Shown here one piece after another: positions 1 through 64,000 of a DNA stretch of 64,000 bases (position 1 is its first letter; the number at the start of each line of letters is the position of its first letter). Origin of the DNA: Bacteroides caecimuris (GTDB lineage: Bacteria; Bacteroidota; Bacteroidia; Bacteroidales; Bacteroidaceae); the NCBI RefSeq assembly GCF_001688725.2, contig NZ_CP015401.2:3286001-3350000 (forward strand), read 5' to 3'. The notes beneath the pieces were generated by a model that saw only the letters and a program-made list of their open reading frames with translations, was not told where the DNA came from and did not search any database. The translations under genes were made by a program, and so were the position numbers.

Positions 1-2447
1 ACCTTGCGTTCAAAAATGAGCAGATCAGTTATCAGTTCACCGGCCGCCATATCCTACTGCAAAAGAAAAAAGAATCAAAAACCGTAGGCCGCAAGTTCAC
101 TATCAGCGGATATGTCACGGATGGAACGTCTTCCGAGACGTTGATTGGAACCAATATCATTGAGAGTCATCAAAATCAAGGAACAACCACCAATCCTTAC
201 GGTTTTTACAGCATCACCCTGCCCGAAGGAGAAACCGAACTGCGTTTCTCCTATCTAGACTATGCCACAGAAGCGCATCGTTTTACGCTCTCACAAGATA
301 CATTGCTGAATATCCGTATGCAGGGAAACACGCAGTTGCAGGAGGTAGTGATCGTTTCCGATAAAACTGAAACGGGCACCATAGCTACCCAGATGGGCTC
401 TATCGAAATTCCGATGACACAGATTAAAAATACGCCGAGCATACTGGGAGAAGCAGATGTCATGAAAGCCATCCAGCTGATGCCTGGCGTACAGGCAGGA
501 GTAGACGGTTCAGCCGGACTGTATATACGCGGCGGCAGTCCGGACCAGAATCTTATTCTACTGGATGGAACTCCTGTATACAACGTAGACCACATGTTCG
601 GATTCTTTTCGGTTTTTACTCCGGAGGCCGTCAAAAAGGTAACACTATTCAAAAGCTCCTTTCCGGCACGTTTCGGCGGACGTCTTTCTTCCGTCATTGA
701 TGTCCGCACCAATGACGGAGACATGCAGAAATACCACGGTACACTTAGTATCGGATTACTAACCAGCAAAATCAATCTGGAAGGCCCGATTGTAAAAGGA
801 AAAACCTCTTTCAACATTTCCGCCAGACGTTCGTATGTCGATCTCATCGCCAAGCCATTTATGCCTAATGATGAAGAATATGGTTATTACTTTTATGACA
901 TCAATGCCAAAATCAATCATAAATTCTCCGACCGGAGCCGTATCTATCTAAGCGTTTACAATGGAAAAGATCATTTTGCCGCCAATTATGATGGAGATAC
1001 CGACTCCAAGAATGGAAGCACAATGAATTGGGGAAATACCATTGTTTCCACCAGATGGAACTATATATTCAACAACCGTCTGTTCAGCAACACAACCGTC
1101 TCTTACAACAACTATTTATTCGACGTCAACTCATACAACAACAATAAATATGCTAACAGCATGGGAACTTCGATAATCAACCGATATTCAGCCGATTATC
1201 GTTCGGGAATCAATGACTGGAGCTATCAGATCGATTTCGATTATAACCCGTCTCCCGCACACCACATTAAATTTGGTACAGGATATATCTATCATCGGTT
1301 CCGTCCGGAGGTCATGACATCCAAAATCTCCGAAAAAACAGGAGACAAAGTAGATCGCGACACCACTTACCACAGCATCGCCAACAGCCGGATTTACGGA
1401 CATGAGCTATCGGCTTACCTGGAAGACAACATCAAGGTGAATGACCGTCTGCGTCTGAATCTCGGATTACACTTCTCCTTGTTTCAGGTACAGAAGCAGA
1501 GTTATTCTTCTTTGCAGCCACGAGTTTCCGCCCGTTATCAACTAGGAAAAGACGTAACTCTGAAAGCCTCTTATACACAAATGAGCCAATACGTACATCT
1601 GTTATCATCCATGCCAATCGCAATGCCTACGGACTTATGGGTTCCCGTGACTAAAAAAATCAAACCGATGCGCTCCCACCAATATTCATTGGGCGGATAC
1701 TATACGGGAATCAAAGGATGGGAATTCTCGGTAGAAGGATATTATAAGGATATGTATAATGTGCTGGAATATAAGGAAGGCGTCAGTTTCTTCGGTTCTT
1801 CCTCTGGTTGGGAAAACAAAGTGGAAATGGGCAAAGGGCGTTCGGCCGGCATTGAGTTTATGGCACAGAAAACATTTGGAAAAACGACAGGATGGTTGTC
1901 TTACACCCTATCCAAAAGCGATCGTCAGTTTGCTAAAGGCGGCATCAACAATGGTGAACGATTCCCATACAAATACGACCGTCGCCATAATATCAACTTG
2001 ACAATCAACCATAAATTCAGCGAACGTATCGACATCGGTGCTTCCTGGGTGTTCTATACAGGAGGAACAAGCACGATTCCCGAAGAAAAGACCGCTGTCA
2101 TCCGTCCCAATGATGGTACGAATAATGGGTCTTGGGGAGGGTATGGACATGAAGGTGTTTTCGACTCTGCCATGACTTCACCTACCATTGGAGAAGCTTC
2201 TTATGTGGAACATCGTAATAATTACCGATTACCCTCCAGTCATCGGCTAAATGTAGGGATCAACTTCAATAAAAGGACTAAACATGGTATGCGTACCTGG
2301 AATATCAGTCTGTATAATGCATATAATGCTATGAATCCTACCTTTATATATCGCAGCACTAGCAAAAACGCTCCCTACAAACCGGTTATCAAAAAGTATA
2401 CTATACTTCCATTAATTCCATCATTCACTTACACTTATAAATTCTAA
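1..2447 (+). CDS. TonB-dependent outer-membrane receptor, 5' end outside window
   Basis: The reading frame is open from the first bases of the window, so the true start lies upstream; the methionine-like TTG at 141 is not the start. It encodes the C-terminal ~815 residues of a TonB-dependent receptor. First comes a carboxypeptidase-regulatory-like beta-sandwich (from about base 105, ISGYVTDG to LDYATE). A plug domain follows (about 400-720) with the LYIRGGSPDQNLILLDG signature. The rest is a 22-strand-type barrel ending in an aromatic YTYKF terminus. Such receptors import bulky ligands across the outer membrane using TonB energy. The next gene, 7 bases downstream, is a DUF4249 lipoprotein, a frequent partner of this receptor class. 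The ligand cannot be told from sequence. Confidence 0.9.
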   Translation, partial: LAFKNEQISYQFTGRHILLQKKKESKTVGRKFTISGYVTDGTSSETLIGTNIIESHQNQGTTTNPYGFYSITLPEGETELRFSYLDYATEAHRFTLSQDTLLNIRMQGNTQLQEVVIVSDKTETGTIATQMGSIEIPMTQIKNTPSILGEADVMKAIQLMPGVQAGVDGSAGLYIRGGSPDQNLILLDGTPVYNVDHMFGFFSVFTPEAVKKVTLFKSSFPARFGGRLSSVIDVRTNDGDMQKYHGTLSIGLLTSKINLEGPIVKGKTSFNISARRSYVDLIAKPFMPNDEEYGYYFYDINAKINHKFSDRSRIYLSVYNGKDHFAANYDGDTDSKNGSTMNWGNTIVSTRWNYIFNNRLFSNTTVSYNNYLFDVNSYNNNKYANSMGTSIINRYSADYRSGINDWSYQIDFDYNPSPAHHIKFGTGYIYHRFRPEVMTSKISEKTGDKVDRDTTYHSIANSRIYGHELSAYLEDNIKVNDRLRLNLGLHFSLFQVQKQSYSSLQPRVSARYQLGKDVTLKASYTQMSQYVHLLSSMPIAMPTDLWVPVTKKIKPMRSHQYSLGGYYTGIKGWEFSVEGYYKDMYNVLEYKEGVSFFGSSSGWENKVEMGKGRSAGIEFMAQKTFGKTTGWLSYTLSKSDRQFAKGGINNGERFPYKYDRRHNINLTINHKFSERIDIGASWVFYTGGTSTIPEEKTAVIRPNDGTNNGSWGGYGHEGVFDSAMTSPTIGEASYVEHRNNYRLPSSHRLNVGINFNKRTKHGMRTWNISLYNAYNAMNPTFIYRSTSKNAPYKPVIKKYTILPLIPSFTYTYKF

Positions 2448-2454
2448 CCCCATT

Positions 2455-3453
2455 ATGAGAACTCGTATATGTTATCTATTTATCCTGTTAATAGCATTGC
2501 TGACAACAGTATCCTGCGAAAACGAACTCCCGTTTAGTGTAAAGGACAATCCTCCCAAACTAGTGATGAACGCACTAATCAACGCAGATAGTCTGACCAA
2601 TGTTCTTTACCTCAATTTCACGGGAAGAGGATACGCCACTCATGTAGAAAATGCCATGGTGGAAGTACGTGTTAACGGACAGTTATCAGAAAGTTTACGT
2701 CCGCTCCCACCCCAAACGGAAGGAGATATGCAATGCCGTTTCCATATTTCCAGCAAATTTACTCCCGGAGATGTAGTTCGTATCGACGCCCTCACAGACG
2801 ACGGACAATATCACGCATGGGCTGAAGTGACTGTGCCACAGCGTCCACATGAAATAGCCGATATCGATACGGTCACCATTCCAATGACAAAGTATTATTA
2901 TACGCAGAATTTTCTCCGATACAAAATCAATATCAAAGACCGATCCAACGAAGATAATTACTACCGGCTTATCATGGATAAGCAAATGACAGTGAAAGAC
3001 TATAATGAAGAAACAGGAGAATTTGTCAGCCGGACAATACATCGCTATCATTTTATATCCCGCGAGGATATTGTGCTGACAGACGGGCAGCCCACCAACA
3101 GCGATGACGAAGATAACGGCATGTTCGACACCGTAAAGAATATATATGGTGTATTCGACGACTCACGATTCAAAAATACATCTTACACAATGACGGTTTA
3201 TAACCAGACAGATATTGACGGATTTCCTGAATACGGCACCAATGTAAAGATGGATATTATTGTACGTCTTTTAAGCATCACGGAAACAGAATATTATTAT
3301 CTGAAAGCACTTAACCTGGTAGATTCCGACGCTTACGATGAAACAATAAATGAACCAATCAAGTACCCCAGCAATGTGCACGGAGGGGTCGGGATTGTCG
3401 GGATCAGTACGGAGACAAGTAAGATCATTCATATAGAAAAGCCACAACGATGA
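2455..3453 (+). CDS. DUF4249 family lipoprotein
   Basis: This 332-residue protein starts with a lipoprotein signal peptide (hydrophobic stretch, then VSC at about residues 20-22). The mature part is beta-rich and resembles DUF4249 proteins, which in Bacteroidota are nearly always encoded next to a TonB-dependent receptor. It starts 7 bases after the receptor stop, so the two are surely co-transcribed. The likely role is a surface or periplasmic accessory to the receptor, by analogy with SusD, but no activity is known to me for this family. The end of the gene is followed by about 130 bases without a gene before the lysO promoter. Confidence 0.8.
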   Translation: MRTRICYLFILLIALLTTVSCENELPFSVKDNPPKLVMNALINADSLTNVLYLNFTGRGYATHVENAMVEVRVNGQLSESLRPLPPQTEGDMQCRFHISSKFTPGDVVRIDALTDDGQYHAWAEVTVPQRPHEIADIDTVTIPMTKYYYTQNFLRYKINIKDRSNEDNYYRLIMDKQMTVKDYNEETGEFVSRTIHRYHFISREDIVLTDGQPTNSDDEDNGMFDTVKNIYGVFDDSRFKNTSYTMTVYNQTDIDGFPEYGTNVKMDIIVRLLSITETEYYYLKALNLVDSDAYDETINEPIKYPSNVHGGVGIVGISTETSKIIHIEKPQR

Positions 3454-3582
3454 AATGAAAACAAATCATATATTATGGATAGGATAGCAGACTGCGATAA
3501 ACCGTAGTTTTGAAGATTCATCATCTGTCAATGGGCACGAAAGAAATCGTGGAAGAGATTAGCCAAGATTTACATTTAATAC

Positions 3583-3590
3583 TATCTTTG
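3583..3590 (+). promoter_or_regulatory. Bacteroides -7 box for lysO pair
   Basis: TATCTTTG matches the Bacteroides primary-sigma -7 consensus TAnnTTTG. It ends 23 bases before the first lysO start codon. No clear -33 TTTG is visible. Confidence 0.6.
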
Positions 3591-3613
3591 CAGCCAAAAA
3601 GCAGGCACTAACT

Positions 3614-3901
3614 ATGTTTATCATTATTGGAATTATGCTGACAGGCATGCTTCTTGGCTACTTGTTACGCAGTAAAAGACTATCATGGATACACAAGATA
3701 ATCACTCTCTTTATATGGATTCTCCTCTTTCTTCTCGGAATAGATGTAGGAGGTAATGACTCTATTATCAAAGGATTACACACTCTCGGACTGGAAGCGG
3801 TTATCATCACGATAGCTGCTGTCATAGGAAGTATTCTATGTGCATGGGGCTTGTGGTACCTATTATATATAAAGAATAGAGGAAAGGAGACAAAAGCATG
3901 A
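3614..3901 (+). CDS. LysO family transporter, N-terminal part
   Basis: This 95-residue membrane protein has about three hydrophobic helices and matches the N-terminal third of LysO (YbjE, DUF340), the lysine exporter of E. coli. In E. coli LysO is a single chain of about 300 residues. Here it is split into two genes whose ends overlap by 4 bases (ATGA). The two products together have the expected length of one LysO. They are probably translationally coupled and assemble into one inner-membrane exporter of lysine or a toxic analogue. The split is not a frameshift artefact by appearance, because the second gene has its own start and its own hydrophobic N-terminus. Confidence 0.75.
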   Translation: MFIIIGIMLTGMLLGYLLRSKRLSWIHKIITLFIWILLFLLGIDVGGNDSIIKGLHTLGLEAVIITIAAVIGSILCAWGLWYLLYIKNRGKETKA

Positions 3902-4506
3902 AAGGTAGTTTGATTATTGTCTCTTTCTTCATCATCGGCACTCTCTGTGGAGTTTACCATCTCATTCCATACGACTTCACCGACAGCAAACTTAGTTATT
4001 ATGCCCTCTGCGGACTCATGTTCTGCGTAGGTATCAGCATCGGTAACGATCCGAACACCCTGAAAAGTTTTCGGTCCCTGAATCCCCGGCTTGTATTCCT
4101 ACCTATCATGACGATACTCGGCACATTAGCAGGCTGCGCCATAGCGGGAGCTTTTATGAGCCAACGAAGTCCATTAGACTGTATGGCAGTCGGGGCAGGA
4201 TTTGGTTATTACTCGCTCTCCAGCATATTTATCACCGAATATAAAGGTCCCGAATTGGGAACTATCGCATTACTTTCCAATATCATGCGTGAAATCATCG
4301 CTTTGCTGTGTGCACCCTTATTAGTAAAATATTTCGGAAAGCTAGCCCCTATCTCTGTTGGTGGAGCTACGACGATGGATACCACTCTTCCTATCATTAC
4401 CCGATATTCGGGAAAGGAATTTGTAATCATCTCCATCTTCCATGGCTTTGTTGTCGATTTCAGTGTTCCGTTCCTTGTCACATTCCTTTGCTCAATATCA
4501 TTTTAA
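3898..4506 (+). CDS. LysO family transporter, C-terminal part
   Basis: This 202-residue multi-pass membrane protein matches the C-terminal core of LysO. It has several helices and conserved acidic and glycine-rich segments (CVGISIGND, GAGFGYYSLSS, TTMDTTLPIITRYSG). It begins inside the stop of the preceding gene (ATGA overlap), so translation is coupled. It should form the lysine-exporting unit with the upstream small protein. A strong perfect hairpin follows the stop codon by about 30 bases. Confidence 0.8.
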   Translation: MKGSLIIVSFFIIGTLCGVYHLIPYDFTDSKLSYYALCGLMFCVGISIGNDPNTLKSFRSLNPRLVFLPIMTILGTLAGCAIAGAFMSQRSPLDCMAVGAGFGYYSLSSIFITEYKGPELGTIALLSNIMREIIALLCAPLLVKYFGKLAPISVGGATTMDTTLPIITRYSGKEFVIISIFHGFVVDFSVPFLVTFLCSISF

Positions 4507-4536
4507 TAGTAACAAATCCTAAAAAGTAAAATGATT

Positions 4537-4588
4537 AATGGTATAAAAAAGGTGGAAGCCGGTTGGCTTCCACCTTTTTTATACCATT
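4537..4588. terminator. Bidirectional terminator, perfect 24-bp stem
   Basis: Bases 4537-4560 and 4565-4588 are perfectly complementary around a GGTT loop. The stem carries an A6 run on one side and a T6 run on the other, so it can terminate transcription from both sides. It lies between the convergent lysO pair and the Smr gene and overlaps the Smr stop codon. Confidence 0.9.
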
Positions 4589-5627
4589 ATTTAATAGTCA
4601 CCATCGTAGCCCCAAACCCATATTCCTGGAAAGAAGCATCCTGATAACGGCAATTACTATATTTCCGTTTCAATTCATCAATGACAGCCTTTCGAAGTAC
4701 ACCATCTCCCTTGCCATGAATAAAGACAATCTTTTGTTCACGCTTATTCTTATAGGCTTCCATCACTTCGCGAAACTTATCCAATTGATAATTCAGTATT
4801 TCAGCATTGCCCATCCCTCGAGTATCATCCAGCAAAGAATCAATATGAAGATCTATCTCAATAATTCCGTTCTTTCCGCCATGAGTAGTATGGTTTGGTT
4901 TCACAATAGGTTGTGACTTCGGTTTATCTACAGACTTCTTCTGTAACAAAGCTTTTTGAATTTCCTCCGCCGAAACATATACTTGTTTGGCAGGCATATC
5001 ATCTTTCACAATGTCATAAATCAAAGCCGGTTCTTCAAAGAAATCAGAATCGCTAAATGTATGGAGTTTATAGAACTTCACGGTATCGATCCGTAACTCC
5101 ACACTAACAGCCGGTTTGATAGCCGCAGGCTTACCGTCCTTGAAAGCGATCAACTGAACAGCCACCCGCTCCATATCATTCAATACATCTTTGGTGAACT
5201 CTTCCAACAGCAATTTTGTATTAGGCTCCACCAAACCATGCGAACGGTTCTTCCATGCTTTCCCTTCGGCACTCAAATAAGTGTAATACAAATAATAATT
5301 GCTATCATTTACCAGATAAGTTTCAAAAGGAGTAGTCATCATCGCTTTTGCATCTTCGGGTACATAAGCCAAAAATACATTCAAAGTATCTCCTCCACGC
5401 ACCTCCGGTTTTACCGGTTTAACAGGTTCTTCCGGTTTCGGAGCAGACGAACTGGGTTTACGCCTCATATTATAGTCATCTGTTTCAATCACTACACACT
5501 CGCGTATCGGCATCGGAATATCAAACCCATCTGCATCTTCTACCAACACAAAATCCTTTCCCTGGAATCCAGTTACGATTCCACCGCCTACCTCACTAAG
5601 AAAGCGTACTTTATCTCCTATTTTCAT
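4587..5627 (-). CDS. DUF2027 and Smr domain protein
   Basis: This 346-residue protein has an N-terminal DUF2027 region ([14 protein letters not shown] onward, SH3-like) and a proline- and lysine-rich linker near residues 55-75. A central beta-rich region follows. The C-terminal Smr domain (about residues 255-346) shows the two Smr hallmarks, IDLHID and HGKGDG. Smr domains, as in MutS2, are nucleases or bind branched nucleic acids, and some act in ribosome rescue. This protein lacks the MutS ATPase. The combination is typical of Bacteroidales, and the exact role is not known to me. A -7 box lies 45 bases upstream of the start. Confidence 0.8.
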
Positions 5628-5671
5628 TATTGTATATCCAATTAAAATTCAAACTCAAAAAAAACGAGTAA

Positions 5672-5679
5672 CAAAGATA
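5672..5679 (-). promoter_or_regulatory. -7 box for the Smr gene
   Basis: On the minus strand this reads TATCTTTG, matching TAnnTTTG, 45 bases upstream of the Smr gene start. Confidence 0.55.
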
Positions 5680-5751
5680 GAGATTTCTATGAAATTAAAT
5701 GGAGATTCGGTTCTAAAAACAAACCGTCTGCCTTTATTCCTCTTTTTATTA

Positions 5752-5759
5752 TAACTTTG
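5752..5759 (+). promoter_or_regulatory. -7 box for the HAD gene
   Basis: TAACTTTG matches the Bacteroides -7 consensus and lies 53 bases before the HAD hydrolase start codon. It is divergent from the Smr promoter. Confidence 0.55.
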
Positions 5760-5812
5760 CAATATAAATACGAAACAGATGATCTAAAATTCACCATTAA
5801 CGACGAAAACCG

Positions 5813-6505
5813 ATGAAAGAACTTATTAAAGTCATTGCTTTCGATGCAGACGATACCTTGTGGAGCAATGAACCTTTTTTCCAGGAAATAGAGAAACAAT
5901 ATACAGACCTATTAAAGCCTTATGGCACTTCTGAAGATATTTCAGCCATTTTATTTCAAACAGAAATGAATAATCTGAGATATCTCGGCTATGGCGCCAA
6001 AGCCTTCACCATTTCTATGGTAGAGACAGCTTTGCATGTGAGTGGACAAAAGATTTCAGGTACAGACATTCAACATATTATTGAATTAGGCAAGTCATTA
6101 CTGAAAATGCCTATTGAACTATTGCCGGGAGTAAAAGAAACGCTTAAAGTATTGAAAGAGAAAGGTAAATACAAATTAGTAGTTGCCACTAAAGGAGATT
6201 TACTCGATCAGGAGAATAAGCTGGGACGTTCCGGATTAGCCTCTTATTTCGATCACATTGAAGTGATGTCCGATAAAACAGAGAAAGAATATCAACGAAT
6301 GTTGAATATCTTACAGATTGCTCCTTCTGAATTTGTCATGATTGGCAATTCTCTGAAATCGGACATTCAACCTGTTCTATCGCTGGGAGGATATGGCATA
6401 CATATTCCTTTTGAAGTGATATGGAAACATGAAGTAGTAGACACATTCACACATGACCATCTGAAACAGGTGAAAAGATTTGATGAGTTGCTGCTTTTGT
6501 TTTAA
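5813..6505 (+). CDS. HAD family hydrolase
   Basis: A 230-residue haloacid-dehalogenase-superfamily phosphatase. Motif I is FDADDTLW (nucleophile D11, acid/base D13). Motif II is the VVATKGD segment, motif III is the lysine in MSDKTEKEY, and motif IV is MIGNSLKSDI. A helical cap lies between motifs I and II (about residues 20-100), as in subfamily IA phosphatases such as phosphoglycolate phosphatase and 5'-nucleotidases. The physiological substrate cannot be told. It is a single-gene unit that converges on the luxR-type gene, with a 14-bp hairpin between them. Confidence 0.8.
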   Translation: MKELIKVIAFDADDTLWSNEPFFQEIEKQYTDLLKPYGTSEDISAILFQTEMNNLRYLGYGAKAFTISMVETALHVSGQKISGTDIQHIIELGKSLLKMPIELLPGVKETLKVLKEKGKYKLVVATKGDLLDQENKLGRSGLASYFDHIEVMSDKTEKEYQRMLNILQIAPSEFVMIGNSLKSDIQPVLSLGGYGIHIPFEVIWKHEVVDTFTHDHLKQVKRFDELLLLF

Positions 6506-6515
6506 ATAAGTTCTG

Positions 6516-6552
6516 TTCTTTCTTCAGATAAGCTTCAAATCTGAAGAAAGAA
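6516..6552. terminator. Hairpin between convergent genes
   Basis: Bases 6516-6529 and 6539-6552 form a perfect 14-bp stem with a 9-base loop. It lies between the convergent HAD and LuxR-type genes. There is no long T tract, but the pyrimidine- and purine-rich arms give partial U-runs in either direction. Confidence 0.65.
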
Positions 6553-6579
6553 ATCAGTAAACAATGCCATCTTATTGGA

Positions 6580-7359
6580 TTACAAATCCAACAGTTTCAT
6601 CAATTCAGCAGCCCGACACGCTTCTATCGAATTACCGACAGAGAGTTTCTCCAAAATATTCTGCCGGTGTCGATTGACTGTATTCACACTAATATAAAGG
6701 GCAGCTGCTATTTCTTTACTAGATAGTCCTTTACGTATACAGCGAAGTATTTCCTTTTCGCGTTCGGATAGGATATTGCGATGTTCTTCCGAAAGAAAGA
6801 GCGTTTCGACCTCTCCACGTTCCATATGGGTAATAGTGGGATATATCCCCTGCTCCGTTCGTTGATCTGCAGACAAGGTATAAAGACAAAAAATCAACCA
6901 TACACTTCCGGAAGGAGTATTTTCCATAATCTGCACTAAATTATCAATATACTGATAGACTCCTTTCTCATTCATCATACGTATTCTGCATCTTCCCCGG
7001 TACTTCAACCGTTCTTCAGAAGACATCGAAAAGGTCTTCTGAAAAAACTGATACTCCAATAACCGCTTTTCTACCAAGTCTTCAGGATGAATACGCCGAT
7101 AAATACAATCTTCATCCATAGAATCAATCACACTCAAAGCAGCTTCTTCGGGAGTTAAGCCTAGAAAATGCGCCCAAGGATGAACGGCAATGTAACTTTT
7201 CCTATTCGAAAGATCTGAAATAACAGCACATCCACCATTAATCTCCGTCAATGAATGAATAAAGCGTTGATGTTGCTCTACAACTCCATTGTCCAATATT
7301 TCATCGGCTATCGGTTGTGTCGCATAAACTTCATCTATTTCCTTTTGTAATACGTCCAT
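6580..7359 (-). CDS. LuxR-type transcriptional regulator with PAS-like sensor
   Basis: This 259-residue regulator has an N-terminal PAS-fold-like sensor (about residues 35-165). The C-terminal LuxR/FixJ helix-turn-helix (about 195-255) carries LSEREKEILRCIRKGLSSKEIA and the recognition helix SVNTVNRHRQNILEKL. There is no receiver domain, so it is not a standard response regulator. The PAS region probably binds a small molecule. It is divergent from a DUF1349 gene with overlapping promoters, making that gene the first candidate target. It is a conserved type in gut Bacteroides. Confidence 0.8.
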   Translation of the reverse strand: MDVLQKEIDEVYATQPIADEILDNGVVEQHQRFIHSLTEINGGCAVISDLSNRKSYIAVHPWAHFLGLTPEEAALSVIDSMDEDCIYRRIHPEDLVEKRLLEYQFFQKTFSMSSEERLKYRGRCRIRMMNEKGVYQYIDNLVQIMENTPSGSVWLIFCLYTLSADQRTEQGIYPTITHMERGEVETLFLSEEHRNILSEREKEILRCIRKGLSSKEIAAALYISVNTVNRHRQNILEKLSVGNSIEACRAAELMKLLDL

Positions 7360-7407
7360 CTTATAAAATGGTTATTATTCAGTATTGTTGCACACGGAGG
7401 TATGACC

Positions 7408-7415
7408 TATCTTTG
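7408..7415 (+). promoter_or_regulatory. -7 box for the DUF1349 gene
   Basis: TATCTTTG, 25 bases before the DUF1349 start at 7441. It forms an inverted repeat with the opposing -7 box at 7421-7428. Confidence 0.6.
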
Positions 7416-7420
7416 CACCA

Positions 7421-7428
7421 CAAAGATA
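7421..7428 (-). promoter_or_regulatory. -7 box for the luxR-type gene
   Basis: On the minus strand this reads TATCTTTG. Only five bases separate it from the opposing -7 box, so polymerase cannot occupy both promoters at once. Confidence 0.6.
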
Positions 7429-7440
7429 ATCAAATAAGAA

Positions 7441-8112
7441 ATGATCATGAAACATTTAAAAATCAAAATCATGTCAATAGCCTTTATGGCAGTAGCAACT
7501 TCTTCTATGGCACAAAGTTTGAATAAAATGAATTGGCTGAACGAGCCTCAACAATGGGAAATAAAAGATGGCAAAACCTTAGTGATGGATGTTCCTGCAA
7601 AAACAGACTTTTGGAGAATTTCCCATTATGGGTTCACAGTGGATGACGGACCTTTCTATTATGCGACTTATGGTGGAGAATTTGAGGCCAAAGTAAAGAT
7701 AACCGGCAACTATGTCACCACCTTTGACCAAATGGGATTAATGCTGCGCATCGACCATGAGAACTGGATAAAAGCAGGTGTGGAATACGTCGACGGCAAA
7801 CAGAATGTAAGTGCTGTAGTTACACACCGAACCAGTGACTGGAGTGTAGTACAATTACCGGATGCTCCCCGTTCGATATGGATAAAAGCAGTCCGTCGCC
7901 TGGATGCAGTAGAAATATTTTTCTCACGTGACGACAAAGAATATATTATGATGCGCACGTGTTGGTTGCAAGATAATTGTCCTGTCATGGTAGGATTAAT
8001 GGGAGCTTGTCCGGACGGCAAAGGTTTCACTGCTATATTCGAAGATTTTAAAGTGACTCCACTGGCCGATCAAAGAAGACTGGAATGGGCCAAGAAGCAA
8101 ATGAAGAAATAA
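7441..8112 (+). CDS. DUF1349 family secreted protein
   Basis: A 223-residue protein with an N-terminal signal peptide ending near SSMAQ (about residue 26). It is followed by a concanavalin-like beta-sandwich of the DUF1349 type, with motifs such as FDQMGLMLRIDHENWIKAG and GLMGACPDGKGF. The family is thought to bind or process carbohydrates, but no activity is shown for most members. The start could also be the second ATG at 7447. It is divergent from the LuxR-type regulator and probably controlled by it. An imperfect hairpin follows the stop. Confidence 0.8.
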   Translation: MIMKHLKIKIMSIAFMAVATSSMAQSLNKMNWLNEPQQWEIKDGKTLVMDVPAKTDFWRISHYGFTVDDGPFYYATYGGEFEAKVKITGNYVTTFDQMGLMLRIDHENWIKAGVEYVDGKQNVSAVVTHRTSDWSVVQLPDAPRSIWIKAVRRLDAVEIFFSRDDKEYIMMRTCWLQDNCPVMVGLMGACPDGKGFTAIFEDFKVTPLADQRRLEWAKKQMKK

Positions 8113-8126
8113 AAACATATTATACA

Positions 8127-8167
8127 TCATGTGCTCTATTTCCTTTATAAGCAAATAAAGCACATGA
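8127..8167. terminator. Hairpin between convergent genes
   Basis: TCATGTGCT at 8127-8135 pairs with AGCACATGA at 8159-8167. Pairing continues after a mismatch (TATTT with AAATA). It lies between the DUF1349 gene and the convergent glycosylase gene, so it probably serves as terminator. Confidence 0.6.
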
Positions 8168-8220
8168 TAAATTCCCTACATATTCGAATTTATACAACAA
8201 CAGAGAATACACTTTCCATA

Positions 8221-9273
8221 TTATCGCCAGAACCGTATATACTTATCTTTCTCACGGTCCAACACACCTTCATCGACACAATCATCCAACCGGAACCATG
8301 AATGTTCTATCAATGAGCCTCTCTTTTTAGCAGAGTTATCCCAGTTGCCTATCACTTGTCCTTCATGAAGAACAATCGGATAAAACAGCCCATTATTGGT
8401 AAATGCTTTCGAGTAATGCTCTTTAGGCAAAACGTCTGTCCGGTCTTTATAGCCAAGCAAATATTCATCATAAGAAGGAAGAAGATGCAAACTGCCGGTA
8501 ACTTTTCCACGAGTCCGGCAATCTTCATGAATATACCATGTCTGTCCATTCCATTCTTCTGCCGTCAATTCCGAATCAATCAAGTAAATAGCTTGACGTG
8601 CATCTGTAATAGGCAACCCCGACCACCAGACAAAATCTTGCAAAACAGCAGGAGCATGACTACGAAAATAGCTTCTAGCCAAACGAGCCAAAGATTCATC
8701 TTTGGTCAATTCCGGCATCGGCGGAACACGCTCTTCCAAAAGCGCATACGTACATTTACTTCCTTTATCTTCCCCACTACATACAATCCCCACCTGCTCC
8801 GCACGAACCATAAAACGGGTCATACGATGATTATCCGCTACAATCCCCGAACGGTTAAAATACTCGGCAATCTCCTGCCTCGTCAGGCTTTTCTTCCCAC
8901 AAAGAATTTTCTCCAACAGATTATGACTTTTCGTATAGAGTTCTTCAGAAATTTCCAAGTCATGCCCTTTCGCATAAGACTCATTAGCAGATATAATGCG
9001 CCCAGCGGAAAGTTTCAACATCCACCGGATATCTTCTGCTGCTACAAGATGCCATGTCGGACGCATTACATGAGTCCGCAGGATTTCACCGTCACGCAGT
9101 GCTTTTTCCACAGTTTGAATCGTCGCCGACTTCAAACGCATCCCCACTGCCCATTTCACCATGGAATAATTCTGTGCCTGCATAGCTCCCATCCAGGACA
9201 CAAGTTCCTTGGGTTGAGAGAAAAGAGGACTTAATAACTGTTGGTTGAGTAAACGTATATTCGGTATTTTCAT
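8221..9273 (-). CDS. AlkZ-like winged-helix DNA glycosylase
   Basis: This 350-residue protein belongs to the winged-helix family HTH_42 (PF06224), which includes Streptomyces AlkZ and E. coli YcaQ (AlkX), glycosylases that unhook alkylated or crosslinked bases. The catalytic QxQ motif of the AlkZ branch is visible as Q32-A-Q34 in GAMQAQNYSM, whereas YcaQ has QxD. A further family segment is HVMRPTWHLVAAED (about residues 68-81). It stands alone, convergent to the DUF1349 gene, with no biosynthetic cluster next to it. Genotoxin self-resistance, the known AlkZ role, is therefore not supported here; general repair is more likely. Confidence 0.75.
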   Translation of the reverse strand: MKIPNIRLLNQQLLSPLFSQPKELVSWMGAMQAQNYSMVKWAVGMRLKSATIQTVEKALRDGEILRTHVMRPTWHLVAAEDIRWMLKLSAGRIISANESYAKGHDLEISEELYTKSHNLLEKILCGKKSLTRQEIAEYFNRSGIVADNHRMTRFMVRAEQVGIVCSGEDKGSKCTYALLEERVPPMPELTKDESLARLARSYFRSHAPAVLQDFVWWSGLPITDARQAIYLIDSELTAEEWNGQTWYIHEDCRTRGKVTGSLHLLPSYDEYLLGYKDRTDVLPKEHYSKAFTNNGLFYPIVLHEGQVIGNWDNSAKKRGSLIEHSWFRLDDCVDEGVLDREKDKYIRFWR

Positions 9274-9355
9274 TTTAATTTATTGCTATTTTATCAATAT
9301 AAAACAATAAGGCACACAACGATTTTAGTTTCGTGAGCTTATTATTAGTATATTG

Positions 9356-9363
9356 CAAATATA
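9356..9363 (-). promoter_or_regulatory. -7 box for the AlkZ-like gene
   Basis: The minus strand reads TATATTTG, matching TAnnTTTG, about 80 bases upstream of the gene start. Confidence 0.45.
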
Positions 9364-9424
9364 AAATTTCTTTCCATACAAATCATTGTTAATGATAAAA
9401 AGAATAAATAAGAAGATACAGATA

Positions 9425-9452
9425 TTGACTCAACTCCCTAGTCAAGAGTCAA
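9425..9452. promoter_or_regulatory. Inverted repeat upstream of aroA
   Basis: TTGACTC at 9425-9431 and GAGTCAA at 9446-9452 are inverted repeats 14 bases apart, about 55 bases upstream of the predicted aroA transcription start. It could be an operator; the spacing differs from the FNR-type palindrome found before the SDR gene. Confidence 0.3.
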
Positions 9453-9481
9453 AGCTAGTTGGAAGTCTCCGAATAAATCTC

Positions 9482-9489
9482 TACTTTTG
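9482..9489 (+). promoter_or_regulatory. -7 box for aroA
   Basis: TACTTTTG with a GTTG 20 bases upstream gives a plausible Bacteroides promoter ending 29 bases before the aroA start. Confidence 0.6.
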
Positions 9490-9518
9490 TACTCCATAAC
9501 AAAAGAATAGATCAAGAA

Positions 9519-10751
9519 ATGATGCTCTATAAACTCATCCCTCCTTCAGTAGTAACAGCAACTATCCAGTTGCCGGCTTCTAAAAGTATCAGTAATCGTG
9601 CATTAATCATCAATGCGCTGGGCAAAGGTATTTATCCTCCTGAAAACCTGTCCGATTGTGACGATACACAGGTGATGATAAAAGCTCTCACCGAAGGGAA
9701 AGAGACGATTGACATTATGGCTGCGGGCACTGCTATGCGTTTCCTTACCGCCTATTTAAGTGTGACTCCGGGGGAACGGACAATCACAGGAACAGCCCGT
9801 ATGCAGCAACGCCCGATACAGATATTAGTCAATGCGCTTCGTGAGTTAGGAGCTGAAATAGAGTATACCCGCAATGAAGGATACCCTCCCCTCCGCATCA
9901 AAGGTGCAGAATTGAAAGGAAACGAAATAACACTGAAAGGAAATGTCAGTTCCCAATATATATCTGCTCTATTGATGATAGGTCCGGCACTCAAAGACGG
10001 TTTGACTTTGCATTTAAGCGGTGAGATAATTTCCCGTCCTTATATCAATCTTACATTGCAACTGATGCAGGACTTTGGAGCCAAAGCCGCATGGACTTCT
10101 CCCAATAGCATTTCCGTTGCCCCACAGCCCTATCAGAGTATTCCTTTCAAAATAGAAAGTGACTGGAGCGCAGCTTCCTATTGGTATCAGATTGCCGCCT
10201 TATCTCCCAAAGCAGAAATTGAATTATTGGGGTTGTTTCATAACAGTTATCAGGGAGATAGCCGGGGAGCAGAAGTTTTCTCACGCTTAGGTATAACTAC
10301 CGAATTTACATCACAAGGTGTGAAACTGAAAAAAACAGGCAAAGCGCCGGAAAGACTGGAAGAAGACTTTGTCGACATTCCGGATTTGGCACAGACATTC
10401 GTTGTTACCTGTGCCTTGCTGAATATCCCTTTCCGCTTCACCGGATTACAAAGCCTGAAAATAAAAGAGACTGACCGTATTGCCGCCCTGCGAGCCGAAC
10501 TTAAAAAGCTGGGATATGTGATCGAGGAAGAAAATGACAGTATATTAATGTGGAACGGCGAACGATGTGAACCGGAAGAAACTCCGGTGATTGAAACCTA
10601 CGAAGACCATCGGATGGCAATGGCATTTGCACCGGCAATTATCCGCCATCCCAATTTACTCATTGCCGACCCGCAAGTCGTTACCAAATCATATCCCGGA
10701 TACTGGGAAGATTTGAAACAGGCTGGATTTCAGGTTATAAACGAAGGCTAA
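9519..10751 (+). CDS. aroA: 3-phosphoshikimate 1-carboxyvinyltransferase (EPSP synthase)
   Basis: A 410-residue EPSP synthase, which joins phosphoenolpyruvate to shikimate-3-phosphate in the chorismate pathway. The family's substrate-binding segment LPASKSISNRALI is near the N-terminus. The AAGTAMRFLTAYL segment (PEP-binding loop), the SDWSAASYW segment, the KIKETDRIAAL motif and YEDHRMAMAFA near the C-terminus are all intact. The length is slightly shorter than E. coli AroA (427). The start at 9519 could also be the second Met (9522). A Crp/Fnr-type regulator begins 12 bases after the stop in the same frame. Confidence 0.95.
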   Translation: MMLYKLIPPSVVTATIQLPASKSISNRALIINALGKGIYPPENLSDCDDTQVMIKALTEGKETIDIMAAGTAMRFLTAYLSVTPGERTITGTARMQQRPIQILVNALRELGAEIEYTRNEGYPPLRIKGAELKGNEITLKGNVSSQYISALLMIGPALKDGLTLHLSGEIISRPYINLTLQLMQDFGAKAAWTSPNSISVAPQPYQSIPFKIESDWSAASYWYQIAALSPKAEIELLGLFHNSYQGDSRGAEVFSRLGITTEFTSQGVKLKKTGKAPERLEEDFVDIPDLAQTFVVTCALLNIPFRFTGLQSLKIKETDRIAALRAELKKLGYVIEEENDSILMWNGERCEPEETPVIETYEDHRMAMAFAPAIIRHPNLLIADPQVVTKSYPGYWEDLKQAGFQVINEG

Positions 10752-10763
10752 TTTTCATACGCT

Positions 10764-11333
10764 TTGGAAGATTTCAACAAATACACTTCCCACATCAACT
10801 ACTCCCCTATTGTAGATTTTGTATTACAACAGGGGAAGCAGACCTATTATAAGAAAGGAGACTACTTTTCCCGCCAAGGAGAAGTATGCAAAACAATGGG
10901 GTTCGTCAGTTCCGGTTCTTTCCGGTACTGTTGCACCAACAGTGTAGGCGAAAACAGCATTGTAGGCTATACTTTCGATCATTCTTTTGTTGGCAACTAT
11001 CCGGCTTTTCAGTTACAGAACCAATCAAATGTAGATATACAAGCCTTGTGTGACTGTTCGGTATACGTAATCAATTACCAGCAAATGGCAGACTTCTACG
11101 ATACCAACGACGCTCACCAAAAATTGGGGCGTCGCATTGCAGAAACTTTGCTGTGGGAAGTCTACGACCGGATGATTTCGATGTACAGCCTGACACCGGA
11201 AGAACGCTATCTTGAAATTATCAACCGTTGTCCCGACTTACTGAAACTGATAACTTTAAAAGAACTAGCTTCCTATCTTCTGATTCGTCCCGAAACATTA
11301 AGTCGTATCCGAAGAAAAGTCGTACAAAAATAA
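10764..11333 (+). CDS. Crp/Fnr family transcriptional regulator with TTG start
   Basis: A 189-residue regulator with a cyclic-nucleotide-binding-like beta-barrel (about residues 15-115), a long dimer helix, and a C-terminal winged helix. The recognition helix reads RPETLSRIRR, with E177, S180 and R181 in the E-x-x-S-R arrangement used by E. coli FNR; CRP has glycine at the serine position. Cysteines are present (C42, C56, C57 and others) but not in the FNR iron-sulfur pattern, so the signal is unknown. The start is inferred as TTG at 10764 because the in-frame stop of aroA lies just upstream and the first in-frame ATG falls inside the barrel. It is probably co-transcribed with aroA. Confidence 0.8.
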   Translation: MEDFNKYTSHINYSPIVDFVLQQGKQTYYKKGDYFSRQGEVCKTMGFVSSGSFRYCCTNSVGENSIVGYTFDHSFVGNYPAFQLQNQSNVDIQALCDCSVYVINYQQMADFYDTNDAHQKLGRRIAETLLWEVYDRMISMYSLTPEERYLEIINRCPDLLKLITLKELASYLLIRPETLSRIRRKVVQK

Positions 11334-11335
11334 AT

Positions 11336-11353
11336 TCTTGATTTCAATCAAGA
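11336..11353. promoter_or_regulatory. FNR-type operator palindrome
   Basis: TCTTGATTTCAATCAAGA is a perfect palindrome with 7-bp arms and a TTCA spacer. It contains TTGAT-N4-ATCAA, the exact FNR consensus. Its centre lies about 40 bases upstream of the predicted transcription start of the SDR gene, where FNR-type activators usually bind. It begins right after the Crp/Fnr gene. Confidence 0.7.
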
Positions 11354-11373
11354 GTTTATTTATTCCCTACCCT

Positions 11374-11381
11374 TACTTTTG
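11374..11381 (+). promoter_or_regulatory. -7 box for the SDR gene
   Basis: TACTTTTG matches the -7 consensus and lies 27 bases before the SDR start codon. It shows that the SDR gene has its own promoter rather than depending only on aroA readthrough. Confidence 0.65.
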
Positions 11382-11407
11382 CGGGCAAACAAAGTATACG
11401 GTATTTC

Positions 11408-12124
11408 ATGAAAAAAATTATAATTATAGGTGCAACTTCCGGCATCGGTCGTGGATTGGCAGAAGTCTATTCTCAAGAAGATTATCTTATCGGCATTACC
11501 GGTCGCAGAGAAAATCTATTAGAAGAGGTATGCGCCCAGGACAAAAACAAACTATTCTATCAAGTGTGCGACATCACCGATACACAAGCTACCATTTCAT
11601 CCCTCGAAACTCTCACTCAAAAGATGGGTGGAATGGATATATTGATTATCTGTGCCGGGACCGGAGAACTAAATCCCGAACTCTCCTACCAATTGGAAGA
11701 ACCTACCTTACTAACGAACGTGATAGGATTTACCAACATCGCAGACTGGGGTTTCCGATATTTCGAACAGCAAAAAAGCGGGCATCTGGTTACCATTTCC
11801 TCTGTTGGAGGTACGCGCGGCAGTGGCATCGCTCCTGCCTACAACGCGTCGAAAGCCTATCAAATCAACTATATGGAAGGACTACGACAAAAAGCAACTA
11901 AATCTCCTTATTCTATTTACACTACCGATATTCGTCCCGGATTTGTAGACACCGCTATGGCAAAAGGAGAAGGATTGTTCTGGGTTACTCCCGTTGAGAA
12001 AGCCGTGAAACAAATTAAAAAGGCTATTTCTAAAAAGAAAAAAGTAGCTTTCATTTCCAAAAGATGGAGATATGTAACTATCCTGTTTCGTCTGTTGCCA
12101 TCTGCTATTTATTGCCGGATGTAA
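11408..12124 (+). CDS. Short-chain dehydrogenase/reductase
   Basis: A 238-residue classical SDR. The cofactor motif GATSGIG is at residues 8-14, followed by TGRR (an arginine suggests NADPH preference). NNAG is replaced by CAGTG. The catalytic serine is in TISSVGG and the YNASK motif supplies Tyr and Lys. The C-terminus is basic (KKAISKKKKVAF) and then hydrophobic, so it may touch the membrane. The substrate is unknown. An FNR-type palindrome and a promoter lie directly upstream, so the neighbouring Crp/Fnr protein is the likely regulator. The 3' end overlaps the convergent peptidase gene by 20 bases. Confidence 0.85.
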   Translation: MKKIIIIGATSGIGRGLAEVYSQEDYLIGITGRRENLLEEVCAQDKNKLFYQVCDITDTQATISSLETLTQKMGGMDILIICAGTGELNPELSYQLEEPTLLTNVIGFTNIADWGFRYFEQQKSGHLVTISSVGGTRGSGIAPAYNASKAYQINYMEGLRQKATKSPYSIYTTDIRPGFVDTAMAKGEGLFWVTPVEKAVKQIKKAISKKKKVAFISKRWRYVTILFRLLPSAIYCRM

Positions 12125-13121
12125 AACTCTTCTCATTTGCCATCTTCCACATATTGAGAAAAGAGGCTTTGGTGATTTCTACAACCTTATCCCAATTCAG
12201 CTGGTCTGCATGATCGGAAGGCTGGTGATAATCAGGATGCCCGTCTGTATGATACCAGATGATCGGAATACCTACTTTGGCAAACGAACCGTTATCACTT
12301 CCTCCTATCGGATTTTCCCAAGCACGGTAATCCGGTTCCAATTGCAAACCGTATTTTCTGATATCCTCTTTCAACCAATCCTCAAAGACCGGATGGGCGG
12401 CTGTGTAGAAATAAACGACCTGTTTGGGCTGTTGAGGTTTGTTGTTACGGCCAATCATGTCAAAGTTCAGATAGCCTTTGATTTGAGACAGGAAAGGACA
12501 AGTTTGTACAAAATATTTAGAGCCAAGCAGTCCTTTTTCTTCTCCATCCCAAAAAGCAAAAATTACATTTCTTTCGGGTTGCTGCCCACTGGCTAAAAAG
12601 GCTCTTGCTATTTGCAACACTGCCGATACACCGGAAGCATTATCGTCAGCCCCATTGTATATTTGGTCGCCATCGAGTGCAGGATCAATACCTAAATGGT
12701 CGAAGTGAGCCCCCACAATCACATATTCTTTGGTGTTTTTGCCGGGAATCATACCCAACACATTCCTCATGGAAAGCTTTTGGTGAACTTCCTGTTTCAG
12801 TTTAGCTATAGAATCTGGATGCACTTCCAGACGTCCTTTTTTCTGACGTTCTTTACGGTAAGCATCAAAAGGCTGGAAATAGCTGTCAGCCAAAGGTGAT
12901 ACTCCCATCCATTGCAACAAAGAAACAATATATTCCGAAGTCACACGCGAACCGTGAAACCCAGCCTCACGCCCTTGCAATTCATCACTAGCCAAAAAAT
13001 TGATAGTAGCCTCGGCAGAGAAACGGTTGATACTCTGCAACCCTTTTTCTACGTTAGTTTGGGCCGATAACAACAATGGAAAATTACACAAGAGAGAAAG
13101 AAGCAAGATATTTTTCTTCAT
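12105..13121 (-). CDS. M28 family zinc aminopeptidase, secreted
   Basis: A 338-residue exported peptidase with a signal peptide ending near LLSAQ. The M28 metal-binding set is complete: GAHFDH (His, Asp), NGADDNASG (bridging Asp), WDGEEKGLLGS (catalytic Glu and metal Glu), FDMIGR (Asp) and PSDHADQ (His). A PA-type insertion is not obvious. Members cleave N-terminal residues from peptides; in Bacteroidota related enzymes act in the periplasm. It follows the LRR lipoprotein gene by 36 bases on the same strand, so the two may form an operon. It overlaps the SDR gene by 20 bases at the 3' ends. Confidence 0.88.
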   Translation of the reverse strand: MKKNILLLSLLCNFPLLLSAQTNVEKGLQSINRFSAEATINFLASDELQGREAGFHGSRVTSEYIVSLLQWMGVSPLADSYFQPFDAYRKERQKKGRLEVHPDSIAKLKQEVHQKLSMRNVLGMIPGKNTKEYVIVGAHFDHLGIDPALDGDQIYNGADDNASGVSAVLQIARAFLASGQQPERNVIFAFWDGEEKGLLGSKYFVQTCPFLSQIKGYLNFDMIGRNNKPQQPKQVVYFYTAAHPVFEDWLKEDIRKYGLQLEPDYRAWENPIGGSDNGSFAKVGIPIIWYHTDGHPDYHQPSDHADQLNWDKVVEITKASFLNMWKMANEKSFTSGNK

Positions 13122-13157
13122 GATGTATATAAGATAAAAAAAACAATCGCCTATACT

Positions 13158-14282
13158 TTACTTATTTTCAATTATCCAGTTTTTATCATTCAAGATATTT
13201 CTATTACAATCATCTGCTCCCGGATTATCATTAAAAGAAATCCGATATTGGCGGGGAGGAGTCGGATAATAAATAGCAGGTTCCGGCACTTGCCCCAAGG
13301 AATCAAACAGGGTATTCAAAGCATCCTCATCCAACTGATTCGAGTGACAATAAAGATGTCCCAACAGACTTCCTTGCGGTACCATTAAACGAGTTAGCTG
13401 ATTATGTTCACAACGCAATTCACTGATATTAGGATGATCGGATAGATCAAGTTCGGTCAATTTATTGTATGAACAACTTAATTCCCTTAAAGAAGGGCAA
13501 CATTTCAATATATCAGTAATTGATTGGAAAGCACACCCTTGTATCAATATCGCAGAAATTGAAGTATTCTCGTTCAATTCCAAATGGGACAATACTTCAT
13601 TAGAACTCAAATCAATATCGCGCAATGCCGGCAAGTTTTTAAGGGAAAGGGAAGAAAAACCATTATAAAAACAATATAAACTTCTCACTTCCGGATGATT
13701 GCCAAACTCTATTGAAGCCAATTTGGGATTAGAATAAACGTGTATAGACTGCAATCGGAAACAATCCTCAATCTCCAAATGCTCCAAATCAGCGAAACTA
13801 CCGATATTAATACTTTCCACATTAGGACAGAAGGTATTCAAGTCCAATTCGCGAGTATCAGAAATGCTATTCAAAGCTAGAGATTTCATTCGCGGCATAT
13901 TTCCCAAATAAAGATTACTCAAAGGAAGAAGCAAACCACTTATATCGATAAGTTGCAGCTCTTCAGCCCAAATCCTCACTTCATATACTCCTTTATTTCC
14001 ATATTTATATCTCACTCCGCCATTCATTGAAGAAGGATCTTCTATTTTCTGTATACGACCGTTTCCCCAATCTATCACCATTCGTCCCCCACTTGCTACG
14101 ATGTCCAACTGCCGCCAGTCTCCTACAACATTTACTGTAAAGCGAATCGTGTTTTCATCTGTCAATGCCGGAAAATCAAAATCATCTCCAAACACTCTGT
14201 TATCAGTATCTTTACAGGCAGCAAGAGTAGTGAATAAGATAACCACCCACATACTCCGAACGAATACACTCTGTCTTTTCAT
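13158..14282 (-). CDS. Leucine-rich-repeat lipoprotein
   Basis: I place the start at the ATG ending at 14282, because the resulting N-terminus (MKRQSVFVRSM..., then LAAC) is a proper lipoprotein signal. The longer frame to 14336 would run through the promoter. The mature protein has an N-terminal beta domain (about residues 30-110, with GDWRQLDIVASGG). It then has roughly ten irregular leucine-rich repeats (LxxLxLxxN/xLxxLxC type), related to Bacteroides surface LRR proteins. It probably sits on the outer membrane and binds proteins or glycans. The M28 peptidase gene follows on the same strand. Confidence 0.8.
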   Translation of the reverse strand: MKRQSVFVRSMWVVILFTTLAACKDTDNRVFGDDFDFPALTDENTIRFTVNVVGDWRQLDIVASGGRMVIDWGNGRIQKIEDPSSMNGGVRYKYGNKGVYEVRIWAEELQLIDISGLLLPLSNLYLGNMPRMKSLALNSISDTRELDLNTFCPNVESINIGSFADLEHLEIEDCFRLQSIHVYSNPKLASIEFGNHPEVRSLYCFYNGFSSLSLKNLPALRDIDLSSNEVLSHLELNENTSISAILIQGCAFQSITDILKCCPSLRELSCSYNKLTELDLSDHPNISELRCEHNQLTRLMVPQGSLLGHLYCHSNQLDEDALNTLFDSLGQVPEPAIYYPTPPRQYRISFNDNPGADDCNRNILNDKNWIIENK

Positions 14283-14305
14283 CTTGTATTTAAGTTGGTA
14301 ACATA

Positions 14306-14313
14306 CAAAAGTA
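14306..14313 (-). promoter_or_regulatory. -7 box for the LRR lipoprotein gene
   Basis: The minus strand reads TACTTTTG, 24 bases upstream of the chosen start at 14282. Its position supports the shorter start. Confidence 0.6.
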
Positions 14314-14346
14314 CGAAAGAAATAGATAGCATACAAAATTTATAAG

Positions 14347-14354
14347 TAACTTTG
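14347..14354 (+). promoter_or_regulatory. -7 box for the 14386 operon
   Basis: TAACTTTG, 32 bases before the ATG at 14386, divergent from the LRR gene promoter. It probably drives the run of genes from 14386 to 16259. Confidence 0.6.
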
Positions 14355-14385
14355 CACAGAATTGATTGGTAACTGTTATATTATC

Positions 14386-14802
14386 ATGTGGATACTTATT
14401 ATAAGTCTGGTGTTGCTGGGTGTCATTGCACTGATAGCCGGGATCATCCGCAACAAAAGACTGCAAAAGAAAATAGAAAAAGGCGAACTGGACCGTATGC
14501 CGGAAGTGAAGGAAGTAGATGCGGAATGCTGCGGACAACACGAAGTATGCGAACGGGATAGCCTGCTGGCAGCTGTCAGCAAAAAGATAGAATACTACGA
14601 TGACGAAGAACTGGACCAGTTCATTGGCAGGACAGGAGATGCGTATACAGAAGAAGAGACAGAAATGTTTCGGGATGTATTGTATACGACACTGGATGTA
14701 GAAGTGGCGGGATGGGTACGTAGCCTTCAGCTCCGTGGCATTGAATTACCGGATGATCTCAAAGATGAGGTCTTTCTGATTATCGGAGAAAGAAGAACAT
14801 GA
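14386..14802 (+). CDS. Conserved membrane-anchored acidic protein, unknown function
   Basis: A 138-residue protein starting at ATG 14386; the longer frame to 14362 begins just after the promoter and is unlikely. It has one N-terminal membrane helix (WILIISLVLLGVIALIAGII), a charged linker, and a short CCGQHEVCERD cluster with three cysteines and a histidine that could bind metal. A soluble acidic C-terminal half rich in Glu and Asp follows. I do not recognise a named family. It overlaps the metal ABC permease by 4 bases (ATGA), so a link to metal transport is likely. Confidence 0.65.
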   Translation: MWILIISLVLLGVIALIAGIIRNKRLQKKIEKGELDRMPEVKEVDAECCGQHEVCERDSLLAAVSKKIEYYDDEELDQFIGRTGDAYTEEETEMFRDVLYTTLDVEVAGWVRSLQLRGIELPDDLKDEVFLIIGERRT

Positions 14803-15608
14803 ATCTACTACAATATACATTCTTTCAACATGCCCTGCTGGGAAGTCTGTTGGCGAGCATCGCCTGTGGGATTATCGGTACATACATCGTAACCCGCCGC
14901 CTAGTATTTATCAGCGGAGGAATCACTCATGCTTCTTTCGGAGGAATCGGATTAGGATTGTTTGCCGGAATTTCCCCGATACTCTCGGCAGCCGTATTTT
15001 CGGTATTATCTGCTTTTGGTGTCGAGTGGCTTAGCAGGAGGAAAGATATGCGCGAAGATTCTGCCATTGCAGTATTTTGGACGTTAGGGATGGCACTCGG
15101 AATTATGTTCAGCTTCCTGTCACCGGGATTTGCGCCCGACCTGTCGGCTTACCTCTTCGGCAATATCCTGACCATCAATCCAATCGACTTATGGATGCTC
15201 GGTATATTGGCACTGATACTGACCGGATTCTTTTATTTGTTTATCCGCCCTATCGTATATATTGCCTTTGACCGTGAGTTTGCACGTTCGCAAAAGATTC
15301 CGGTAGAGATATTCGAATATGTGTTGATGATGTTCATTGCGCTGACCATTGTAGCCTGCCTGCGTATGGTAGGCATCGTACTCGCCATTTCTCTTCTCAC
15401 CATTCCACAGATGACAGCCAACTTGTTCACTTATAGTTTCAAGAAGATTATCTGGTTATCAATCGGCATCGGTTTCTTGGGCTGCCTGGGTGGATTATTT
15501 ATTTCTTATCACTGGAAAGTTCCTTCGGGAGCTTCCATCATATTCTTCTCTATCCTGATTTACGCCGTTTGTAAAATCGGAAAGAGTTGTTGCAGGAAAA
15601 AGTCATAA
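14799..15608 (+). CDS. Metal ABC transporter permease (ZnuB/MntB type)
   Basis: A 269-residue ABC-3 family permease with about eight membrane helices. The family signature segments GGITHASFGGIGLGLF and DLSAYLFGNIL and the conserved DREFARSQKI loop are visible. These permeases import zinc, manganese or iron using an ATPase and a metal-binding protein. Neither partner gene is adjacent; upstream is instead the cysteine-containing membrane-anchored protein, translationally coupled by a 4-base overlap. The ATPase must be supplied from elsewhere. Confidence 0.88.
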   Translation: MNLLQYTFFQHALLGSLLASIACGIIGTYIVTRRLVFISGGITHASFGGIGLGLFAGISPILSAAVFSVLSAFGVEWLSRRKDMREDSAIAVFWTLGMALGIMFSFLSPGFAPDLSAYLFGNILTINPIDLWMLGILALILTGFFYLFIRPIVYIAFDREFARSQKIPVEIFEYVLMMFIALTIVACLRMVGIVLAISLLTIPQMTANLFTYSFKKIIWLSIGIGFLGCLGGLFISYHWKVPSGASIIFFSILIYAVCKIGKSCCRKKS

Positions 15609-15621
15609 TAATAGATAGTAT

Positions 15622-16035
15622 ATGGAAATCAAAATTCAATCACTGGAAAGTATCCATGAAGCAGCCCGTGAATTTATCGCTGCTATGGGCGACAACACTG
15701 TATTTGCTTTATACGGAAAGATGGGTGCCGGCAAAACGACATTTGTCAAAGCGCTTTGCGAAGAATTGGGCGTAACGGATGTTATCACTTCTCCTACTTT
15801 TGCTATTGTCAACGAATATCGTTCGGACGAAACCGGAGAATTAATCTATCACTTCGATTTTTACCGTATCAAGAAACTAAGCGAAGTGTATGACATGGGG
15901 TACGAAGATTATTTCTACAGTGGCGCTCTCTGCTTTATCGAATGGCCGGAACTTATAGAAGAATTACTTCCGGGAAATGCCGTAAAAGTAACGATTGAAG
16001 AACTGGAAGACGGAAATAGAGTAATCAGACTATGA
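15622..16035 (+). CDS. tsaE: tRNA threonylcarbamoyladenosine synthesis ATPase TsaE
   Basis: A 137-residue TsaE (YjeE) protein. The P-loop GKMGAGKTT begins at residue 32-33 (K38, T39), and [10 protein letters not shown] and HFDFYRI are conserved family segments. TsaE cycles ATP to reset the TsaB-TsaD complex that makes the universal t6A37 tRNA modification. It starts 13 bases after the permease and overlaps the next small gene by 4 bases. Confidence 0.93.
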
Positions 16036-16259
16036 CCGGACAATATATCGTACAAGGAATCTTTGCGCTAGCAGGAATCGTCTCCCTGCTGGCGTCATTG
16101 TTGAACTGGAACTGGTTCTTTACAACGCGCAACGCACAAACCATTGTCCGGAATGTAGGACGCAACCGGGCACGACTCTTCTATGGAATACTGGGAATTA
16201 TCATCATTGGAATGGCTATATTCTTCTTTGTGGAAACACGGAAAGCCATAGAAGGATAA
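16032..16259 (+). CDS. Small membrane protein, Imm17-like
   Basis: A 75-residue protein with two membrane helices separated by a basic loop ([16 protein letters not shown]). The NWNWFF segment after helix one and the GR..AR..Y pattern resemble the Imm17 family of predicted immunity proteins. That assignment is from memory of the family pattern and is moderate at best. It overlaps tsaE by 4 bases (ATGA) and no toxin gene is nearby. It may be a domesticated membrane protein rather than a working immunity protein. Confidence 0.55.
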
Positions 16260-16279
16260 TATGTTTTTAAGAGAATCCT

Positions 16280-16310
16280 TTTGTTTTCTTCCCTTTTTTT
16301 ACTATTTTTG
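16280..16310 (+). promoter_or_regulatory. Promoter of the mntA-hepT pair
   Basis: A TTTG at 16280-16283 and a TATTTTTG at 16303-16310 are 19 bases apart, a full match to the Bacteroides -33/-7 architecture. An AGGAGG ribosome-binding-like sequence (16317-16322), unusual in Bacteroides, precedes the GTG start. Confidence 0.65.
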
Positions 16311-16330
16311 TATGAAAGGAGGATAGAAAA

Positions 16331-16624
16331 GTGAAAACTACCAATGAATATCTTACAAAAATTCGCCAATTCAAACAGCAGTTTGCCGAGAAATATGGAA
16401 TTATTTCTATCGGTATCTTTGGTTCTGTTGCCCGTGGAGAGCAACATGAAGAGAGCGATTTGGATGTTTTTGTTGAACTAAAAGATCCGGACCCTTTTAT
16501 TATGTTTGATATCAAAGAAGAACTGGAACGTATATGTAACTGCAAAATAGACCTCCTTCGTTTGCGTAAAAACCTCCGTTCACTTATTTCCCAAAGAATA
16601 GCAAGAGATGGAATATACGCTTAA
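16331..16624 (+). CDS. mntA: MntA-type nucleotidyltransferase antitoxin
   Basis: A 97-residue minimal nucleotidyltransferase starting at GTG 16331. The MNT motif GS-x10-DxD is exact: G31-S32, then D43 and D45; the third carboxylate is probably in CKIDLLRL. In type VII toxin-antitoxin pairs, MntA adenylylates the tyrosine of HepT and so silences it. It overlaps hepT by 17 bases. The GTG start is supported by AGGAGG eight bases upstream and by an in-frame TAG before it. Confidence 0.85.
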   Translation: MKTTNEYLTKIRQFKQQFAEKYGIISIGIFGSVARGEQHEESDLDVFVELKDPDPFIMFDIKEELERICNCKIDLLRLRKNLRSLISQRIARDGIYA

Positions 16625-16985
16625 AGAAGAAATCCAAGACAAGTTTCTCCAAATATCAGAATCAATATCTATCATTGAAGAAAGGTGTAAGAACATTCAG
16701 AATGTAGATGATTTTTTGTTATCACCTTGGGGAATGACCATCTTGGACGCATGCATCATGCGAATCCAAGTGATAGGAGAAACAATTAAAGCTGTTGACG
16801 ACAAAACACAAAAGAACTTTCTTAAAGATTATCCCCAAATCCCATGGGCAAAGGTTATTGGATTAAGAAATATCATTTCTCATGAATATGCCAACATTGA
16901 CTACGAGATTATCTGGGTAGTCATACAAAAACATCTTCCTCCTTTAAAAGAGACAGTTGAACAAATTATAAAAGACTTATCATAA
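16608..16985 (+). CDS. hepT: HepT-type RNase toxin
   Basis: A 125-residue all-alpha HEPN protein. The RX4HXY active-site motif is intact as R87, H92 and Y94 (RNIISHEY); this motif cleaves RNA, and its tyrosine is the target of MntA. Translation is coupled to mntA through a 17-base overlap. The stop codon overlaps the stop of the convergent DUF58 gene by 6 bases, leaving no room for a terminator. A role in phage defence or plasmid maintenance is possible, but this copy is chromosomal between housekeeping-type genes. Confidence 0.87.
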   Translation: MEYTLKEEIQDKFLQISESISIIEERCKNIQNVDDFLLSPWGMTILDACIMRIQVIGETIKAVDDKTQKNFLKDYPQIPWAKVIGLRNIISHEYANIDYEIIWVVIQKHLPPLKETVEQIIKDLS

Positions 16986-18290
16986 CAGTTGTCGTGACTT
17001 CATCTCCAGATACTTATTAATCACATCAATCGAAAGATTCTCCGGTGTAGTTAATAAAGAATAGATTCCATGTTGTTTCAAAGTAGATACAATCAGCCGC
17101 TTCTCATAAGCGAACTTTTCTGCAATCACGTGCCGATAATACCCTTCCGTATCTTTTGCCGGTTGAGCGATATATTCCTTCAAATCGGCATCTTCAAAAA
17201 AGACTACGAGCAAACGGTGTTGGCGGTTTAGTTGTTTCAGGTAAGATAATTGACGGTTCATTCCTCCTATACTCGAAAAGTTAGTATATAGTACCAGCAA
17301 GCTACGTTTACTGACATGTTTGTTCAAATGAACGCAAAGAGCCGAGAAGTCTGTCTCCCCAAAAGTGGTCTGCTGGCTATAAAGACTTTCCAGCAATGTC
17401 TGCATATATCCCGATTGCTTCGAAGCAGGCACAAAAGTATCAAAGTGTTCATCGAAAGTCACTAATCCGGCTTTATCTTCTTTCCGCATGGTAACATACG
17501 AAAGCACCAGCGAAGCATTAATTGCATAATCCAGCAAAGTCATTCCACCGAAAGCTTGCTGCATCACTCTACCTTTATCGATCACATTATAAATCTGCTG
17601 CGAGCGTTCGTCCTGGTACACATTCACCATAAGTTCATGCCGACGGGCACTTGCTTTCCAGTTAATCGTACGATAATCATCCCCCTTTACATACTCTTTA
17701 ATCTGCTCAAACTCCGTATGATGCCCAACCCGGCGAATACGTTTTATTCCCAGTTCTGTCAGATTATCACTTATTGCCAGCAATTCATATTGATGGAGCA
17801 TCAGATATGACGGGTACACTTTGATGTCCAAAGGTTCTGCACAAGTATAGCGCCGAGACACCAAACCAATTTTTCCGGTCACAAAAACTCTGATATGCCC
17901 GAAAGAATAAACACCACGATGAGTAGGTCGAAGACGATAAGTAACTGTTTTTCCCTCGTTTGCTCCAAGCTTCACCTGAAAGTCGACATCACGTTTCTGA
18001 AAGATAAAAGGTATCTCATCTATGATTTCTAAAGATACAGGATGCGGATAACTACTTTCTACCCGAATACTTACTTCATTTTCGTCGCCATTAGAGAAAC
18101 GGTCGGCACACTGGCGGAAAGCACGGATTCCACGAATACGATAAAGAGAATATACGTCTGCCAGTACCACCAAAAGCAAGACAAAGAGTGACCACTGCCC
18201 GATAACAAAGAACGGAGCAAAAACATATCCGCTACCCAACAACAGGATAACCAGGACAAGGGCAATATAAAAACGACGAGCTAGAAACAA
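16980..18290 (-). CDS. DUF58 domain membrane protein
   Basis: A 436-residue protein with two N-terminal membrane helices (about residues 8-50) and a beta-rich middle region. The DUF58 segment is typical (about 190-260, with the VKGDDYRTINWKASARR motif), followed by a von Willebrand A-like C-terminal region. It is the last gene of a minus-strand cluster with a MoxR ATPase, as in nearly all bacteria that carry this system. MoxR-DUF58 pairs are thought to act as chaperone-like modules for envelope or metal-cofactor maturation; the client here is unknown. Confidence 0.88.
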   Translation of the reverse strand: MFLARRFYIALVLVILLLGSGYVFAPFFVIGQWSLFVLLLVVLADVYSLYRIRGIRAFRQCADRFSNGDENEVSIRVESSYPHPVSLEIIDEIPFIFQKRDVDFQVKLGANEGKTVTYRLRPTHRGVYSFGHIRVFVTGKIGLVSRRYTCAEPLDIKVYPSYLMLHQYELLAISDNLTELGIKRIRRVGHHTEFEQIKEYVKGDDYRTINWKASARRHELMVNVYQDERSQQIYNVIDKGRVMQQAFGGMTLLDYAINASLVLSYVTMRKEDKAGLVTFDEHFDTFVPASKQSGYMQTLLESLYSQQTTFGETDFSALCVHLNKHVSKRSLLVLYTNFSSIGGMNRQLSYLKQLNRQHRLLVVFFEDADLKEYIAQPAKDTEGYYRHVIAEKFAYEKRLIVSTLKQHGIYSLLTTPENLSIDVINKYLEMKSRQLL

Positions 18291-18343
18291 ATGATTTATG
18301 ATTTATAATTTCTTGGGTTTACGATTTCTTTGGACTTATCTTT

Positions 18344-19318
18344 TCATTTTGGTACTTCCACTTTATCAATTAAGCGTTGCGTCACTTTCACTGGAGAATA
18401 GCCTTCCATTTCAGCTTCCGCAGTCAGGATCAGACGGTGCTGAAGTACATAAGGAGCTACAAACTTGATATCTTCCGGTGTCACAAAATCACGTCCCTGC
18501 AAAAGAGCATACGCTTTCGACGATTGCAGCATGGCTACAGATGCACGTGGAGAAGCTCCCAAATATACAGCTTTGCTGGTACGAGTCTGCTGTACAATCA
18601 ATGCGATATATTGGAGCAACGTGCGGTCTACAAATACCTGATTCATGAAAGCACGGAGCGACAGCAGTTCTTCTTTGGTAATAGCAGGAACGATGTCGTC
18701 CAACTTCACCAATGCGGCATTGGTATGATGACGTTCCAGGATATTCACTTCCTCTTCCAATGAAGGATAATCCATCGTTATCTTCATCAGGAAACGGTCG
18801 AGCTGTGCTTCGGGAAGTTTGTATGTTCCCTCCTGCTCTACCGGATTCTGGGTAGCCAAAATCGTATAAAGATTTCCCATCCGGTGAGTCGTTCCATCAA
18901 TACTGATCTGGCGCTCTTCCATTACCTCAAACAAGGCAGCCTGTGTCTTGGCAGGAGCACGGTTGATTTCATCGACCAATACAATATCCGCAAAAATCGG
19001 TCCCTGATGAAAATCAAAACCATTGGTTTTCATATTAAACACAGTCGTACCTAATACGTCACTCGGCATTAAGTCCGGAGTGAACTGGACACGACTGAAG
19101 TCTGCATCAATCAGCCGAGCTGTCAAACGTGCCAACAGTGTCTTCGCAACTCCCGGAACACCTTCTATCAATACGTGTCCATTCGCCAAAATCGCTGTCA
19201 GTACCAAATCCACTGTCTGCTCCTGTCCTACTATGACGGAAGCAATCCGGTCTTTCAACTCTTGTATCTTCTCGGAAAAGAGAGTTAAATCTACTCGCTG
19301 TTCTGTATTCTCTTCCAT
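18344..19318 (-). CDS. MoxR-type AAA+ ATPase
   Basis: A 324-residue AAA_3 ATPase. Walker A is GVPGVAKT (about residues 54-61), Walker B is LVDEINRA, sensor 1 is in ATQNPVEQEG, and the arginine-bearing LPEAQLDRFLMK segment follows. A C-terminal lid carries GASPRASVAML. It is cytoplasmic and expected to act on the neighbouring DUF58 and membrane proteins. The spacing to the DUF58 gene is 53 bases and to the DUF4350 gene 11 bases, so all are one operon. Confidence 0.92.
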   Translation of the reverse strand: MEENTEQRVDLTLFSEKIQELKDRIASVIVGQEQTVDLVLTAILANGHVLIEGVPGVAKTLLARLTARLIDADFSRVQFTPDLMPSDVLGTTVFNMKTNGFDFHQGPIFADIVLVDEINRAPAKTQAALFEVMEERQISIDGTTHRMGNLYTILATQNPVEQEGTYKLPEAQLDRFLMKITMDYPSLEEEVNILERHHTNAALVKLDDIVPAITKEELLSLRAFMNQVFVDRTLLQYIALIVQQTRTSKAVYLGASPRASVAMLQSSKAYALLQGRDFVTPEDIKFVAPYVLQHRLILTAEAEMEGYSPVKVTQRLIDKVEVPK

Positions 19319-19329
19319 AAATTTCTTCT

Positions 19330-20616
19330 TTAGATATGATGGATTATTTCATTCATTTTATCGATATATACCTTCATCTGCTCCGCATCAATAACACGTC
19401 CTCCGTAAATCACGGGTCTGACTTCGCAGATAAATTTAGCAATCTCTTCGGCATCCATTCCGGTTTTCCGGGCAATCCGGTGGAAAGAGCGTTCATCGTC
19501 GGCCACTTCCTCAATATCCACCTGAATCTCTCTCCGCAGTTCTTCGGCCAAATAGGAAAACTTCTTGCGAACTAAATCCGCATGGTCTTTCTTCTGAAAG
19601 TAAAGCGTTCCTATCAGTTCGGTAAATTCAAGAGATTTATTCGCCGGCTCGTGCATAACAGGGATCACCCGTTGCCGCCTCTTCGCTGTGAATATCATAA
19701 AGAGTATGATGGTAATTATCGTCAGATACAAAGCCCAACGAAGCGGTTCATGTGCCAGAAAATAACGGAAAGGTGATTGCTGCACCTGCGCCGTTTCTTT
19801 CATGTACCCCTCCGTGCGAACGATAGGAAGCTTTCCCATCTGCGACAACAAACGGAAGATATAGGTTGCATTCTTGCCATCCAACATTCCGTAATTGGTA
19901 AAAATCAAAGGAGTGGAAACTAAAATAACTTCTCCTTTCTCCCACCGACGGGACATCGCTACAGGCATATAAACAAGACTATCCGTTGTCAACGAATCCA
20001 CTTCTGTTTCATACCGGAACTCATTCGACTCAAAAACTCTTTGTGCCAACACCCTTTGTGCCAACACCCTTTCCGGGAGTGAATCTCCCCAAAAATAAGA
20101 GGAACACAACTGGGGATAAAAATAGAAAGTCTGACGAGGATAAACCGTCGAATCTCCTATCCAATGCAAGCTATCCTTTTTCAAAAATGAAGTTGCATAT
20201 TTCTTCAAAGCCATCGGACTGAAGTAAGAACAGTAAGACCTGAACCGCAAAGTATCTTCCAAATATCTGCCGAACAAGGTACTCACCAACATGATCTTAT
20301 CTCCGCGTTCCGCCATTTTCAACAGAGCGTTTACATCGACGTCCGACAATCGCAAATTATCAGAGATAACCAATATACCTCTGCGCTGCGTCGTATCTTC
20401 CTGTTCCAATTGATAGAGGCTTTTCCTCGAAAAAGTGTAGCCCTGTGGCAAAGAAGAAGACAATACGCTATCGAATACTGCACATCCGAAAGGTTGCTCG
20501 TCATAATGACTGAAAGTGGGCTTCCACACAAAATTCTTCGGCAAATGATATTCTATTGCAAACATGATGGATAGAAAAGCGACAATAAAGACAATGAACC
20601 AGCGACTTCCTTTCAT
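19330..20616 (-). CDS. DUF4350 domain membrane protein
   Basis: A 428-residue protein with an N-terminal membrane helix, a periplasmic DUF4350 domain (about residues 30-270), a second membrane helix near residues 290-310, and a cytoplasmic C-terminal part. It contains a perfect 5-residue tandem (LAQRV twice) caused by a 15-base DNA repeat at 20041-20073. It overlaps the DUF4129 gene by 4 bases. The function is unknown; it is a regular member of the MoxR-DUF58 cluster in Bacteroidota. Confidence 0.82.
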   Translation of the reverse strand: MKGSRWFIVFIVAFLSIMFAIEYHLPKNFVWKPTFSHYDEQPFGCAVFDSVLSSSLPQGYTFSRKSLYQLEQEDTTQRRGILVISDNLRLSDVDVNALLKMAERGDKIMLVSTLFGRYLEDTLRFRSYCSYFSPMALKKYATSFLKKDSLHWIGDSTVYPRQTFYFYPQLCSSYFWGDSLPERVLAQRVLAQRVFESNEFRYETEVDSLTTDSLVYMPVAMSRRWEKGEVILVSTPLIFTNYGMLDGKNATYIFRLLSQMGKLPIVRTEGYMKETAQVQQSPFRYFLAHEPLRWALYLTIITIILFMIFTAKRRQRVIPVMHEPANKSLEFTELIGTLYFQKKDHADLVRKKFSYLAEELRREIQVDIEEVADDERSFHRIARKTGMDAEEIAKFICEVRPVIYGGRVIDAEQMKVYIDKMNEIIHHI

Positions 20617-21230
20617 AAGACGCCTCCTTTCCCTATTTCTTCCTGCAAGATCTGCATTGCCCGGAAGAGTTCTTCCGTCGCCTCAAAGTTGCCATAACGT
20701 ACCCTCAGGAAATGATTGGTCAGTTGCCTGAAAGCCGGTAGCCGGACTTCATTGATATACTGGGTAGGCGTTTTATAAAGTTGCCAGTCAATACGTTCAG
20801 CATCACTAAGTTGTTTCAAAGTTTGCAGATAAAGCAGACGTATTGCTTCCCGGTAATTCTGACGGGAAAGCGCTTCCGCAATCCCTCCCGGAAAATCCAC
20901 ACCGTAAATGGTGTCCTCTTCAACTGTATAAGGCAACGCATTTTTATGCGAGGTCATAAACAATTCCGGGCGTTTCCGGTAGACAAACCAAACAATCAGC
21001 AACAAAAGAAGAATGGCAATACATACCAGGATAAGCCCTGAATACTCTTCAGCAAAATGACTGCCGAATATTTTGCGCAACAACTCCCCAAACTGCCGAC
21101 TGATCCACTCAAAGACATTCATCTCCGGAGTAATCAGTTCACGGTTATAGTTGTATGCCGAATCAGACTGCCAGAGGGCAATCTGCACCGTATCACAGAC
21201 TAGTGTATCAGCCGGGGAAGTGAGATTCAT
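20613..21230 (-). CDS. DUF4129 domain membrane protein
   Basis: A 205-residue protein with one central membrane helix (about residues 66-86, LILVCIAILLLLLIVWFVY) and a C-terminal DUF4129 domain (about 105-200, with EALSRQNYREAIRLLYLQTLKQL). The C-terminal domain faces the cytoplasm by the positive charges after the helix. It overlaps the DUF4350 gene by 4 bases and follows the membrane-protein gene by 16 bases. It is a standard partner of MoxR-DUF58 clusters. Confidence 0.82.
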   Translation of the reverse strand: MNLTSPADTLVCDTVQIALWQSDSAYNYNRELITPEMNVFEWISRQFGELLRKIFGSHFAEEYSGLILVCIAILLLLLIVWFVYRKRPELFMTSHKNALPYTVEEDTIYGVDFPGGIAEALSRQNYREAIRLLYLQTLKQLSDAERIDWQLYKTPTQYINEVRLPAFRQLTNHFLRVRYGNFEATEELFRAMQILQEEIGKGGVL

Positions 21231-21246
21231 CTAGTGGAGGTTCGTT

Positions 21247-22185
21247 TTAGAGTTTATCAAAATTGTCAATATCACTTTCTACCGTTATGCTGTCTACCAC
21301 TTCCGATGCATGGCCATACTGATAAACCAGACCGACGATACCGAATATAGCCGATAAGTAAGAACCATACAACATCAGAATAGAGAACAAATATTGCGCA
21401 AAGTTCAGTCCGACTGATGAAGAGGTCGCACCTCCGTCACTCATCGTAAAGATCATTTTTACAATATAGATCACATACCAAGGTATAGAAACGATTCCTT
21501 GTAACACACTGGCAATAATCCCCATCACAATTAAAATTAGAAAGACGCCTCCCCAGGTAGCGAATCCCAACCGGAATGTTTTTGCAAATGCCTTACCCAA
21601 CGAAATGTCTTCAAATAAGTAGATGGGAGCCATTAATGCCAAAGGAACCATAAACGCGAATAAAAGCGGGATGGTCAGAATGAGTGTGAAAGGTGTCAAT
21701 ACAGCCAATAAGACAATAAAGATCACCGCAAAGATGAATAAAAAGCCGCAGGCGATCCCCATCAAAAACAGTCTTTTAATATTACGGAGTAACAACGATT
21801 TTATATCGCCGAATACAACCCCGTTCAGGCGTTCTTCCCGTTCATTATACAATCGTACCATCGCATAAATCAAGGAAGTCATCAACAAAGCTCCCAAACA
21901 TGAAAAAAAGACAACTCCTGCATAATTGAGTGCAAACGAAGGTCCCAAAGCAGCTAAAGGATTATCACTTATTCCTCCGGACGTCTGCATAGCAGTAAGA
22001 TCTGTCATACTTCCCATTAAACCGCTAAAGTTTGCAGCTTGAATTAAGCATATAGGGAGTATCAGATAAGTTGAATACTTAAACAATTGTTTCCAATTCT
22101 CTTTTATAAAATCAAAAGAAGCGTTCAACTTCTCACCGAAAGGACGTTTCACATACATCGCAATCTTAGGTTTCTGTGATTCCAT
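21247..22185 (-). CDS. Multi-pass membrane protein of the MoxR cluster, unknown function
   Basis: A 312-residue protein with about six to seven hydrophobic segments (for example around residues 36-55, 88-110, 140-185, 210-235 and 265-290) and no catalytic motif I recognise. It resembles the membrane proteins usually placed between SpoIIM-like and DUF4129 genes in Bacteroidota. Its start overlaps the end of the SpoIIM-like gene by 20 bases. The role is probably structural within the membrane module. Confidence 0.65.
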   Translation of the reverse strand: MESQKPKIAMYVKRPFGEKLNASFDFIKENWKQLFKYSTYLILPICLIQAANFSGLMGSMTDLTAMQTSGGISDNPLAALGPSFALNYAGVVFFSCLGALLMTSLIYAMVRLYNEREERLNGVVFGDIKSLLLRNIKRLFLMGIACGFLFIFAVIFIVLLAVLTPFTLILTIPLLFAFMVPLALMAPIYLFEDISLGKAFAKTFRLGFATWGGVFLILIVMGIIASVLQGIVSIPWYVIYIVKMIFTMSDGGATSSSVGLNFAQYLFSILMLYGSYLSAIFGIVGLVYQYGHASEVVDSITVESDIDNFDKL

Positions 22186-23137
22186 GTTTTTTTCTATTTG
22201 GTAAATAAATATAGTAGAATATAATAAATGCCAGAGAAGTGAATATCACGCCAAGTCTCAACACATCGGGAAGCTCTGTGTGCCGGGTAAGAAAACCTTC
22301 TATAAAGCCTGCCATAATGAACACCGGAACAGTGCCGATCACTATTTTCAAGCCTCGCTTCGCTCCTCTTCTGAAAGATTCCAAGCGGGAATAGGTGCTG
22401 GGGAACAACCAGCCGTTGCCCAAAGCCAATCCGGCGGCACCGGCCACGATAATCGCCCAGATTTCAAGCGTTCCGTGCAACCAGATGGCAAGACTGGATT
22501 CCCACAACAAATCGTGTTGATAAAAGAATGTTTGAAAAGCTCCTACCATGATACCATTGGAGAGAAGCATATACCCTGTTCCAAAACTAGTCAGCAATCC
22601 CATTGCAAAGCAGTTGAAAGAGACCATCACGTTATTAAGTGTAATGCCCAAGAACATCGGTACTTCGGAAGAACCATTATATACGGCCATCGGCTCCCCA
22701 TTGGCAATATTGTCGAGTGTCATATCCACATAACCGTTTCCCAATATCAGCCGGACAAAATCCGGGTCATTCGCTGCTGATAATACGCCGATTAATGCGC
22801 TGGCAACAAAAATCAAAAAGGAGGTCAGCAATTCGCGCCGTGCATCGTGCATGGTTCGTGGCACTTCCTGTGTCCAGAAGGTAATAATCCGTGTCCACTT
22901 CTCGCGTTTATTGCGGTAGATTTCGTTGTGCAACGCTGAAGCCAGATTATTCAGATAAATAGTAATACGGGAAGTTGGGAAATGTGTTTGGGCAAATGCC
23001 AGGTCAGCTGTCAAGTCCGTATACGCATCGGCTAGTTGGTCGGGGGACAGACTTGCCGCCCGCTCCACAACTTTCTCTGTCTCCTTCCATTTTTCAATGT
23101 TCCGACGAATAAACGTTACTTCTTTCATGCTTTTCAA
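22166..23137 (-). CDS. Stage II sporulation protein M-like membrane protein
   Basis: A 323-residue SpoIIM-family protein. The N-terminal soluble part is helical (about residues 1-95) and the membrane part (about 100-310) carries the family segments SFNCFAMGLLTSFGTGYMLLSNGIM and WLHGTLEIWAIIVAGAAGL. Bacteroides does not sporulate; members outside sporulating bacteria are linked with MoxR-DUF58 clusters, as here. It is the first gene of the minus-strand operon. The start could also be the Met three codons on (23128). Confidence 0.87.
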   Translation of the reverse strand: MKSMKEVTFIRRNIEKWKETEKVVERAASLSPDQLADAYTDLTADLAFAQTHFPTSRITIYLNNLASALHNEIYRNKREKWTRIITFWTQEVPRTMHDARRELLTSFLIFVASALIGVLSAANDPDFVRLILGNGYVDMTLDNIANGEPMAVYNGSSEVPMFLGITLNNVMVSFNCFAMGLLTSFGTGYMLLSNGIMVGAFQTFFYQHDLLWESSLAIWLHGTLEIWAIIVAGAAGLALGNGWLFPSTYSRLESFRRGAKRGLKIVIGTVPVFIMAGFIEGFLTRHTELPDVLRLGVIFTSLAFIIFYYIYLPNRKKHGITET

Positions 23138-23191
23138 TAGATTTCGGATAAGTTTTGTCCGAAACCGGAAGCAAAAATAAGAGAATTATGA

Positions 23192-23199
23192 TATATTTG
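23192..23199 (+). promoter_or_regulatory. -7 box for the RDD gene
   Basis: TATATTTG, 30 bases before ATG 23230. It lies inside the longer possible reading frame that begins at 23155, which rules that start out. Confidence 0.6.
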
Positions 23200-23229
23200 C
23201 AACGGAATCCTAAAAATGTTTATCCTGAA

Positions 23230-23955
23230 ATGGCAGAATCTACGATAATAACCGGACAATTCGTTCGTATCAGCCAAACGCCCGCCAGTATCGGCGAACG
23301 ACTGATGGCTTTAATCATCGATTATTTTCTGATCGGGCTTTACATCTTGTCCACAGCTACGCTCTTGTCCAAATTAAGTTTGCCGTCAGGATTCAGTTTG
23401 TTCTTTTTTCTGTGCGTCGTTTATTTACCGGTTCTCGGTTATTCTTTTCTTTGTGAGATGTTCAATCACGGACAAAGCTTTGGCAAAAAACTCATCAATA
23501 TCCGTGTCGTAAAAGTAGACGGTTCTACTCCTAGCATCGGCTCTTATCTGTTACGGTGGCTTCTTTTCTCAATTGATGGTCCCATCACAAGCGGTCTTGG
23601 ACTTCTGGTCGTTTTATTGAATAAGAACAATCAACGATTAGGAGATCTGGCTGCCGGTACGATGGTGATTAAAGAGAAAAACTATCGCAAGATACATGTC
23701 AGCCTAGATGAATTCGATTATCTGACCCAAAATTATCATCCGGTATATCCGCAGTCGGCAGATCTATCTCTCGAACAAGTGAATGTTATTACCCGGACTT
23801 TGGAATCAGGTGAGAAAGACCGGGCAAGACGTATCACGGCACTTGCCAAGAAAGTACAGAAATTACTTTCCGTTACTCCTCGTGACGATAATCAGGAAAA
23901 ATTTCTTCAGACTGTACTTCGCGATTATCAGTATTATGCATTGGAAGAAATATAG
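23230..23955 (+). CDS. RDD family membrane protein
   Basis: A 241-residue protein with the RDD core (about residues 15-150): the arginine in GERLMALIIDYF, GQSFGKKLINIRVVKVDG, and NQRLGDLAAGTMVIK. It has three or four membrane helices and a soluble helical C-terminus of about 80 residues. I chose the ATG at 23230 because a -7 box lies at 23192-23199. It is divergent from the SpoIIM-MoxR-DUF58 operon and is a standard neighbour of it. The transported or bound partner is unknown. Confidence 0.82.
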   Translation: MAESTIITGQFVRISQTPASIGERLMALIIDYFLIGLYILSTATLLSKLSLPSGFSLFFFLCVVYLPVLGYSFLCEMFNHGQSFGKKLINIRVVKVDGSTPSIGSYLLRWLLFSIDGPITSGLGLLVVLLNKNNQRLGDLAAGTMVIKEKNYRKIHVSLDEFDYLTQNYHPVYPQSADLSLEQVNVITRTLESGEKDRARRITALAKKVQKLLSVTPRDDNQEKFLQTVLRDYQYYALEEI

Positions 23956-24179
23956 GGTCCCAGGAAAGATTTATAACTTCATTTCTCATATTCTCATCAT
24001 TTTTCATCAAATATCACATTATCTTAGTATCTTCATTCATTTCTCATAACCAGATACCTACTAGTCTATTATCAATCTATTCTCATTTTACATGACGTCC
24101 TGCTATCTCCTTCACGTAAGCAACTGCTGAATCACTTGTGTTCCACTTGATAATGCCACATTTTTGAACGAACATCATA

Positions 24180-24270
24180 ATCGTTCCACTCCAATGCACA
24201 GGTCTGTTCACTAGAGTGGAAGGATCTGTCTACTAGAGTGAAAAGAACCGTTCACTCTAGTGGAACGAAT
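24180..24270. repeat. Array of alternating palindromic words (core ACTAGAGT/ACTCTAGT)
   Basis: The core ACTAGAGT occurs at 24210-24217 and 24232-24239, and its reverse complement ACTCTAGT at 24254-24261. They sit within larger words such as GTTCACTAGAGTGGA and GTTCACTCTAGTGGAAC, and a half word GTTCCACT is at 24183-24190. The repeats alternate in orientation with 14-15 base spacing. I do not recognise a named family. Confidence 0.65.
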
Positions 24271-24470
24271 AGGATGTTGATTCGACAATAAACGAATAAA
24301 GACAAGATGTACTAAGGATACCAGTACATAACATACCAATAACCATTAAATGGAAAATAGAGTTATGTAATTTGAAGTTTAAATCCTCCACAAGGAAAAG
24401 AAGAATAAGAGCCTGGTTATCATTCACAGGTAGCTATGTATACATATACTTTATATATTTTTCTATCAAC

Positions 24471-24513
24471 AAAAAAAGAGATATACTTATTTACAAAGTA
24501 TACCTCCTTTTTT
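24471..24513 (-). terminator. Terminator of the dnaE/trxA-side operon
   Basis: Bases 24471-24488 pair with 24496-24513 over 18 positions, allowing two G-U pairs, with a 7-base loop. Read on the minus strand the stem ends in a T7 tract. It lies 30 bases past the stop of the small acidic gene at 24544. Confidence 0.8.
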
Positions 24514-24543
24514 GATTTTATCTACAATGAGACCGTACATCGT

Positions 24544-24879
24544 TTAGTCCACCTGACCCAGAGAGTTTCCGTATTCCATTTCTCCCTGAACCACAAAGAG
24601 GACTTCTTCAGGATCGTATTCTCCCATTTCATCCTTTTTGGCTTCCTTTACAATGTAAGCCACAACCTCTTCCAAATCGATGTTAACATAACCGTCTTCA
24701 TCGGGTTGAGCGTCAAGAATGCCACTTTCAGAGTAATACTCGTCGATTAAATCGAGAAAATAATACAATTCATCGTCCGAGAACTTCTCTTTCAGTTCTT
24801 GAGGCAGATAGTTTTTGATAAACTCGATGGTCTTTTCGTCATCGGCATCTGCTAATAAAAAATCGTCTTCCAGTCCCAT
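24544..24879 (-). CDS. Small acidic protein, unknown function
   Basis: A 111-residue, strongly acidic protein (MGLEDDFLLADADDEKT onward), predicted mostly helical, with no signal or membrane segment. It looks like a conserved Bacteroidales family but I know of no function. It follows trxA by 40 bases on the same strand and ends at a strong terminator, so it belongs to the dnaE-trxA transcription unit. The position suggests a housekeeping role. Confidence 0.7.
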   Translation of the reverse strand: MGLEDDFLLADADDEKTIEFIKNYLPQELKEKFSDDELYYFLDLIDEYYSESGILDAQPDEDGYVNIDLEEVVAYIVKEAKKDEMGEYDPEEVLFVVQGEMEYGNSLGQVD

Positions 24880-24919
24880 TTTTTTTAAATATTAAGTGAT
24901 AAGTATTAAGCATTATCGA

Positions 24920-25234
24920 CTATAAAAGCTTCTTCACCTTTTCTGCGAATACCGGTTTGCCAACTGCACCTACCTGTTTGTCTACTATTTCACCGTTCTT
25001 GAAAAACAATACAGTAGGAATATTACGGATACCATATTCAGCAGCCATATCACCATTTTCGTCTACATCGCACTTACCGATGATTACTTGTCCTTCAAAC
25101 TCCGCAGCCAATTCTTCAATGATAGGAGCCACCATCTTACAAGGGCCACACCAAGGAGCCCAAAAATCTACAACAACCGGTTTTCCTTCTGCAAGAACCT
25201 CTTTATAGTTGCTGTCTGTAATTTCTAAAGCCAT
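24920..25234 (-). CDS. trxA: Thioredoxin
   Basis: A 104-residue cytoplasmic thioredoxin. The active site WCGPC is at residues 28-32 with the redox pair C29 and C32, D23 is the buried aspartate, and the cis-proline is in NIPTVLFF. It reduces protein disulfides using thioredoxin reductase. It lies 59 bases after dnaE on the same strand. Length and motifs match E. coli TrxA. Confidence 0.95.
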   Translation of the reverse strand: MALEITDSNYKEVLAEGKPVVVDFWAPWCGPCKMVAPIIEELAAEFEGQVIIGKCDVDENGDMAAEYGIRNIPTVLFFKNGEIVDKQVGAVGKPVFAEKVKKLL

Positions 25235-25293
25235 TTTTTTAAGTATTAATTGTTAAATGTTATTTCGTTAGCTTATTCTCGCCACAAATATAA

Positions 25294-28200
25294 TCAATTT
25301 ATATGAAATCCCAGTTCCGGACGTTCCTTTAAATATGTTATTAAATCCCGCCCCACTGAAAGCTTGATCGGACGGGAAATCAAATCAATTGACATGTGGC
25401 TTACATCGGCATCATCCGTCACTTTAAAATACAATTCCGTATTTCCCGGATGTTCCTTGGTCAGAGTGGCAAGCTCTGTAACCAAAGCCGAGTTCAAGAC
25501 TGACAGAGGAATGATAATCGTGATCTTCTGCACCAGTCCTTCTTTCACATCGGGAAGAAGTTCCATAGAAGTGATTTTCACTTCCAATTCATCCTGTCGC
25601 CATTGTTTCGCTTGGCAACGGGCTTTAATATATAGGAACGTTCCTTCGTTGAGATATCCCTGATAAGTCACCCAGTCATTTCCCCAGAATGGGATTTCGG
25701 TAGAACCGGAATAATCTTCAATCTTAGCAATACCATACGGATTTCCATTCTTGCTGACTCCGCGACGAACACTAGTCACAATCCCTCCCATCGTTATTTC
25801 ACGACCAACAAGTGCAGCTTTATCTTCCAAATCCGCCATCCGTGTATTGCAGACATGTTCCAATACGATAGAAAATTCATCCAACGGATGAGCAGAAAGA
25901 TAGATACCTACCAAATCACGCTCACGATTCAGACGATCGAGATCACTCCAACGTTCTACACCTTGAGGAATTTCAGGAGTTGCAACATCAATAACGTTTT
26001 CACCACCGAACAAAGAATTGACAGCAGCTGCCTTATCTGCCTGATAGCGGTTACCATAGCGCATCAATGTTTCCAGAAATACTTCACCCTTAGAATTTAC
26101 AGCAAAATATTGCTCCCGCTTCAGTTCAGGGAAACTATCAAACCCTCCGGCTAATGCCAGACACTCCATATTCTTCTTGTTGCAGGCATTCAGGTTGACA
26201 CGTTGCACAAAGTCGAATATACCGAGGAAAGGACCATTCTTACTACGTTCCTCCATAATGCTATGGACGGCAGCTTCACCTACACCTTTGACAGCCCCTA
26301 GTCCGAAACGGATATTACCATCATGGTTTACTGTAAACTTCAGGTTACTTTCGTTTACATCTGGCCCCAGCGTCTGAATACCCATTGCCTTACATTCGTC
26401 CATCAATTTCGTAATATCGGTAATGTTCGACAAGCTTCGGCTCATCACAGCAGCCATATATTCAGGAGGATAATTAGCTTTTAGATAAGCTGTTTGGTAA
26501 GCTACCCACGAATAACAAGTAGCATGTGATTTATTGAAAGCGTATGACGCAAACTTTTCCCAGTCGGTCCAGATTTTTTCAAGAACTTTCGGGTCGTGTC
26601 CGTTCTTTCGTCCACCTTCAATAAATTTAGGTTTCATGTGGTCTAGCTTGTCACGCAACTTCTTACCCATCGCTTTACGGAGTGCATCAGACTCACCGCG
26701 GGTAAAGTCCGCCAATAAGCGCGACAGAAGCATCACCTGTTCCTGATAAACCGTTATACCATACGTATCCTTCAAGTATTTTTCCATTACCGGAATATCA
26801 TACTCAATCGGCTTACGCCCATGTTTACGGTCGATAAAATCAGGTATATAATCCATCGGTCCCGGACGATAAAGGGCATTCATGGCAATCAAATCTTCGA
26901 ATGTAGAAGGCTGCAATTCGCGCAGATATTTCTGCATGCCGGCAGATTCAAACTGGAATGTACCAATCGTCCGTCCGTCACTATATAATTTATAAGTAGC
27001 CGGATCGCAGATGTCTATCGCATCGACGTCTACTTCAACATTACGGCTTAAACGGATATTTTCAACGGCCTCTTTGATAATAGACAAAGTTTTCAGACCA
27101 AGGAAGTCCATCTTAATCAATCCGGTATCTTCAATCACCGAACCTTCATACTGGGTAACAAGCATTTTTTCGCCCGTTTCCTTATCATCAGCAGTGCTGA
27201 CAGGTACCCAGTCGGTGATATCGTCACGACAGATAATCGTACCACAAGCATGTACACCTGTACCACGTACGTTACCTTCGAGCATCTTAGCGTACTTGAT
27301 CGTATCCCGTACCAACGGATCGGATGATGCTTCCGCAGCTTGTAGTTCGGGAACATATTCAATCGCATTCCGCAAGTTCAGTTTCTTATCAGGAATCTTA
27401 TCCGGCACTAATTTAGCCAGTCGGTCAGACTCCGATAGAGGCAGCTTTTGCACACGGGCAACATCCTTGATAGCCAACTTAGTAGCCATTGTACCATAAG
27501 TGATGATATGAGCTACTTTTTCCTGACCATATTTATTCGTTACCCAACGAAGTACCTCTCCACGACCGTCATCATCAAAATCCACATCGATATCGGGCAA
27601 GGAGATACGGTCCGGATTCAAGAAACGCTCAAACAGCAAATCGTACTGGATAGGGTCGATTTTCGTAATTCCCAGACAATAAGCCACTGCCGAACCGGCA
27701 GCCGAACCACGTCCCGGACCGACCGACACACCCAATTCCTTACGTGCCGCATTGATGAAGTCCTGTACAATCAAGAAGTATCCTGGGAAACCCATTGTTT
27801 TCATGATATACAGTTCGAAGTTCATCCGCTCTTTAACTTCTTCGGACAGAGGTTCACCATAAATTCTTCTGGCTCCGTCAAAAGCTAGTTTCGCCAAGTA
27901 ATCTCCTTCAAGTTTAATACGATAGAGTTTATCATAGCCACCCAAGCGTTTGATTTTTGCCTTCCCTTCTTCTTCACTCAACACCACATTACCATGCTCA
28001 TCTTGGGTAAACTCATCATAAAGGTCCTTTTCCGTATATTTAGCCCTATATCCCTCTTCCGTCCCAAAGTCTTCGGGAATAGCGAAAGTAGGCATGATAG
28101 GCGCATGGTCGATGGAGTAATATTCTACTTTGTCGAGGATTTCCAACGTATTGCTCAAGGCTTCCGGCACATCGGCAAAGAGTTCATTCATCTCCTCCCG

Positions 28201-29100
28201 TGTTTTCATCCATTCCTGTTTGGTGTAAAGCATACGGCTTGGATCATCCAGGTCCTTACCGGTGCTCAAACAAATCAGGCGGTCGTGCGCTTCGGCATTC
28301 TCTTCATCCACAAAGTGGACGTCGTTCGTACAAATCAGCTTGATGTTGAACTTCTGAGCATATTCCATCAGGTATTTGTTCACATTCACCTGCAATGGGT
28401 AACATTCGTGATTGGCACGGGGAACAGTTGCCTTATGGCGCTGCATCTCAAGATAGAAATCATCACCAAACAAGTTCTTATACCATTGTATAGCTTCTTC
28501 AGCTTCCGCAAATTGTCCGGCAGTAATCCGTTTTGGTATCTCACCACCGAGGCAGGCGGAGCAGACAATCAGTCCTTCATGATACTTTTCGAGTTCGCTG
28601 CGGTCCGTACGCGGACGCATATAATATCCGCGCGTCCACGCGTGCGATACTAATTTAATAAGGTTATGATAGCCTTTTTCGTTCTTAGCCAATACAATCA
28701 AGTGATAACCGCTTTGGTCCGGCTTTCCTTCTTTCAAATCCATTGTGCGGCGCGCCACATACATTTCACAACCGATGACGGGTTTGAAAAGTTTGTTTTC
28801 CGCTTCCACTATCTTGGCTTTGCAAGCGGCAATCTCCGCTTCTTTGTCCTCACACTCTATGGTACCGGCTTCAATTCCCGCTATCCGCTTTTTCAAGTCC
28901 TTGACTTCACCTTTCGGACCGCTATTCTTCTTATTGACGTAGTTCGTAAATTCCTTGATACCGAACATATTCCCATGATCGGTCACGGCAATACCCTTCA
29001 TTCCATTCTTCATCGCCTTATCGACCAGACGAGCCACGCTTGCCTGACCATCCAAGAGAGAATACTGGGTATGGACATGTAAATGAACGAAATCCTGCAT
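25294..29100 (-). CDS. dnaE: DNA polymerase III subunit alpha
   Basis: A 1,268-residue replicative polymerase. The N-terminal PHP domain begins HLHVHTQYSLLDG. The palm carries the catalytic PDID (D503 and D505), preceded by GPGRGSAAGSAVAYCLGI. The HhH region and a C-terminal OB fold (about residues 1090-1180, IVTSVRRGVSKNGNPYGIAKIED) follow. The chain is about 100 residues longer than E. coli DnaE (1,160), chiefly from inserts near residues 60-115 and 370-410. It is intact and starts a minus-strand unit with trxA. No clean -7 box is seen upstream; GTACTTTTA at about 29130 is close. Confidence 0.97.
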   Translation of the reverse strand: MQDFVHLHVHTQYSLLDGQASVARLVDKAMKNGMKGIAVTDHGNMFGIKEFTNYVNKKNSGPKGEVKDLKKRIAGIEAGTIECEDKEAEIAACKAKIVEAENKLFKPVIGCEMYVARRTMDLKEGKPDQSGYHLIVLAKNEKGYHNLIKLVSHAWTRGYYMRPRTDRSELEKYHEGLIVCSACLGGEIPKRITAGQFAEAEEAIQWYKNLFGDDFYLEMQRHKATVPRANHECYPLQVNVNKYLMEYAQKFNIKLICTNDVHFVDEENAEAHDRLICLSTGKDLDDPSRMLYTKQEWMKTREEMNELFADVPEALSNTLEILDKVEYYSIDHAPIMPTFAIPEDFGTEEGYRAKYTEKDLYDEFTQDEHGNVVLSEEEGKAKIKRLGGYDKLYRIKLEGDYLAKLAFDGARRIYGEPLSEEVKERMNFELYIMKTMGFPGYFLIVQDFINAARKELGVSVGPGRGSAAGSAVAYCLGITKIDPIQYDLLFERFLNPDRISLPDIDVDFDDDGRGEVLRWVTNKYGQEKVAHIITYGTMATKLAIKDVARVQKLPLSESDRLAKLVPDKIPDKKLNLRNAIEYVPELQAAEASSDPLVRDTIKYAKMLEGNVRGTGVHACGTIICRDDITDWVPVSTADDKETGEKMLVTQYEGSVIEDTGLIKMDFLGLKTLSIIKEAVENIRLSRNVEVDVDAIDICDPATYKLYSDGRTIGTFQFESAGMQKYLRELQPSTFEDLIAMNALYRPGPMDYIPDFIDRKHGRKPIEYDIPVMEKYLKDTYGITVYQEQVMLLSRLLADFTRGESDALRKAMGKKLRDKLDHMKPKFIEGGRKNGHDPKVLEKIWTDWEKFASYAFNKSHATCYSWVAYQTAYLKANYPPEYMAAVMSRSLSNITDITKLMDECKAMGIQTLGPDVNESNLKFTVNHDGNIRFGLGAVKGVGEAAVHSIMEERSKNGPFLGIFDFVQRVNLNACNKKNMECLALAGGFDSFPELKREQYFAVNSKGEVFLETLMRYGNRYQADKAAAVNSLFGGENVIDVATPEIPQGVERWSDLDRLNRERDLVGIYLSAHPLDEFSIVLEHVCNTRMADLEDKAALVGREITMGGIVTSVRRGVSKNGNPYGIAKIEDYSGSTEIPFWGNDWVTYQGYLNEGTFLYIKARCQAKQWRQDELEVKITSMELLPDVKEGLVQKITIIIPLSVLNSALVTELATLTKEHPGNTELYFKVTDDADVSHMSIDLISRPIKLSVGRDLITYLKERPELGFHIN

Positions 29101-29228
29101 AATGATAAGTAGTTAATTTGAAGGCATAAAAGTACGACCTCTTGGGTTATAAACAAAAATAATCCTCAAAAAGTTATCAACATTCACATTTCTATGCTCA
29201 TTTACTTGCTGATTTTTTAAATTAAGTA

Positions 29229-29236
29229 TATTTTTG
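29229..29236 (+). promoter_or_regulatory. -7 box for psd-pssA
   Basis: TATTTTTG with an ACTTG about 21 bases upstream fits the Bacteroides promoter pattern. It lies 26 bases before the psd start. Confidence 0.6.
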
Positions 29237-29261
29237 CAGACAATATCATTAAACAGCACTC

Positions 29262-29948
29262 ATGGGTCGACTAAAGAAATTGAAGAAAATACGTATCCAC
29301 CGCGAAGGAACACATATATTATGGGCTAGCTTTTTGCTATTGCTACTGATGAATACAGCTCTTTATTGGGGAATCGATTGCAAAATTCCATTTTATGTGA
29401 TAGCAGTAGCGAGTATCGCAATCTATCTGCTAATGGTGAACTTCTTCCGTTGTCCGATCCGTCTTTTCGGGCAGGACACCGAGAAAATAGTCGTGGCACC
29501 TGCCGATGGTAAAATCGTTGTTATCGAAGAAGTCGATGAGAACGAATATTTCCACGACCGCCGATTGATGATTTCTATCTTTATGAGCATTGTGAATGTT
29601 CACGCCAACTGGTATCCGGTGGACGGTACCGTCAAAAAGGTGGCTCACCATAACGGCAACTTTATGAAAGCCTGGCTTCCGAAAGCCAGCACAGAAAACG
29701 AACGTTCTACGGTAGTGATCGAAACTCCCGAAGGAGTGGAAGTACTCACCCGCCAAATCGCCGGTGCTGTAGCACGCCGTATCGTAACCTACGCGGAAGT
29801 AGGCGAAGAATGTTATATTGACGAACACATGGGATTCATCAAATTCGGCTCCCGCGTGGATGTATATTTGCCTATCGGCACAGAAGTATGTGTCGGCATG
29901 GGGCAATTAACAACCGGTAACCAAACGGTTATCGCCAAACTTAAATAA
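29262..29948 (+). CDS. psd: Phosphatidylserine decarboxylase proenzyme
   Basis: A 228-residue small-type PSD, which turns phosphatidylserine into phosphatidylethanolamine. One or two membrane helices lie at residues 20-65. The serine in [10 protein letters not shown] near the C-terminus (GSR in place of the classic GST/LGS) is the predicted self-cleavage site that yields the pyruvoyl cofactor. A conserved [12 protein letters not shown] segment is central. The pssA gene follows 11 bases later, so synthesis and decarboxylation are one operon. Confidence 0.92.
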
Positions 29949-29958
29949 TCCTGTCACA

Positions 29959-30666
29959 ATGACAAACGTTATTAAAAACAGTATTCCGAATACCGTCACC
30001 AGCCTGAACCTTTTCTCCGGTTGCATTACTTGCGTCATGGCTTTTGAGGCAAAATACGAGCTGGCATTGCTTTTCATTATCCTAAGTGCCATTTTCGATT
30101 TCTTTGACGGATTGTTGGCCCGTGCGCTCAATGCACATTCCGTTATCGGAAAAGATCTGGACTCATTGGCAGATGATGTCAGCTTCGGTGTGGCGCCTTC
30201 ACTGATTGTATTCTCTCTGTTCAAAGAGATGTATTATCCGGAAAATATAGAATTCATCGCTCCTTTTCTACCCTATTTAGCATTCCTGATTTCCGTTTTC
30301 TCAGCATTACGCCTAGCAAAATTCAACAATGACACACGACAAACCAGCTCTTTTATCGGGCTGCCGGTACCTGCCAATGCTCTGTTTTGGGGATCATTAG
30401 TAGCAGGGGCACATGAGTTTCTCATATCAGACAACTGCCATCCTGTCTACCTTCTTATACTTGTCTGTCTGTTTTCATGGATGCTGGTATCAGAAATACC
30501 CATGTTTTCCCTGAAATTCAAAAATCTGTCATGGGCTGACAATAAAGTCAGCTTTATTTTCTTGATTATTTGCATTCCTTTCCTTGTTTTTCTGGGAATC
30601 AGTAGCTTTGCAGCCATTATTGTATGGTATATTTTACTTTCACTTTTTACAAGAAAAAGTAAATAA
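29959..30666 (+). CDS. pssA: CDP-diacylglycerol-serine O-phosphatidyltransferase
   Basis: A 235-residue multi-pass membrane enzyme. The CDP-alcohol phosphotransferase motif DG-x2-AR-x8-G-x3-D-x3-D is exact (FDGLLARA to LADD), at about residues 50-75. It makes phosphatidylserine from CDP-diacylglycerol and serine. It follows psd by 11 bases; the two supply phosphatidylethanolamine together. Confidence 0.94.
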   Translation: MTNVIKNSIPNTVTSLNLFSGCITCVMAFEAKYELALLFIILSAIFDFFDGLLARALNAHSVIGKDLDSLADDVSFGVAPSLIVFSLFKEMYYPENIEFIAPFLPYLAFLISVFSALRLAKFNNDTRQTSSFIGLPVPANALFWGSLVAGAHEFLISDNCHPVYLLILVCLFSWMLVSEIPMFSLKFKNLSWADNKVSFIFLIICIPFLVFLGISSFAAIIVWYILLSLFTRKSK

Positions 30667-30733
30667 ACAATCTCTTGGCACATTTGTTGTACTATGAGTC
30701 TTATCAAAGTTACAACGTAAAAATCATAGCCCG

Positions 30734-31024
30734 ATGCATATACTTTTATTCATACTTATCTTTATTATTGCCATTGTCGTATTTGGCCTTTCTATTGTCG
30801 GCTTCATACTAAGAACGATTTTCGGATTAGGACGTGGTTCTTCATCATCCCGCCCGCAACAAACGGAATCCAAACGTACGAGTCAACAGGATTATGACCA
30901 GGCAAGTCGCCGTTCAAATGATGATGAAGAAGAAATATATTCCGAGAATGTTCCAGGAAAAAGACATAAAAAAATATTCACCCAAGATGATGGTGAATAT
31001 GTAGATTTTGAAGAAATCAAATAA
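30734..31024 (+). CDS. DUF4834 family small membrane protein
   Basis: A 96-residue protein with one long N-terminal hydrophobic helix (about residues 3-30), a serine-rich linker, and an acidic, charged tail ending DGEYVDFEEIK. This matches the Bacteroidota DUF4834 family, of unknown function. It lies 68 bases after pssA and converges on the deaminase gene with an 18-base gap. Confidence 0.75.
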   Translation: MHILLFILIFIIAIVVFGLSIVGFILRTIFGLGRGSSSSRPQQTESKRTSQQDYDQASRRSNDDEEEIYSENVPGKRHKKIFTQDDGEYVDFEEIK

Positions 31025-31041
31025 GCATCATGCTGCCACTT

Positions 31042-31479
31042 TCATCTTCGCTTCGCAGCAAAAAACTCTTTCATAAGCGTGGCACATTCATCGGCCATCA
31101 GTCCTTTAACGACAACAGTTTTAGGATGCAGAGCCGAACCGGCATATTTCTGATAGCCACGTTTCTCATCTTCGGCGCCAAACACAAGTCTGCCCGTTTG
31201 TGCCCAGGCGACAGCTCCGGCACACATCACACAGGGTTCAACTGTGACATACAGAGTACATTCATTGAGATATTTACCCCCAAGAACATTGGCTGCGGCA
31301 GTAATCGCCTGCATTTCGGCATGGGCCGTCACATCATTCAATGTTTCCGTGAGATTGTGGGCACGCGCAATAATCCGCTCTTTACAAACCACAACAGCCC
31401 CCACGGGCACTTCCCCCCGCTCGGCAGCCTTACGTGCCTCCATCAAAGCCTGTTTCATGAAATAAGTATCGTCCAGCAC
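31042..31479 (-). CDS. tadA: tRNA-specific adenosine deaminase
   Basis: A 145-residue cytidine-deaminase-fold enzyme. The zinc and proton-shuttle motifs are HAEMQAI (His, Glu) and PCVMCAGA (two Cys). The length and the ending match TadA, which converts A34 to inosine in tRNA-Arg(ACG). A guanine-deaminase-like role is less likely. It is monocistronic by appearance and converges on the DUF4834 gene. Confidence 0.88.
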   Translation of the reverse strand: MLDDTYFMKQALMEARKAAERGEVPVGAVVVCKERIIARAHNLTETLNDVTAHAEMQAITAAANVLGGKYLNECTLYVTVEPCVMCAGAVAWAQTGRLVFGAEDEKRGYQKYAGSALHPKTVVVKGLMADECATLMKEFFAAKRR

Positions 31480-31509
31480 TCTCTTTAATTTTTAATCATA
31501 AACTATCCT

Positions 31510-31743
31510 CTATCGTCTCATATCGTGCTCACCGAAAAGGGTCGGATAATCTTCTTCCATATTCTTATGGATAAACATGAGAATGGTTTCGCGAAGCCAA
31601 CGTGACTTATTCGTTATCTTGTACTTTTCAAGATAACGATCTACAATCAGTTGCTCTTCATCGCTCAACAAAATGCTCATCCGTCGTTCTCTTTTAGTAC
31701 ATTCGACGTGCATTTTCAGGCACTTCTTACTTCTTTTTCTCAT
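31510..31743 (-). CDS. Small ribbon-helix-helix-like DNA-binding protein
   Basis: A protein of up to 77 residues. A basic N-terminus is followed by a short strand (RRMSILLSD) and two helices (EEQLIVDRYLEKYKI and NKSRWLRETILMFIHK), the layout of an Arc/MetJ-type repressor. A -7 box lies at 31752-31759, so the ATG at 31743 would leave almost no leader; starts at 31713 or 31680 are just as likely. No toxin gene is adjacent. It is divergent from yraN, whose promoter lies about 40 bases away, and might control it. Confidence 0.6.
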   Translation of the reverse strand: MRKRSKKCLKMHVECTKRERRMSILLSDEEQLIVDRYLEKYKITNKSRWLRETILMFIHKNMEEDYPTLFGEHDMRR

Positions 31744-31751
31744 ATCTTCTG

Positions 31752-31759
31752 CAAAATTA
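31752..31759 (-). promoter_or_regulatory. -7 box for the RHH-like gene
   Basis: The minus strand reads TAATTTTG. It lies 8 bases before the first possible ATG of the small gene. Confidence 0.5.
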
Positions 31760-31793
31760 CTTTTACTTCTGTAAAAACAAAGAATAAAAGCAG

Positions 31794-31801
31794 TAAATTT
31801 G
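31794..31801 (+). promoter_or_regulatory. -7 box for yraN
   Basis: TAAATTTG ends 10 bases before the yraN ATG at 31812, giving a very short leader. Confidence 0.5.
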
Positions 31802-31811
31802 CAAAAAAAAG

Positions 31812-32177
31812 ATGGCTGAACATAATGATTTAGGAAAATCCGGAGAAAATGCCGCTGTAGCTTATCTGGAGCAGAAAGGTTATCTTATTCGTGACCGGAA
31901 TTGGAGAAAAGGACATTTCGAACTAGACATTGTAGCTGCAAAAGACAATGAACTGGTTGTAGTAGAAGTGAAGACGCGCAGTGACACTCTGTTTGCGGCA
32001 CCGGAAGATGCTGTAGATTTACCCAAAATAAGACGCACAGTACGTGCGGCGGATGCCTATATCAAATTGTTCCAGATTGACAATCCTGTACGCTTCGATA
32101 TCATTACCGTAGTAGGCAACGACGGGAATTTCAAGGTTGAACACATAGAGGAAGCGTTTTATCCTCCTTTATATTAA
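31812..32177 (+). CDS. YraN family (UPF0102) nuclease-like protein
   Basis: A 121-residue protein with the restriction-endonuclease-like core of UPF0102: GENAAVAYLEQKGY, then the ELDIVA and VVVEVKTR pair, which supplies the D and ExK residues. This arrangement is used by PD-(D/E)xK nucleases. The cellular role of YraN is not settled. It has its own promoter and is divergent from the small DNA-binding gene. Confidence 0.88.
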   Translation: MAEHNDLGKSGENAAVAYLEQKGYLIRDRNWRKGHFELDIVAAKDNELVVVEVKTRSDTLFAAPEDAVDLPKIRRTVRAADAYIKLFQIDNPVRFDIITVVGNDGNFKVEHIEEAFYPPLY

Positions 32178-32290
32178 AATGCTGTGGCTTTCATATTTAT
32201 CATTATTAAAAGCCGTAAGCTTCATGCAATCCGTGCTTAAATTTATGATATAAACTAATTATGAAAACATACTATAATTATTAATTTATT

Positions 32291-32647
32291 ATGAACGTAG
32301 AAACTGTCAGAGAATATTGCTTAAACAAGAAAGGAACTACCGAATCTTTTCCTTTTGATGAGGTATCACTTGTTATAAAAGTAATGAACAAGATGTTTGC
32401 CCTTATTGACCTGGAAGAAGCAAATCACATCTCATTAAAATGCGATCCGGAAAAGGCGATTGAACTACGCGAACATTATTCCGGAATTGAAGGAGCTTAC
32501 CATTTCAACAAGAAGTACTGGAATAGCGTCCGCTTTGACAGTGATGTAGATGACAGGCTTATGAAAGAACTCATAGACCACTCTTACGATGAAGTAATCA
32601 AAAAATTTACTAAAAAATTACGTGCAGAATATGATGCTCTCCCCTGA
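32291..32647 (+). CDS. MmcQ/YjbR family protein
   Basis: A 118-residue small cytoplasmic protein with a CyaY-like fold predicted for MmcQ/YjbR. Visible family features are the N-terminal YCLNKKGTTESFPFDE, MFALIDLEE, KCDPEKAIELRE and KKYWNSVRFD segments. It is said to bind DNA, on limited evidence. The last bases overlap the birA start by about 17 bases, so translation is coupled. Confidence 0.85.
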   Translation: MNVETVREYCLNKKGTTESFPFDEVSLVIKVMNKMFALIDLEEANHISLKCDPEKAIELREHYSGIEGAYHFNKKYWNSVRFDSDVDDRLMKELIDHSYDEVIKKFTKKLRAEYDALP

Positions 32648-33389
32648 TTTATTTCCGGTTCCATTGATTCATATCAGCGAAACAAATTCTACCAATAGCT
32701 ATTTACAAACCTTTTGTGCCAAAGAAAAAACAGAAGAGTTTACAACCGTAGCTGCCGACTACCAAACCTCCGGACGGGGACAGCGTGGAAATTCATGGGA
32801 ATCGGAGCCGCACAAAAATCTCCTTTTCAGCTTTGTGCTTTTTCCCGAGTTTCTGGAAGCACGCCGCCAATTTCTTATTTCCCAAATTGTGTCTTTAGCT
32901 ATCAAAGAAGAATTGGATACATATACCGATGATGTTTCTATCAAATGGCCGAATGATATTTACTGGAAAGAGAAGAAAATATGTGGCATATTGATAGAGA
33001 ATGATTTGATGGGGCGGAATATCAGCCGGAGTATTGCGGGAATCGGAATCAATATCAACCAGGAAGAGTTTCACAGCCCGGCTCCCAATCCTGTCTCATT
33101 GTACCAAATCACAGGAAAGCAATATGATATTTATGAGGTATTGAAGAATATTATGTTGCGCATACAGTCTTATTATAATCAGCTTAAAAAGAATGATACT
33201 TCATCAATTGTTGCCCACTATGAAAAATCGCTTTTCAGAAAGGAAGGGATGCATCGGTACAAAGATGCTGACGGAGAGTTCCTTGCACGGATTGTATGTG
33301 TAGAACCCGAAGGAAGATTGATTCTGGAAGATGAAATGCAGACAAAAAGAAGATATATGTTTAAAGAAGTAGAATATTTATTGAAATAA
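32631..33389 (+). CDS. birA: Biotin-acetyl-CoA-carboxylase ligase
   Basis: A 252-residue biotin protein ligase of the short type without the DNA-binding domain of E. coli BirA. The adenylate-binding loop is SGRGQRGNSW (E. coli GRGRRG). The KWPNDIYWKEKKICGILIE segment follows, and the GIGININ stretch is conserved. It attaches biotin to carboxylase carrier proteins. I chose the ATG at 32631; an in-frame GTG at 32622 and a second ATG at 32634 are alternatives. Confidence 0.9.
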   Translation: MMLSPDLFPVPLIHISETNSTNSYLQTFCAKEKTEEFTTVAADYQTSGRGQRGNSWESEPHKNLLFSFVLFPEFLEARRQFLISQIVSLAIKEELDTYTDDVSIKWPNDIYWKEKKICGILIENDLMGRNISRSIAGIGININQEEFHSPAPNPVSLYQITGKQYDIYEVLKNIMLRIQSYYNQLKKNDTSSIVAHYEKSLFRKEGMHRYKDADGEFLARIVCVEPEGRLILEDEMQTKRRYMFKEVEYLLK

Positions 33390-33415
33390 GTAATCTACTA
33401 ATTGATTAAAAACAT

Positions 33416-33423
33416 TATCTTTG
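33416..33423 (+). promoter_or_regulatory. -7 box for the M43 protease gene
   Basis: TATCTTTG overlaps the ATG-like start at 33421 of the longer frame, so the real start must be downstream at 33457. Confidence 0.6.
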
Positions 33424-33456
33424 AAACCTATGTTTATAGAAAAAACTCTCTCATTT

Positions 33457-34761
33457 ATGAAAACAAGATTAATTCTCCTGCTTCCGTTATTATGGATATT
33501 AATAGGCTGTAGTGATTCAAACTCTGATTCAGCAACTTTAGAAATTTCCCAATCTACATTTGATGATGTCAGTCCGGAAGGAGCTACCATAAAAGTATCC
33601 ATCACATGCAGTTCTACTTGGAGAACAAGCAGTAACCAAAATTGGTGTATTCCAAATTTACAAAATGGTAGTAATGATGGAGAACTCGTCTTGACTATAC
33701 ATGCCAACAATACGTCAGAGGAAAGGAATGCGACAGTCACCATCATGGCAAAGAAAACGAACAAGACTATAAAAATAACTCAATCCCCTTCTACAAGTAC
33801 AGCCAATGAACATCATTATAAATTGCCCGTTATATTCCACGTCCTTTATAAAAGCCGCAATGATAGAAACCAATATGTAACCAAAGGCCGTCTCGCCCAA
33901 ATCATTAACGCTTGTAACTTGACGTATAAGAATAAGATATATCAAGATTCAAAATATAACATCAGCCAAGATATGAATCTTGAATTTGTCATGGCAACAG
34001 AAAAGCCGGACGGGACAATTTTGGAAGAAGCAGGAGTTGAACGAATAGAATGGGATGAAGTTCCGATGTCTTGCGAACAATTTATGGATGGAAAAGATAA
34101 AAACCAAGCTAAGAAATATGCGGAAATGCTCTGGAATCCTAAAGTATATATCAATATTTTTGTATATCCATTTAGCGAAAACAACATTTTAGGAATTGCA
34201 CATTTACCTTACTGTTTATCATCATATCCGTTAGATGGTTTAAACAATGGAAATTATTTCTTAAGCCATGAGGTAGAATACCCTCATTGTGTGTCTATCA
34301 ATAGCAACTATATTTATGTAAACGGTGACAATAGTTCCTACTATACGGCTGATGTTTACAATACTCTTGCACATGAACTAGGACACTACCTTGGATTACA
34401 TCATGCCTTTTCCGAAGATGGAGATAATACTGATTTGTGTAAAGACACCGATTATTGCACCGACACCCCTACCTACAACATTACTGAATATACAGAATGG
34501 GTTAACGGCATAGACGATTTCAACAAGTATTCATTCGATGAATTGTGTACAAGAACAAACTGTGAGGGCGACACCTTTATTTCTCACAATATCATGGACT
34601 ATGCTTTTTGTTATTCAGACCAATTTACATTCCAGCAACGCAAACGTATCCGCCACGTATTATCTTACAGCCCTCTTATTCCCGGGACAAAGGAATACAC
34701 ATCAGCAGATACCCGTTCTTTAAGTTGTGACGAACAACCACCAATACAGTTTAGATATTAG
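33457..34761 (+). CDS. BACON and M43-type zinc metalloprotease lipoprotein
   Basis: A 434-residue lipoprotein starting at ATG 33457, with a signal peptide ending at IGCSD. A BACON domain (about residues 25-110, with SCSSTWRTSS-like strand and NATVTIMAKKT) is followed by a pappalysin-like protease. The zinc site HExxHxxGxxH is at H306 to H316, and the Met-turn is in NIMDYAF. Many cysteines in DLCKDTDYCTDTP suggest disulfides. Such lipoproteins sit on the outer membrane surface and may cut host or dietary proteins, with BACON helping attachment. It has its own promoter and precedes the ECF sigma gene. Confidence 0.85.
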   Translation: MKTRLILLLPLLWILIGCSDSNSDSATLEISQSTFDDVSPEGATIKVSITCSSTWRTSSNQNWCIPNLQNGSNDGELVLTIHANNTSEERNATVTIMAKKTNKTIKITQSPSTSTANEHHYKLPVIFHVLYKSRNDRNQYVTKGRLAQIINACNLTYKNKIYQDSKYNISQDMNLEFVMATEKPDGTILEEAGVERIEWDEVPMSCEQFMDGKDKNQAKKYAEMLWNPKVYINIFVYPFSENNILGIAHLPYCLSSYPLDGLNNGNYFLSHEVEYPHCVSINSNYIYVNGDNSSYYTADVYNTLAHELGHYLGLHHAFSEDGDNTDLCKDTDYCTDTPTYNITEYTEWVNGIDDFNKYSFDELCTRTNCEGDTFISHNIMDYAFCYSDQFTFQQRKRIRHVLSYSPLIPGTKEYTSADTRSLSCDEQPPIQFRY

Positions 34762-34917
34762 TATTTGAAATAAGCTAAAAGAGGTACATTGTAAGTATCC
34801 TTTATTTTCGAAGGTTAAACTATCCTGTCCCTATCAATTTGTAACTTGATAAATAGCAAAATGCATATTGATAGTAACAGATGGAGAGGAAATTATTTTT
34901 TTTCTTGAAGATTTAAT

Positions 34918-34925
34918 TATATTTG
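34918..34925 (+). promoter_or_regulatory. -7 box for the ECF sigma gene
   Basis: TATATTTG, 45 bases before the sigma factor start. A loose inverted repeat TATCAA and TTGATA (34837-34852) lies further upstream and could be an operator. Confidence 0.45.
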
Positions 34926-34969
34926 CAACGAATTACTAATTTATAAACACAATATCTTCTGCTTTTCTG

Positions 34970-35566
34970 ATGCAATATACCTTATATCAAAATATGAAAG
35001 ATGTGGCTTTATGGAACCTTGTATTGAAGGGCGATATGAAAGCTATGTCTTTATTGTATAAGAAACATTACGAATTATTACTTAACTTTGGTCTGAAATA
35101 TACTTCAGACGAAGAATTCGTAAAGGATTGCATTCAGGATGTTTTTGTAAAACTTTGTACAAGTAAACGATTGTCATCGACGGAGTATGTACGTTCTTAT
35201 CTTTTAACTTCTTTGAAAAATGTTATATCTGATAAATTGTCATCAATGAGATTGACGGAAGATCTGAATGAACATTTCTTTGAACTGAAAATAGAAGATG
35301 CTGCTTTAGAATCCCTTTTTAATGGTAATGATGAAGAACTTCAATTAAGCAAAAAATTGATAAACGCCTACAAAAGTCTGCCTGAGAACCAGCGGGTGGC
35401 AATCTATCTTCGTTATGTCAAAGGATTGTCCTATAAAGAAATGGCAGCTGTCTTGAACATAAATCCCCAGTCTTCCATGAATTTGGTTTCTCGTGCATTG
35501 ACCAGTTTACGGTCAAAAATGACTTTGGATGAGTATTTACTATTTATTATTTTATTCTTTTCCTGA
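34970..35566 (+). CDS. ECF-type RNA polymerase sigma factor
   Basis: A 198-residue sigma-70 family factor with only regions 2 and 4. Region 2 covers about residues 20-90 (LYKKHYELLLNFGLKYTSDEEFVKDCIQDVFVKL). Region 4 covers about 130-185 (LPENQRVAIYLRYVKGLSYKEMAAVLNINPQSSMNLVSRAL). It matches the SusC-linked ECF factors that are held by a FecR anti-sigma factor until an STN-type receptor signals. The FecR gene follows 98 bases later. The next genes are the PUL, its expected target. Confidence 0.92.
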   Translation: MQYTLYQNMKDVALWNLVLKGDMKAMSLLYKKHYELLLNFGLKYTSDEEFVKDCIQDVFVKLCTSKRLSSTEYVRSYLLTSLKNVISDKLSSMRLTEDLNEHFFELKIEDAALESLFNGNDEELQLSKKLINAYKSLPENQRVAIYLRYVKGLSYKEMAAVLNINPQSSMNLVSRALTSLRSKMTLDEYLLFIILFFS

Positions 35567-35663
35567 CTATATTACTCTTTTTTTTATAAATACTCTATTT
35601 TTTTTCGGAAAAAGTGAGTAGACATTTGCATTATCATCGTTTTAAAGATAAAGACGATGAAAA

Positions 35664-36827
35664 ATGGAGAAAAGAAAGTTTAAAATACGCCACCATGTTG
35701 CACGAAAATTGATCGAGCACGCCAGAGAACAGGAGAGACATGTCACTCCTGAAGAACTGGACGACTTGTGGAAACGTGTAGAAGAACAAGTATTCATAGA
35801 GAAAAGAAAGAACTCACGACGCCGTATCCTGTATGACACCATGGCTTTATCGGCTGCGGTTATCTTCTTCTGCATGTTCTGGTTAGGCAAACAATTCATT
35901 GCTTATTATGCGGATGATGATTCAATTGTTGATTTTGCCCAATACACACAAGCCGAAGAAGCAACCAACAAGGATATTCGATTACTGATACCAGGCAAGA
36001 AGGAAGTAGAAGTGAAAGAAACAGATGCAAATATCATCTATTCGCAAAATGGAACGGTGGTAGTCAATTCTGATACAATTACTCAGCGAGAAACACAGGA
36101 GAAAGAAAGAGAGTTCAATCAATTGATAATACCGAAAGGAAAAAGAACCCGATTGACCTTGGCAGACGGAACACGTTTATGGGCAAATTCAGGGACACGC
36201 GTCGTTTATCCCGGTCATTTTGAAAAAAATCGCCGTGAGATTTATGTAGAAGGAGAAGTCTATCTTGACGTGTTTCGTAATGAGAATGCTCCTTTCATCG
36301 TCCGGACTAAAGATTTTCAGATACAGGTCTTGGGGACATCTTTTAATGTCTCTGCATATCCGTCGGAGGGCGTTTCATCTGTCGTGTTGGTTGAGGGAAG
36401 TGTGAATGTAAAGAATCAGCAGAAAGAACAAGTGATACTTGCTCCAGGGCAACTGGTTGATATAGAAACGGGACGGTTGCATTCTCCCCGCAATGTAGAT
36501 GTTGAGCCATATGTATGCTGGGTGAAGAATATGCTGATGTATGTAGATGAACCTTTGGATAAGGTATTTAGAAAATTAAATTTGTATTACGGCAAAGAAT
36601 TTATCTTGGAATCCGGCGTGGCAGAGCTGCTAGTTTCCGGAAAACTGGATTTGAAAGAAAAATTAGAAGACGTTTTACATACTATTTCTTTTTCTGCTCC
36701 TATATATTGCGAAGAAATAGAAGGGAGAATATTTGTAAGAAAAAAAAATAGATATGAATCATTTATAGTTAACCCTTTAATGTATAATTTTATGAGAAAC
36801 AAAAGTTCTGAAGAAAAGGTTGGATGA
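35664..36827 (+). CDS. FecR family anti-sigma factor
   Basis: A 387-residue protein. The cytoplasmic N-terminus (about residues 1-55) should bind the sigma factor. One membrane helix lies at about 59-81. The FecR domain is periplasmic (about 150-245, KGKRTRLTLADGTRLWANSGTRVVYP), and the DUF4974 domain follows (about 285-360). The STN domain of the downstream SusC should contact the FecR domain and release the sigma factor. About 210 bases separate it from the first enzyme gene, including a small hairpin. Confidence 0.92.
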   Translation: MEKRKFKIRHHVARKLIEHAREQERHVTPEELDDLWKRVEEQVFIEKRKNSRRRILYDTMALSAAVIFFCMFWLGKQFIAYYADDDSIVDFAQYTQAEEATNKDIRLLIPGKKEVEVKETDANIIYSQNGTVVVNSDTITQRETQEKEREFNQLIIPKGKRTRLTLADGTRLWANSGTRVVYPGHFEKNRREIYVEGEVYLDVFRNENAPFIVRTKDFQIQVLGTSFNVSAYPSEGVSSVVLVEGSVNVKNQQKEQVILAPGQLVDIETGRLHSPRNVDVEPYVCWVKNMLMYVDEPLDKVFRKLNLYYGKEFILESGVAELLVSGKLDLKEKLEDVLHTISFSAPIYCEEIEGRIFVRKKNRYESFIVNPLMYNFMRNKSSEEKVG

Positions 36828-36837
36828 TACTGCAATT

Positions 36838-36858
36838 ATCATTTTGTCCTAAAATGAT
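36838..36858 (+). promoter_or_regulatory. Small hairpin after fecR gene
   Basis: ATCATTTT (36838-36845) and AAAATGAT (36851-36858) form an 8-bp stem with a 5-base loop just after the anti-sigma gene stop. It may be a weak terminator or an mRNA-end element. The remaining bases up to 37040 are AT-rich with no clear -7 box. Confidence 0.4.
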
Positions 36859-37039
36859 TAATTATTATTTTATAGACAATTGTTATTTTCCCATTTTTTA
36901 ATATCAGTCCATTTGTACAGATATAAGTAAGATTTAGAGTTATGAAGGGATTATTTGATATTTTTCAATAATAATAGAAGAAAATTAATAACAACCATTC
37001 ATTCTATAGCAGAAATACATTATTAAAATTAGATATACA

Positions 37040-39829
37040 ATGAAAGTGATTAAGTGGATGTTAACCTTAGGTATATTGTTACCGACGTATGCCTTTTCAC
37101 AATCCGGAATCGAACGAATTAAAATTGATGGATTTATTGGAGAACGAATTAATACCTGTATCGAAAAGCGGGTAAAGGCACAGAACGTGCCAGAATTGAT
37201 ACATCCTTTCCGGCATATGACAGAAGGCGGATGGTGGCAATCTGAATTTTTCGGCAAGTGGATGCTTGGAGCTACTGCTTCCTACCGATACACTGCCGAT
37301 CCAGAATTGCTTCAAATAATCAAAGATGCCGCATCGGATTTTATGGAAACACAGCAATTGGATGGCTACATCGGAAACTATAAACAGGAAGACAGACTGA
37401 CCAATTGGGATATTTGGGGACGTAAGTACTCATCTCTTGCCTTATTGGAATATTATCGGCTGACCAAGGATGGAAAGGCTCTGAAAGCTGTGGAACGGCT
37501 GATCGACCATTTAATAAAAGAACTGGAAGAAAGGAATGTCAATATTGCAGCAAGCGGATTTTATTACGGCATGGCAAGTTGTTCCATATTAGAACCTGTA
37601 GTCTATTTATACAAGGAAACAAACAAGCCCCGATATTTAGATTTTGCAAAAATGATTGTTGGGGGCATTGAGCAAGCAGGAAGTTCGCAGCTCATCACCA
37701 AGGCACTTCAAGATATTCCCGTATCTCACCGTTCTCCATTTCCTAATCAATGGTGGTCTTTTGAAAACGGACAAAAAGCCTATGAAATGATGTCCTGTTA
37801 TGAAGGACTGGTAGAATTAGGAAAAGTGCTGAATGAACCGCTTTATTTGGAAGCAGTCCAAAAAACAGTTGACAATATCCTTCAGGAAGAGATAAACATT
37901 GCAGGCTCCGGTGCAGCTTTTGAATGTTGGTATGAAGGAAAAAAGAAACAGACAATACCTACTTATCACACAATGGAGACTTGTGTGACTTTTACTTGGA
38001 TGCAACTTTGTGCACGTTTGTGGCGGGAAACTGCCAATCCGATGTATATGGACGAGTTCGAACGCACGATGTATAATGCATTAATGGCGTCCATGAAGAG
38101 AGATGGTTCGCAAATTTCGAAATATAGTCCGTTAGAAGGACGGAGGCAACCGGGTGAGGAGCAGTGCGGAATGCATATAAATTGTTGCAATGCTAACGGA
38201 CCGAGAGGATTTGCGTTGATTCCGGACATTGCCTACCAAGTAAAAGACAATCAAATATATGTGAATCTATATTTGAATTCGGATGCTGTTGTTGCTTTAA
38301 ACAAAAACAAGATAGCGCTCCATATGCAAACTCAATATCCTTTGGATGGGAAAATCGAGTTGGCAATCAATCCTCAAAAAGAAACGACCTTTGGATTTGA
38401 AATCCGTATTCCTTCGTGGGCAGGCAGAAATTTCCGTATTTTGGTAAATGGTGAGCAGCAGAGATATTTCCATAAAGGCAGCTATCTTTCACTTTATCGA
38501 AAATGGATGAAAGGTGACCGGATTACCATGGACTTTGATTTGGAAACCCGTGTAGTACATCATGAACATTCGCAGGCTGTGACACACGGACCGCTTGTAT
38601 TTGCCAGAGACAGTCGTTTTAATGATGGTGATGTAGATGAATGTGCAGTTATTCAGTGTGACCGGGAAGGAGTCGTCCAAGCAACACTCAAAAACACCTT
38701 TGAAAGCTCATTCGCATGGATAACAATGGAAGTTCCCATGATTTTGGGCACTGACTTGGAGAATCCGGGAAATAAGGCTGTTCGGATGATTCATTTTTGC
38801 GATTTTGCTTCATCTGGCAATGACTGGGCAACTACAGGACGTTATCGGGTATGGATTCCTGAAACACTTCATGTTATGTCCGAACCTTTTTACAAATATT
38901 CGGAGTTGCCAAACAAGAAAGAAAAAAGTGGCAATCCGATATTCAGTGGTTGGTATGCAGACCCTGAAGCGGTAGTGTTTGATAATAAATACTGGATTTA
39001 CCCAACTTCATCGCTTCCTTTCGAACAACAATTATATATGGATGCTTTTTCATCTGAAGATCTTGTTAATTGGGAAAAGCATCCTAAAGTCCTTTCTATA
39101 GAAAATATCAGTTGGCTAAGAAAGGCACTATGGGCACCTGCTGTCATTGAAGCAAATGGCAAGTACTATTTCTATTTTGGAGCAAATGATATAAAAAATA
39201 ATGAAGAAATCGGTGGAATTGGCGTTGCGGTTGCCGATACTCCGATAGGACCGTTCAAAGATGTATTGGGCAAGCCGTTGATTGGTAAAATTGTCAACGG
39301 TGCCCAACCGATTGACCAATTTGTCTTTAAAGACGATGACGGGCAATACTACATGTATTATGGTGGCTGGGGACATTGTAATATAGTGAAAATGGGAACT
39401 GACCTAATTAGCATAGTGCCTTTCGAAGATGGCAGTATGTATAAGGAAGTGACTCCTGAAAATTATGTGGAAGGTCCGTTCATGCTGAAACGAAACGGTA
39501 AATATTACTTTATGTGGTCGGAAGGCGACTGGAACGGTCCTGATTATAGTGTTGCATACGCCATTGCTGATTCACCGTTTGGTCCTTTTAGAAGAATGGG
39601 ACAAATATTAAAACAGGACAAAAACATTGCTACAGGTGCTGGACATCATTCAATTATCAAAGGTCTGGATAAAGATGAATGGTATATCGTCTACCATCGT
39701 CATCCTTTGGGGGATACCGATGGAAATCATCGGGTGACTTGCATTGATCGGATGTATTTTAGTCAGGACGGAAGTATTTTACCCGTTGAAATGACTAATA
39801 CAGGCGTAAAAGCCGCTTCATTAAGATGA
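37040..39829 (+). CDS. Two-domain glycoside hydrolase, GH127-like and GH43
   Basis: A 929-residue secreted enzyme (signal peptide ending near AFSQS). The first ~600 residues are a DUF1680/GH127-type beta-L-arabinofuranosidase barrel. The expected zinc-cysteine site is present: E313 and C315 in METCVTF and C382-C383 in HINCCNA, matching Glu-x-Cys and Cys-Cys of characterised GH127. The C-terminal ~290 residues are a GH43 five-bladed propeller: D641 in WYADPE (base), WAPAVIEANGKYYFYF, and E811 in VEGPF (acid). The fusion would cleave two different linkages, probably both involving arabinofuranose or xylose. It is the first enzyme of the PUL. Confidence 0.85.
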   Translation: MKVIKWMLTLGILLPTYAFSQSGIERIKIDGFIGERINTCIEKRVKAQNVPELIHPFRHMTEGGWWQSEFFGKWMLGATASYRYTADPELLQIIKDAASDFMETQQLDGYIGNYKQEDRLTNWDIWGRKYSSLALLEYYRLTKDGKALKAVERLIDHLIKELEERNVNIAASGFYYGMASCSILEPVVYLYKETNKPRYLDFAKMIVGGIEQAGSSQLITKALQDIPVSHRSPFPNQWWSFENGQKAYEMMSCYEGLVELGKVLNEPLYLEAVQKTVDNILQEEINIAGSGAAFECWYEGKKKQTIPTYHTMETCVTFTWMQLCARLWRETANPMYMDEFERTMYNALMASMKRDGSQISKYSPLEGRRQPGEEQCGMHINCCNANGPRGFALIPDIAYQVKDNQIYVNLYLNSDAVVALNKNKIALHMQTQYPLDGKIELAINPQKETTFGFEIRIPSWAGRNFRILVNGEQQRYFHKGSYLSLYRKWMKGDRITMDFDLETRVVHHEHSQAVTHGPLVFARDSRFNDGDVDECAVIQCDREGVVQATLKNTFESSFAWITMEVPMILGTDLENPGNKAVRMIHFCDFASSGNDWATTGRYRVWIPETLHVMSEPFYKYSELPNKKEKSGNPIFSGWYADPEAVVFDNKYWIYPTSSLPFEQQLYMDAFSSEDLVNWEKHPKVLSIENISWLRKALWAPAVIEANGKYYFYFGANDIKNNEEIGGIGVAVADTPIGPFKDVLGKPLIGKIVNGAQPIDQFVFKDDDGQYYMYYGGWGHCNIVKMGTDLISIVPFEDGSMYKEVTPENYVEGPFMLKRNGKYYFMWSEGDWNGPDYSVAYAIADSPFGPFRRMGQILKQDKNIATGAGHHSIIKGLDKDEWYIVYHRHPLGDTDGNHRVTCIDRMYFSQDGSILPVEMTNTGVKAASLR

Positions 39830-39923
39830 ACTTAATATTTAAATAAAAATCACAAGAAAAAAGTAGATATGATTTACAGTTAATTAATACGTATTTATGA
39901 AAAACAGAAGTCCTTAAAAAATA

Positions 39924-39954
39924 GGCTGAATGGTAGTTGCGATATCATCCAGCC
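39924..39954 (+). promoter_or_regulatory. Hairpin before susC
   Basis: GGCTGAATG and CATCCAGCC pair over 8 of 9 positions around a 13-base loop. It sits between the two-domain enzyme gene and susC. No T tract follows, so it may be an mRNA-processing or stability element rather than a terminator. Confidence 0.4.
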
Positions 39955-40007
39955 CTAAAATTAAACAACAATTGATTATTTAATTTTATAAAATTCGTTG
40001 CTAATAT

Positions 40008-43000
40008 ATGAAAAATAACAGTAGTATATTTTCTGCGGGAACGAGAGTTACTCGCATATTATTTCTTTTTAGTTTTTGTTTTCTTTCTTTGTATACCTAT
40101 GCTATAAACGCAAGTAAATATGCTCAAGAGAAAACGCTAACAGTAAAGGTACAAAATAAAACTGTCAAGGAGGTACTCGATTATATAGAAAAAAACAGTG
40201 AGTTTATTTTCTTTTACTATAACAAAGCGATTGACACGAAGCGAAGTGTCAGTATGCATGTAAAAGACAAACCTATCACGACAATCTTAGATAGGTTGTT
40301 TGAGGGGACAGATGTGCAGTACGAGATAAAAGACCGCCAAATTTCTTTAAAAAAAGGATCTGTACAGCAACGTCCACAGGATAAGAAGCAACAGAAACGT
40401 AAATTGACAGGGAAAGTAGTGGATGAAGAGACAAACGAACCTTTAGTTGGGGTTAGTATTGTTGCTGTAGAAGAAAACAGAGGTATCATCACAGGAATAG
40501 ATGGAAGTTTTTCAATAGAGGTATATAATAATACAAAATTACAGTTTTCATACATCGGATATAAAAAACAGATCCTTTTAATAGAAAACCAACCAATATT
40601 AAATGTTAGGATGCAACCAGACAATGCAATGCTGAATGAGGTGGTTGTTGTGGGTTACGGAAGCCAAAAGAAGGGCAATTTGACAGGATCGATATCAAGT
40701 GTAAAATCAGAAGACCTGACAGTAGCTCCTATAGCAACAGTTTCCAACTCATTGGCAGGACGGTTGCCAGGATTGATTGCCACTCAATCCAGTGGACAGC
40801 CTGGTTCTAATTCAGCTGCACTGAATATTCGTGGATTTGGCAATGCCTTGGTTATTGTTGATGGAATTGAAGCGTCTCTTGACAACATTGATGCTAATCA
40901 GATAGAGTCTGTATCTATACTGAAAGATGGAGCTGCATCGATTTACGGCGCCAGAGCTGGTAATGGTGTTATATTGGTTACAACAAAGCGAGGTATTAAT
41001 CAGAAACCCATAATCACGCTTAACAGTACATTCACTTGGCAAGGGGCAACCAGTATGTTGAAGCCTGCCAGTGCGGGACAAAGAGCAGAAATGGAAAGAG
41101 AGAAACATCTCCAAGCCGGATTGCCGGAATCTTCTGCTCCTTTTACGGAAGAAGCCGTGCAGAAATATTACGATGGTACAGACCCTCTCTATCCTAACAC
41201 TGACTGGTATAAAGTGTTAATTAGAGATTGGGCACCCGAACAGCAGCATAACATCTCAGTCCGTGGTGGAAGCGAAAAAATTAAATACTATGGATTTTTC
41301 GGTTACTTGAATCAACAAACAATGATTAAGAAAAATGGAGGTAAATATGAAAGGTTCAATTTCCAATCCAATGTTGATGCCAAAATATTGGATAATCTGA
41401 CTTTACAAATAGACCTTGGATACACTCAAGAGCAGCGTGACTATACAACACGCGATATGTCTCCGGGGTTGAATAATATGTGGCAGGATTATTGGAACAC
41501 ATTACCTTATTATCCTGCCAGTCTGCCGGATCCGAACAAGGTATCATACGCTTACGGAGCAGGAACAGGTGGTCTGCATGTTAGTTCTAATAGGGAATTA
41601 AGCGGATATTCGGATACTAAAAATGAAGATTTGCGTGGTACAGCCTCATTGGAATATAAGTTTAAAGCAGTGAAAGGGTTGTCGTTGAAAATATTTGAAA
41701 GTTACAGGAAGGTTAATATGTTTGGCAAGACGTTTACTAAGCCAGTGCAGCTTTATACATATGAACCCAACAGTGATACTTATACATTGGCTGGAACATC
41801 TGGTGGAAACAAGGCTACTTTGAGTCAGTCTGTGGTGCAGGAGTCTACGTTTACTCAACAATATTCTCTTAATTATGATAACCATTTTAAAGATCATCAT
41901 TTAACGGCAATGGCATTGTTGGAATGTATTGATTATTCAAGCAATACATTACTTGCAGGAAGAAAAGACTTTATGACTACTGCCATTGACCAAATGTTTG
42001 CAGGAAGCGCAGTAGGAATGACCAACAACGGATATGCATCGGAGATGGGACGGATGAGCGTTGTCGGACGAATCAATTACAGTTATATGGATAAATACTT
42101 GTTGGAAACCATTCTTCGGGCCGATGCTTCAGCTAAATTCCCTCCTGGAAAGCGGTGGGGATATTTCCCAAGCGTTTCTTTGGGATGGGTTATTTCCAAG
42201 GAAAAGTTTATGTCCGGTATTGATTTCATCGACAATCTGAAGCTGCGTCTTAGCTATGGACAGTCGGGAAATGACGGAGTGGGAAATTTCCAATATTTGT
42301 CGGGCTATAGTTATGGGCACGCTTATTTATTTGGTGACGAATCTATGCAAGGCATTTCTCCCACAGGGCTGGCAAATCCTAACTTAACGTGGGAAAAAAT
42401 CAAGATAAGCAATGTCGGCATTGATTTTTCTTTCTTCGACCGAAAACTTTATGGAGAAATGGATGCATTTTATCGTGAGCGCACAGGGATTCCGGGAAAC
42501 CGACTTGCTTCTTTGCCATCAACCTTTGGCGCTGGTCTGCCCCCAGAAAACCTGAATAGTCTCAACGATAGAGGATTCGAGATAAAATTGGGAACTTCGG
42601 GACAGTGGAACGAACTGCTTTATGATATAAGTGGAAACATATCATGGTCGCGTGCGAAGTGGAAATATCTTGAAGAAGCAGAATTGACCGATCCTGACCA
42701 AGCAAGAATTTATTTGAAGAGCGGAAAATGGACTGATCGCGTATTTGGATATGTATCTGACGGATTATTCACCAGTCAAGAAGAAATTATGGAAGCACCA
42801 CATTATGAGTCCTTAAACGGAAACGCTACTCTTCGTCCAGGAGATATACGGTATAAGGACTTGAATGATGATGGAATTATTAACTGGAAAGACCAAACTG
42901 ATATAGGAAAAGGTACTACTCCCCATTGGATGTATGGTTTTAATGTAGCATTGGCATATAAAGGATTTGACCTCAGTGCACTTTTTCAAGGAGCTTTCGG

Positions 43001-43370
43001 TTATAACCAGCTTGTGGCAAGCAATCAATTATCCACTCTGCTTTATGAAGAAAGATGGACTTCAACCAATAATAACTCTAATGCTTTGTTCGCTCGTTTA
43101 GGTGGTTCCTCAAGCAATAGTTGGCAATCCGATTTTGCTTCTAAAAAAGCCGGTTATCTTCGTTTGAAGGTTGCATCTTTAGGATATAATTTGCCGAAAC
43201 ATTTTATAGAAAAGTGCAAGCTAAGTAATGTAAGACTCTATTTGTCGGGAACAAACTTACTGACATTCAATAAACTTGGTAAATATGGAATTGACCCGGA
43301 AGCGCCGAACGTTGGTTGCTATTATCCGCAACAACGTACTATCAGTCTTGGAGTAAATGTTTCATTTTAG
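40008..43370 (+). CDS. SusC-type TonB-dependent receptor with STN domain
   Basis: A 1,120-residue outer-membrane receptor. A signal-like N-terminus is followed by an STN signalling domain (about residues 44-118), a carboxypeptidase-regulatory-like domain (about 131-190), a plug (about 215-330, with VVVVGYGSQKKGNLTG and IRGFGNALVIVDG), and a long barrel ending in LGVNVSF. It imports oligosaccharides with its SusD partner. The STN domain, absent from plain SusC, should signal to the FecR anti-sigma factor encoded upstream. susD begins 13 bases after the stop. Confidence 0.95.
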   Translation: MKNNSSIFSAGTRVTRILFLFSFCFLSLYTYAINASKYAQEKTLTVKVQNKTVKEVLDYIEKNSEFIFFYYNKAIDTKRSVSMHVKDKPITTILDRLFEGTDVQYEIKDRQISLKKGSVQQRPQDKKQQKRKLTGKVVDEETNEPLVGVSIVAVEENRGIITGIDGSFSIEVYNNTKLQFSYIGYKKQILLIENQPILNVRMQPDNAMLNEVVVVGYGSQKKGNLTGSISSVKSEDLTVAPIATVSNSLAGRLPGLIATQSSGQPGSNSAALNIRGFGNALVIVDGIEASLDNIDANQIESVSILKDGAASIYGARAGNGVILVTTKRGINQKPIITLNSTFTWQGATSMLKPASAGQRAEMEREKHLQAGLPESSAPFTEEAVQKYYDGTDPLYPNTDWYKVLIRDWAPEQQHNISVRGGSEKIKYYGFFGYLNQQTMIKKNGGKYERFNFQSNVDAKILDNLTLQIDLGYTQEQRDYTTRDMSPGLNNMWQDYWNTLPYYPASLPDPNKVSYAYGAGTGGLHVSSNRELSGYSDTKNEDLRGTASLEYKFKAVKGLSLKIFESYRKVNMFGKTFTKPVQLYTYEPNSDTYTLAGTSGGNKATLSQSVVQESTFTQQYSLNYDNHFKDHHLTAMALLECIDYSSNTLLAGRKDFMTTAIDQMFAGSAVGMTNNGYASEMGRMSVVGRINYSYMDKYLLETILRADASAKFPPGKRWGYFPSVSLGWVISKEKFMSGIDFIDNLKLRLSYGQSGNDGVGNFQYLSGYSYGHAYLFGDESMQGISPTGLANPNLTWEKIKISNVGIDFSFFDRKLYGEMDAFYRERTGIPGNRLASLPSTFGAGLPPENLNSLNDRGFEIKLGTSGQWNELLYDISGNISWSRAKWKYLEEAELTDPDQARIYLKSGKWTDRVFGYVSDGLFTSQEEIMEAPHYESLNGNATLRPGDIRYKDLNDDGIINWKDQTDIGKGTTPHWMYGFNVALAYKGFDLSALFQGAFGYNQLVASNQLSTLLYEERWTSTNNNSNALFARLGGSSSNSWQSDFASKKAGYLRLKVASLGYNLPKHFIEKCKLSNVRLYLSGTNLLTFNKLGKYGIDPEAPNVGCYYPQQRTISLGVNVSF

Positions 43371-43383
43371 AATAATAGATGCA

Positions 43384-45225
43384 ATGAGAAATTACAAAAA
43401 AAGTATATTGTTAGTCTTTTTTACAATAACTACCACAATGACATCCTGTTTGGATGTACTTGACAAGGAACCGTTGGATATGATTTCCGATAAGGCTGTT
43501 TGGAATGATCCTGTATTGATAGAAAGTTATCTTTCAGAGTGCTATTATCAGACTTCAGTATTCGTAAACGAAACACCCACTTATTTTTCCAAGGACTTTG
43601 ATAGTTTTTGGCAAAGTGAAGCAGGAATGGGAATGCATTGGATTAATGAGATTGCTGACGAGGCTATGGCGCATTGGAAATACAATACAGATGCTGCTCC
43701 TGTTTTTAAAGCCGGCGGATTGAATATAGGAGGCGGGCTACTGGAATGGTGGGAACATTCTTACGTTATTATCCGTAAATTGAATGAATTTTTGCAACGG
43801 TTATCTTCATCTCCGATTGATGCCAATCTAAGAAACCAACGAATGGCGGAGGCTCGTTTTCTAAGAGCATTCAATTATTTTGCAATGGTAAAGCGATATG
43901 GTGCGGTTCCATTGATTACAGTTCTTCAGAATATGGATGATCCGAAGGAAGAGTTGTACGTCAAACGCACCCCGGAAAAAGATGTATATGACTTTATACT
44001 TTCCGAAATGGACGATATCATTAATAATAACTATTTGCCTGATGTGGCGGATTCAAAAACAGGGCGTCCCACTAAGTATGTTGCATTGGCATTGAAAAGC
44101 CGTGCGGCTTTATATGCCGGAAGTATTGCACAATTCGGTAAAGTGCAATTAGAAGGTTTGCTGGGGATTCCTTCTTCGGAAGCAGAAGGTTATTATCTTC
44201 AATCGTATCTTGCTTCGAAAGAGATAAAAAAGAAATTTTCTTTATATAACTCTGACTCCGATAAGGTAACGAACTTCAAGAATATATTTCTTGTGAAAAA
44301 CAACAACGAGGTGATTTTTGCCAAGCATCATAATAGTTCACCAGCTTCTATTGATTCAGGTCAGTATAGTGGAGGACACTGCTGGGGATATGATTTTGCT
44401 CAGTGCCCGAAACCACACGCATGGAATGCCGGAAACAAAGACGCTCCTTACCTTGAAATGGCAGAGGAATTTGAATATACGGACGGACGCCCCGGCACGT
44501 TGAACAGACAACAAATTACGAATAGAGAGTGGACTACAGAAGAACTTTGGAAAGATAAAGATCCACGCTTTTTTGCCACCATTTATACACAAAATACCGA
44601 ATGGAAAGGAACAAAAGTTGATTTCCATAACGGACTGCGTTTGTCAAATGGAACTATCCTCACCGAAGGAAGCTATGAGGGTGTACAAGCATTGGGCACC
44701 CAGTCTGTTGACAACAGTTTTGGAACAGGTTTCGGAGTGATGAAATATCTGGATGAAAACAGTAATACGCTTCAAATGCCGGGAATTTCGAGTACCGACT
44801 ATATTATTTTCAGGTTTGGAGAGATTCTACTAAACTTTGCTGAAGCTGCTTTTGAACTGAATAAGCCGGAAGAAGCTTTGGATGCAATTAATGCCCTGAG
44901 AACGCGGGCAGGTATTGCAGAATTGGAAAACATCGATCGCGATAAAATACGTCACGAACGAAAAGTGGAGTTGGCTTACGAAGGGCATCGATACTGGGAT
45001 GTAAGACGTTGGAGAAAGGCTACAGATGTTCTATCGAGGCCCAATTCCGGATTACGTTATATATTGATACATGGTACAAATCCGCCCAAATATAAGTTAG
45101 AGGTATTGGATAATATAGATGGTGCTGCAAATGCTCCCAAATTTTATGAACATCAATATTATTTCCCTATTACGTTAGGACGCACAGGTAATAACTCTAA
45201 TTTAGTGGAAAATCCTGAATACTAG
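43384..45225 (+). CDS. SusD/RagB family lipoprotein
   Basis: A 613-residue SusD-like nutrient-binding lipoprotein that lids the SusC barrel. I start at ATG 43384, which gives a lipoprotein signal ending TTMTSC; the longer frame overlaps susC. The typical TPR-like N-terminal part includes MAEARFLRAFNYFAMVKRYGAVPLI. The C-terminal signature GEILLNFAEAAFELNKPEEALDAINALRTRAGI is followed by HERKVELAYEGHRYWDVRRW. It pairs with the preceding SusC. Confidence 0.95.
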   Translation: MRNYKKSILLVFFTITTTMTSCLDVLDKEPLDMISDKAVWNDPVLIESYLSECYYQTSVFVNETPTYFSKDFDSFWQSEAGMGMHWINEIADEAMAHWKYNTDAAPVFKAGGLNIGGGLLEWWEHSYVIIRKLNEFLQRLSSSPIDANLRNQRMAEARFLRAFNYFAMVKRYGAVPLITVLQNMDDPKEELYVKRTPEKDVYDFILSEMDDIINNNYLPDVADSKTGRPTKYVALALKSRAALYAGSIAQFGKVQLEGLLGIPSSEAEGYYLQSYLASKEIKKKFSLYNSDSDKVTNFKNIFLVKNNNEVIFAKHHNSSPASIDSGQYSGGHCWGYDFAQCPKPHAWNAGNKDAPYLEMAEEFEYTDGRPGTLNRQQITNREWTTEELWKDKDPRFFATIYTQNTEWKGTKVDFHNGLRLSNGTILTEGSYEGVQALGTQSVDNSFGTGFGVMKYLDENSNTLQMPGISSTDYIIFRFGEILLNFAEAAFELNKPEEALDAINALRTRAGIAELENIDRDKIRHERKVELAYEGHRYWDVRRWRKATDVLSRPNSGLRYILIHGTNPPKYKLEVLDNIDGAANAPKFYEHQYYFPITLGRTGNNSNLVENPEY

Positions 45226-45243
45226 CAAATTGAAAAATAAACA

Positions 45244-45280
45244 GAGTGTCTGAAGTTCTGTTATACAACTTCAGGCACTC
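45244..45280 (+). promoter_or_regulatory. Hairpin after susD
   Basis: Bases 45244-45257 and 45267-45280 form a 14-bp stem with one G-U pair and a 9-base loop, starting 19 bases after the susD stop. No U tract follows. A partial terminator or RNA 3'-end stabiliser that raises susCD over downstream enzyme mRNA is a likely use. Confidence 0.6.
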
Positions 45281-45297
45281 AAATAAATCTAAAAAAC

Positions 45298-46728
45298 ATG
45301 TTGAGAACAGTAGTAATTTTTTTTAAGTATATGCTTATTGCAAGTTGCTGTTTGCATATCACGAGTTGTGAAAGTAAGACAAAAGATGAGGCGGTCGACA
45401 AACTTTTAGGAGAATTGAAGGTTGAAGTTAACGGCACTTCGGTGACGGTCCATCAGGCGCGAGTTTCCAAATATCCTATGAATATGGTTTGGGAAGGGTA
45501 TCAACGTCCTGTTAATCAGACGGAAATTGCAAATTTTGCTTACTTCGATTTCAAAAAGAATGCGGTGGTGAAAATTACCTCTTCAGAAGATATAAAAGAC
45601 TGTAAAATACGTCCTACAGAATTCGGTATTACTCCCGTGGTGAAAGGTAAAAGTGTTGAGTTTACATTAACAGAGCCCTGCCAGTTTGTAGTTGAATTCG
45701 ATGGACATCATGAAGCCTTGCATCTGTTCGTCAATCCAGAAAAACTGACTGTCGACAGAGATGCTAATGCGCGTTATTTCGGTCCAGGTATCCATGAAGC
45801 CGGCGTTATTACAATGAGAAGCAATGAAATGGTATATATTGACGAAGGGGCAATAGTTTATGGAGCCATTCAAAGTGAAAACGCTTCCAATATAAAGATT
45901 GTAGGGAAAGGAATTCTTGATTCGAGTCATATGAATTCCGGACATATAGTTTCTTTGAAGGGCGTTAGTAACGCACATATTGAAGGTGTAATTTTGAAAG
46001 ACCCGGCCGGTTGGGCGGCAGTTCCCTATTATTGTAATGGAGTAACTTTTGATAATGTCAAGTTGATAGGTTTCTGGCGATACAATGCAGACGGAATAGA
46101 TATCGTTAATAGTAGCAATGTGACAATCAAGAACTCTTTTCTCCGAACATTTGATGATTGCATAGCAATCAAAGGGCAGAAAGCAGTTTATGACAAACAA
46201 AAAATTATAGAAAATATAAAAGTGGATAACTGTGTACTTTGGAATGACTGGGGGAAATGTTTTGAATTTGGAGCTGAAACAGTAGTGGATATTATTCGTG
46301 ATGTCACTATTTCGAATTGTTATATTCCTCACTTCACAATGGTGGCAATGTCTATGCAGAATGGCGATAGGGGGCACATTGAAAATGTTCGTTTTGAAAA
46401 TATCTCCATTGAGGAGCCAATAAAAGAAAATGCTATGTTAAAAGATGAACCTATGGATACAAGCTGGTGGGGAAAAACGATTGGTTTAGGAATTACCGGT
46501 ACTCAATGGTCTCAAGATAACATCCGAGGAAGTATAAATAACGTAAGTTTTCAGAATATTCGTCATATAGGTTCCGGTTGCACCGGAGTCGACTTGTCCG
46601 GATATGACAAAGACCATAAAGTGACCAATATAAATATAAAAGACTATTATGTGAATGGTACAAAAGTAACTAAAACGTCAAATCTCATCCATACAAATGA
46701 ATTTGTATCCGGTGTTACTGTTGAATAA
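45298..46728 (+). CDS. GH28-like right-handed beta-helix lipoprotein
   Basis: A 476-residue lipoprotein (signal ending HITSC) with an N-terminal beta-sandwich (about residues 35-150) and a parallel beta-helix. The polygalacturonase-type motifs NADGIDI and DDCIAIKGQ carry the expected three aspartates. The next family motif, GHG, is replaced by WGKCFEFGAET, and no RIK follows. This suggests a GH28 relative with altered chemistry or a related helix family such as GH49 or GH110. It lies in the PUL after susD and is probably on the cell surface or periplasmic side. Confidence 0.7.
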   Translation: MLRTVVIFFKYMLIASCCLHITSCESKTKDEAVDKLLGELKVEVNGTSVTVHQARVSKYPMNMVWEGYQRPVNQTEIANFAYFDFKKNAVVKITSSEDIKDCKIRPTEFGITPVVKGKSVEFTLTEPCQFVVEFDGHHEALHLFVNPEKLTVDRDANARYFGPGIHEAGVITMRSNEMVYIDEGAIVYGAIQSENASNIKIVGKGILDSSHMNSGHIVSLKGVSNAHIEGVILKDPAGWAAVPYYCNGVTFDNVKLIGFWRYNADGIDIVNSSNVTIKNSFLRTFDDCIAIKGQKAVYDKQKIIENIKVDNCVLWNDWGKCFEFGAETVVDIIRDVTISNCYIPHFTMVAMSMQNGDRGHIENVRFENISIEEPIKENAMLKDEPMDTSWWGKTIGLGITGTQWSQDNIRGSINNVSFQNIRHIGSGCTGVDLSGYDKDHKVTNINIKDYYVNGTKVTKTSNLIHTNEFVSGVTVE

Positions 46729-46777
46729 GGGAGTCTTTAACAGTCCCAAATATCAAAAATTTTAATCATTAATTATT

Positions 46778-48661
46778 ATGAAAATGAAAAAAATAGTTTT
46801 TTACTTTTCAATATTTGCTGCTATTGCATTAAATTCTTGTAATAAAGAGAATGAATCTGATATATTGCCTCCTGATGCTCCGAGTATTCTGACCGGTGAT
46901 TATGAAATTATAGCCAATGGCAATTGGGAAGCCGAAGATCAGGTTTATGTTTGGCATGGCGGTTCGAAGGGGTTTGTCGATGATGGCAAGTTTACGCTTT
47001 CAGATCCATCAACCTCGACTTTCAAGGGCACTTTAGCTGAATCTCTTGTTAGCGGAACCGAGTACAACTGGTATGTGGTAAGTCCTTCTGCCGAAGGTTC
47101 TCCAGCTTCATGCACTATCCCTGTATCAGAAAAATCCCAATACGGCAAGATAAAAGCTATTGCTGGTGAGAATGCTCCTTCTGTTAATATGCTTTCATTA
47201 GTAGCATTTGCTAAGGTCAATATCAAGAACACTACCAATCAGGCTATCATATTCAACTCTGCATCTCTTTCCTGCGGAAATCCCGTATTTGGGAAAATGT
47301 GTGTGGATTTTACTGATGAAAAAGTAAAATACATCGACTGCCCCGCTGCATCCCAATCAGTATTGATTTCAGAAACAGAAAGTCGTTTGCCTGCAGGGGA
47401 GACTATGACATTTACTATCGCTGTAAAGCCTTTTACCGCAAATGAAGAGGTATTAAAACTCGAACTAGATAACTTTGAACTAACTAATGCATTAAATGAA
47501 ATTTCCTTTGAAGCAGGTAAAACAGTTGATGTGAATTATGAAATCAATGCTCCAGATGTTCCAGAAATTGAAGAAGGAACAGTATTAGCAGCATCAGGTA
47601 CAGCCTCACCGGTAGCGGATGATCTCATTCAAGATTGGATGGCTTTTCAGTTGACTACCGGTGTTTATGAATATGTTTATAGAGGATGGCTAAATCAGGG
47701 AACATTCTTCTGTTTTGGCAAAAATAATGAGTCTATAAAGTATGTTTTCAGTGCAACAGACAATGGCGCTGAATTTGGAGAACAGGGAGGTGAGAGTGCA
47801 ATGACGATTACGGAAGCATTATCCGAACCGTCAACATACAACAAATGGACTGTGACCAAAGAAGGTTATTATGAAATAGTCCTTGATTGTTATACTTCAA
47901 AACTTAAGGCAACTTATCTCTGTGATGCCGCTTCTGTATTTTCCAAAATCGAAGTAGAAAAACTCTATTTGAACGTTAAATACAATGATCAAGAACAGTT
48001 TGGAATACGTGCTGACCAAATGATTGAAATGGAAAAAACAGGAAATGGAGTATTCAAGGCCAAGGTTTCTGTTCCAGAAGACAAAATATCCGGGCAGTTC
48101 AGATGCCAAATGGATCTTGGTGGGCATTCACTTCCGGTCATTCTTCCTTCTGACAGTGATAAATCGGTTGCTGAGTGTGATGGAGGATTGGCCAAAACGC
48201 CATTTGTGCTCACGATGAATGGAACTACAAACTTTTGGCTACATACTGATACTCCGGGACATTCGTATGTGATTACCGTTGATCTTAAACAGGGATTGAT
48301 TTGGGCCAACTGTGACCAGCCTTCTATAGAAGCTTCAGACATTCTTTTGTCAGGACCAGCTATTGGGTATGACTGGGGGAATTTTGCTCACATGAAGAAG
48401 ACGGATAATCAATTTGTTTTTGAATTTGAAGTGGAAATATCGGGTAAAGATGAAATGTTTACCATACATCTTGATGGTGAACAAAGGTCTCTTATACCAT
48501 TCAGTGGTGGAAATGAGGTGTTGAGTTTGGGCGAAAATAAATTCAAATATCGTGATGCAGCGGCTGATTGTGGATGGTTTGTTCCTAATATTCCTGCTGG
48601 GAAATATAAATTGACAGTCAATCTTCAAGATTATACATTGACCGTGACGAAAGTAAATTGA
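46778..48661 (+). CDS. PUL surface glycan-binding lipoprotein (SusE/F-like)
   Basis: A 627-residue lipoprotein with signal ending LNSC. An N-terminal part (about residues 30-250) resembles fimbrillin/Mfa-type beta-sandwiches (WEAEDQVYVWHGG, VAFAKVNI). It is followed by about three SusE/F-like domains (about 270-390, 395-510 and 515-627) with aromatic residues fit for sugar binding. No catalytic motif is seen. It is placed between the GH28-like and GH78 genes, as glycan-binding proteins usually are. The start could also be the second Met (46784). Confidence 0.65.
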   Translation: MKMKKIVFYFSIFAAIALNSCNKENESDILPPDAPSILTGDYEIIANGNWEAEDQVYVWHGGSKGFVDDGKFTLSDPSTSTFKGTLAESLVSGTEYNWYVVSPSAEGSPASCTIPVSEKSQYGKIKAIAGENAPSVNMLSLVAFAKVNIKNTTNQAIIFNSASLSCGNPVFGKMCVDFTDEKVKYIDCPAASQSVLISETESRLPAGETMTFTIAVKPFTANEEVLKLELDNFELTNALNEISFEAGKTVDVNYEINAPDVPEIEEGTVLAASGTASPVADDLIQDWMAFQLTTGVYEYVYRGWLNQGTFFCFGKNNESIKYVFSATDNGAEFGEQGGESAMTITEALSEPSTYNKWTVTKEGYYEIVLDCYTSKLKATYLCDAASVFSKIEVEKLYLNVKYNDQEQFGIRADQMIEMEKTGNGVFKAKVSVPEDKISGQFRCQMDLGGHSLPVILPSDSDKSVAECDGGLAKTPFVLTMNGTTNFWLHTDTPGHSYVITVDLKQGLIWANCDQPSIEASDILLSGPAIGYDWGNFAHMKKTDNQFVFEFEVEISGKDEMFTIHLDGEQRSLIPFSGGNEVLSLGENKFKYRDAAADCGWFVPNIPAGKYKLTVNLQDYTLTVTKVN

Positions 48662-48689
48662 AAAGTTTATATTCCTAACAACATTGTAG

Positions 48690-48717
48690 TCTGCCCTATC
48701 TGTAATGATAGGGCAGA
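48690..48717 (+). promoter_or_regulatory. Hairpin after the glycan-binding protein gene
   Basis: TCTGCCCTATC (48690-48700) and GATAGGGCAGA (48707-48717) form a perfect 11-bp stem with a 6-base loop. No T tract follows, so it is terminator-like but weak. Confidence 0.55.
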
Positions 48718-48773
48718 TGATAATGAGGTCGTAACTGCAAAAAAGAAATTACCGATATATTGAATGCAATAAA

Positions 48774-51551
48774 ATGAAAAAGAAGATACAGAAAATAGTT
48801 TTTATATTCGTTTGGTTTATTACTGCAAGTGCGTCGGCTACCCCTTCATTCTCGGTATACGACCTTATGGTAGAACTGGCGGAAAGGCCTATTGGAATAG
48901 AAACCTTAGAACCGCATTTCAGTTGGAAAATATATGCACAAGAACGAAATTTTAAACAAAGTGCTTATCGTATATGTGTTGCAGATTCTCCTGTAAAATT
49001 GGAGAATGGTGATCCCAATGTATGGGACAGTGGTAAAGTTCTTTCTGACAATTCAATTTTTAATCCATTTAAAGGAAAAAAATTGTGCTCTTCAACCACC
49101 TATTATTGGAAGGTAAAGGTTTGGAATGATAAAGGAGAAGAATCCGTATGGAGTCGAGCAAATACTTTTACGACAGGACTTCTGAATGAAAGTGATTGGG
49201 GAACTTCCAGTTGGATTTCAATGGAAGCAGACCAACTGAAAATAAAGGGAATTCATTATCAAAACAAGGATGCCTTGCCCGCTTCTAAAACAGGTATGTA
49301 TAAAATGCCTCAGTTTCGCAAAGAATTTCAAGTAAAGAAAAATATACAGAAGGCTTTTATCTATATCTCAGGTGTAGGACATTTTGACTTATTTTTAAAT
49401 GGATCCAAAGTAGGAGATCATTTTTTGGATGCAGGGTGGACTTTGTATGACAAGGAGGTCTTCTATGTTTCATTTGACGTAACAGATCTGTTGCAGAAGG
49501 AAGATAATGTTCTTGGAGTTATGCTTGGAAATGGTTTTTATAATATGCCACAAGAACGTTATTTCAAATTATTAGTATCATATGGCTCTCCCAAACTGAA
49601 ATTAATACTAAAAATAACATACAATGACGGTACATCGCAGGAGATTGTTTCGGATAACTCTTGGAAAGTAACAGAGAGCCCTATCACATACTCCAGTATA
49701 TATGGTGGAGAGGATTATGATGCCACTAAACAAAAACAAGGCTGGATGCAAGTAGGTTATGACGATGAAAATTGGGAAAATGCCCTTGAAGCAAACTATC
49801 ATCCTAAAATGATTTCTCAACAAATAGAACCACTAAAGGTAAAAGAAGAAATTCCAGTAGTCAGATGTTATAAGAATAGTAAGGGGAATTGGATATACGA
49901 TTTTGGACAGAATTTTTCGGGAATAGTCCGTCTTCATGTATCGGGGAGAAGATTCCAGAAGCTTAGTCTTGTTCCTGCCGAACTGCTAAACAAGAACAAT
50001 ACCGCCAATCAGACAGCTTCCGGACATCCTTTTTGTTATAATTATACATTGAGGGGGGATAGCATTGAAATTTGGCAACCGCAATTTACATATTATGGGT
50101 TTCGCTATGTAGAAGTAAAAGGTGCCGTTCCTGCGGGAGAAAGAAATCCAAGGAACCTTCCTGTTATAACCGAACTTGTAGGATTACATACAAGTTTATC
50201 TGCTTCTCAATCCGGAACTTTCTTTTGCTCCAATCCATTGTTCAACAAGATACATAACCTTATTGATTGGGCTATGCGCAGCAATATGGCCAGTGTATTA
50301 ACCGATTGTCCTCACAGGGAAAAATTAGGATGGGTAGAACAGGCATACTTGATGCAATATTCATTGCAATACCGCTATAATATGTCAAGGATGTATAATA
50401 AGATTATAAAAGATATGTATCTGTCGCAGACCGAACAAGGCATGATTCCGTCCATTGCGCCTGAGTATGTGAGGTTTAAAGACGGTTTTGAGGATACACC
50501 AGAATGGGGAAGTGCTTTTATTATTTCCTCTTGGTATACATATTTATGGTATGGCGATGATAGATCGTTGAAAAAATATTATCCTATGATGAAAAAATAC
50601 ATGGATTACTTAGCTTCCCGCGCAAACGACAATATCATAGCATATGGATTGGGTGATTGGTTTGACATAGGTCCAGATGTTCCTGGAAATTCCCAGCTGA
50701 CTTCAAATGGTTTAACCGCAACTGCAACTTATTACTATAACGCTACTATTATGCAAAAAATCGCACATTTATTGGCCCAACCGGATGATGTGGAAAAGTA
50801 TGGAAGATTGGCAGTTGAAATTAAAGAATCATTCAATCGCAGTTTTTTCAATTCTTCCACTAATACTTATGACCGTAATAGTCAGACTGCAAATTCGATA
50901 GTGCTATTTATGGGATTAGCAGATGAAACATATAAACAATCAATCATTAACAATCTGGTTTGCGATATAGAGAAACGAAATTATTCGTTAACTGCGGGTG
51001 ATATCGGTTATAGATATGTATTGCAAGCTTTAGAAACCAACGGTTTGTCAGAGTTGATTTATAAGATGAATTGTAAATACAATGTACCAGGATATGGTTG
51101 GCAGTTAGCACATGGAGCAACGGCACTTACTGAATCATGGCAAGCGTTTGGATTTGTATCCAACAATCATTTTATGTTAGGACATTTGATGGAGTGGTTA
51201 TATGGTGGCATAGGAGGAATACGTCAGACAGAACAATCATTGGCTTATAAAACAATACAGATTGACCCTCATGTCGTTGGAAACATCACTTCTGCATCAG
51301 CTTCTTATGAGTCACCTTATGGTCGGATTTGTAGTGAATGGAAGAAAAAGCAAGAAGGTTTCGAATTGAAAGTTTCTATTCCTGCAAATAGCGAAGCGGT
51401 GATTCTTTTACCAACGAGAAACATTGAGAATATAACAGATTATGGAGTATGTTTGCATCTGTCTAAAGATATCGTTTTTTTAGGAGTCGAAAGTAATAAA
51501 ACAAAAATAAAGATAGGTTCCGGCAACTATTTGTTCTTCGTAAAAAACTGA
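48774..51551 (+). CDS. GH78 alpha-L-rhamnosidase
   Basis: A 925-residue secreted rhamnosidase with signal ending SASA. N-terminal beta-sandwich domains include the Bac_rhamnosid_N segment FDLFLNGSKVGDHFLDAGWTLYDKEVFY. The (alpha/alpha)6 catalytic barrel (about residues 470-800) has the family block DCPHREKLGWVEQ and GLGDWFDIG. A C-terminal beta domain is present. It removes terminal alpha-L-rhamnose, as in rhamnogalacturonan, arabinogalactan side chains or flavonoid glycosides. It lies in the middle of the PUL operon. Confidence 0.93.
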   Translation: MKKKIQKIVFIFVWFITASASATPSFSVYDLMVELAERPIGIETLEPHFSWKIYAQERNFKQSAYRICVADSPVKLENGDPNVWDSGKVLSDNSIFNPFKGKKLCSSTTYYWKVKVWNDKGEESVWSRANTFTTGLLNESDWGTSSWISMEADQLKIKGIHYQNKDALPASKTGMYKMPQFRKEFQVKKNIQKAFIYISGVGHFDLFLNGSKVGDHFLDAGWTLYDKEVFYVSFDVTDLLQKEDNVLGVMLGNGFYNMPQERYFKLLVSYGSPKLKLILKITYNDGTSQEIVSDNSWKVTESPITYSSIYGGEDYDATKQKQGWMQVGYDDENWENALEANYHPKMISQQIEPLKVKEEIPVVRCYKNSKGNWIYDFGQNFSGIVRLHVSGRRFQKLSLVPAELLNKNNTANQTASGHPFCYNYTLRGDSIEIWQPQFTYYGFRYVEVKGAVPAGERNPRNLPVITELVGLHTSLSASQSGTFFCSNPLFNKIHNLIDWAMRSNMASVLTDCPHREKLGWVEQAYLMQYSLQYRYNMSRMYNKIIKDMYLSQTEQGMIPSIAPEYVRFKDGFEDTPEWGSAFIISSWYTYLWYGDDRSLKKYYPMMKKYMDYLASRANDNIIAYGLGDWFDIGPDVPGNSQLTSNGLTATATYYYNATIMQKIAHLLAQPDDVEKYGRLAVEIKESFNRSFFNSSTNTYDRNSQTANSIVLFMGLADETYKQSIINNLVCDIEKRNYSLTAGDIGYRYVLQALETNGLSELIYKMNCKYNVPGYGWQLAHGATALTESWQAFGFVSNNHFMLGHLMEWLYGGIGGIRQTEQSLAYKTIQIDPHVVGNITSASASYESPYGRICSEWKKKQEGFELKVSIPANSEAVILLPTRNIENITDYGVCLHLSKDIVFLGVESNKTKIKIGSGNYLFFVKN

Positions 51552-51598
51552 GAAAACATGTAGTAAATCAGAGAGTACAAGCTACTCTTCATGATGCA

Positions 51599-51626
51599 CT
51601 TGTTGTGTGGTAAATCACACAACAAG
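51599..51626 (+). promoter_or_regulatory. Hairpin after the GH78 gene
   Basis: CTTGTTGTGTG (51599-51609) and CACACAACAAG (51616-51626) form a perfect 11-bp stem with a 6-base loop, 48 bases past the GH78 stop. No U tract follows. Confidence 0.55.
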
Positions 51627-51719
51627 ATGACTTTAGAATCATTCTCGTCAATGAACATTGAAAAGAAACTTCAAAAATAAATATATAATTAGAAAACAAA
51701 TCTTATATCAGAAATAAAT

Positions 51720-53963
51720 ATGAAATTTAAAGCAATGCTATTGGGCTTGGCTTTAATGCCTGTATTGTCAGTTTTGGCACAAGTACCTGTGTATCTGAAT
51801 GCAGACAAGCCTATTGAAGAGCGAGTAAAAGATGCGCTGAGTCGTATGACTCTTGAGGAAAAAGTGAAGATGCTTCATGCACAGTCAAAATTCAGTTCGG
51901 CAGGCGTAGCTCGGCTTGGAATCCCCGAGATATGGGCTACCGACGGTCCTCACGGTATCCGTCCGGAAGTGTTGTGGGATGAATGGAATCAGGCCGGATG
52001 GACAAATGACTCTTGTATCGCTTACCCTGCATTGACTTGTCTTGCTGCCACATGGAATCCGGAAATGTCTCATCTCTATGGAAAAAGTGTAGGTGAAGAG
52101 GCTCGCTACCGCAAGAAAGATATCTTGTTAGGACCCGGTGTGAACATCTATCGTACTCCTCTGAATGGGCGTAATTTTGAATATATGGGTGAAGATCCGT
52201 ACCTGTCCGCCACTATGGTAGTTCCTTATATCAAAGGAGTACAGGAAAATGGTGTAGCCGCTTGTGTGAAACATTACGCTTTGAATAATCAGGAAACCAA
52301 TCGGCACACTACTAATGTATATCTGAGCGACCGTTCCCTTTATGAGATATACCTACCTGCGTTCCAAGCCGCTGTTCAAGAAGGTGGAGCATGGGCAATT
52401 ATGGGTTCTTATAATCTTTATCAAGGAGAACATGCTTGCCACAACAAACGTTTACTTAAAGATATTCTTCGTGACGAATGGAACTTTGACGGTGTGGTTG
52501 TATCCGATTGGGGCGGAGTACACAGTACGGAACAAGCTGTTTACAATGGCTTGGATCTCGAATTCGGGACTTGGACAGACGGTCTGTCAAACGGTACACG
52601 AAATGCTTATGATAATTATTTTCTTGCTTTCCCTTACCTGAAGCTGATAAAAGAGGGCAAGATTGAAACAAAGGAACTGGACGAAAAAGTAAGCAATATT
52701 CTCCGACTGATTTTTCGGACTTCAATGGCTTCACATAAACCATTCGGTTCTTTGGGGTCTCCTGACCACGGGAAGGTCAGTCGTAAAATAGCTGAAGAGG
52801 GAATCGTTCTTTTACAGAACAACAACAATATACTGCCTATCGATTTGAATAAAACAAAGAAAATAGCCGTTGTTGGTGAGAATGCAATCAAGATGATGAC
52901 AGTGGGTGGTGGTAGTTCTTCCTTGAAAGTAAAATATGAGATTTCTCCGCTGGACGGATTGAGAAACCGTGTGGGAGATAAAGCGGAAGTGGTTTATGCA
53001 CGTGGATATGTAGGAGATTCATCGAGTGAATTAAATGGAGTAACAACAGGACAGAACTTGAAAGACGACCGTTCGGAAGACGAACTTCTCGCTGAGGCTC
53101 TGCAAATGGCCGAAAACGCGGATTATGTTATTTTCTTCGGTGGGCTAAATAAGAGTGAAGGACAAGATTGTGAAGGTTCAGACCGTATTTCTTTGGGATT
53201 GCCATATGCGCAAGACAGAGTAATCCGTGAATTGGCTCAGATTAATAAGAATTTGATTTTTGTCAATATTTCCGGTAATGCAGTAGCCATGCCTTGGGTG
53301 AACGAAGTTCCCGCCATTGTTCAAGGCTGGTTTTTGGGTTCGGAAGCCGGAACGGCCCTCGCTTCTGTATTAATCGGAGATATTAATCCTTCCGGTAAGT
53401 TACCTTTTACTTTTCCCGTAAAATTGGATGATGTAGGTGCTCATAAATTAGGCGAATATCCAGGCAATAAAAAAGAATTGGTAACCAAGCATCAAGGTGA
53501 CACAATAAACGAAACTTACCATGAAGGCATCTTTGTAGGTTACCGTTGGGCGGATAAAGAAAAAATCAAGCCATTGTTTCCGTTTGGACACGGATTAAGC
53601 TACACCACTTTTACTTATAGCAAACCTGCTGCGGACAAGAAAACAATGACCGCCGATGATACGATTTCGTTTACCGTCAACATAAAAAATACAGGAACCT
53701 ATGAAGGTCAGGAAATTGTTCAGCTTTATATCAGCGATAAAAAATCTTCCCTGCCGCGTCCGTTGAAGGAGCTGAAAGCTTTCCAAAAAGTTAAATTGGC
53801 TCCGGGAGAAGAGAAATCGGTAACACTGACGATTGATAAAAAAGCGTTGAGTTTCTTTGATGATGCAAGACATGAATGGGTAGCCGAACCTGGTAAGTTT
53901 GAAGCGATGATTGGGAGTTCCTCCCGGAATATCAAGGGAACAATAGTATTTGAGTTAAAATAA
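51720..53963 (+). CDS. GH3 beta-glycosidase
   Basis: A 747-residue exported GH3 enzyme with signal ending VLAQ. The barrel (about residues 25-350) has the substrate segments GIPEIWATDGPHG, ACVKHYALNNQE and the nucleophile D263 in VVVSDWGG. The second alpha/beta domain (about 375-600) is followed by a C-terminal fibronectin-III-like domain. It probably removes beta-glucose or beta-xylose from oligosaccharides in the periplasm. The GH37-like gene starts 24 bases later. Confidence 0.93.
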   Translation: MKFKAMLLGLALMPVLSVLAQVPVYLNADKPIEERVKDALSRMTLEEKVKMLHAQSKFSSAGVARLGIPEIWATDGPHGIRPEVLWDEWNQAGWTNDSCIAYPALTCLAATWNPEMSHLYGKSVGEEARYRKKDILLGPGVNIYRTPLNGRNFEYMGEDPYLSATMVVPYIKGVQENGVAACVKHYALNNQETNRHTTNVYLSDRSLYEIYLPAFQAAVQEGGAWAIMGSYNLYQGEHACHNKRLLKDILRDEWNFDGVVVSDWGGVHSTEQAVYNGLDLEFGTWTDGLSNGTRNAYDNYFLAFPYLKLIKEGKIETKELDEKVSNILRLIFRTSMASHKPFGSLGSPDHGKVSRKIAEEGIVLLQNNNNILPIDLNKTKKIAVVGENAIKMMTVGGGSSSLKVKYEISPLDGLRNRVGDKAEVVYARGYVGDSSSELNGVTTGQNLKDDRSEDELLAEALQMAENADYVIFFGGLNKSEGQDCEGSDRISLGLPYAQDRVIRELAQINKNLIFVNISGNAVAMPWVNEVPAIVQGWFLGSEAGTALASVLIGDINPSGKLPFTFPVKLDDVGAHKLGEYPGNKKELVTKHQGDTINETYHEGIFVGYRWADKEKIKPLFPFGHGLSYTTFTYSKPAADKKTMTADDTISFTVNIKNTGTYEGQEIVQLYISDKKSSLPRPLKELKAFQKVKLAPGEEKSVTLTIDKKALSFFDDARHEWVAEPGKFEAMIGSSSRNIKGTIVFELK

Positions 53964-53987
53964 AACATTATTAAAATACAATATACT

Positions 53988-55289
53988 ATGCGTCAATTAT
54001 TAACTGCAATATTTATTTTCATATTTTCTCTCTTTATAAATGCCCAACAGCAATCGCTTGAAGACATACGAAATGTACGTTTATTCATTAAAGAACATAT
54101 GGGACATACTGTAAAAGAGTGTAAAAAGGATACATTGGGATATATTGCTTTGCCAAAACCCTATAGTGTTCCAAGTTTGAGTGGTGCATTTCAGCAAGAT
54201 ATGTATTATTGGGATACATATTTTACCAATATAGGGTTGATATTGGATGATGACTTTGAGCAGGCATTGAATAATGTAGATAACATCCTTTACTTAATAG
54301 ATAAGTTTGGATTTATGCCTAATGGTTCTAATGTTTCATATTTGAATCGTTCACAACCACCATTTGCCAGTATGATGGTTCGGGATATTTACGAAAAGAG
54401 CAGGGATAAAATATGGTTGGAATCTGCCTGTAGAATATTAGAAAAAGAGTACACATTCTGGATGACTCAACGAATTACACCTACAGGACTAAACCGATAT
54501 TCGAACAGTGCAACAAGAGATGAACTGGTTTCATTTTATGAATATATGAGAACACGTTTCACTGACTTGCCTGTTTTAACAGATTCTTTGAAGTTATTGA
54601 AACAATCTTCTCATTTAATTGCAGAAGCGGAGTCCGGTTGGGATTTTTCCCCTCGTTTTGATTTTCGTTGTGAAGATTTTAATCCTGTGGATTTAAATGC
54701 AAATCTCTATTTATATGAACAGAATTTTGCTTTTTTCTATAAAGAATTGAAAAAGAAAGGTTCAAACAAATGGTTGGATGCAGCCCAAAAAAGGAAAAAT
54801 CTGTTGAATAAATATTGTTACAACTCTCAAGACGGCTGCTTTTATGATTATGACTTTATAAACGATCGACTAAGCCCCATATATTCTGCGGCTGTTTTTA
54901 ATTTACTTTGGGCAGAGGTCTTAACCAAACATCAAGCTAAGAATGTGGTTGTTCATCTTCAAAGATTAGAATATCCTTGGGGCATTGTCGCTTGCAAACA
55001 AGGGAAACGCAAGAGAACCTATCAGTGGGATTTTCCTAATGCATGGGCGAGTTTTAATCTTTTATCAATAAATGGTCTGGACCGCTATGGATTTAAAAAA
55101 GAAGCTCGTCGCATAGCTCAGAAATATGTTAGTAGTATTGTTAAGATTTACCAATCTTCAGGTAATCTATGGGAGAAATATAACGCTGAATTAGGAAATT
55201 TGGAAGTGAATAATGAATACGAAATGCCTCCATTTATGGGGTGGACAGCCGGTGCTTTTATCTACGCATCTGATTATCTGATTAAATAA
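53988..55289 (+). CDS. GH37 (trehalase-family) glycosidase
   Basis: A 433-residue secreted protein (signal ending FINAQ) with an (alpha/alpha)6 barrel. Trehalase signatures are visible in diverged form: QDMYYWDTYF, ESGWDFSPRF with D219 in the place of the catalytic acid, QWDFPNAWAS, and NEYEMPPFMGWTAG with E410 in the place of the base. It is shorter than E. coli TreA (565). In a rhamnosidase- and arabinofuranosidase-type PUL, a true trehalase is unexpected, so the substrate may be another alpha- or beta-glucoside. It is the last gene of the locus. Confidence 0.8.
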   Translation: MRQLLTAIFIFIFSLFINAQQQSLEDIRNVRLFIKEHMGHTVKECKKDTLGYIALPKPYSVPSLSGAFQQDMYYWDTYFTNIGLILDDDFEQALNNVDNILYLIDKFGFMPNGSNVSYLNRSQPPFASMMVRDIYEKSRDKIWLESACRILEKEYTFWMTQRITPTGLNRYSNSATRDELVSFYEYMRTRFTDLPVLTDSLKLLKQSSHLIAEAESGWDFSPRFDFRCEDFNPVDLNANLYLYEQNFAFFYKELKKKGSNKWLDAAQKRKNLLNKYCYNSQDGCFYDYDFINDRLSPIYSAAVFNLLWAEVLTKHQAKNVVVHLQRLEYPWGIVACKQGKRKRTYQWDFPNAWASFNLLSINGLDRYGFKKEARRIAQKYVSSIVKIYQSSGNLWEKYNAELGNLEVNNEYEMPPFMGWTAGAFIYASDYLIK

Positions 55290-55657
55290 GAAAAATAAAA
55301 ACACATATAAGAGCCTGTTTAAATTCTCTTCAGTCATAATTTTATAGCTGATATTTTAACTTAACCCGGCTCTTCTTGTCGCGCCCGTCTGTAGTTGGCG
55401 GAAGGGGTATTAACAGTTGCGCTCTTGGCTATTAATAGAAAACTTCCCGCCCATTAAGTATAAAGTTCCTTCGGACAGGAAGGAAACTTTCTTTTCATTC
55501 GATGCAAACTATAAACGCAAGCTTTGATTATATAATTGCAAGCTTCGTTTTTATAATCAAAGCCTTTGTTTTTATAAACGAAGCTTGCGTTTATAGATTA
55601 CGGTTAATGAAAAATAAGTTTACATACTGATAATAAGAAGTTTACAATTAATGAAAG
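55290..55657. other. Gene-free region with an element remnant and palindromic array
   Basis: No gene is supported. AGAGCCTGTTTAAATT at 55310-55325 is repeated inverted at 55837-55852 (see repeat). A mosaic palindrome array is at 55509-55596. TTAATGAA-type words lie at about 55606, 55649 and 55671. The insertion target of the IS begins at 55658. Confidence 0.6.
55509..55596. repeat. Nested palindromic word array (GCAAGCTT-type)
   Basis: CTATAAACGCAAGCTT at 55509-55524 pairs exactly with 55581-55596 (16 bp). Inside are CTTTGATTATA (55522-55532) and its inverse (55552-55562). A third pair is CAAGCTTCG near 55539-55547, complementary to part of 55579-55587. The three pairs are mutually exclusive or nested, so several folds are possible. 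Confidence 0.7.
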
Positions 55658-55694
55658 AGAACTTTTCTATTAATGAATGAAAAGTGGGTTATTA

Positions 55695-55852
55695 AGAGCC
55701 TGCTCCGAGTTTTGCCCGACACAGTTTTGAGAGTTGCTTTCGAGTATATTTTCTGTTGTTGTGAGCAGCAGCATGACGGAGACTATGTGACGAATAAAAA
55801 CTGGTCGGTAAAGCCTATCTAACATAATCTCAGGAAAATTTAAACAGGCTCT
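55695..55852. repeat. MITE-like 158-bp element, left copy
   Basis: The ends AGAGCCTG and CAGGCTCT are inverted repeats. The second copy is at 57909-58066 because of the IS duplication. It encodes no convincing protein; the minus-strand 70-codon frame that runs into it is unlikely to be a gene. Confidence 0.5.
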
Positions 55853-55942
55853 AAGAATTTGATAGTAAAAAGATGTATCCACAAGGCTACGTCACTGCCA
55901 GACGGTCAAATTCACACATACCGAATATATACGGTGAATCGC

Positions 55943-56172
55943 TTAGCGATTCACCTCTTTTTCTATTCTCAATATCTTATCCAACGTCTTTTGAGCCTCT
56001 GTCGACGGAAACCTCAATACAACCTTCCGCAAGGAGTTCCGTGCCTTTTCGTATCCCGTAGCAAACACTTTCGACAATCCATCCCGATAACGGGCATATT
56101 GCATTTTCGTTGGCGATGATATTTTCTTATAGTCAGTCTCCAACTGCTTCTTTTCCCGCTCAGCCATCAAAT
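55943..56172 (-). pseudogene. Duplicated 3' fragment of the TPR gene
   Basis: The last ~76 codons of the gene at 58157-58840 are repeated here by the IS target duplication and are cut off at the IS boundary. The frame from a TTG/ATG near 56170 has no promoter except possibly one in the IS, so it is probably not expressed. It shows the gene was intact before insertion. Confidence 0.85.
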
Positions 56173-57871
56173 CCTGACTTTATCACTTTTTTAAAATTTT
56201 CTCATGAACCTGCCCTATAGATATCTGTAGCAGTGTTTTTAAGTCTAATTTGGGTGACGCACGGGAATTTTGTATCTTCGTGCTATGTTTGTGCGTAGGA
56301 AAAAGAATCGATCCGGTTCGACCAGTGTTGTCGTCGCCGATAAGAGTTCCAGTAGATTTACGGAACTCCATGTCATAGGTGTGGGTACAACCGAGGATGA
56401 AATTAGTCAACTTGTAAATGAAGGAAAGAATTGGATAGCCCATTACGGTGGACAGCAAACCATAAGCTTCCCTGATGATGAGTGTGAAAAACTAAGACGG
56501 GAAGAGAATTCAATGACTGAGTACATAGTATCCAATATAATAAGTACTTCTCTGAATTCACCTCAGAGAATCATCAATAAAGTTTACGATAAAATCGGAT
56601 TCAATATCATACAGGATGAAGAACTACGTCATCTTGTAGTATCCAGAATATGCTCTCCTATGAGCAAGAAGGCCACAGTGGATTATCTGAGACGGCATTT
56701 CAAGGAAGAGGTCAGTTTACAGAAGATTTATCGTTATCTCGATAAACTATATAATACCCAGCAGGAACTCGTGCAGGAGATAAGTGTTAAGCATACAAAA
56801 GGATTGTTTGGCGGGAATTTAGGGATACTTTTCTACGATGTCACAACCCTTTATTTTGAGACAACGAATAAGGACGAGTTACGGGAATCCGGTTTTTCCA
56901 AAGATGGTAAAAATGCAAATTCACAAGTAGTTTTAGGACTTCTTGTCAGTCGTGGAGGATATCCCTTGTCTTATTCTCTGTTTAACGGTTCACAATATGA
57001 GGGATATACAATGCTTCCCATCGTAGATGATTTTGTTCAAAGATTCAATCTCGGCAATGATTTTGTAGTAATTGCAGACTCCGGGCTTATGAGCGCAAAG
57101 AATGTAAAGCTACTCCGTGATGGTGGATATAAGTATATAATAGGTGCCAGGATAAAGAAGGAATCCGGCCGGATAATGGAGAAAATAATTGCAACAGAGC
57201 GTCGGTGTGGGGTGTTCAATGATATCAAATATCCGGATGGAGACAGGCTTATTGTTGGATACTCTGATGAAAGGGCAAAGAAGAACGCATTCGATAGAGA
57301 ACAAGGTGTGGAAAGGCTAAGAAAACGTTTTTCTAAGGGAACACTGACGAAGGCGGACATCAACAAACGAGGCTACAACAAGTTCCTTTCAGTCAGTTCT
57401 GGAATTACAGTCAGTATAGATGAGGAAAAGATAAAGGAAGATGCAATATGGGATGGATTAAAAGGGTATAAGACAAATACGGATCTAAGTCCAGAGAAAG
57501 TCTATGAAGCCTATCAGAATCTATGGAATGTGGAACGGTCGTTTCGTATTACCAAAGGTACGCTGGATGTAAGACCGATGTTCCATTTCACGCCAAGAAG
57601 AATTGAGGCTCATGTTTGTATATGTTTCGTTGCTTTGAAAGTATACAAGGAACTTGAAAGGCTATTAAAATTGTCTGGGTGTCCATACTCTGTAGATGAA
57701 ACACTCAAGATAGCCGAGACTATAGTTACTATTGAGATTGCACGTCCGGAGAATAAAGACACTATAACAAAAACTCTCTGCCTCACAGAGGAGGAGAGAG
57801 CTATAGCGTACCTCATTGATACTGATGATTGGTTAGAGTTATGATTTGGGTGACGCAATGATAAAGTCAGG
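56173..57871 (+). mobile_element. IS1634-family insertion sequence
   Basis: The element is 1,699 bp with 13-bp perfect terminal inverted repeats, CCTGACTTTATCA at 56173-56185 and its inverse at 57859-57871. It carries one intact transposase. Inside both ends is an extra direct copy of ATTTGGGTGACGCA (56248-56261 and 57844-57857). It is flanked by 515-bp direct repeats; long, variable target duplications are a known trait of IS1634, first described in Mycoplasma mycoides. Confidence 0.88.
56285..57844 (+). CDS. IS1634-family DDE transposase
   Basis: A 519-residue transposase starting at ATG 56285; the frame to 56270 needs a TTG start. The DDE triad is D185 in FYDVTTLYFET, D265 in VIADSGLMS, and E417 in NLWNVERSFRITK, the last with the Y-x2-x-x-E..K spacing of IS4-superfamily enzymes. 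The N-terminal domain (about 1-100) and the beta-rich insertion between the second Asp and the Glu are in place. No frameshift or stop is seen, so the element may be active. Confidence 0.92.
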   Translation: MFVRRKKNRSGSTSVVVADKSSSRFTELHVIGVGTTEDEISQLVNEGKNWIAHYGGQQTISFPDDECEKLRREENSMTEYIVSNIISTSLNSPQRIINKVYDKIGFNIIQDEELRHLVVSRICSPMSKKATVDYLRRHFKEEVSLQKIYRYLDKLYNTQQELVQEISVKHTKGLFGGNLGILFYDVTTLYFETTNKDELRESGFSKDGKNANSQVVLGLLVSRGGYPLSYSLFNGSQYEGYTMLPIVDDFVQRFNLGNDFVVIADSGLMSAKNVKLLRDGGYKYIIGARIKKESGRIMEKIIATERRCGVFNDIKYPDGDRLIVGYSDERAKKNAFDREQGVERLRKRFSKGTLTKADINKRGYNKFLSVSSGITVSIDEEKIKEDAIWDGLKGYKTNTDLSPEKVYEAYQNLWNVERSFRITKGTLDVRPMFHFTPRRIEAHVCICFVALKVYKELERLLKLSGCPYSVDETLKIAETIVTIEIARPENKDTITKTLCLTEEERAIAYLIDTDDWLEL

Positions 57872-58386
57872 AGAACTTTTCTATTAATGAATGAAAAGTG
57901 GGTTATTAAGAGCCTGCTCCGAGTTTTGCCCGACACAGTTTTGAGAGTTGCTTTCGAGTATATTTTCTGTTGTTGTGAGCAGCAGCATGACGGAGACTAT
58001 GTGACGAATAAAAACTGGTCGGTAAAGCCTATCTAACATAATCTCAGGAAAATTTAAACAGGCTCTAAGAATTTGATAGTAAAAAGATGTATCCACAAGG
58101 CTACGTCACTGCCAGACGGTCAAATTCACACATACCGAATATATACGGTGAATCGCTTAGCGATTCACCTCTTTTTCTATTCTCAATATCTTATCCAACG
58201 TCTTTTGAGCCTCTGTCGACGGAAACCTCAATACAACCTTCCGCAAGGAGTTCCGTGCCTTTTCGTATCCCGTAGCAAACACTTTCGACAATCCATCCCG
58301 ATAACGGGCATATTGCATTTTCGTTGGCGATGATATTTTCTTATAGTCAGTCTCCAACTGCTTCTTTTCCCGCTCAGCCATCAAAT
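57872..58386. repeat. Right 515-bp direct repeat flanking IS1634-family element
   Basis: Matching copy of 55658-56172. Beyond 58386 the sequence runs on into the intact TPR gene, while the left copy runs into the IS at 56173. This shows the order: single copy before insertion, then duplication. Confidence 0.88.
57909..58066. repeat. MITE-like 158-bp element, right copy
   Basis: Second copy of the element at 55695-55852, with ends AGAGCCTG and CAGGCTCT. It is present twice only because it lies in the IS target duplication. Confidence 0.5.
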
Positions 58387-58840
58387 AATAGTAATTCCCT
58401 AAAAAGATATTGGCAGCCAAGTTGTCCGCATCCAATTGCAATATCTTCTCATACATGCGCAGAGCATCTTTTTCTTGTCCTCGATAAACTTGCATTTCGG
58501 CACAGGGTTCGAGATAGTCTACATTATTGGGAGCCTTTTGAAGTAACTCTTTATAGAACAGATAAGCCTTGTCATAATTCCGCTTCTTCTTATAGGCAAT
58601 CGCCAGTTCATTCGCCAGATTCACGCTGATTTCACTGCTTTTGTCCACACTCGTCCAATAATACATTTCCGTGCGGTCAATATTCAGGCTGATCGTTTGC
58701 CGGAAATAGCTCACAGCCTGTCCGTGCTGCCCGATTTCGATAGCGGCAGACACTTTCTGCAACATCTCATCCACCGACTGCGCATTGAGCATCAGCGGCA
58801 ACGAAAACAATGATAAAAAGAAGATAGTTAAGGCTCTCAT
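58157..58840 (-). CDS. TPR-repeat periplasmic protein
   Basis: A 227-residue protein starting at ATG ending at 58840, with signal peptide ending LMLNAQS. The longer frame to 58969 crosses the promoter. Several tetratricopeptide-like helix pairs follow (about residues 50-165, for example KAYLFYKELLQKAPNNVDYLEPCAEMQVYRG and ALRMYEKILQLDADNLAANIFLGNYYY). These mediate protein contacts in the periplasm. It is intact; its last 76 codons are also copied upstream by the IS duplication. No specific partner is evident. Confidence 0.8.
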   Translation of the reverse strand: MRALTIFFLSLFSLPLMLNAQSVDEMLQKVSAAIEIGQHGQAVSYFRQTISLNIDRTEMYYWTSVDKSSEISVNLANELAIAYKKKRNYDKAYLFYKELLQKAPNNVDYLEPCAEMQVYRGQEKDALRMYEKILQLDADNLAANIFLGNYYYLMAEREKKQLETDYKKISSPTKMQYARYRDGLSKVFATGYEKARNSLRKVVLRFPSTEAQKTLDKILRIEKEVNR

Positions 58841-58872
58841 AATCCAATATTTGCTATTTAGTTCGTGACACA

Positions 58873-58880
58873 CAAAGATA
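58873..58880 (-). promoter_or_regulatory. -7 box for the TPR gene
   Basis: The minus strand reads TATCTTTG, 33 bases upstream of the ATG at 58840. It confirms the shorter start. Confidence 0.6.
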
Positions 58881-58900
58881 CAATAAAAAAATAAAAAATG

Positions 58901-58908
58901 TACCTTTG
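58901..58908 (+). promoter_or_regulatory. -7 box for the MATE gene
   Basis: TACCTTTG, 44 bases before the MATE start, divergent from the TPR promoter. Confidence 0.6.
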
Positions 58909-58951
58909 CACACAAAAAGAACAATCGATTTGATAAAAGTGTTTCTATAAA

Positions 58952-60280
58952 ATGATAGATAAAAAACAAACCTCTGAAAACAGACGAATATTACAGATTG
59001 CCATACCATCGATTATATCCAATATAACCGTTCCTCTACTCGGACTTATTGATGTCACTATCGTAGGTCATCTCGGTTCTCCGGCGTATATCGGAGCCAT
59101 TGCCGTAGGGGGAATGTTATTCAATATTATCTATTGGATTTTCGGATTCCTGCGTATGGGGACGAGTGGCATGACTTCACAAGCTTACGGGCAGCATGAC
59201 CTTAATGAAATCACCCGGCTATTGCTTCGCTCGGTCGGCGTCGGCTTATTCATAGCAGTCTGCCTACTGGTACTCCAGTATCCTATCTTGAAACTGGCAT
59301 TCACTTTTATACAGACTACTCCGGAAGTTGAACAACTGGCAACCACCTATTTCTATATCTGCATTTGGGGAGCACCTGCCATATTGGGGCTGTATGGATT
59401 CGCTGGCTGGTTTATCGGCATGCAGAACTCACGTTTCCCGATGTATATCGCCATCACCCAAAATATCGTCAATATCGCAGCCAGTCTATGCCTTGTCTAT
59501 CTGCTGGACATGAAAGTGGCAGGAGTAGCCACAGGAACCCTTATCGCACAATATGCAGGTTTCATCATGGCAATACTGTTATACATACGTTATTACGGCA
59601 AGCTCCGCAAACGAATCGCATGGAAAGACATCTGGCAGAAACAAGCCATGTACCGCTTCTTCCAGGTCAACCGGGATATATTCTTCCGCACGCTTTGCCT
59701 TGTCATGGTTACCATGTTCTTTACCTCAGCCGGAGCCGCACAAGGAGAAATCGTATTGGCTGTGAACACATTGCTCATGCAATTATTTACGCTCTTTTCC
59801 TATATCATGGACGGCTTTGCCTATGCCGGTGAAGCATTGGCGGGACGCTATATCGGAGCTAAAAATCAAACAGGTCTGCGCAACACTGTATATCACCTTT
59901 TCTATTGGGGATTCGGGCTTTCGCTGGTATTCACTATCCTATATTCTGCCGGCGGGAAGGAGTTTTTGGGATTACTGACTAATAATGATTCCGTAATCAA
60001 TGCATCGGACTCCTATTTTTATTGGGCACTCGCCATTCCATTAGCAGGCTTCTCCGCCTTCCTGTGGGACGGGGTCTTTATCGGCGCTACTGCCACCCGC
60101 CAGATGCTTTACTCTATGTTAATCGCTTCCGCCAGCTTTTTCGGAATATATTACGCATTTCATTCTCTTTTGGGAAATCATGCTTTATGGCTGGCTTTTC
60201 TTGTTTATCTTTCATTGAGAGGAATTGTACAAACCTTCCAGGGAAGACGAATCATGAAAAAAGTAATCGTATCTCAATAA
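58952..60280 (+). CDS. MATE family efflux transporter
   Basis: A 442-residue, 12-helix inner-membrane exporter of the MATE family (NorM/DinF type), driven by sodium or proton gradients. Conserved segments are PSIISNITVPLLGLIDVTIVGHLG near the N-terminus and GFAYAGEALAGRYIGAKN at the start of the second half. Such pumps expel cationic drugs, dyes or other toxic compounds. It is divergent from the TPR gene; pyrH follows after 55 bases with its own promoter. Confidence 0.9.
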   Translation: MIDKKQTSENRRILQIAIPSIISNITVPLLGLIDVTIVGHLGSPAYIGAIAVGGMLFNIIYWIFGFLRMGTSGMTSQAYGQHDLNEITRLLLRSVGVGLFIAVCLLVLQYPILKLAFTFIQTTPEVEQLATTYFYICIWGAPAILGLYGFAGWFIGMQNSRFPMYIAITQNIVNIAASLCLVYLLDMKVAGVATGTLIAQYAGFIMAILLYIRYYGKLRKRIAWKDIWQKQAMYRFFQVNRDIFFRTLCLVMVTMFFTSAGAAQGEIVLAVNTLLMQLFTLFSYIMDGFAYAGEALAGRYIGAKNQTGLRNTVYHLFYWGFGLSLVFTILYSAGGKEFLGLLTNNDSVINASDSYFYWALAIPLAGFSAFLWDGVFIGATATRQMLYSMLIASASFFGIYYAFHSLLGNHALWLAFLVYLSLRGIVQTFQGRRIMKKVIVSQ

Positions 60281-60301
60281 GGCTATATGACAAATTATCT
60301 C

Positions 60302-60309
60302 TATATTTG
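60302..60309 (+). promoter_or_regulatory. -7 box for pyrH
   Basis: TATATTTG, 25 bases before the pyrH start codon. Confidence 0.6.
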
Positions 60310-60334
60310 CGGCAAACAATAAAAAGCAAAAGAT

Positions 60335-61045
60335 ATGGCTAAGTATAAAAGAATCTTGCTGAAACTAAGCGGAGAGAGCCTGATGGGCGAAAAGCAATAC
60401 GGCATTGACGAAAAAAGGCTGGCAGAATACGCAGAGCAAATCAAAGAAATCCACGGACAAGGCGTGCAGATAGGCATCGTTATCGGTGGTGGAAATATCT
60501 TCCGTGGATTGAGTGGAGCCAATAAAGGTTTCGACCGTGTGAAAGGTGACCAGATGGGGATGTTGGCAACTGTTATCAATAGCTTGGCATTGAGTTCGGC
60601 ACTGGTAGCTGCCGGAGTGAAAGCCCGTGTATTGACAGCAGTCCGCATGGAACCTATCGGCGAGTTCTACAGTAAATGGAAAGCTATCGAATGTATGGAA
60701 AACGGTGAGGTTGTCATCATGTCTGCAGGAACGGGAAATCCTTTCTTTACTACTGACACAGGTTCTTCATTAAGAGGAATAGAAATCGAAGCAGATGTAA
60801 TGCTGAAAGGTACCCGTGTAGACGGTATTTATACTGCCGACCCTGAAAAAGACCCGACTGCAACCAAGTTCGACGACATCACATACGATGAAGTGCTGAA
60901 ACGCGGATTGAAAGTGATGGACTTGACAGCGACTTGTATGTGCAAAGAAAACAACCTGCCTATCGTCGTATTTGACATGGATACGGTAGGTAACCTTAAA
61001 AAAGTAATCGACGGAGAGGAAATAGGTACAGTTGTACACAACTGA
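60335..61045 (+). CDS. pyrH: UMP kinase
   Basis: A 236-residue bacterial UMP kinase of the amino-acid-kinase fold, which phosphorylates UMP to UDP in pyrimidine synthesis. KLSGESLMG (residues ~8-16), IVIGGGNIFRG, SAGTGNPFFTTDT and ADVMLKGTRVDGIYTADPEKD are family signatures. The length matches E. coli PyrH (241). A terminator hairpin follows. The frr gene lies 1.2 kb downstream, separated by an EamA gene. Confidence 0.96.
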   Translation: MAKYKRILLKLSGESLMGEKQYGIDEKRLAEYAEQIKEIHGQGVQIGIVIGGGNIFRGLSGANKGFDRVKGDQMGMLATVINSLALSSALVAAGVKARVLTAVRMEPIGEFYSKWKAIECMENGEVVIMSAGTGNPFFTTDTGSSLRGIEIEADVMLKGTRVDGIYTADPEKDPTATKFDDITYDEVLKRGLKVMDLTATCMCKENNLPIVVFDMDTVGNLKKVIDGEEIGTVVHN

Positions 61046-61067
61046 TTAACCCCTTCAATACATCTAT

Positions 61068-61110
61068 AACAAGGCAGAGAATCTCGTTTCGGGAGATTCT
61101 CTGCCTTGTT
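61068..61110 (+). terminator. Terminator after pyrH
   Basis: Bases 61068-61085 pair perfectly with 61093-61110 over 18 bp with a 7-base loop. The descending arm ends in CTTGTTTCG, a modest U run. It lies 22 bases past the pyrH stop. Confidence 0.85.
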
Positions 61111-61277
61111 TCGTATATAATTATTCCCTCCTAAAGACTATCCTTCCACCTGCACTCCTTTAATCCTCAAACTGCATGATTTTAGTTCTATGCAGGCAGA
61201 AGATTAGTTTTCAGCATACGAAAGATTAAATTATACTATCAACGGGGGAAACGCTTGTTTATCATGTGCGAACTGCG

Positions 61278-61285
61278 TACTTTTG
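61278..61285 (+). promoter_or_regulatory. -7 box for the EamA gene
   Basis: TACTTTTG with a TTG 20 bases upstream, 26 bases before the gene start. Confidence 0.6.
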
Positions 61286-61310
61286 CACGCCATTTTAAAA
61301 ACTTAAAACG

Positions 61311-62222
61311 ATGAACAGCAAAACCAAAGGCTTTATCTATGGAGCGATTGCCGCCGCAAGTTACGGTATGAATCCTCTTTTTGCGCTCCCGCTCTATGCA
61401 GCAGGCATGAGTGTCGATACGGTATTATTCTACCGTTACTTTTTTGCTGTCATTGTATTAGGGATACTGATGAAGATGCAACATCAATCTTTCTCCCTTC
61501 AGAAAGCGGATATTCTGCCGTTGGTTATTATGGGATTGTTGTTCTCGTTTTCTTCTTTACTCCTTTTTATGAGCTACAACTACATGGACGCAGGAATCGC
61601 ATCCACGATTCTATTCGTCTATCCAGTGATGGTAGCTGTTATCATGGGAGCGTTTTTCAAAGAAAAGATTTCAGCGATTACCATATTTTCCATCCTGCTG
61701 GCACTTTCAGGCATTGCATTGCTATATCAGGGAGATGGCGGTAAGCCGTTATCAACCGTGGGAATCATCTTTGTCCTGTTGTCCTCACTCTCCTATGCTA
61801 TATATATAGTAGGTGTGAACCGTTCGACACTGAAAAACCTACCGACAACAAAACTCACATTTTATGCTATTCTGTTCGGGCTTTCAGTTTATATTGTCCG
61901 CCTGAACTTCTGCACGGAACTGCAAGCCATACCATCCGCATGGCTCTGGGCAGACGTACTGGCACTGGCTATTCTGCCTACTGCCGTATCATTGGTATGC
62001 ACAGCACTGGCTATCCATTATATAGGCTCTACACCGACAGCCATCTTAGGCGCTTTGGAACCTGTGACGGCTTTGTTTTTCGGAGTTCTTCTGTTTCACG
62101 AAAAACTCACGCCCCGGTTAATGGTAGGTATTTTAGTGATTATCACCGCCGTTACCTTGATTATCATTGGCAAGTCGCTCATAAAAAAGATGAGTATGCT
62201 GTTGCAGATGAACAAAAAATAA
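61311..62222 (+). CDS. EamA family drug/metabolite transporter
   Basis: A 303-residue protein with ten predicted membrane helices in two EamA repeats (about residues 5-140 and 150-290). Visible features are KGFIYGAIAAASYGMNPLFALPLY in helix one and SLSYAIYIVGVNRS opening the second repeat. DMT members export amino acids or metabolites; the substrate cannot be told. It has its own promoter and precedes frr by 52 bases. Confidence 0.88.
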   Translation: MNSKTKGFIYGAIAAASYGMNPLFALPLYAAGMSVDTVLFYRYFFAVIVLGILMKMQHQSFSLQKADILPLVIMGLLFSFSSLLLFMSYNYMDAGIASTILFVYPVMVAVIMGAFFKEKISAITIFSILLALSGIALLYQGDGGKPLSTVGIIFVLLSSLSYAIYIVGVNRSTLKNLPTTKLTFYAILFGLSVYIVRLNFCTELQAIPSAWLWADVLALAILPTAVSLVCTALAIHYIGSTPTAILGALEPVTALFFGVLLFHEKLTPRLMVGILVIITAVTLIIIGKSLIKKMSMLLQMNKK

Positions 62223-62224
62223 TA

Positions 62225-62232
62225 TACTTTTG
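62225..62232 (+). promoter_or_regulatory. -7 box for frr
   Basis: TACTTTTG just after the EamA stop, 42 bases before the frr start. It gives frr-rsgA its own promoter. Confidence 0.6.
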
Positions 62233-62273
62233 CTAATTAATCAATCGAATAGCAACTTTAATTATCGAAAAAT

Positions 62274-62834
62274 ATGGTAGACGTAAAGACTTGCCTTGAC
62301 AATGCACAAGAAAAAATGGATATGGCGATCATGTATCTGGAAGAAGCACTGGCACATATCCGCGCCGGAAAAGCGAGTACCCGACTGTTGGACGGTATCC
62401 GTGTAGACTCTTACGGAAGCATGGTTCCTATCAGCAATGTAGCAGCCGTGACCACACCCGATGCACGCAGCATCGCCATCAAACCCTGGGATAAAAGCAT
62501 GTTCCGTGTCATCGAAAAAGCAATTATCGACTCCGACCTCGGCATCATGCCCGAAAATAACGGTGAAATAATCCGTATCGGTATCCCGCCTTTGACGGAA
62601 GAACGTCGTAAACAACTGGCAAAACAGTGTAAAAGCGAAGGCGAAACGGCTAAAGTAAGCGTGCGTAACGCCCGCCGTGACGGTAACGACGCATTGAAAA
62701 AAGCCGTAAAAGACGGATTGGCAGAAGACGAGCAGAAGAATGCGGAAGCTAAACTGCAAAAAATCCATGATAAGTATATCAAACAAATTGATGATATGCT
62801 GGCTGAAAAAGACAAAGAAATAATGACAGTATAA
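62274..62834 (+). CDS. frr: Ribosome recycling factor
   Basis: A 186-residue ribosome recycling factor, which with EF-G splits the post-termination ribosome. The family segments HIRAGKASTRLLDGIRVDSYGS, AIKPWDKSMFRVIEKAI, NNGEIIRIGIPPLTEERRK and VRNARRDGNDALKK are all in place, and the length matches E. coli RRF (185). rsgA follows after 18 bases. Confidence 0.97.
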   Translation: MVDVKTCLDNAQEKMDMAIMYLEEALAHIRAGKASTRLLDGIRVDSYGSMVPISNVAAVTTPDARSIAIKPWDKSMFRVIEKAIIDSDLGIMPENNGEIIRIGIPPLTEERRKQLAKQCKSEGETAKVSVRNARRDGNDALKKAVKDGLAEDEQKNAEAKLQKIHDKYIKQIDDMLAEKDKEIMTV

Positions 62835-62852
62835 GTTGAGAACTCTCCATTC

Positions 62853-63785
62853 ATGAAGGGATTAGTAATCAAAAACACAGGTAGCTGGTATCAGGTAAAG
62901 ACCGATGACGGGCAACTTATCGAATGTAAAATCAAAGGTAATTTCCGACTCAAAGGTATCCGTAGCACCAATCCGGTAGCGGTGGGCGACCGTGTTCAGA
63001 TTATACTCAATCAGGAAGGCACTGCTTTCATCAACGAAATAGAAGATAGGAAGAACTACATTATCCGTCGTTCTTCCAATCTTTCTAAACAATCTCACAT
63101 TCTTGCCGCCAATCTCGACCAGTGCATGTTGGTGATAACCGTCAACTATCCCGAAACTTCCACTATCTTCATCGACCGTTTTCTTGCATCGGCAGAAGCC
63201 TACCGGGTTCCTGTCAAACTGATATTCAACAAAATAGACGCTTACGATGAAGACGAACTACGCTATTTGGACGCACTTATCAATTTATACACACATATCG
63301 GATATCCCTGTTTCAAGGTTTCCGCCAAGAATGGCGACGGGATAAACGAAATTAAAAAGGCTTTGAAAGGCAATATCACTTTATTCTCCGGTCATTCGGG
63401 AGTAGGTAAATCGACGCTTATCAACGCCCTACTACCGGGAATAGAAGCTAAAACCGGCGAAATATCCTCTTATCATAACAAGGGAATGCATACCACTACT
63501 TTCTCCGAAATGTTTCCTGTAAACGGAGACGGGTATATCATTGATACTCCAGGCATCAAAGGCTTCGGCACATTCGATATGGAAGAGGAAGAAATCGGAC
63601 ATTATTTCCCCGAAATATTCAAGATTTCCGCCGACTGCAAATACAATAACTGTACCCATCGCCACGAACCGGGATGCGCTGTGCGCAAAGCGGTAGAAGA
63701 ACACTTGATAAGCGAATCACGTTACACCTCTTATCTGAATATGCTGGAAGATAAAGAGGAAGGCAAATACCGGGCTGCTTACTAA
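62853..63785 (+). CDS. rsgA: Small ribosomal subunit biogenesis GTPase RsgA
   Basis: A 310-residue circularly permuted GTPase with an N-terminal OB fold (about residues 1-70). G4 is NKID in [13 protein letters not shown], before G1 [14 protein letters not shown] and G3 DTPGIKGFG. The C-terminal zinc-binding part is [16 protein letters not shown] (Cys-Cys-His-Cys). It matures the 30S subunit late in assembly. It shares a promoter with frr. A weak CCCG/CGGG hairpin and a T7 run follow the stop (63792-63820). Confidence 0.94.
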
Positions 63786-63906
63786 CTCTCTTCCCGCCTT
63801 CGGGAGATTAACGTTTTTTTACTACAATCTTTATTAAACCTTTCCGATTAGAAGATGTCTAATTTTCTAAAGACGTAATGTAACATGCTATATACTATAC
63901 TAAACC

Positions 63907-64000
63907 ATGAATAAGAAAACTAAATGGGGCATCATTATTCTTGTCGGTGCCGGTATCATTGGTGGTGGAATCTACTCACAATTACCCAAAAAGAACAACG
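63907..64000 (+). CDS. Likely efflux RND periplasmic adaptor, 3' end outside window
   Basis: Only the first ~31 codons are visible. They begin MNKKTKWGIIILVGAGIIGGG, a basic N-terminus and one hydrophobic segment. This is what HlyD/AcrA-type adaptor proteins have at the N-terminus, but too little is present to be sure. The start at 63907 has no visible -7 box nearby, but the gap from rsgA is about 120 bases. Confidence 0.45.
   Translation, partial: MNKKTKWGIIILVGAGIIGGGIYSQLPKKNN

Follow-up and report, generated by a model that had tools for sequence, protein, structure and literature searches.

Comparison of paralogous and related loci supports a single insertion of an IS1634-family element at the 3′ end of a TPR gene of Bacteroides caecimuris, with duplication of 515 bp of target DNA. 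The reading preferred here, with a probability of roughly 0.6, is that in this one insertion the two transposon ends would have been joined to the target separately and the 515 bp between the joints duplicated through copying by the host. All coordinates refer to the window, i.e. the whole stretch of 64,000 nt that was analysed (B. caecimuris NZ_CP015401.2, assembly GCF_001688725.2, positions 3,286,001–3,350,000 of the forward strand), in which the relevant features are the following.

55310–55852, repeat element of 543 bp with 24-nt inverted ends, delimited by its arms and by other copies
55658–56172, left copy of the 515-bp target duplication, 0 mismatches to the right copy
55943–56170, reverse strand, truncated second copy of the TPR gene on the left side of the IS, comprising its last 75 codons
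56173–57871, forward strand, IS1634-family insertion sequence, 1699 bp, from end mapping and six identical genome copies
56173–56185, forward strand, left inverted terminal repeat CCTGACTTTATCA, 13 bp, a perfect match to the right end
56285–57844, forward strand, transposase, 519 aa from ATG, from PF01609, NF033559, alignment and fold match
57859–57871, reverse strand, right inverted terminal repeat, reverse complement of CCTGACTTTATCA, 13 bp
57872–58386, right copy of the 515-bp target duplication, 0 mismatches to the left copy
58157–58840, reverse strand, target gene for a TPR-repeat protein of 227 aa, intact

The element and its direct repeats

Elements of the IS1634 family measure 1500–2000 bp and have ends that start with C (PMC2266710, Table 1), and their transposases carry DDE residues and a YREK signature usually lacking its arginine (PMC2266710). 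The window element shares these traits through its length of 1699 bp, its ends CCTGACTTTATCA, its catalytic residues and its score against the curated NCBIfam model NF033559 transpos_IS1634 (E = 1.3e-105, 354 bits for a cut-off of 100); Pfam DDE_Tnp_1 (PF01609) also matches the transposase, the ORF of which has an alternative start at TTG 56270 that would give 524 aa. In an alignment of nine sequences, D185, D265, E417, Y410 and K424 are invariant and position 413 is L, not R. Judged by position, D185, D265 and E417 would be the DDE triad, and Y410, position 413, E417 and K424 would correspond to the signature. The predicted transposase structure is of moderate quality (mean pLDDT 79, built from nine sequences), and its best match among solved folds is Tn5 transposase 1muh (Foldseek E = 1.1e-5, TM about 0.3, 9–12% identity over the match), a resemblance that would fit a DDE enzyme of the IS4 superfamily.

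What the element lacks is the 5–6 bp AT-rich duplication given as the norm of the family in PMC2266710 (Table 1), since its copies in this genome have repeats of 40–515 bp in six cases out of six. IS1634, from Mycoplasma mycoides subsp. mycoides SC (Vilei et al. 1999, as cited in PMC2266710), and IS1549, from Mycobacterium smegmatis (Plikaytis et al. 1998, as cited in PMC2266710), are named there as exceptions. Duplications of 8–514 bp are reported for the two together in that review, in line with the preliminary description, which had pointed to IS1634 for its long and variable duplications. Long variable repeats are thus already known in this family; the window element joins that kind and represents a known type of exception within the family, not a separate family.

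When 55658–56172 is aligned with 57872–58386, the two are identical with 0 mismatches; past the 515 bp, a single further base matches by chance on the left side, and on the right side there is no further match. The repeats adjoin the 13-bp termini exactly, as first described, their inner edges abutting the perfect inverted ends of 56173–57871. On its left side the duplicated target starts within the 543-bp repeat element and takes in the right part of that element. Again in agreement with the preliminary description, the intact TPR gene runs across the outer edge of the right copy; the left copy holds only the last 75 codons. The gene has stayed whole since its 3′ end is provided by the right copy of the repeat.

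Sister copies and empty sites

In the genome, a single 4.84-Mb contig, the element is present six times with 100% identity over positions 1–1699 in every case, and the 13-bp end is found 12 times, i.e. two per copy. A survey of the flanks of the other copies, already suggested at the outset, yielded exact repeats at all five sisters (53, 40, 276, 439 and 90 bp, next to the 515 bp of the window copy), each of a different length, and the trait seen in IS1634 and IS1549, repeat length differing from copy to copy within one genome, is present here. A chance origin of the repeat is excluded because a 515-bp exact repeat is accompanied by five further element copies, each with its own different exact repeat. 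It is also very improbable that the assembler placed the segment twice around a collapsed repeat: some draft genomes of the survey are indeed interrupted at repeats of this kind (L095, L098), but the genome itself is one contig in which six different exact lengths occur, and repeats of about 58–681 bp are found on seven complete plasmids from three phyla.

The consequences for genes were examined on modelled empty sites of the six copies, with ORFs of at least 100 aa. The 276-, 439- and 515-bp repeats end inside ORFs, and every ORF that crosses an end is intact when the site is occupied, because a gene end within the duplicated stretch is regenerated, an effect of geometry to which selection may add. 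The 40- and 90-bp copies sit between ORFs. Insertion had been called gene-safe, which holds for the window copy and the two other long-repeat copies but not for the 53-bp copy, where a 383-aa ORF is broken.

Comparison with paralogues and relatives shows that the insertion created the window repeat, the outer junctions being ancestral and the inner ones new. The left outer junction (TGAAAG/AGAACT), situated inside the 543-bp element, is unbroken in 5/5 other copies of the 543-bp element that were read (two from the same genome, three from G001), with 0–1 mismatches per 50 bp. The right one (CAAAT/AATAGT), situated in the TPR gene, is continuous in 11/11 relatives' loci read, the mismatches per 50 bp being 0, 0 and 1 in the three nearest (L047, L048 and L046, respectively) and 3–10 in the remaining eight. 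Target duplication on insertion, the central proposal of the preliminary description, is upheld by these junctions, one attested in paralogues and the other in relatives. The single-copy target that was expected in strains lacking the IS was recovered in part, in that both outer junctions exist but were found separately, in different sources, and not as one stretch. At the same locus of G007, the window left flank is matched over 639 bp (99%) and the single TPR side over 1306 bp (94.7%), and an 859-aa ORF, presumably encoding a glycosidase-like protein, occupies the place of the 543-bp element; the empty site is not whole in G007 because a different gene replaces that element.

For the 90-bp copy, a complete empty site is present in G040, where flank, single repeat and flank align over 2902 columns at 90.8% with no break. 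The 90-bp repeat is also single and joined to the right flank in eight other relatives; the match in L279, one of the eight, begins 7 bp inside it, and one more relative, L275, has a match to the left side alone. The outer junctions of the 439-bp copy are likewise continuous, on the left in G040 and on the right in G001 and G007, so that evidence from empty sites covers three of the six copies (90, 439 and 515 bp). These loci bear on the idea that the segment was already tandem and that the IS landed exactly between its two copies, an account of almost negligible probability. Bacteroides genomes do hold repeats, and part of the segment is a repeat element present elsewhere; however, the TPR end is carried once, and not in tandem, in the nine relatives' loci read for it, where a tandem copy without the IS had been named as the finding that would overturn the insertion. 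The 90-bp site is likewise single in G040, and pre-existing tandems would be required at six different targets with boundaries exactly at the IS.

Repeat lengths in Bacteroidota and on plasmids

A transposase-profile scan of contigs from one genome per species gave at least 80 loci. Ends could be anchored in 68 of the 80 loci listed, and repeats of at least 10 bp, ranging from 14 to 789 bp, occur at 30 of these 68. At the other 38 anchored loci no repeat was seen in an ungapped scan of the loci listed, and none has an exact repeat of 4–9 bp; 23 of them were excluded because a flank was short or an N lay within 1 kb. Loci were called clean if their ends were clean, each flank measured 1.5 kb or more and the nearest 1 kb was free of N; there are 40 of these among the loci listed: by ungapped scan, 25 have a repeat and 15 have none, not even of 4 bp. 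Gapped search of the clean loci revealed a 95-bp repeat with one gap (L125) and repeats displaced from the ends (L184 and L195), leaving 12/40 without a repeat by either search; it also revealed a 564-bp repeat, 99.8% identical, at L149, which had been set aside for N. Among more distant members in Bacteroidota (transposases 28–45% identical, 20 stretches fetched), eight stretches have CCTG-anchored repeats of 45 to at least 629 bp, the last figure being a minimum since the contig start cuts the repeat of L245. The remaining stretches have unclear ends, contig edges or no repeat; L232 and L251, with clean ends and flanks, show no repeat in ungapped or gapped search.

With the six copies of the genome, the 30 scan loci, the eight distant stretches, L116 (84 bp) and G103 (32 bp), the ungapped set comprises 46 repeats of 14–789 bp with a median of 86, of which 41 are exact and five are 95.7–99.2% identical. 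For their lengths, neither a log-normal distribution (Shapiro p = 0.48 for log-transformed values) nor a shifted exponential (p = 0.16) is rejected. The idea that length follows the helical repeat of DNA was considered and discarded, no periodicity at 10.0–11.0 bp being found in the 46 values. The survey median may lean short because short-read drafts lose long repeats; for 13 values from the genome itself and complete plasmids, it is 102. Breaks of draft genomes at these repeats can be seen directly in L095 and L098, as 99-bp overlaps and N runs.

Out of 121 plasmid records with IS1634-family matches, 24 loci were fetched. Long repeats of about 58–681 bp occur at 7/24, on seven complete plasmids belonging to three phyla: Persicobacter (406 bp), Aliarcobacter (about 681 bp, one mismatch), four Rhodococcus (61–147 bp) and Actinomyces (58 bp). 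Ten of the 24 have 4–7 bp repeats (those of L292, L294, L298 and L299 being weak) and seven are unclear, including L305, which groups with the long-repeat rows of the transposase tree. The duplication in the window had been described as extreme. At 515 bp it does lie at the top of what is reported for the family (514 bp, PMC2266710), but repeats of 564, at least 629, about 681 and 789 bp exceed it.

The transposase tree, which is unrooted, contains 48 sequences, with 19 of the 30 repeat-bearing scan loci included and L306, IS1634, IS1549, ISPfe2 and ISGka5 left out. One branch of it (support 92/82) parts 36 long-repeat rows from nine rows with 4–7 bp repeats. This split recurs in 92% of 200 bootstrap trees, and a value as low was reached in 0/500 label shuffles; the short-repeat side has long branches. 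Within this sampling, the long-repeat rows of Bacteroidota, Campylobacterota and Actinomycetota all lie on one side of the unrooted tree. A short-repeat element was found on a plasmid of Segatella copri, a Bacteroidota host; the case would speak for the element, not the host, setting repeat length, but its 4-bp repeat is weak evidence.

Clean loci without a repeat are possibly deletion-type joints, products of later recombination or cases in which the repeats exceed the flanks read. They are not explained by separate joining of the ends alone (12/40). Recombination was looked for between eight loci of one genome (L137, L138, L140, L167, L190, L198, L199 and L200), and no cross-matching flanks were found. 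Deletion products would be expected if the two ends joined different sister chromatids at a fork (hybrid-end transposition), an event that would duplicate the interval in one chromatid and delete it from its sister. This alternative explains variable length without long strand displacement and could account for the repeat-less loci, yet it is unlikely. It predicts as many deletions as duplications and unbounded lengths, whereas all six copies of the genome are duplications, none longer than 515 bp, and no repeat in the survey exceeds 789 bp. At L165 and L166 no deletion can be demonstrated, relatives matching their left flanks only and offering no right flank to compare.

Target preference and the proposed mechanism

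Joint bases were read from the target into the element, position −1 being the last target base, and statistics were computed on the 46 insertions of the ungapped set, without L125 and L149. T is found at −1 in 38/46 left joints (p = 9e-15) and 42/46 right joints (p = 1e-19) against a background of 0.274, and the last two bases are YT in 32/46 left and 37/46 right joints against a background of 0.144. The frequency of T (left and right, respectively) is 15/17 and 17/17 for repeats <60 bp, 11/15 and 12/15 for 60–130 bp, and 12/14 and 13/14 for >130 bp. With one copy per genome it is 30/37 and 33/37, and at the 15 loci without an ungapped repeat T occupies 11/15 joints at each end; once L125 and L149 are included, the count of T rises to 39 left and 44 right joints out of 48 insertions. 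This T cannot simply belong to the element: it recurs at the distal end of the outer repeat copy, and in 8/46 left joints its place is taken by A or C. The 515-bp segment contains 90 and 75 YT steps on its two strands, so the second joint was not made at the nearest acceptable site. The T rule, measured in Bacteroidota, is not universal in the IS1634 family, since T stands at only 1/8 joints, as placed, of the four Rhodococcus elements with repeats of 61–147 bp.

The same motif at both ends would be predicted by two separate choices of target and not by a single fixed-stagger complex, and the joints as read suggest that each end may choose its target independently, repair then doubling the stretch between. 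In the mechanism proposed, a DDE transposase with a Tn5-like fold would hold no fixed stagger. Each transposon 3′ end would be joined separately after a pyrimidine–T step (5′-YT^IS). The joints would be made on opposite strands, at sites separated by tens to hundreds of bp, and their polarity would be the one that leads to duplication. A host polymerase, displacing a strand or travelling with a passing fork, would then copy the interval between the joints from both sides, and the outcome would be one copy of the stretch on each side of the IS, duplication length being the distance between two independently chosen sites. Such a model explains why the repeats are exact and free in length, why the two ends share a motif and why helical phasing is absent.

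Exact IS-abutting repeats of any length, with both joints obeying the target preference, would also result if two IS copies with ordinary 5–6 bp duplications, inserted at nearby sites on sister chromosomes, crossed over to leave one IS between copies of the interval. This recombination route is decidedly unlikely. Each copy would require a pair of independent insertions close together and then a crossover, but the six copies of the genome all have long repeats and none has 5–6 bp; the 30 repeats at the 68 anchored loci listed are all of at least 14 bp, with no exact repeat of 4–9 bp at the other 38. Moreover, its products should reach many kb, whereas the lengths stop near 0.8 kb although up to about 4 kb of flank was scanned.

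Extended beyond the window, separate joining becomes a proposal about a lineage, for which the odds appear even: DDE elements across at least three phyla (Bacteroidota, Campylobacterota and Actinomycetota) would have lost the usual fixed DDE stagger, their ends choosing targets independently (5′-YT^ in Bacteroidota, another rule in Rhodococcus) and being joined at most about 0.8 kb apart. If this is true, duplication length is free, set by the landing site of the second end and the reach of repair copying, and the survival of a gene end inside the duplicated stretch is a side effect of insertion.

IS1634 and IS1549 resemble the window element in their family transposase and their long, copy-specific direct repeats; the latter differs from them in its Bacteroides host, in the 14–789 bp range of the Bacteroidota repeats and in the YT preference at both joints. 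According to PMC2266710, the variable duplications of IS1549 and IS1634 still lacked any proposed mechanistic model in 2008. ISPfe2 of Paracoccus (6-bp duplication and 13-bp inverted ends; PMC3281130) and ISGka5 of Geobacillus (6-bp duplication; PMC8024623) share the family name and a DDE transposase with the window element, and ISPfe2 also the 13-bp ends. However, their duplication is fixed and short, and that of the window element is long and variable. The Tn5/IS50 subgroup provides the nearest solved fold but has a fixed 8–9 bp duplication (PMC2266710, Table 1) as opposed to 40–515 bp. In the literature searched, which lay outside most subscription journals, no report was found of long-repeat IS1634 elements in Bacteroidota, nor of the two-ended target rule, the three-phylum spread or the branch split.

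The same target step at both ends combined with free distance makes uncoupled end joining a testable proposal, and the split between branches with long and 4–7 bp repeats offers a comparison for mapping the part of the transposase that sets the stagger. In practice, such elements can break short-read assemblies (as at L095 and L098) and can duplicate gene ends rather than destroy genes. Targeting of terminators was also considered as a basis of site choice and rejected: the 46 nt that end at each of 92 joints show no more structure than their matched controls do (Wilcoxon p = 0.84 for left and 0.41 for right joints). Terminator-like structure is at most a minority effect, with 13/92 joints ranking within the lowest 5% of their own controls and two copies of the genome (L002 and L006) located at hairpins resembling intrinsic terminators.

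Length of the target duplications

The longest exact direct repeat among the loci surveyed here, of 789 bp, flanks a related element of Bacteroidia bacterium PG1894_40 (L155:3097-6357), the transposase of which carries an internal stop. At two loci of other genomes (L095 and L098), draft scaffolds are interrupted at the elements, with overlaps of 99 bp and runs of N; long duplications can therefore escape short-read assembly, and thus the repeat lengths as measured may be biased toward short values.

Insertions with absent or displaced repeats

For 12 copies whose ends are good and whose flanks are clean over kilobases (L133, L138, L144, L147, L165, L166, L168, L173, L174, L175, L177 and L186), a gapped search found no direct repeat; these copies may represent insertions accompanied by deletion of the target. 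At another locus (L195), a second copy (96%) of the 512 bp directly preceding the element lies in the right flank, from position 2172, 2.17 kb beyond the element's far end, as if a duplication had been enlarged, or split by a later insertion.

Hairpins in duplicated targets

The duplicated target of two of the six own-genome copies (L002 and L006, at 3985076 and 2066935) includes a hairpin resembling an intrinsic terminator, with its T-run located at the joint between target and element; one of these two repeats, 40 bp long, is filled over nearly its entire length by the palindrome of the hairpin.

The 543-bp repeat element and the gene it may have replaced

Beside the insertion in the window lies a second, shorter element:

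55310-55852, 543-bp repeat element with 24-nt inverted ends (AGAGCCTGTTTAAATT...)

Given these ends, the near-palindrome in its middle and its additional copies (97-99%) in own-genome regions 2649196 and 3230392 and in the relative G001, this element is MITE-like. The matching locus of another relative, G007, contains an 859-aa ORF (L080:1937-4516), which we take to encode a putative rhamnosidase-type protein, between a trehalase-like gene and the TPR gene. This ORF is missing from the window, where the 543-bp element occupies its position, an arrangement suggestive of a deletion or replacement associated with the element.
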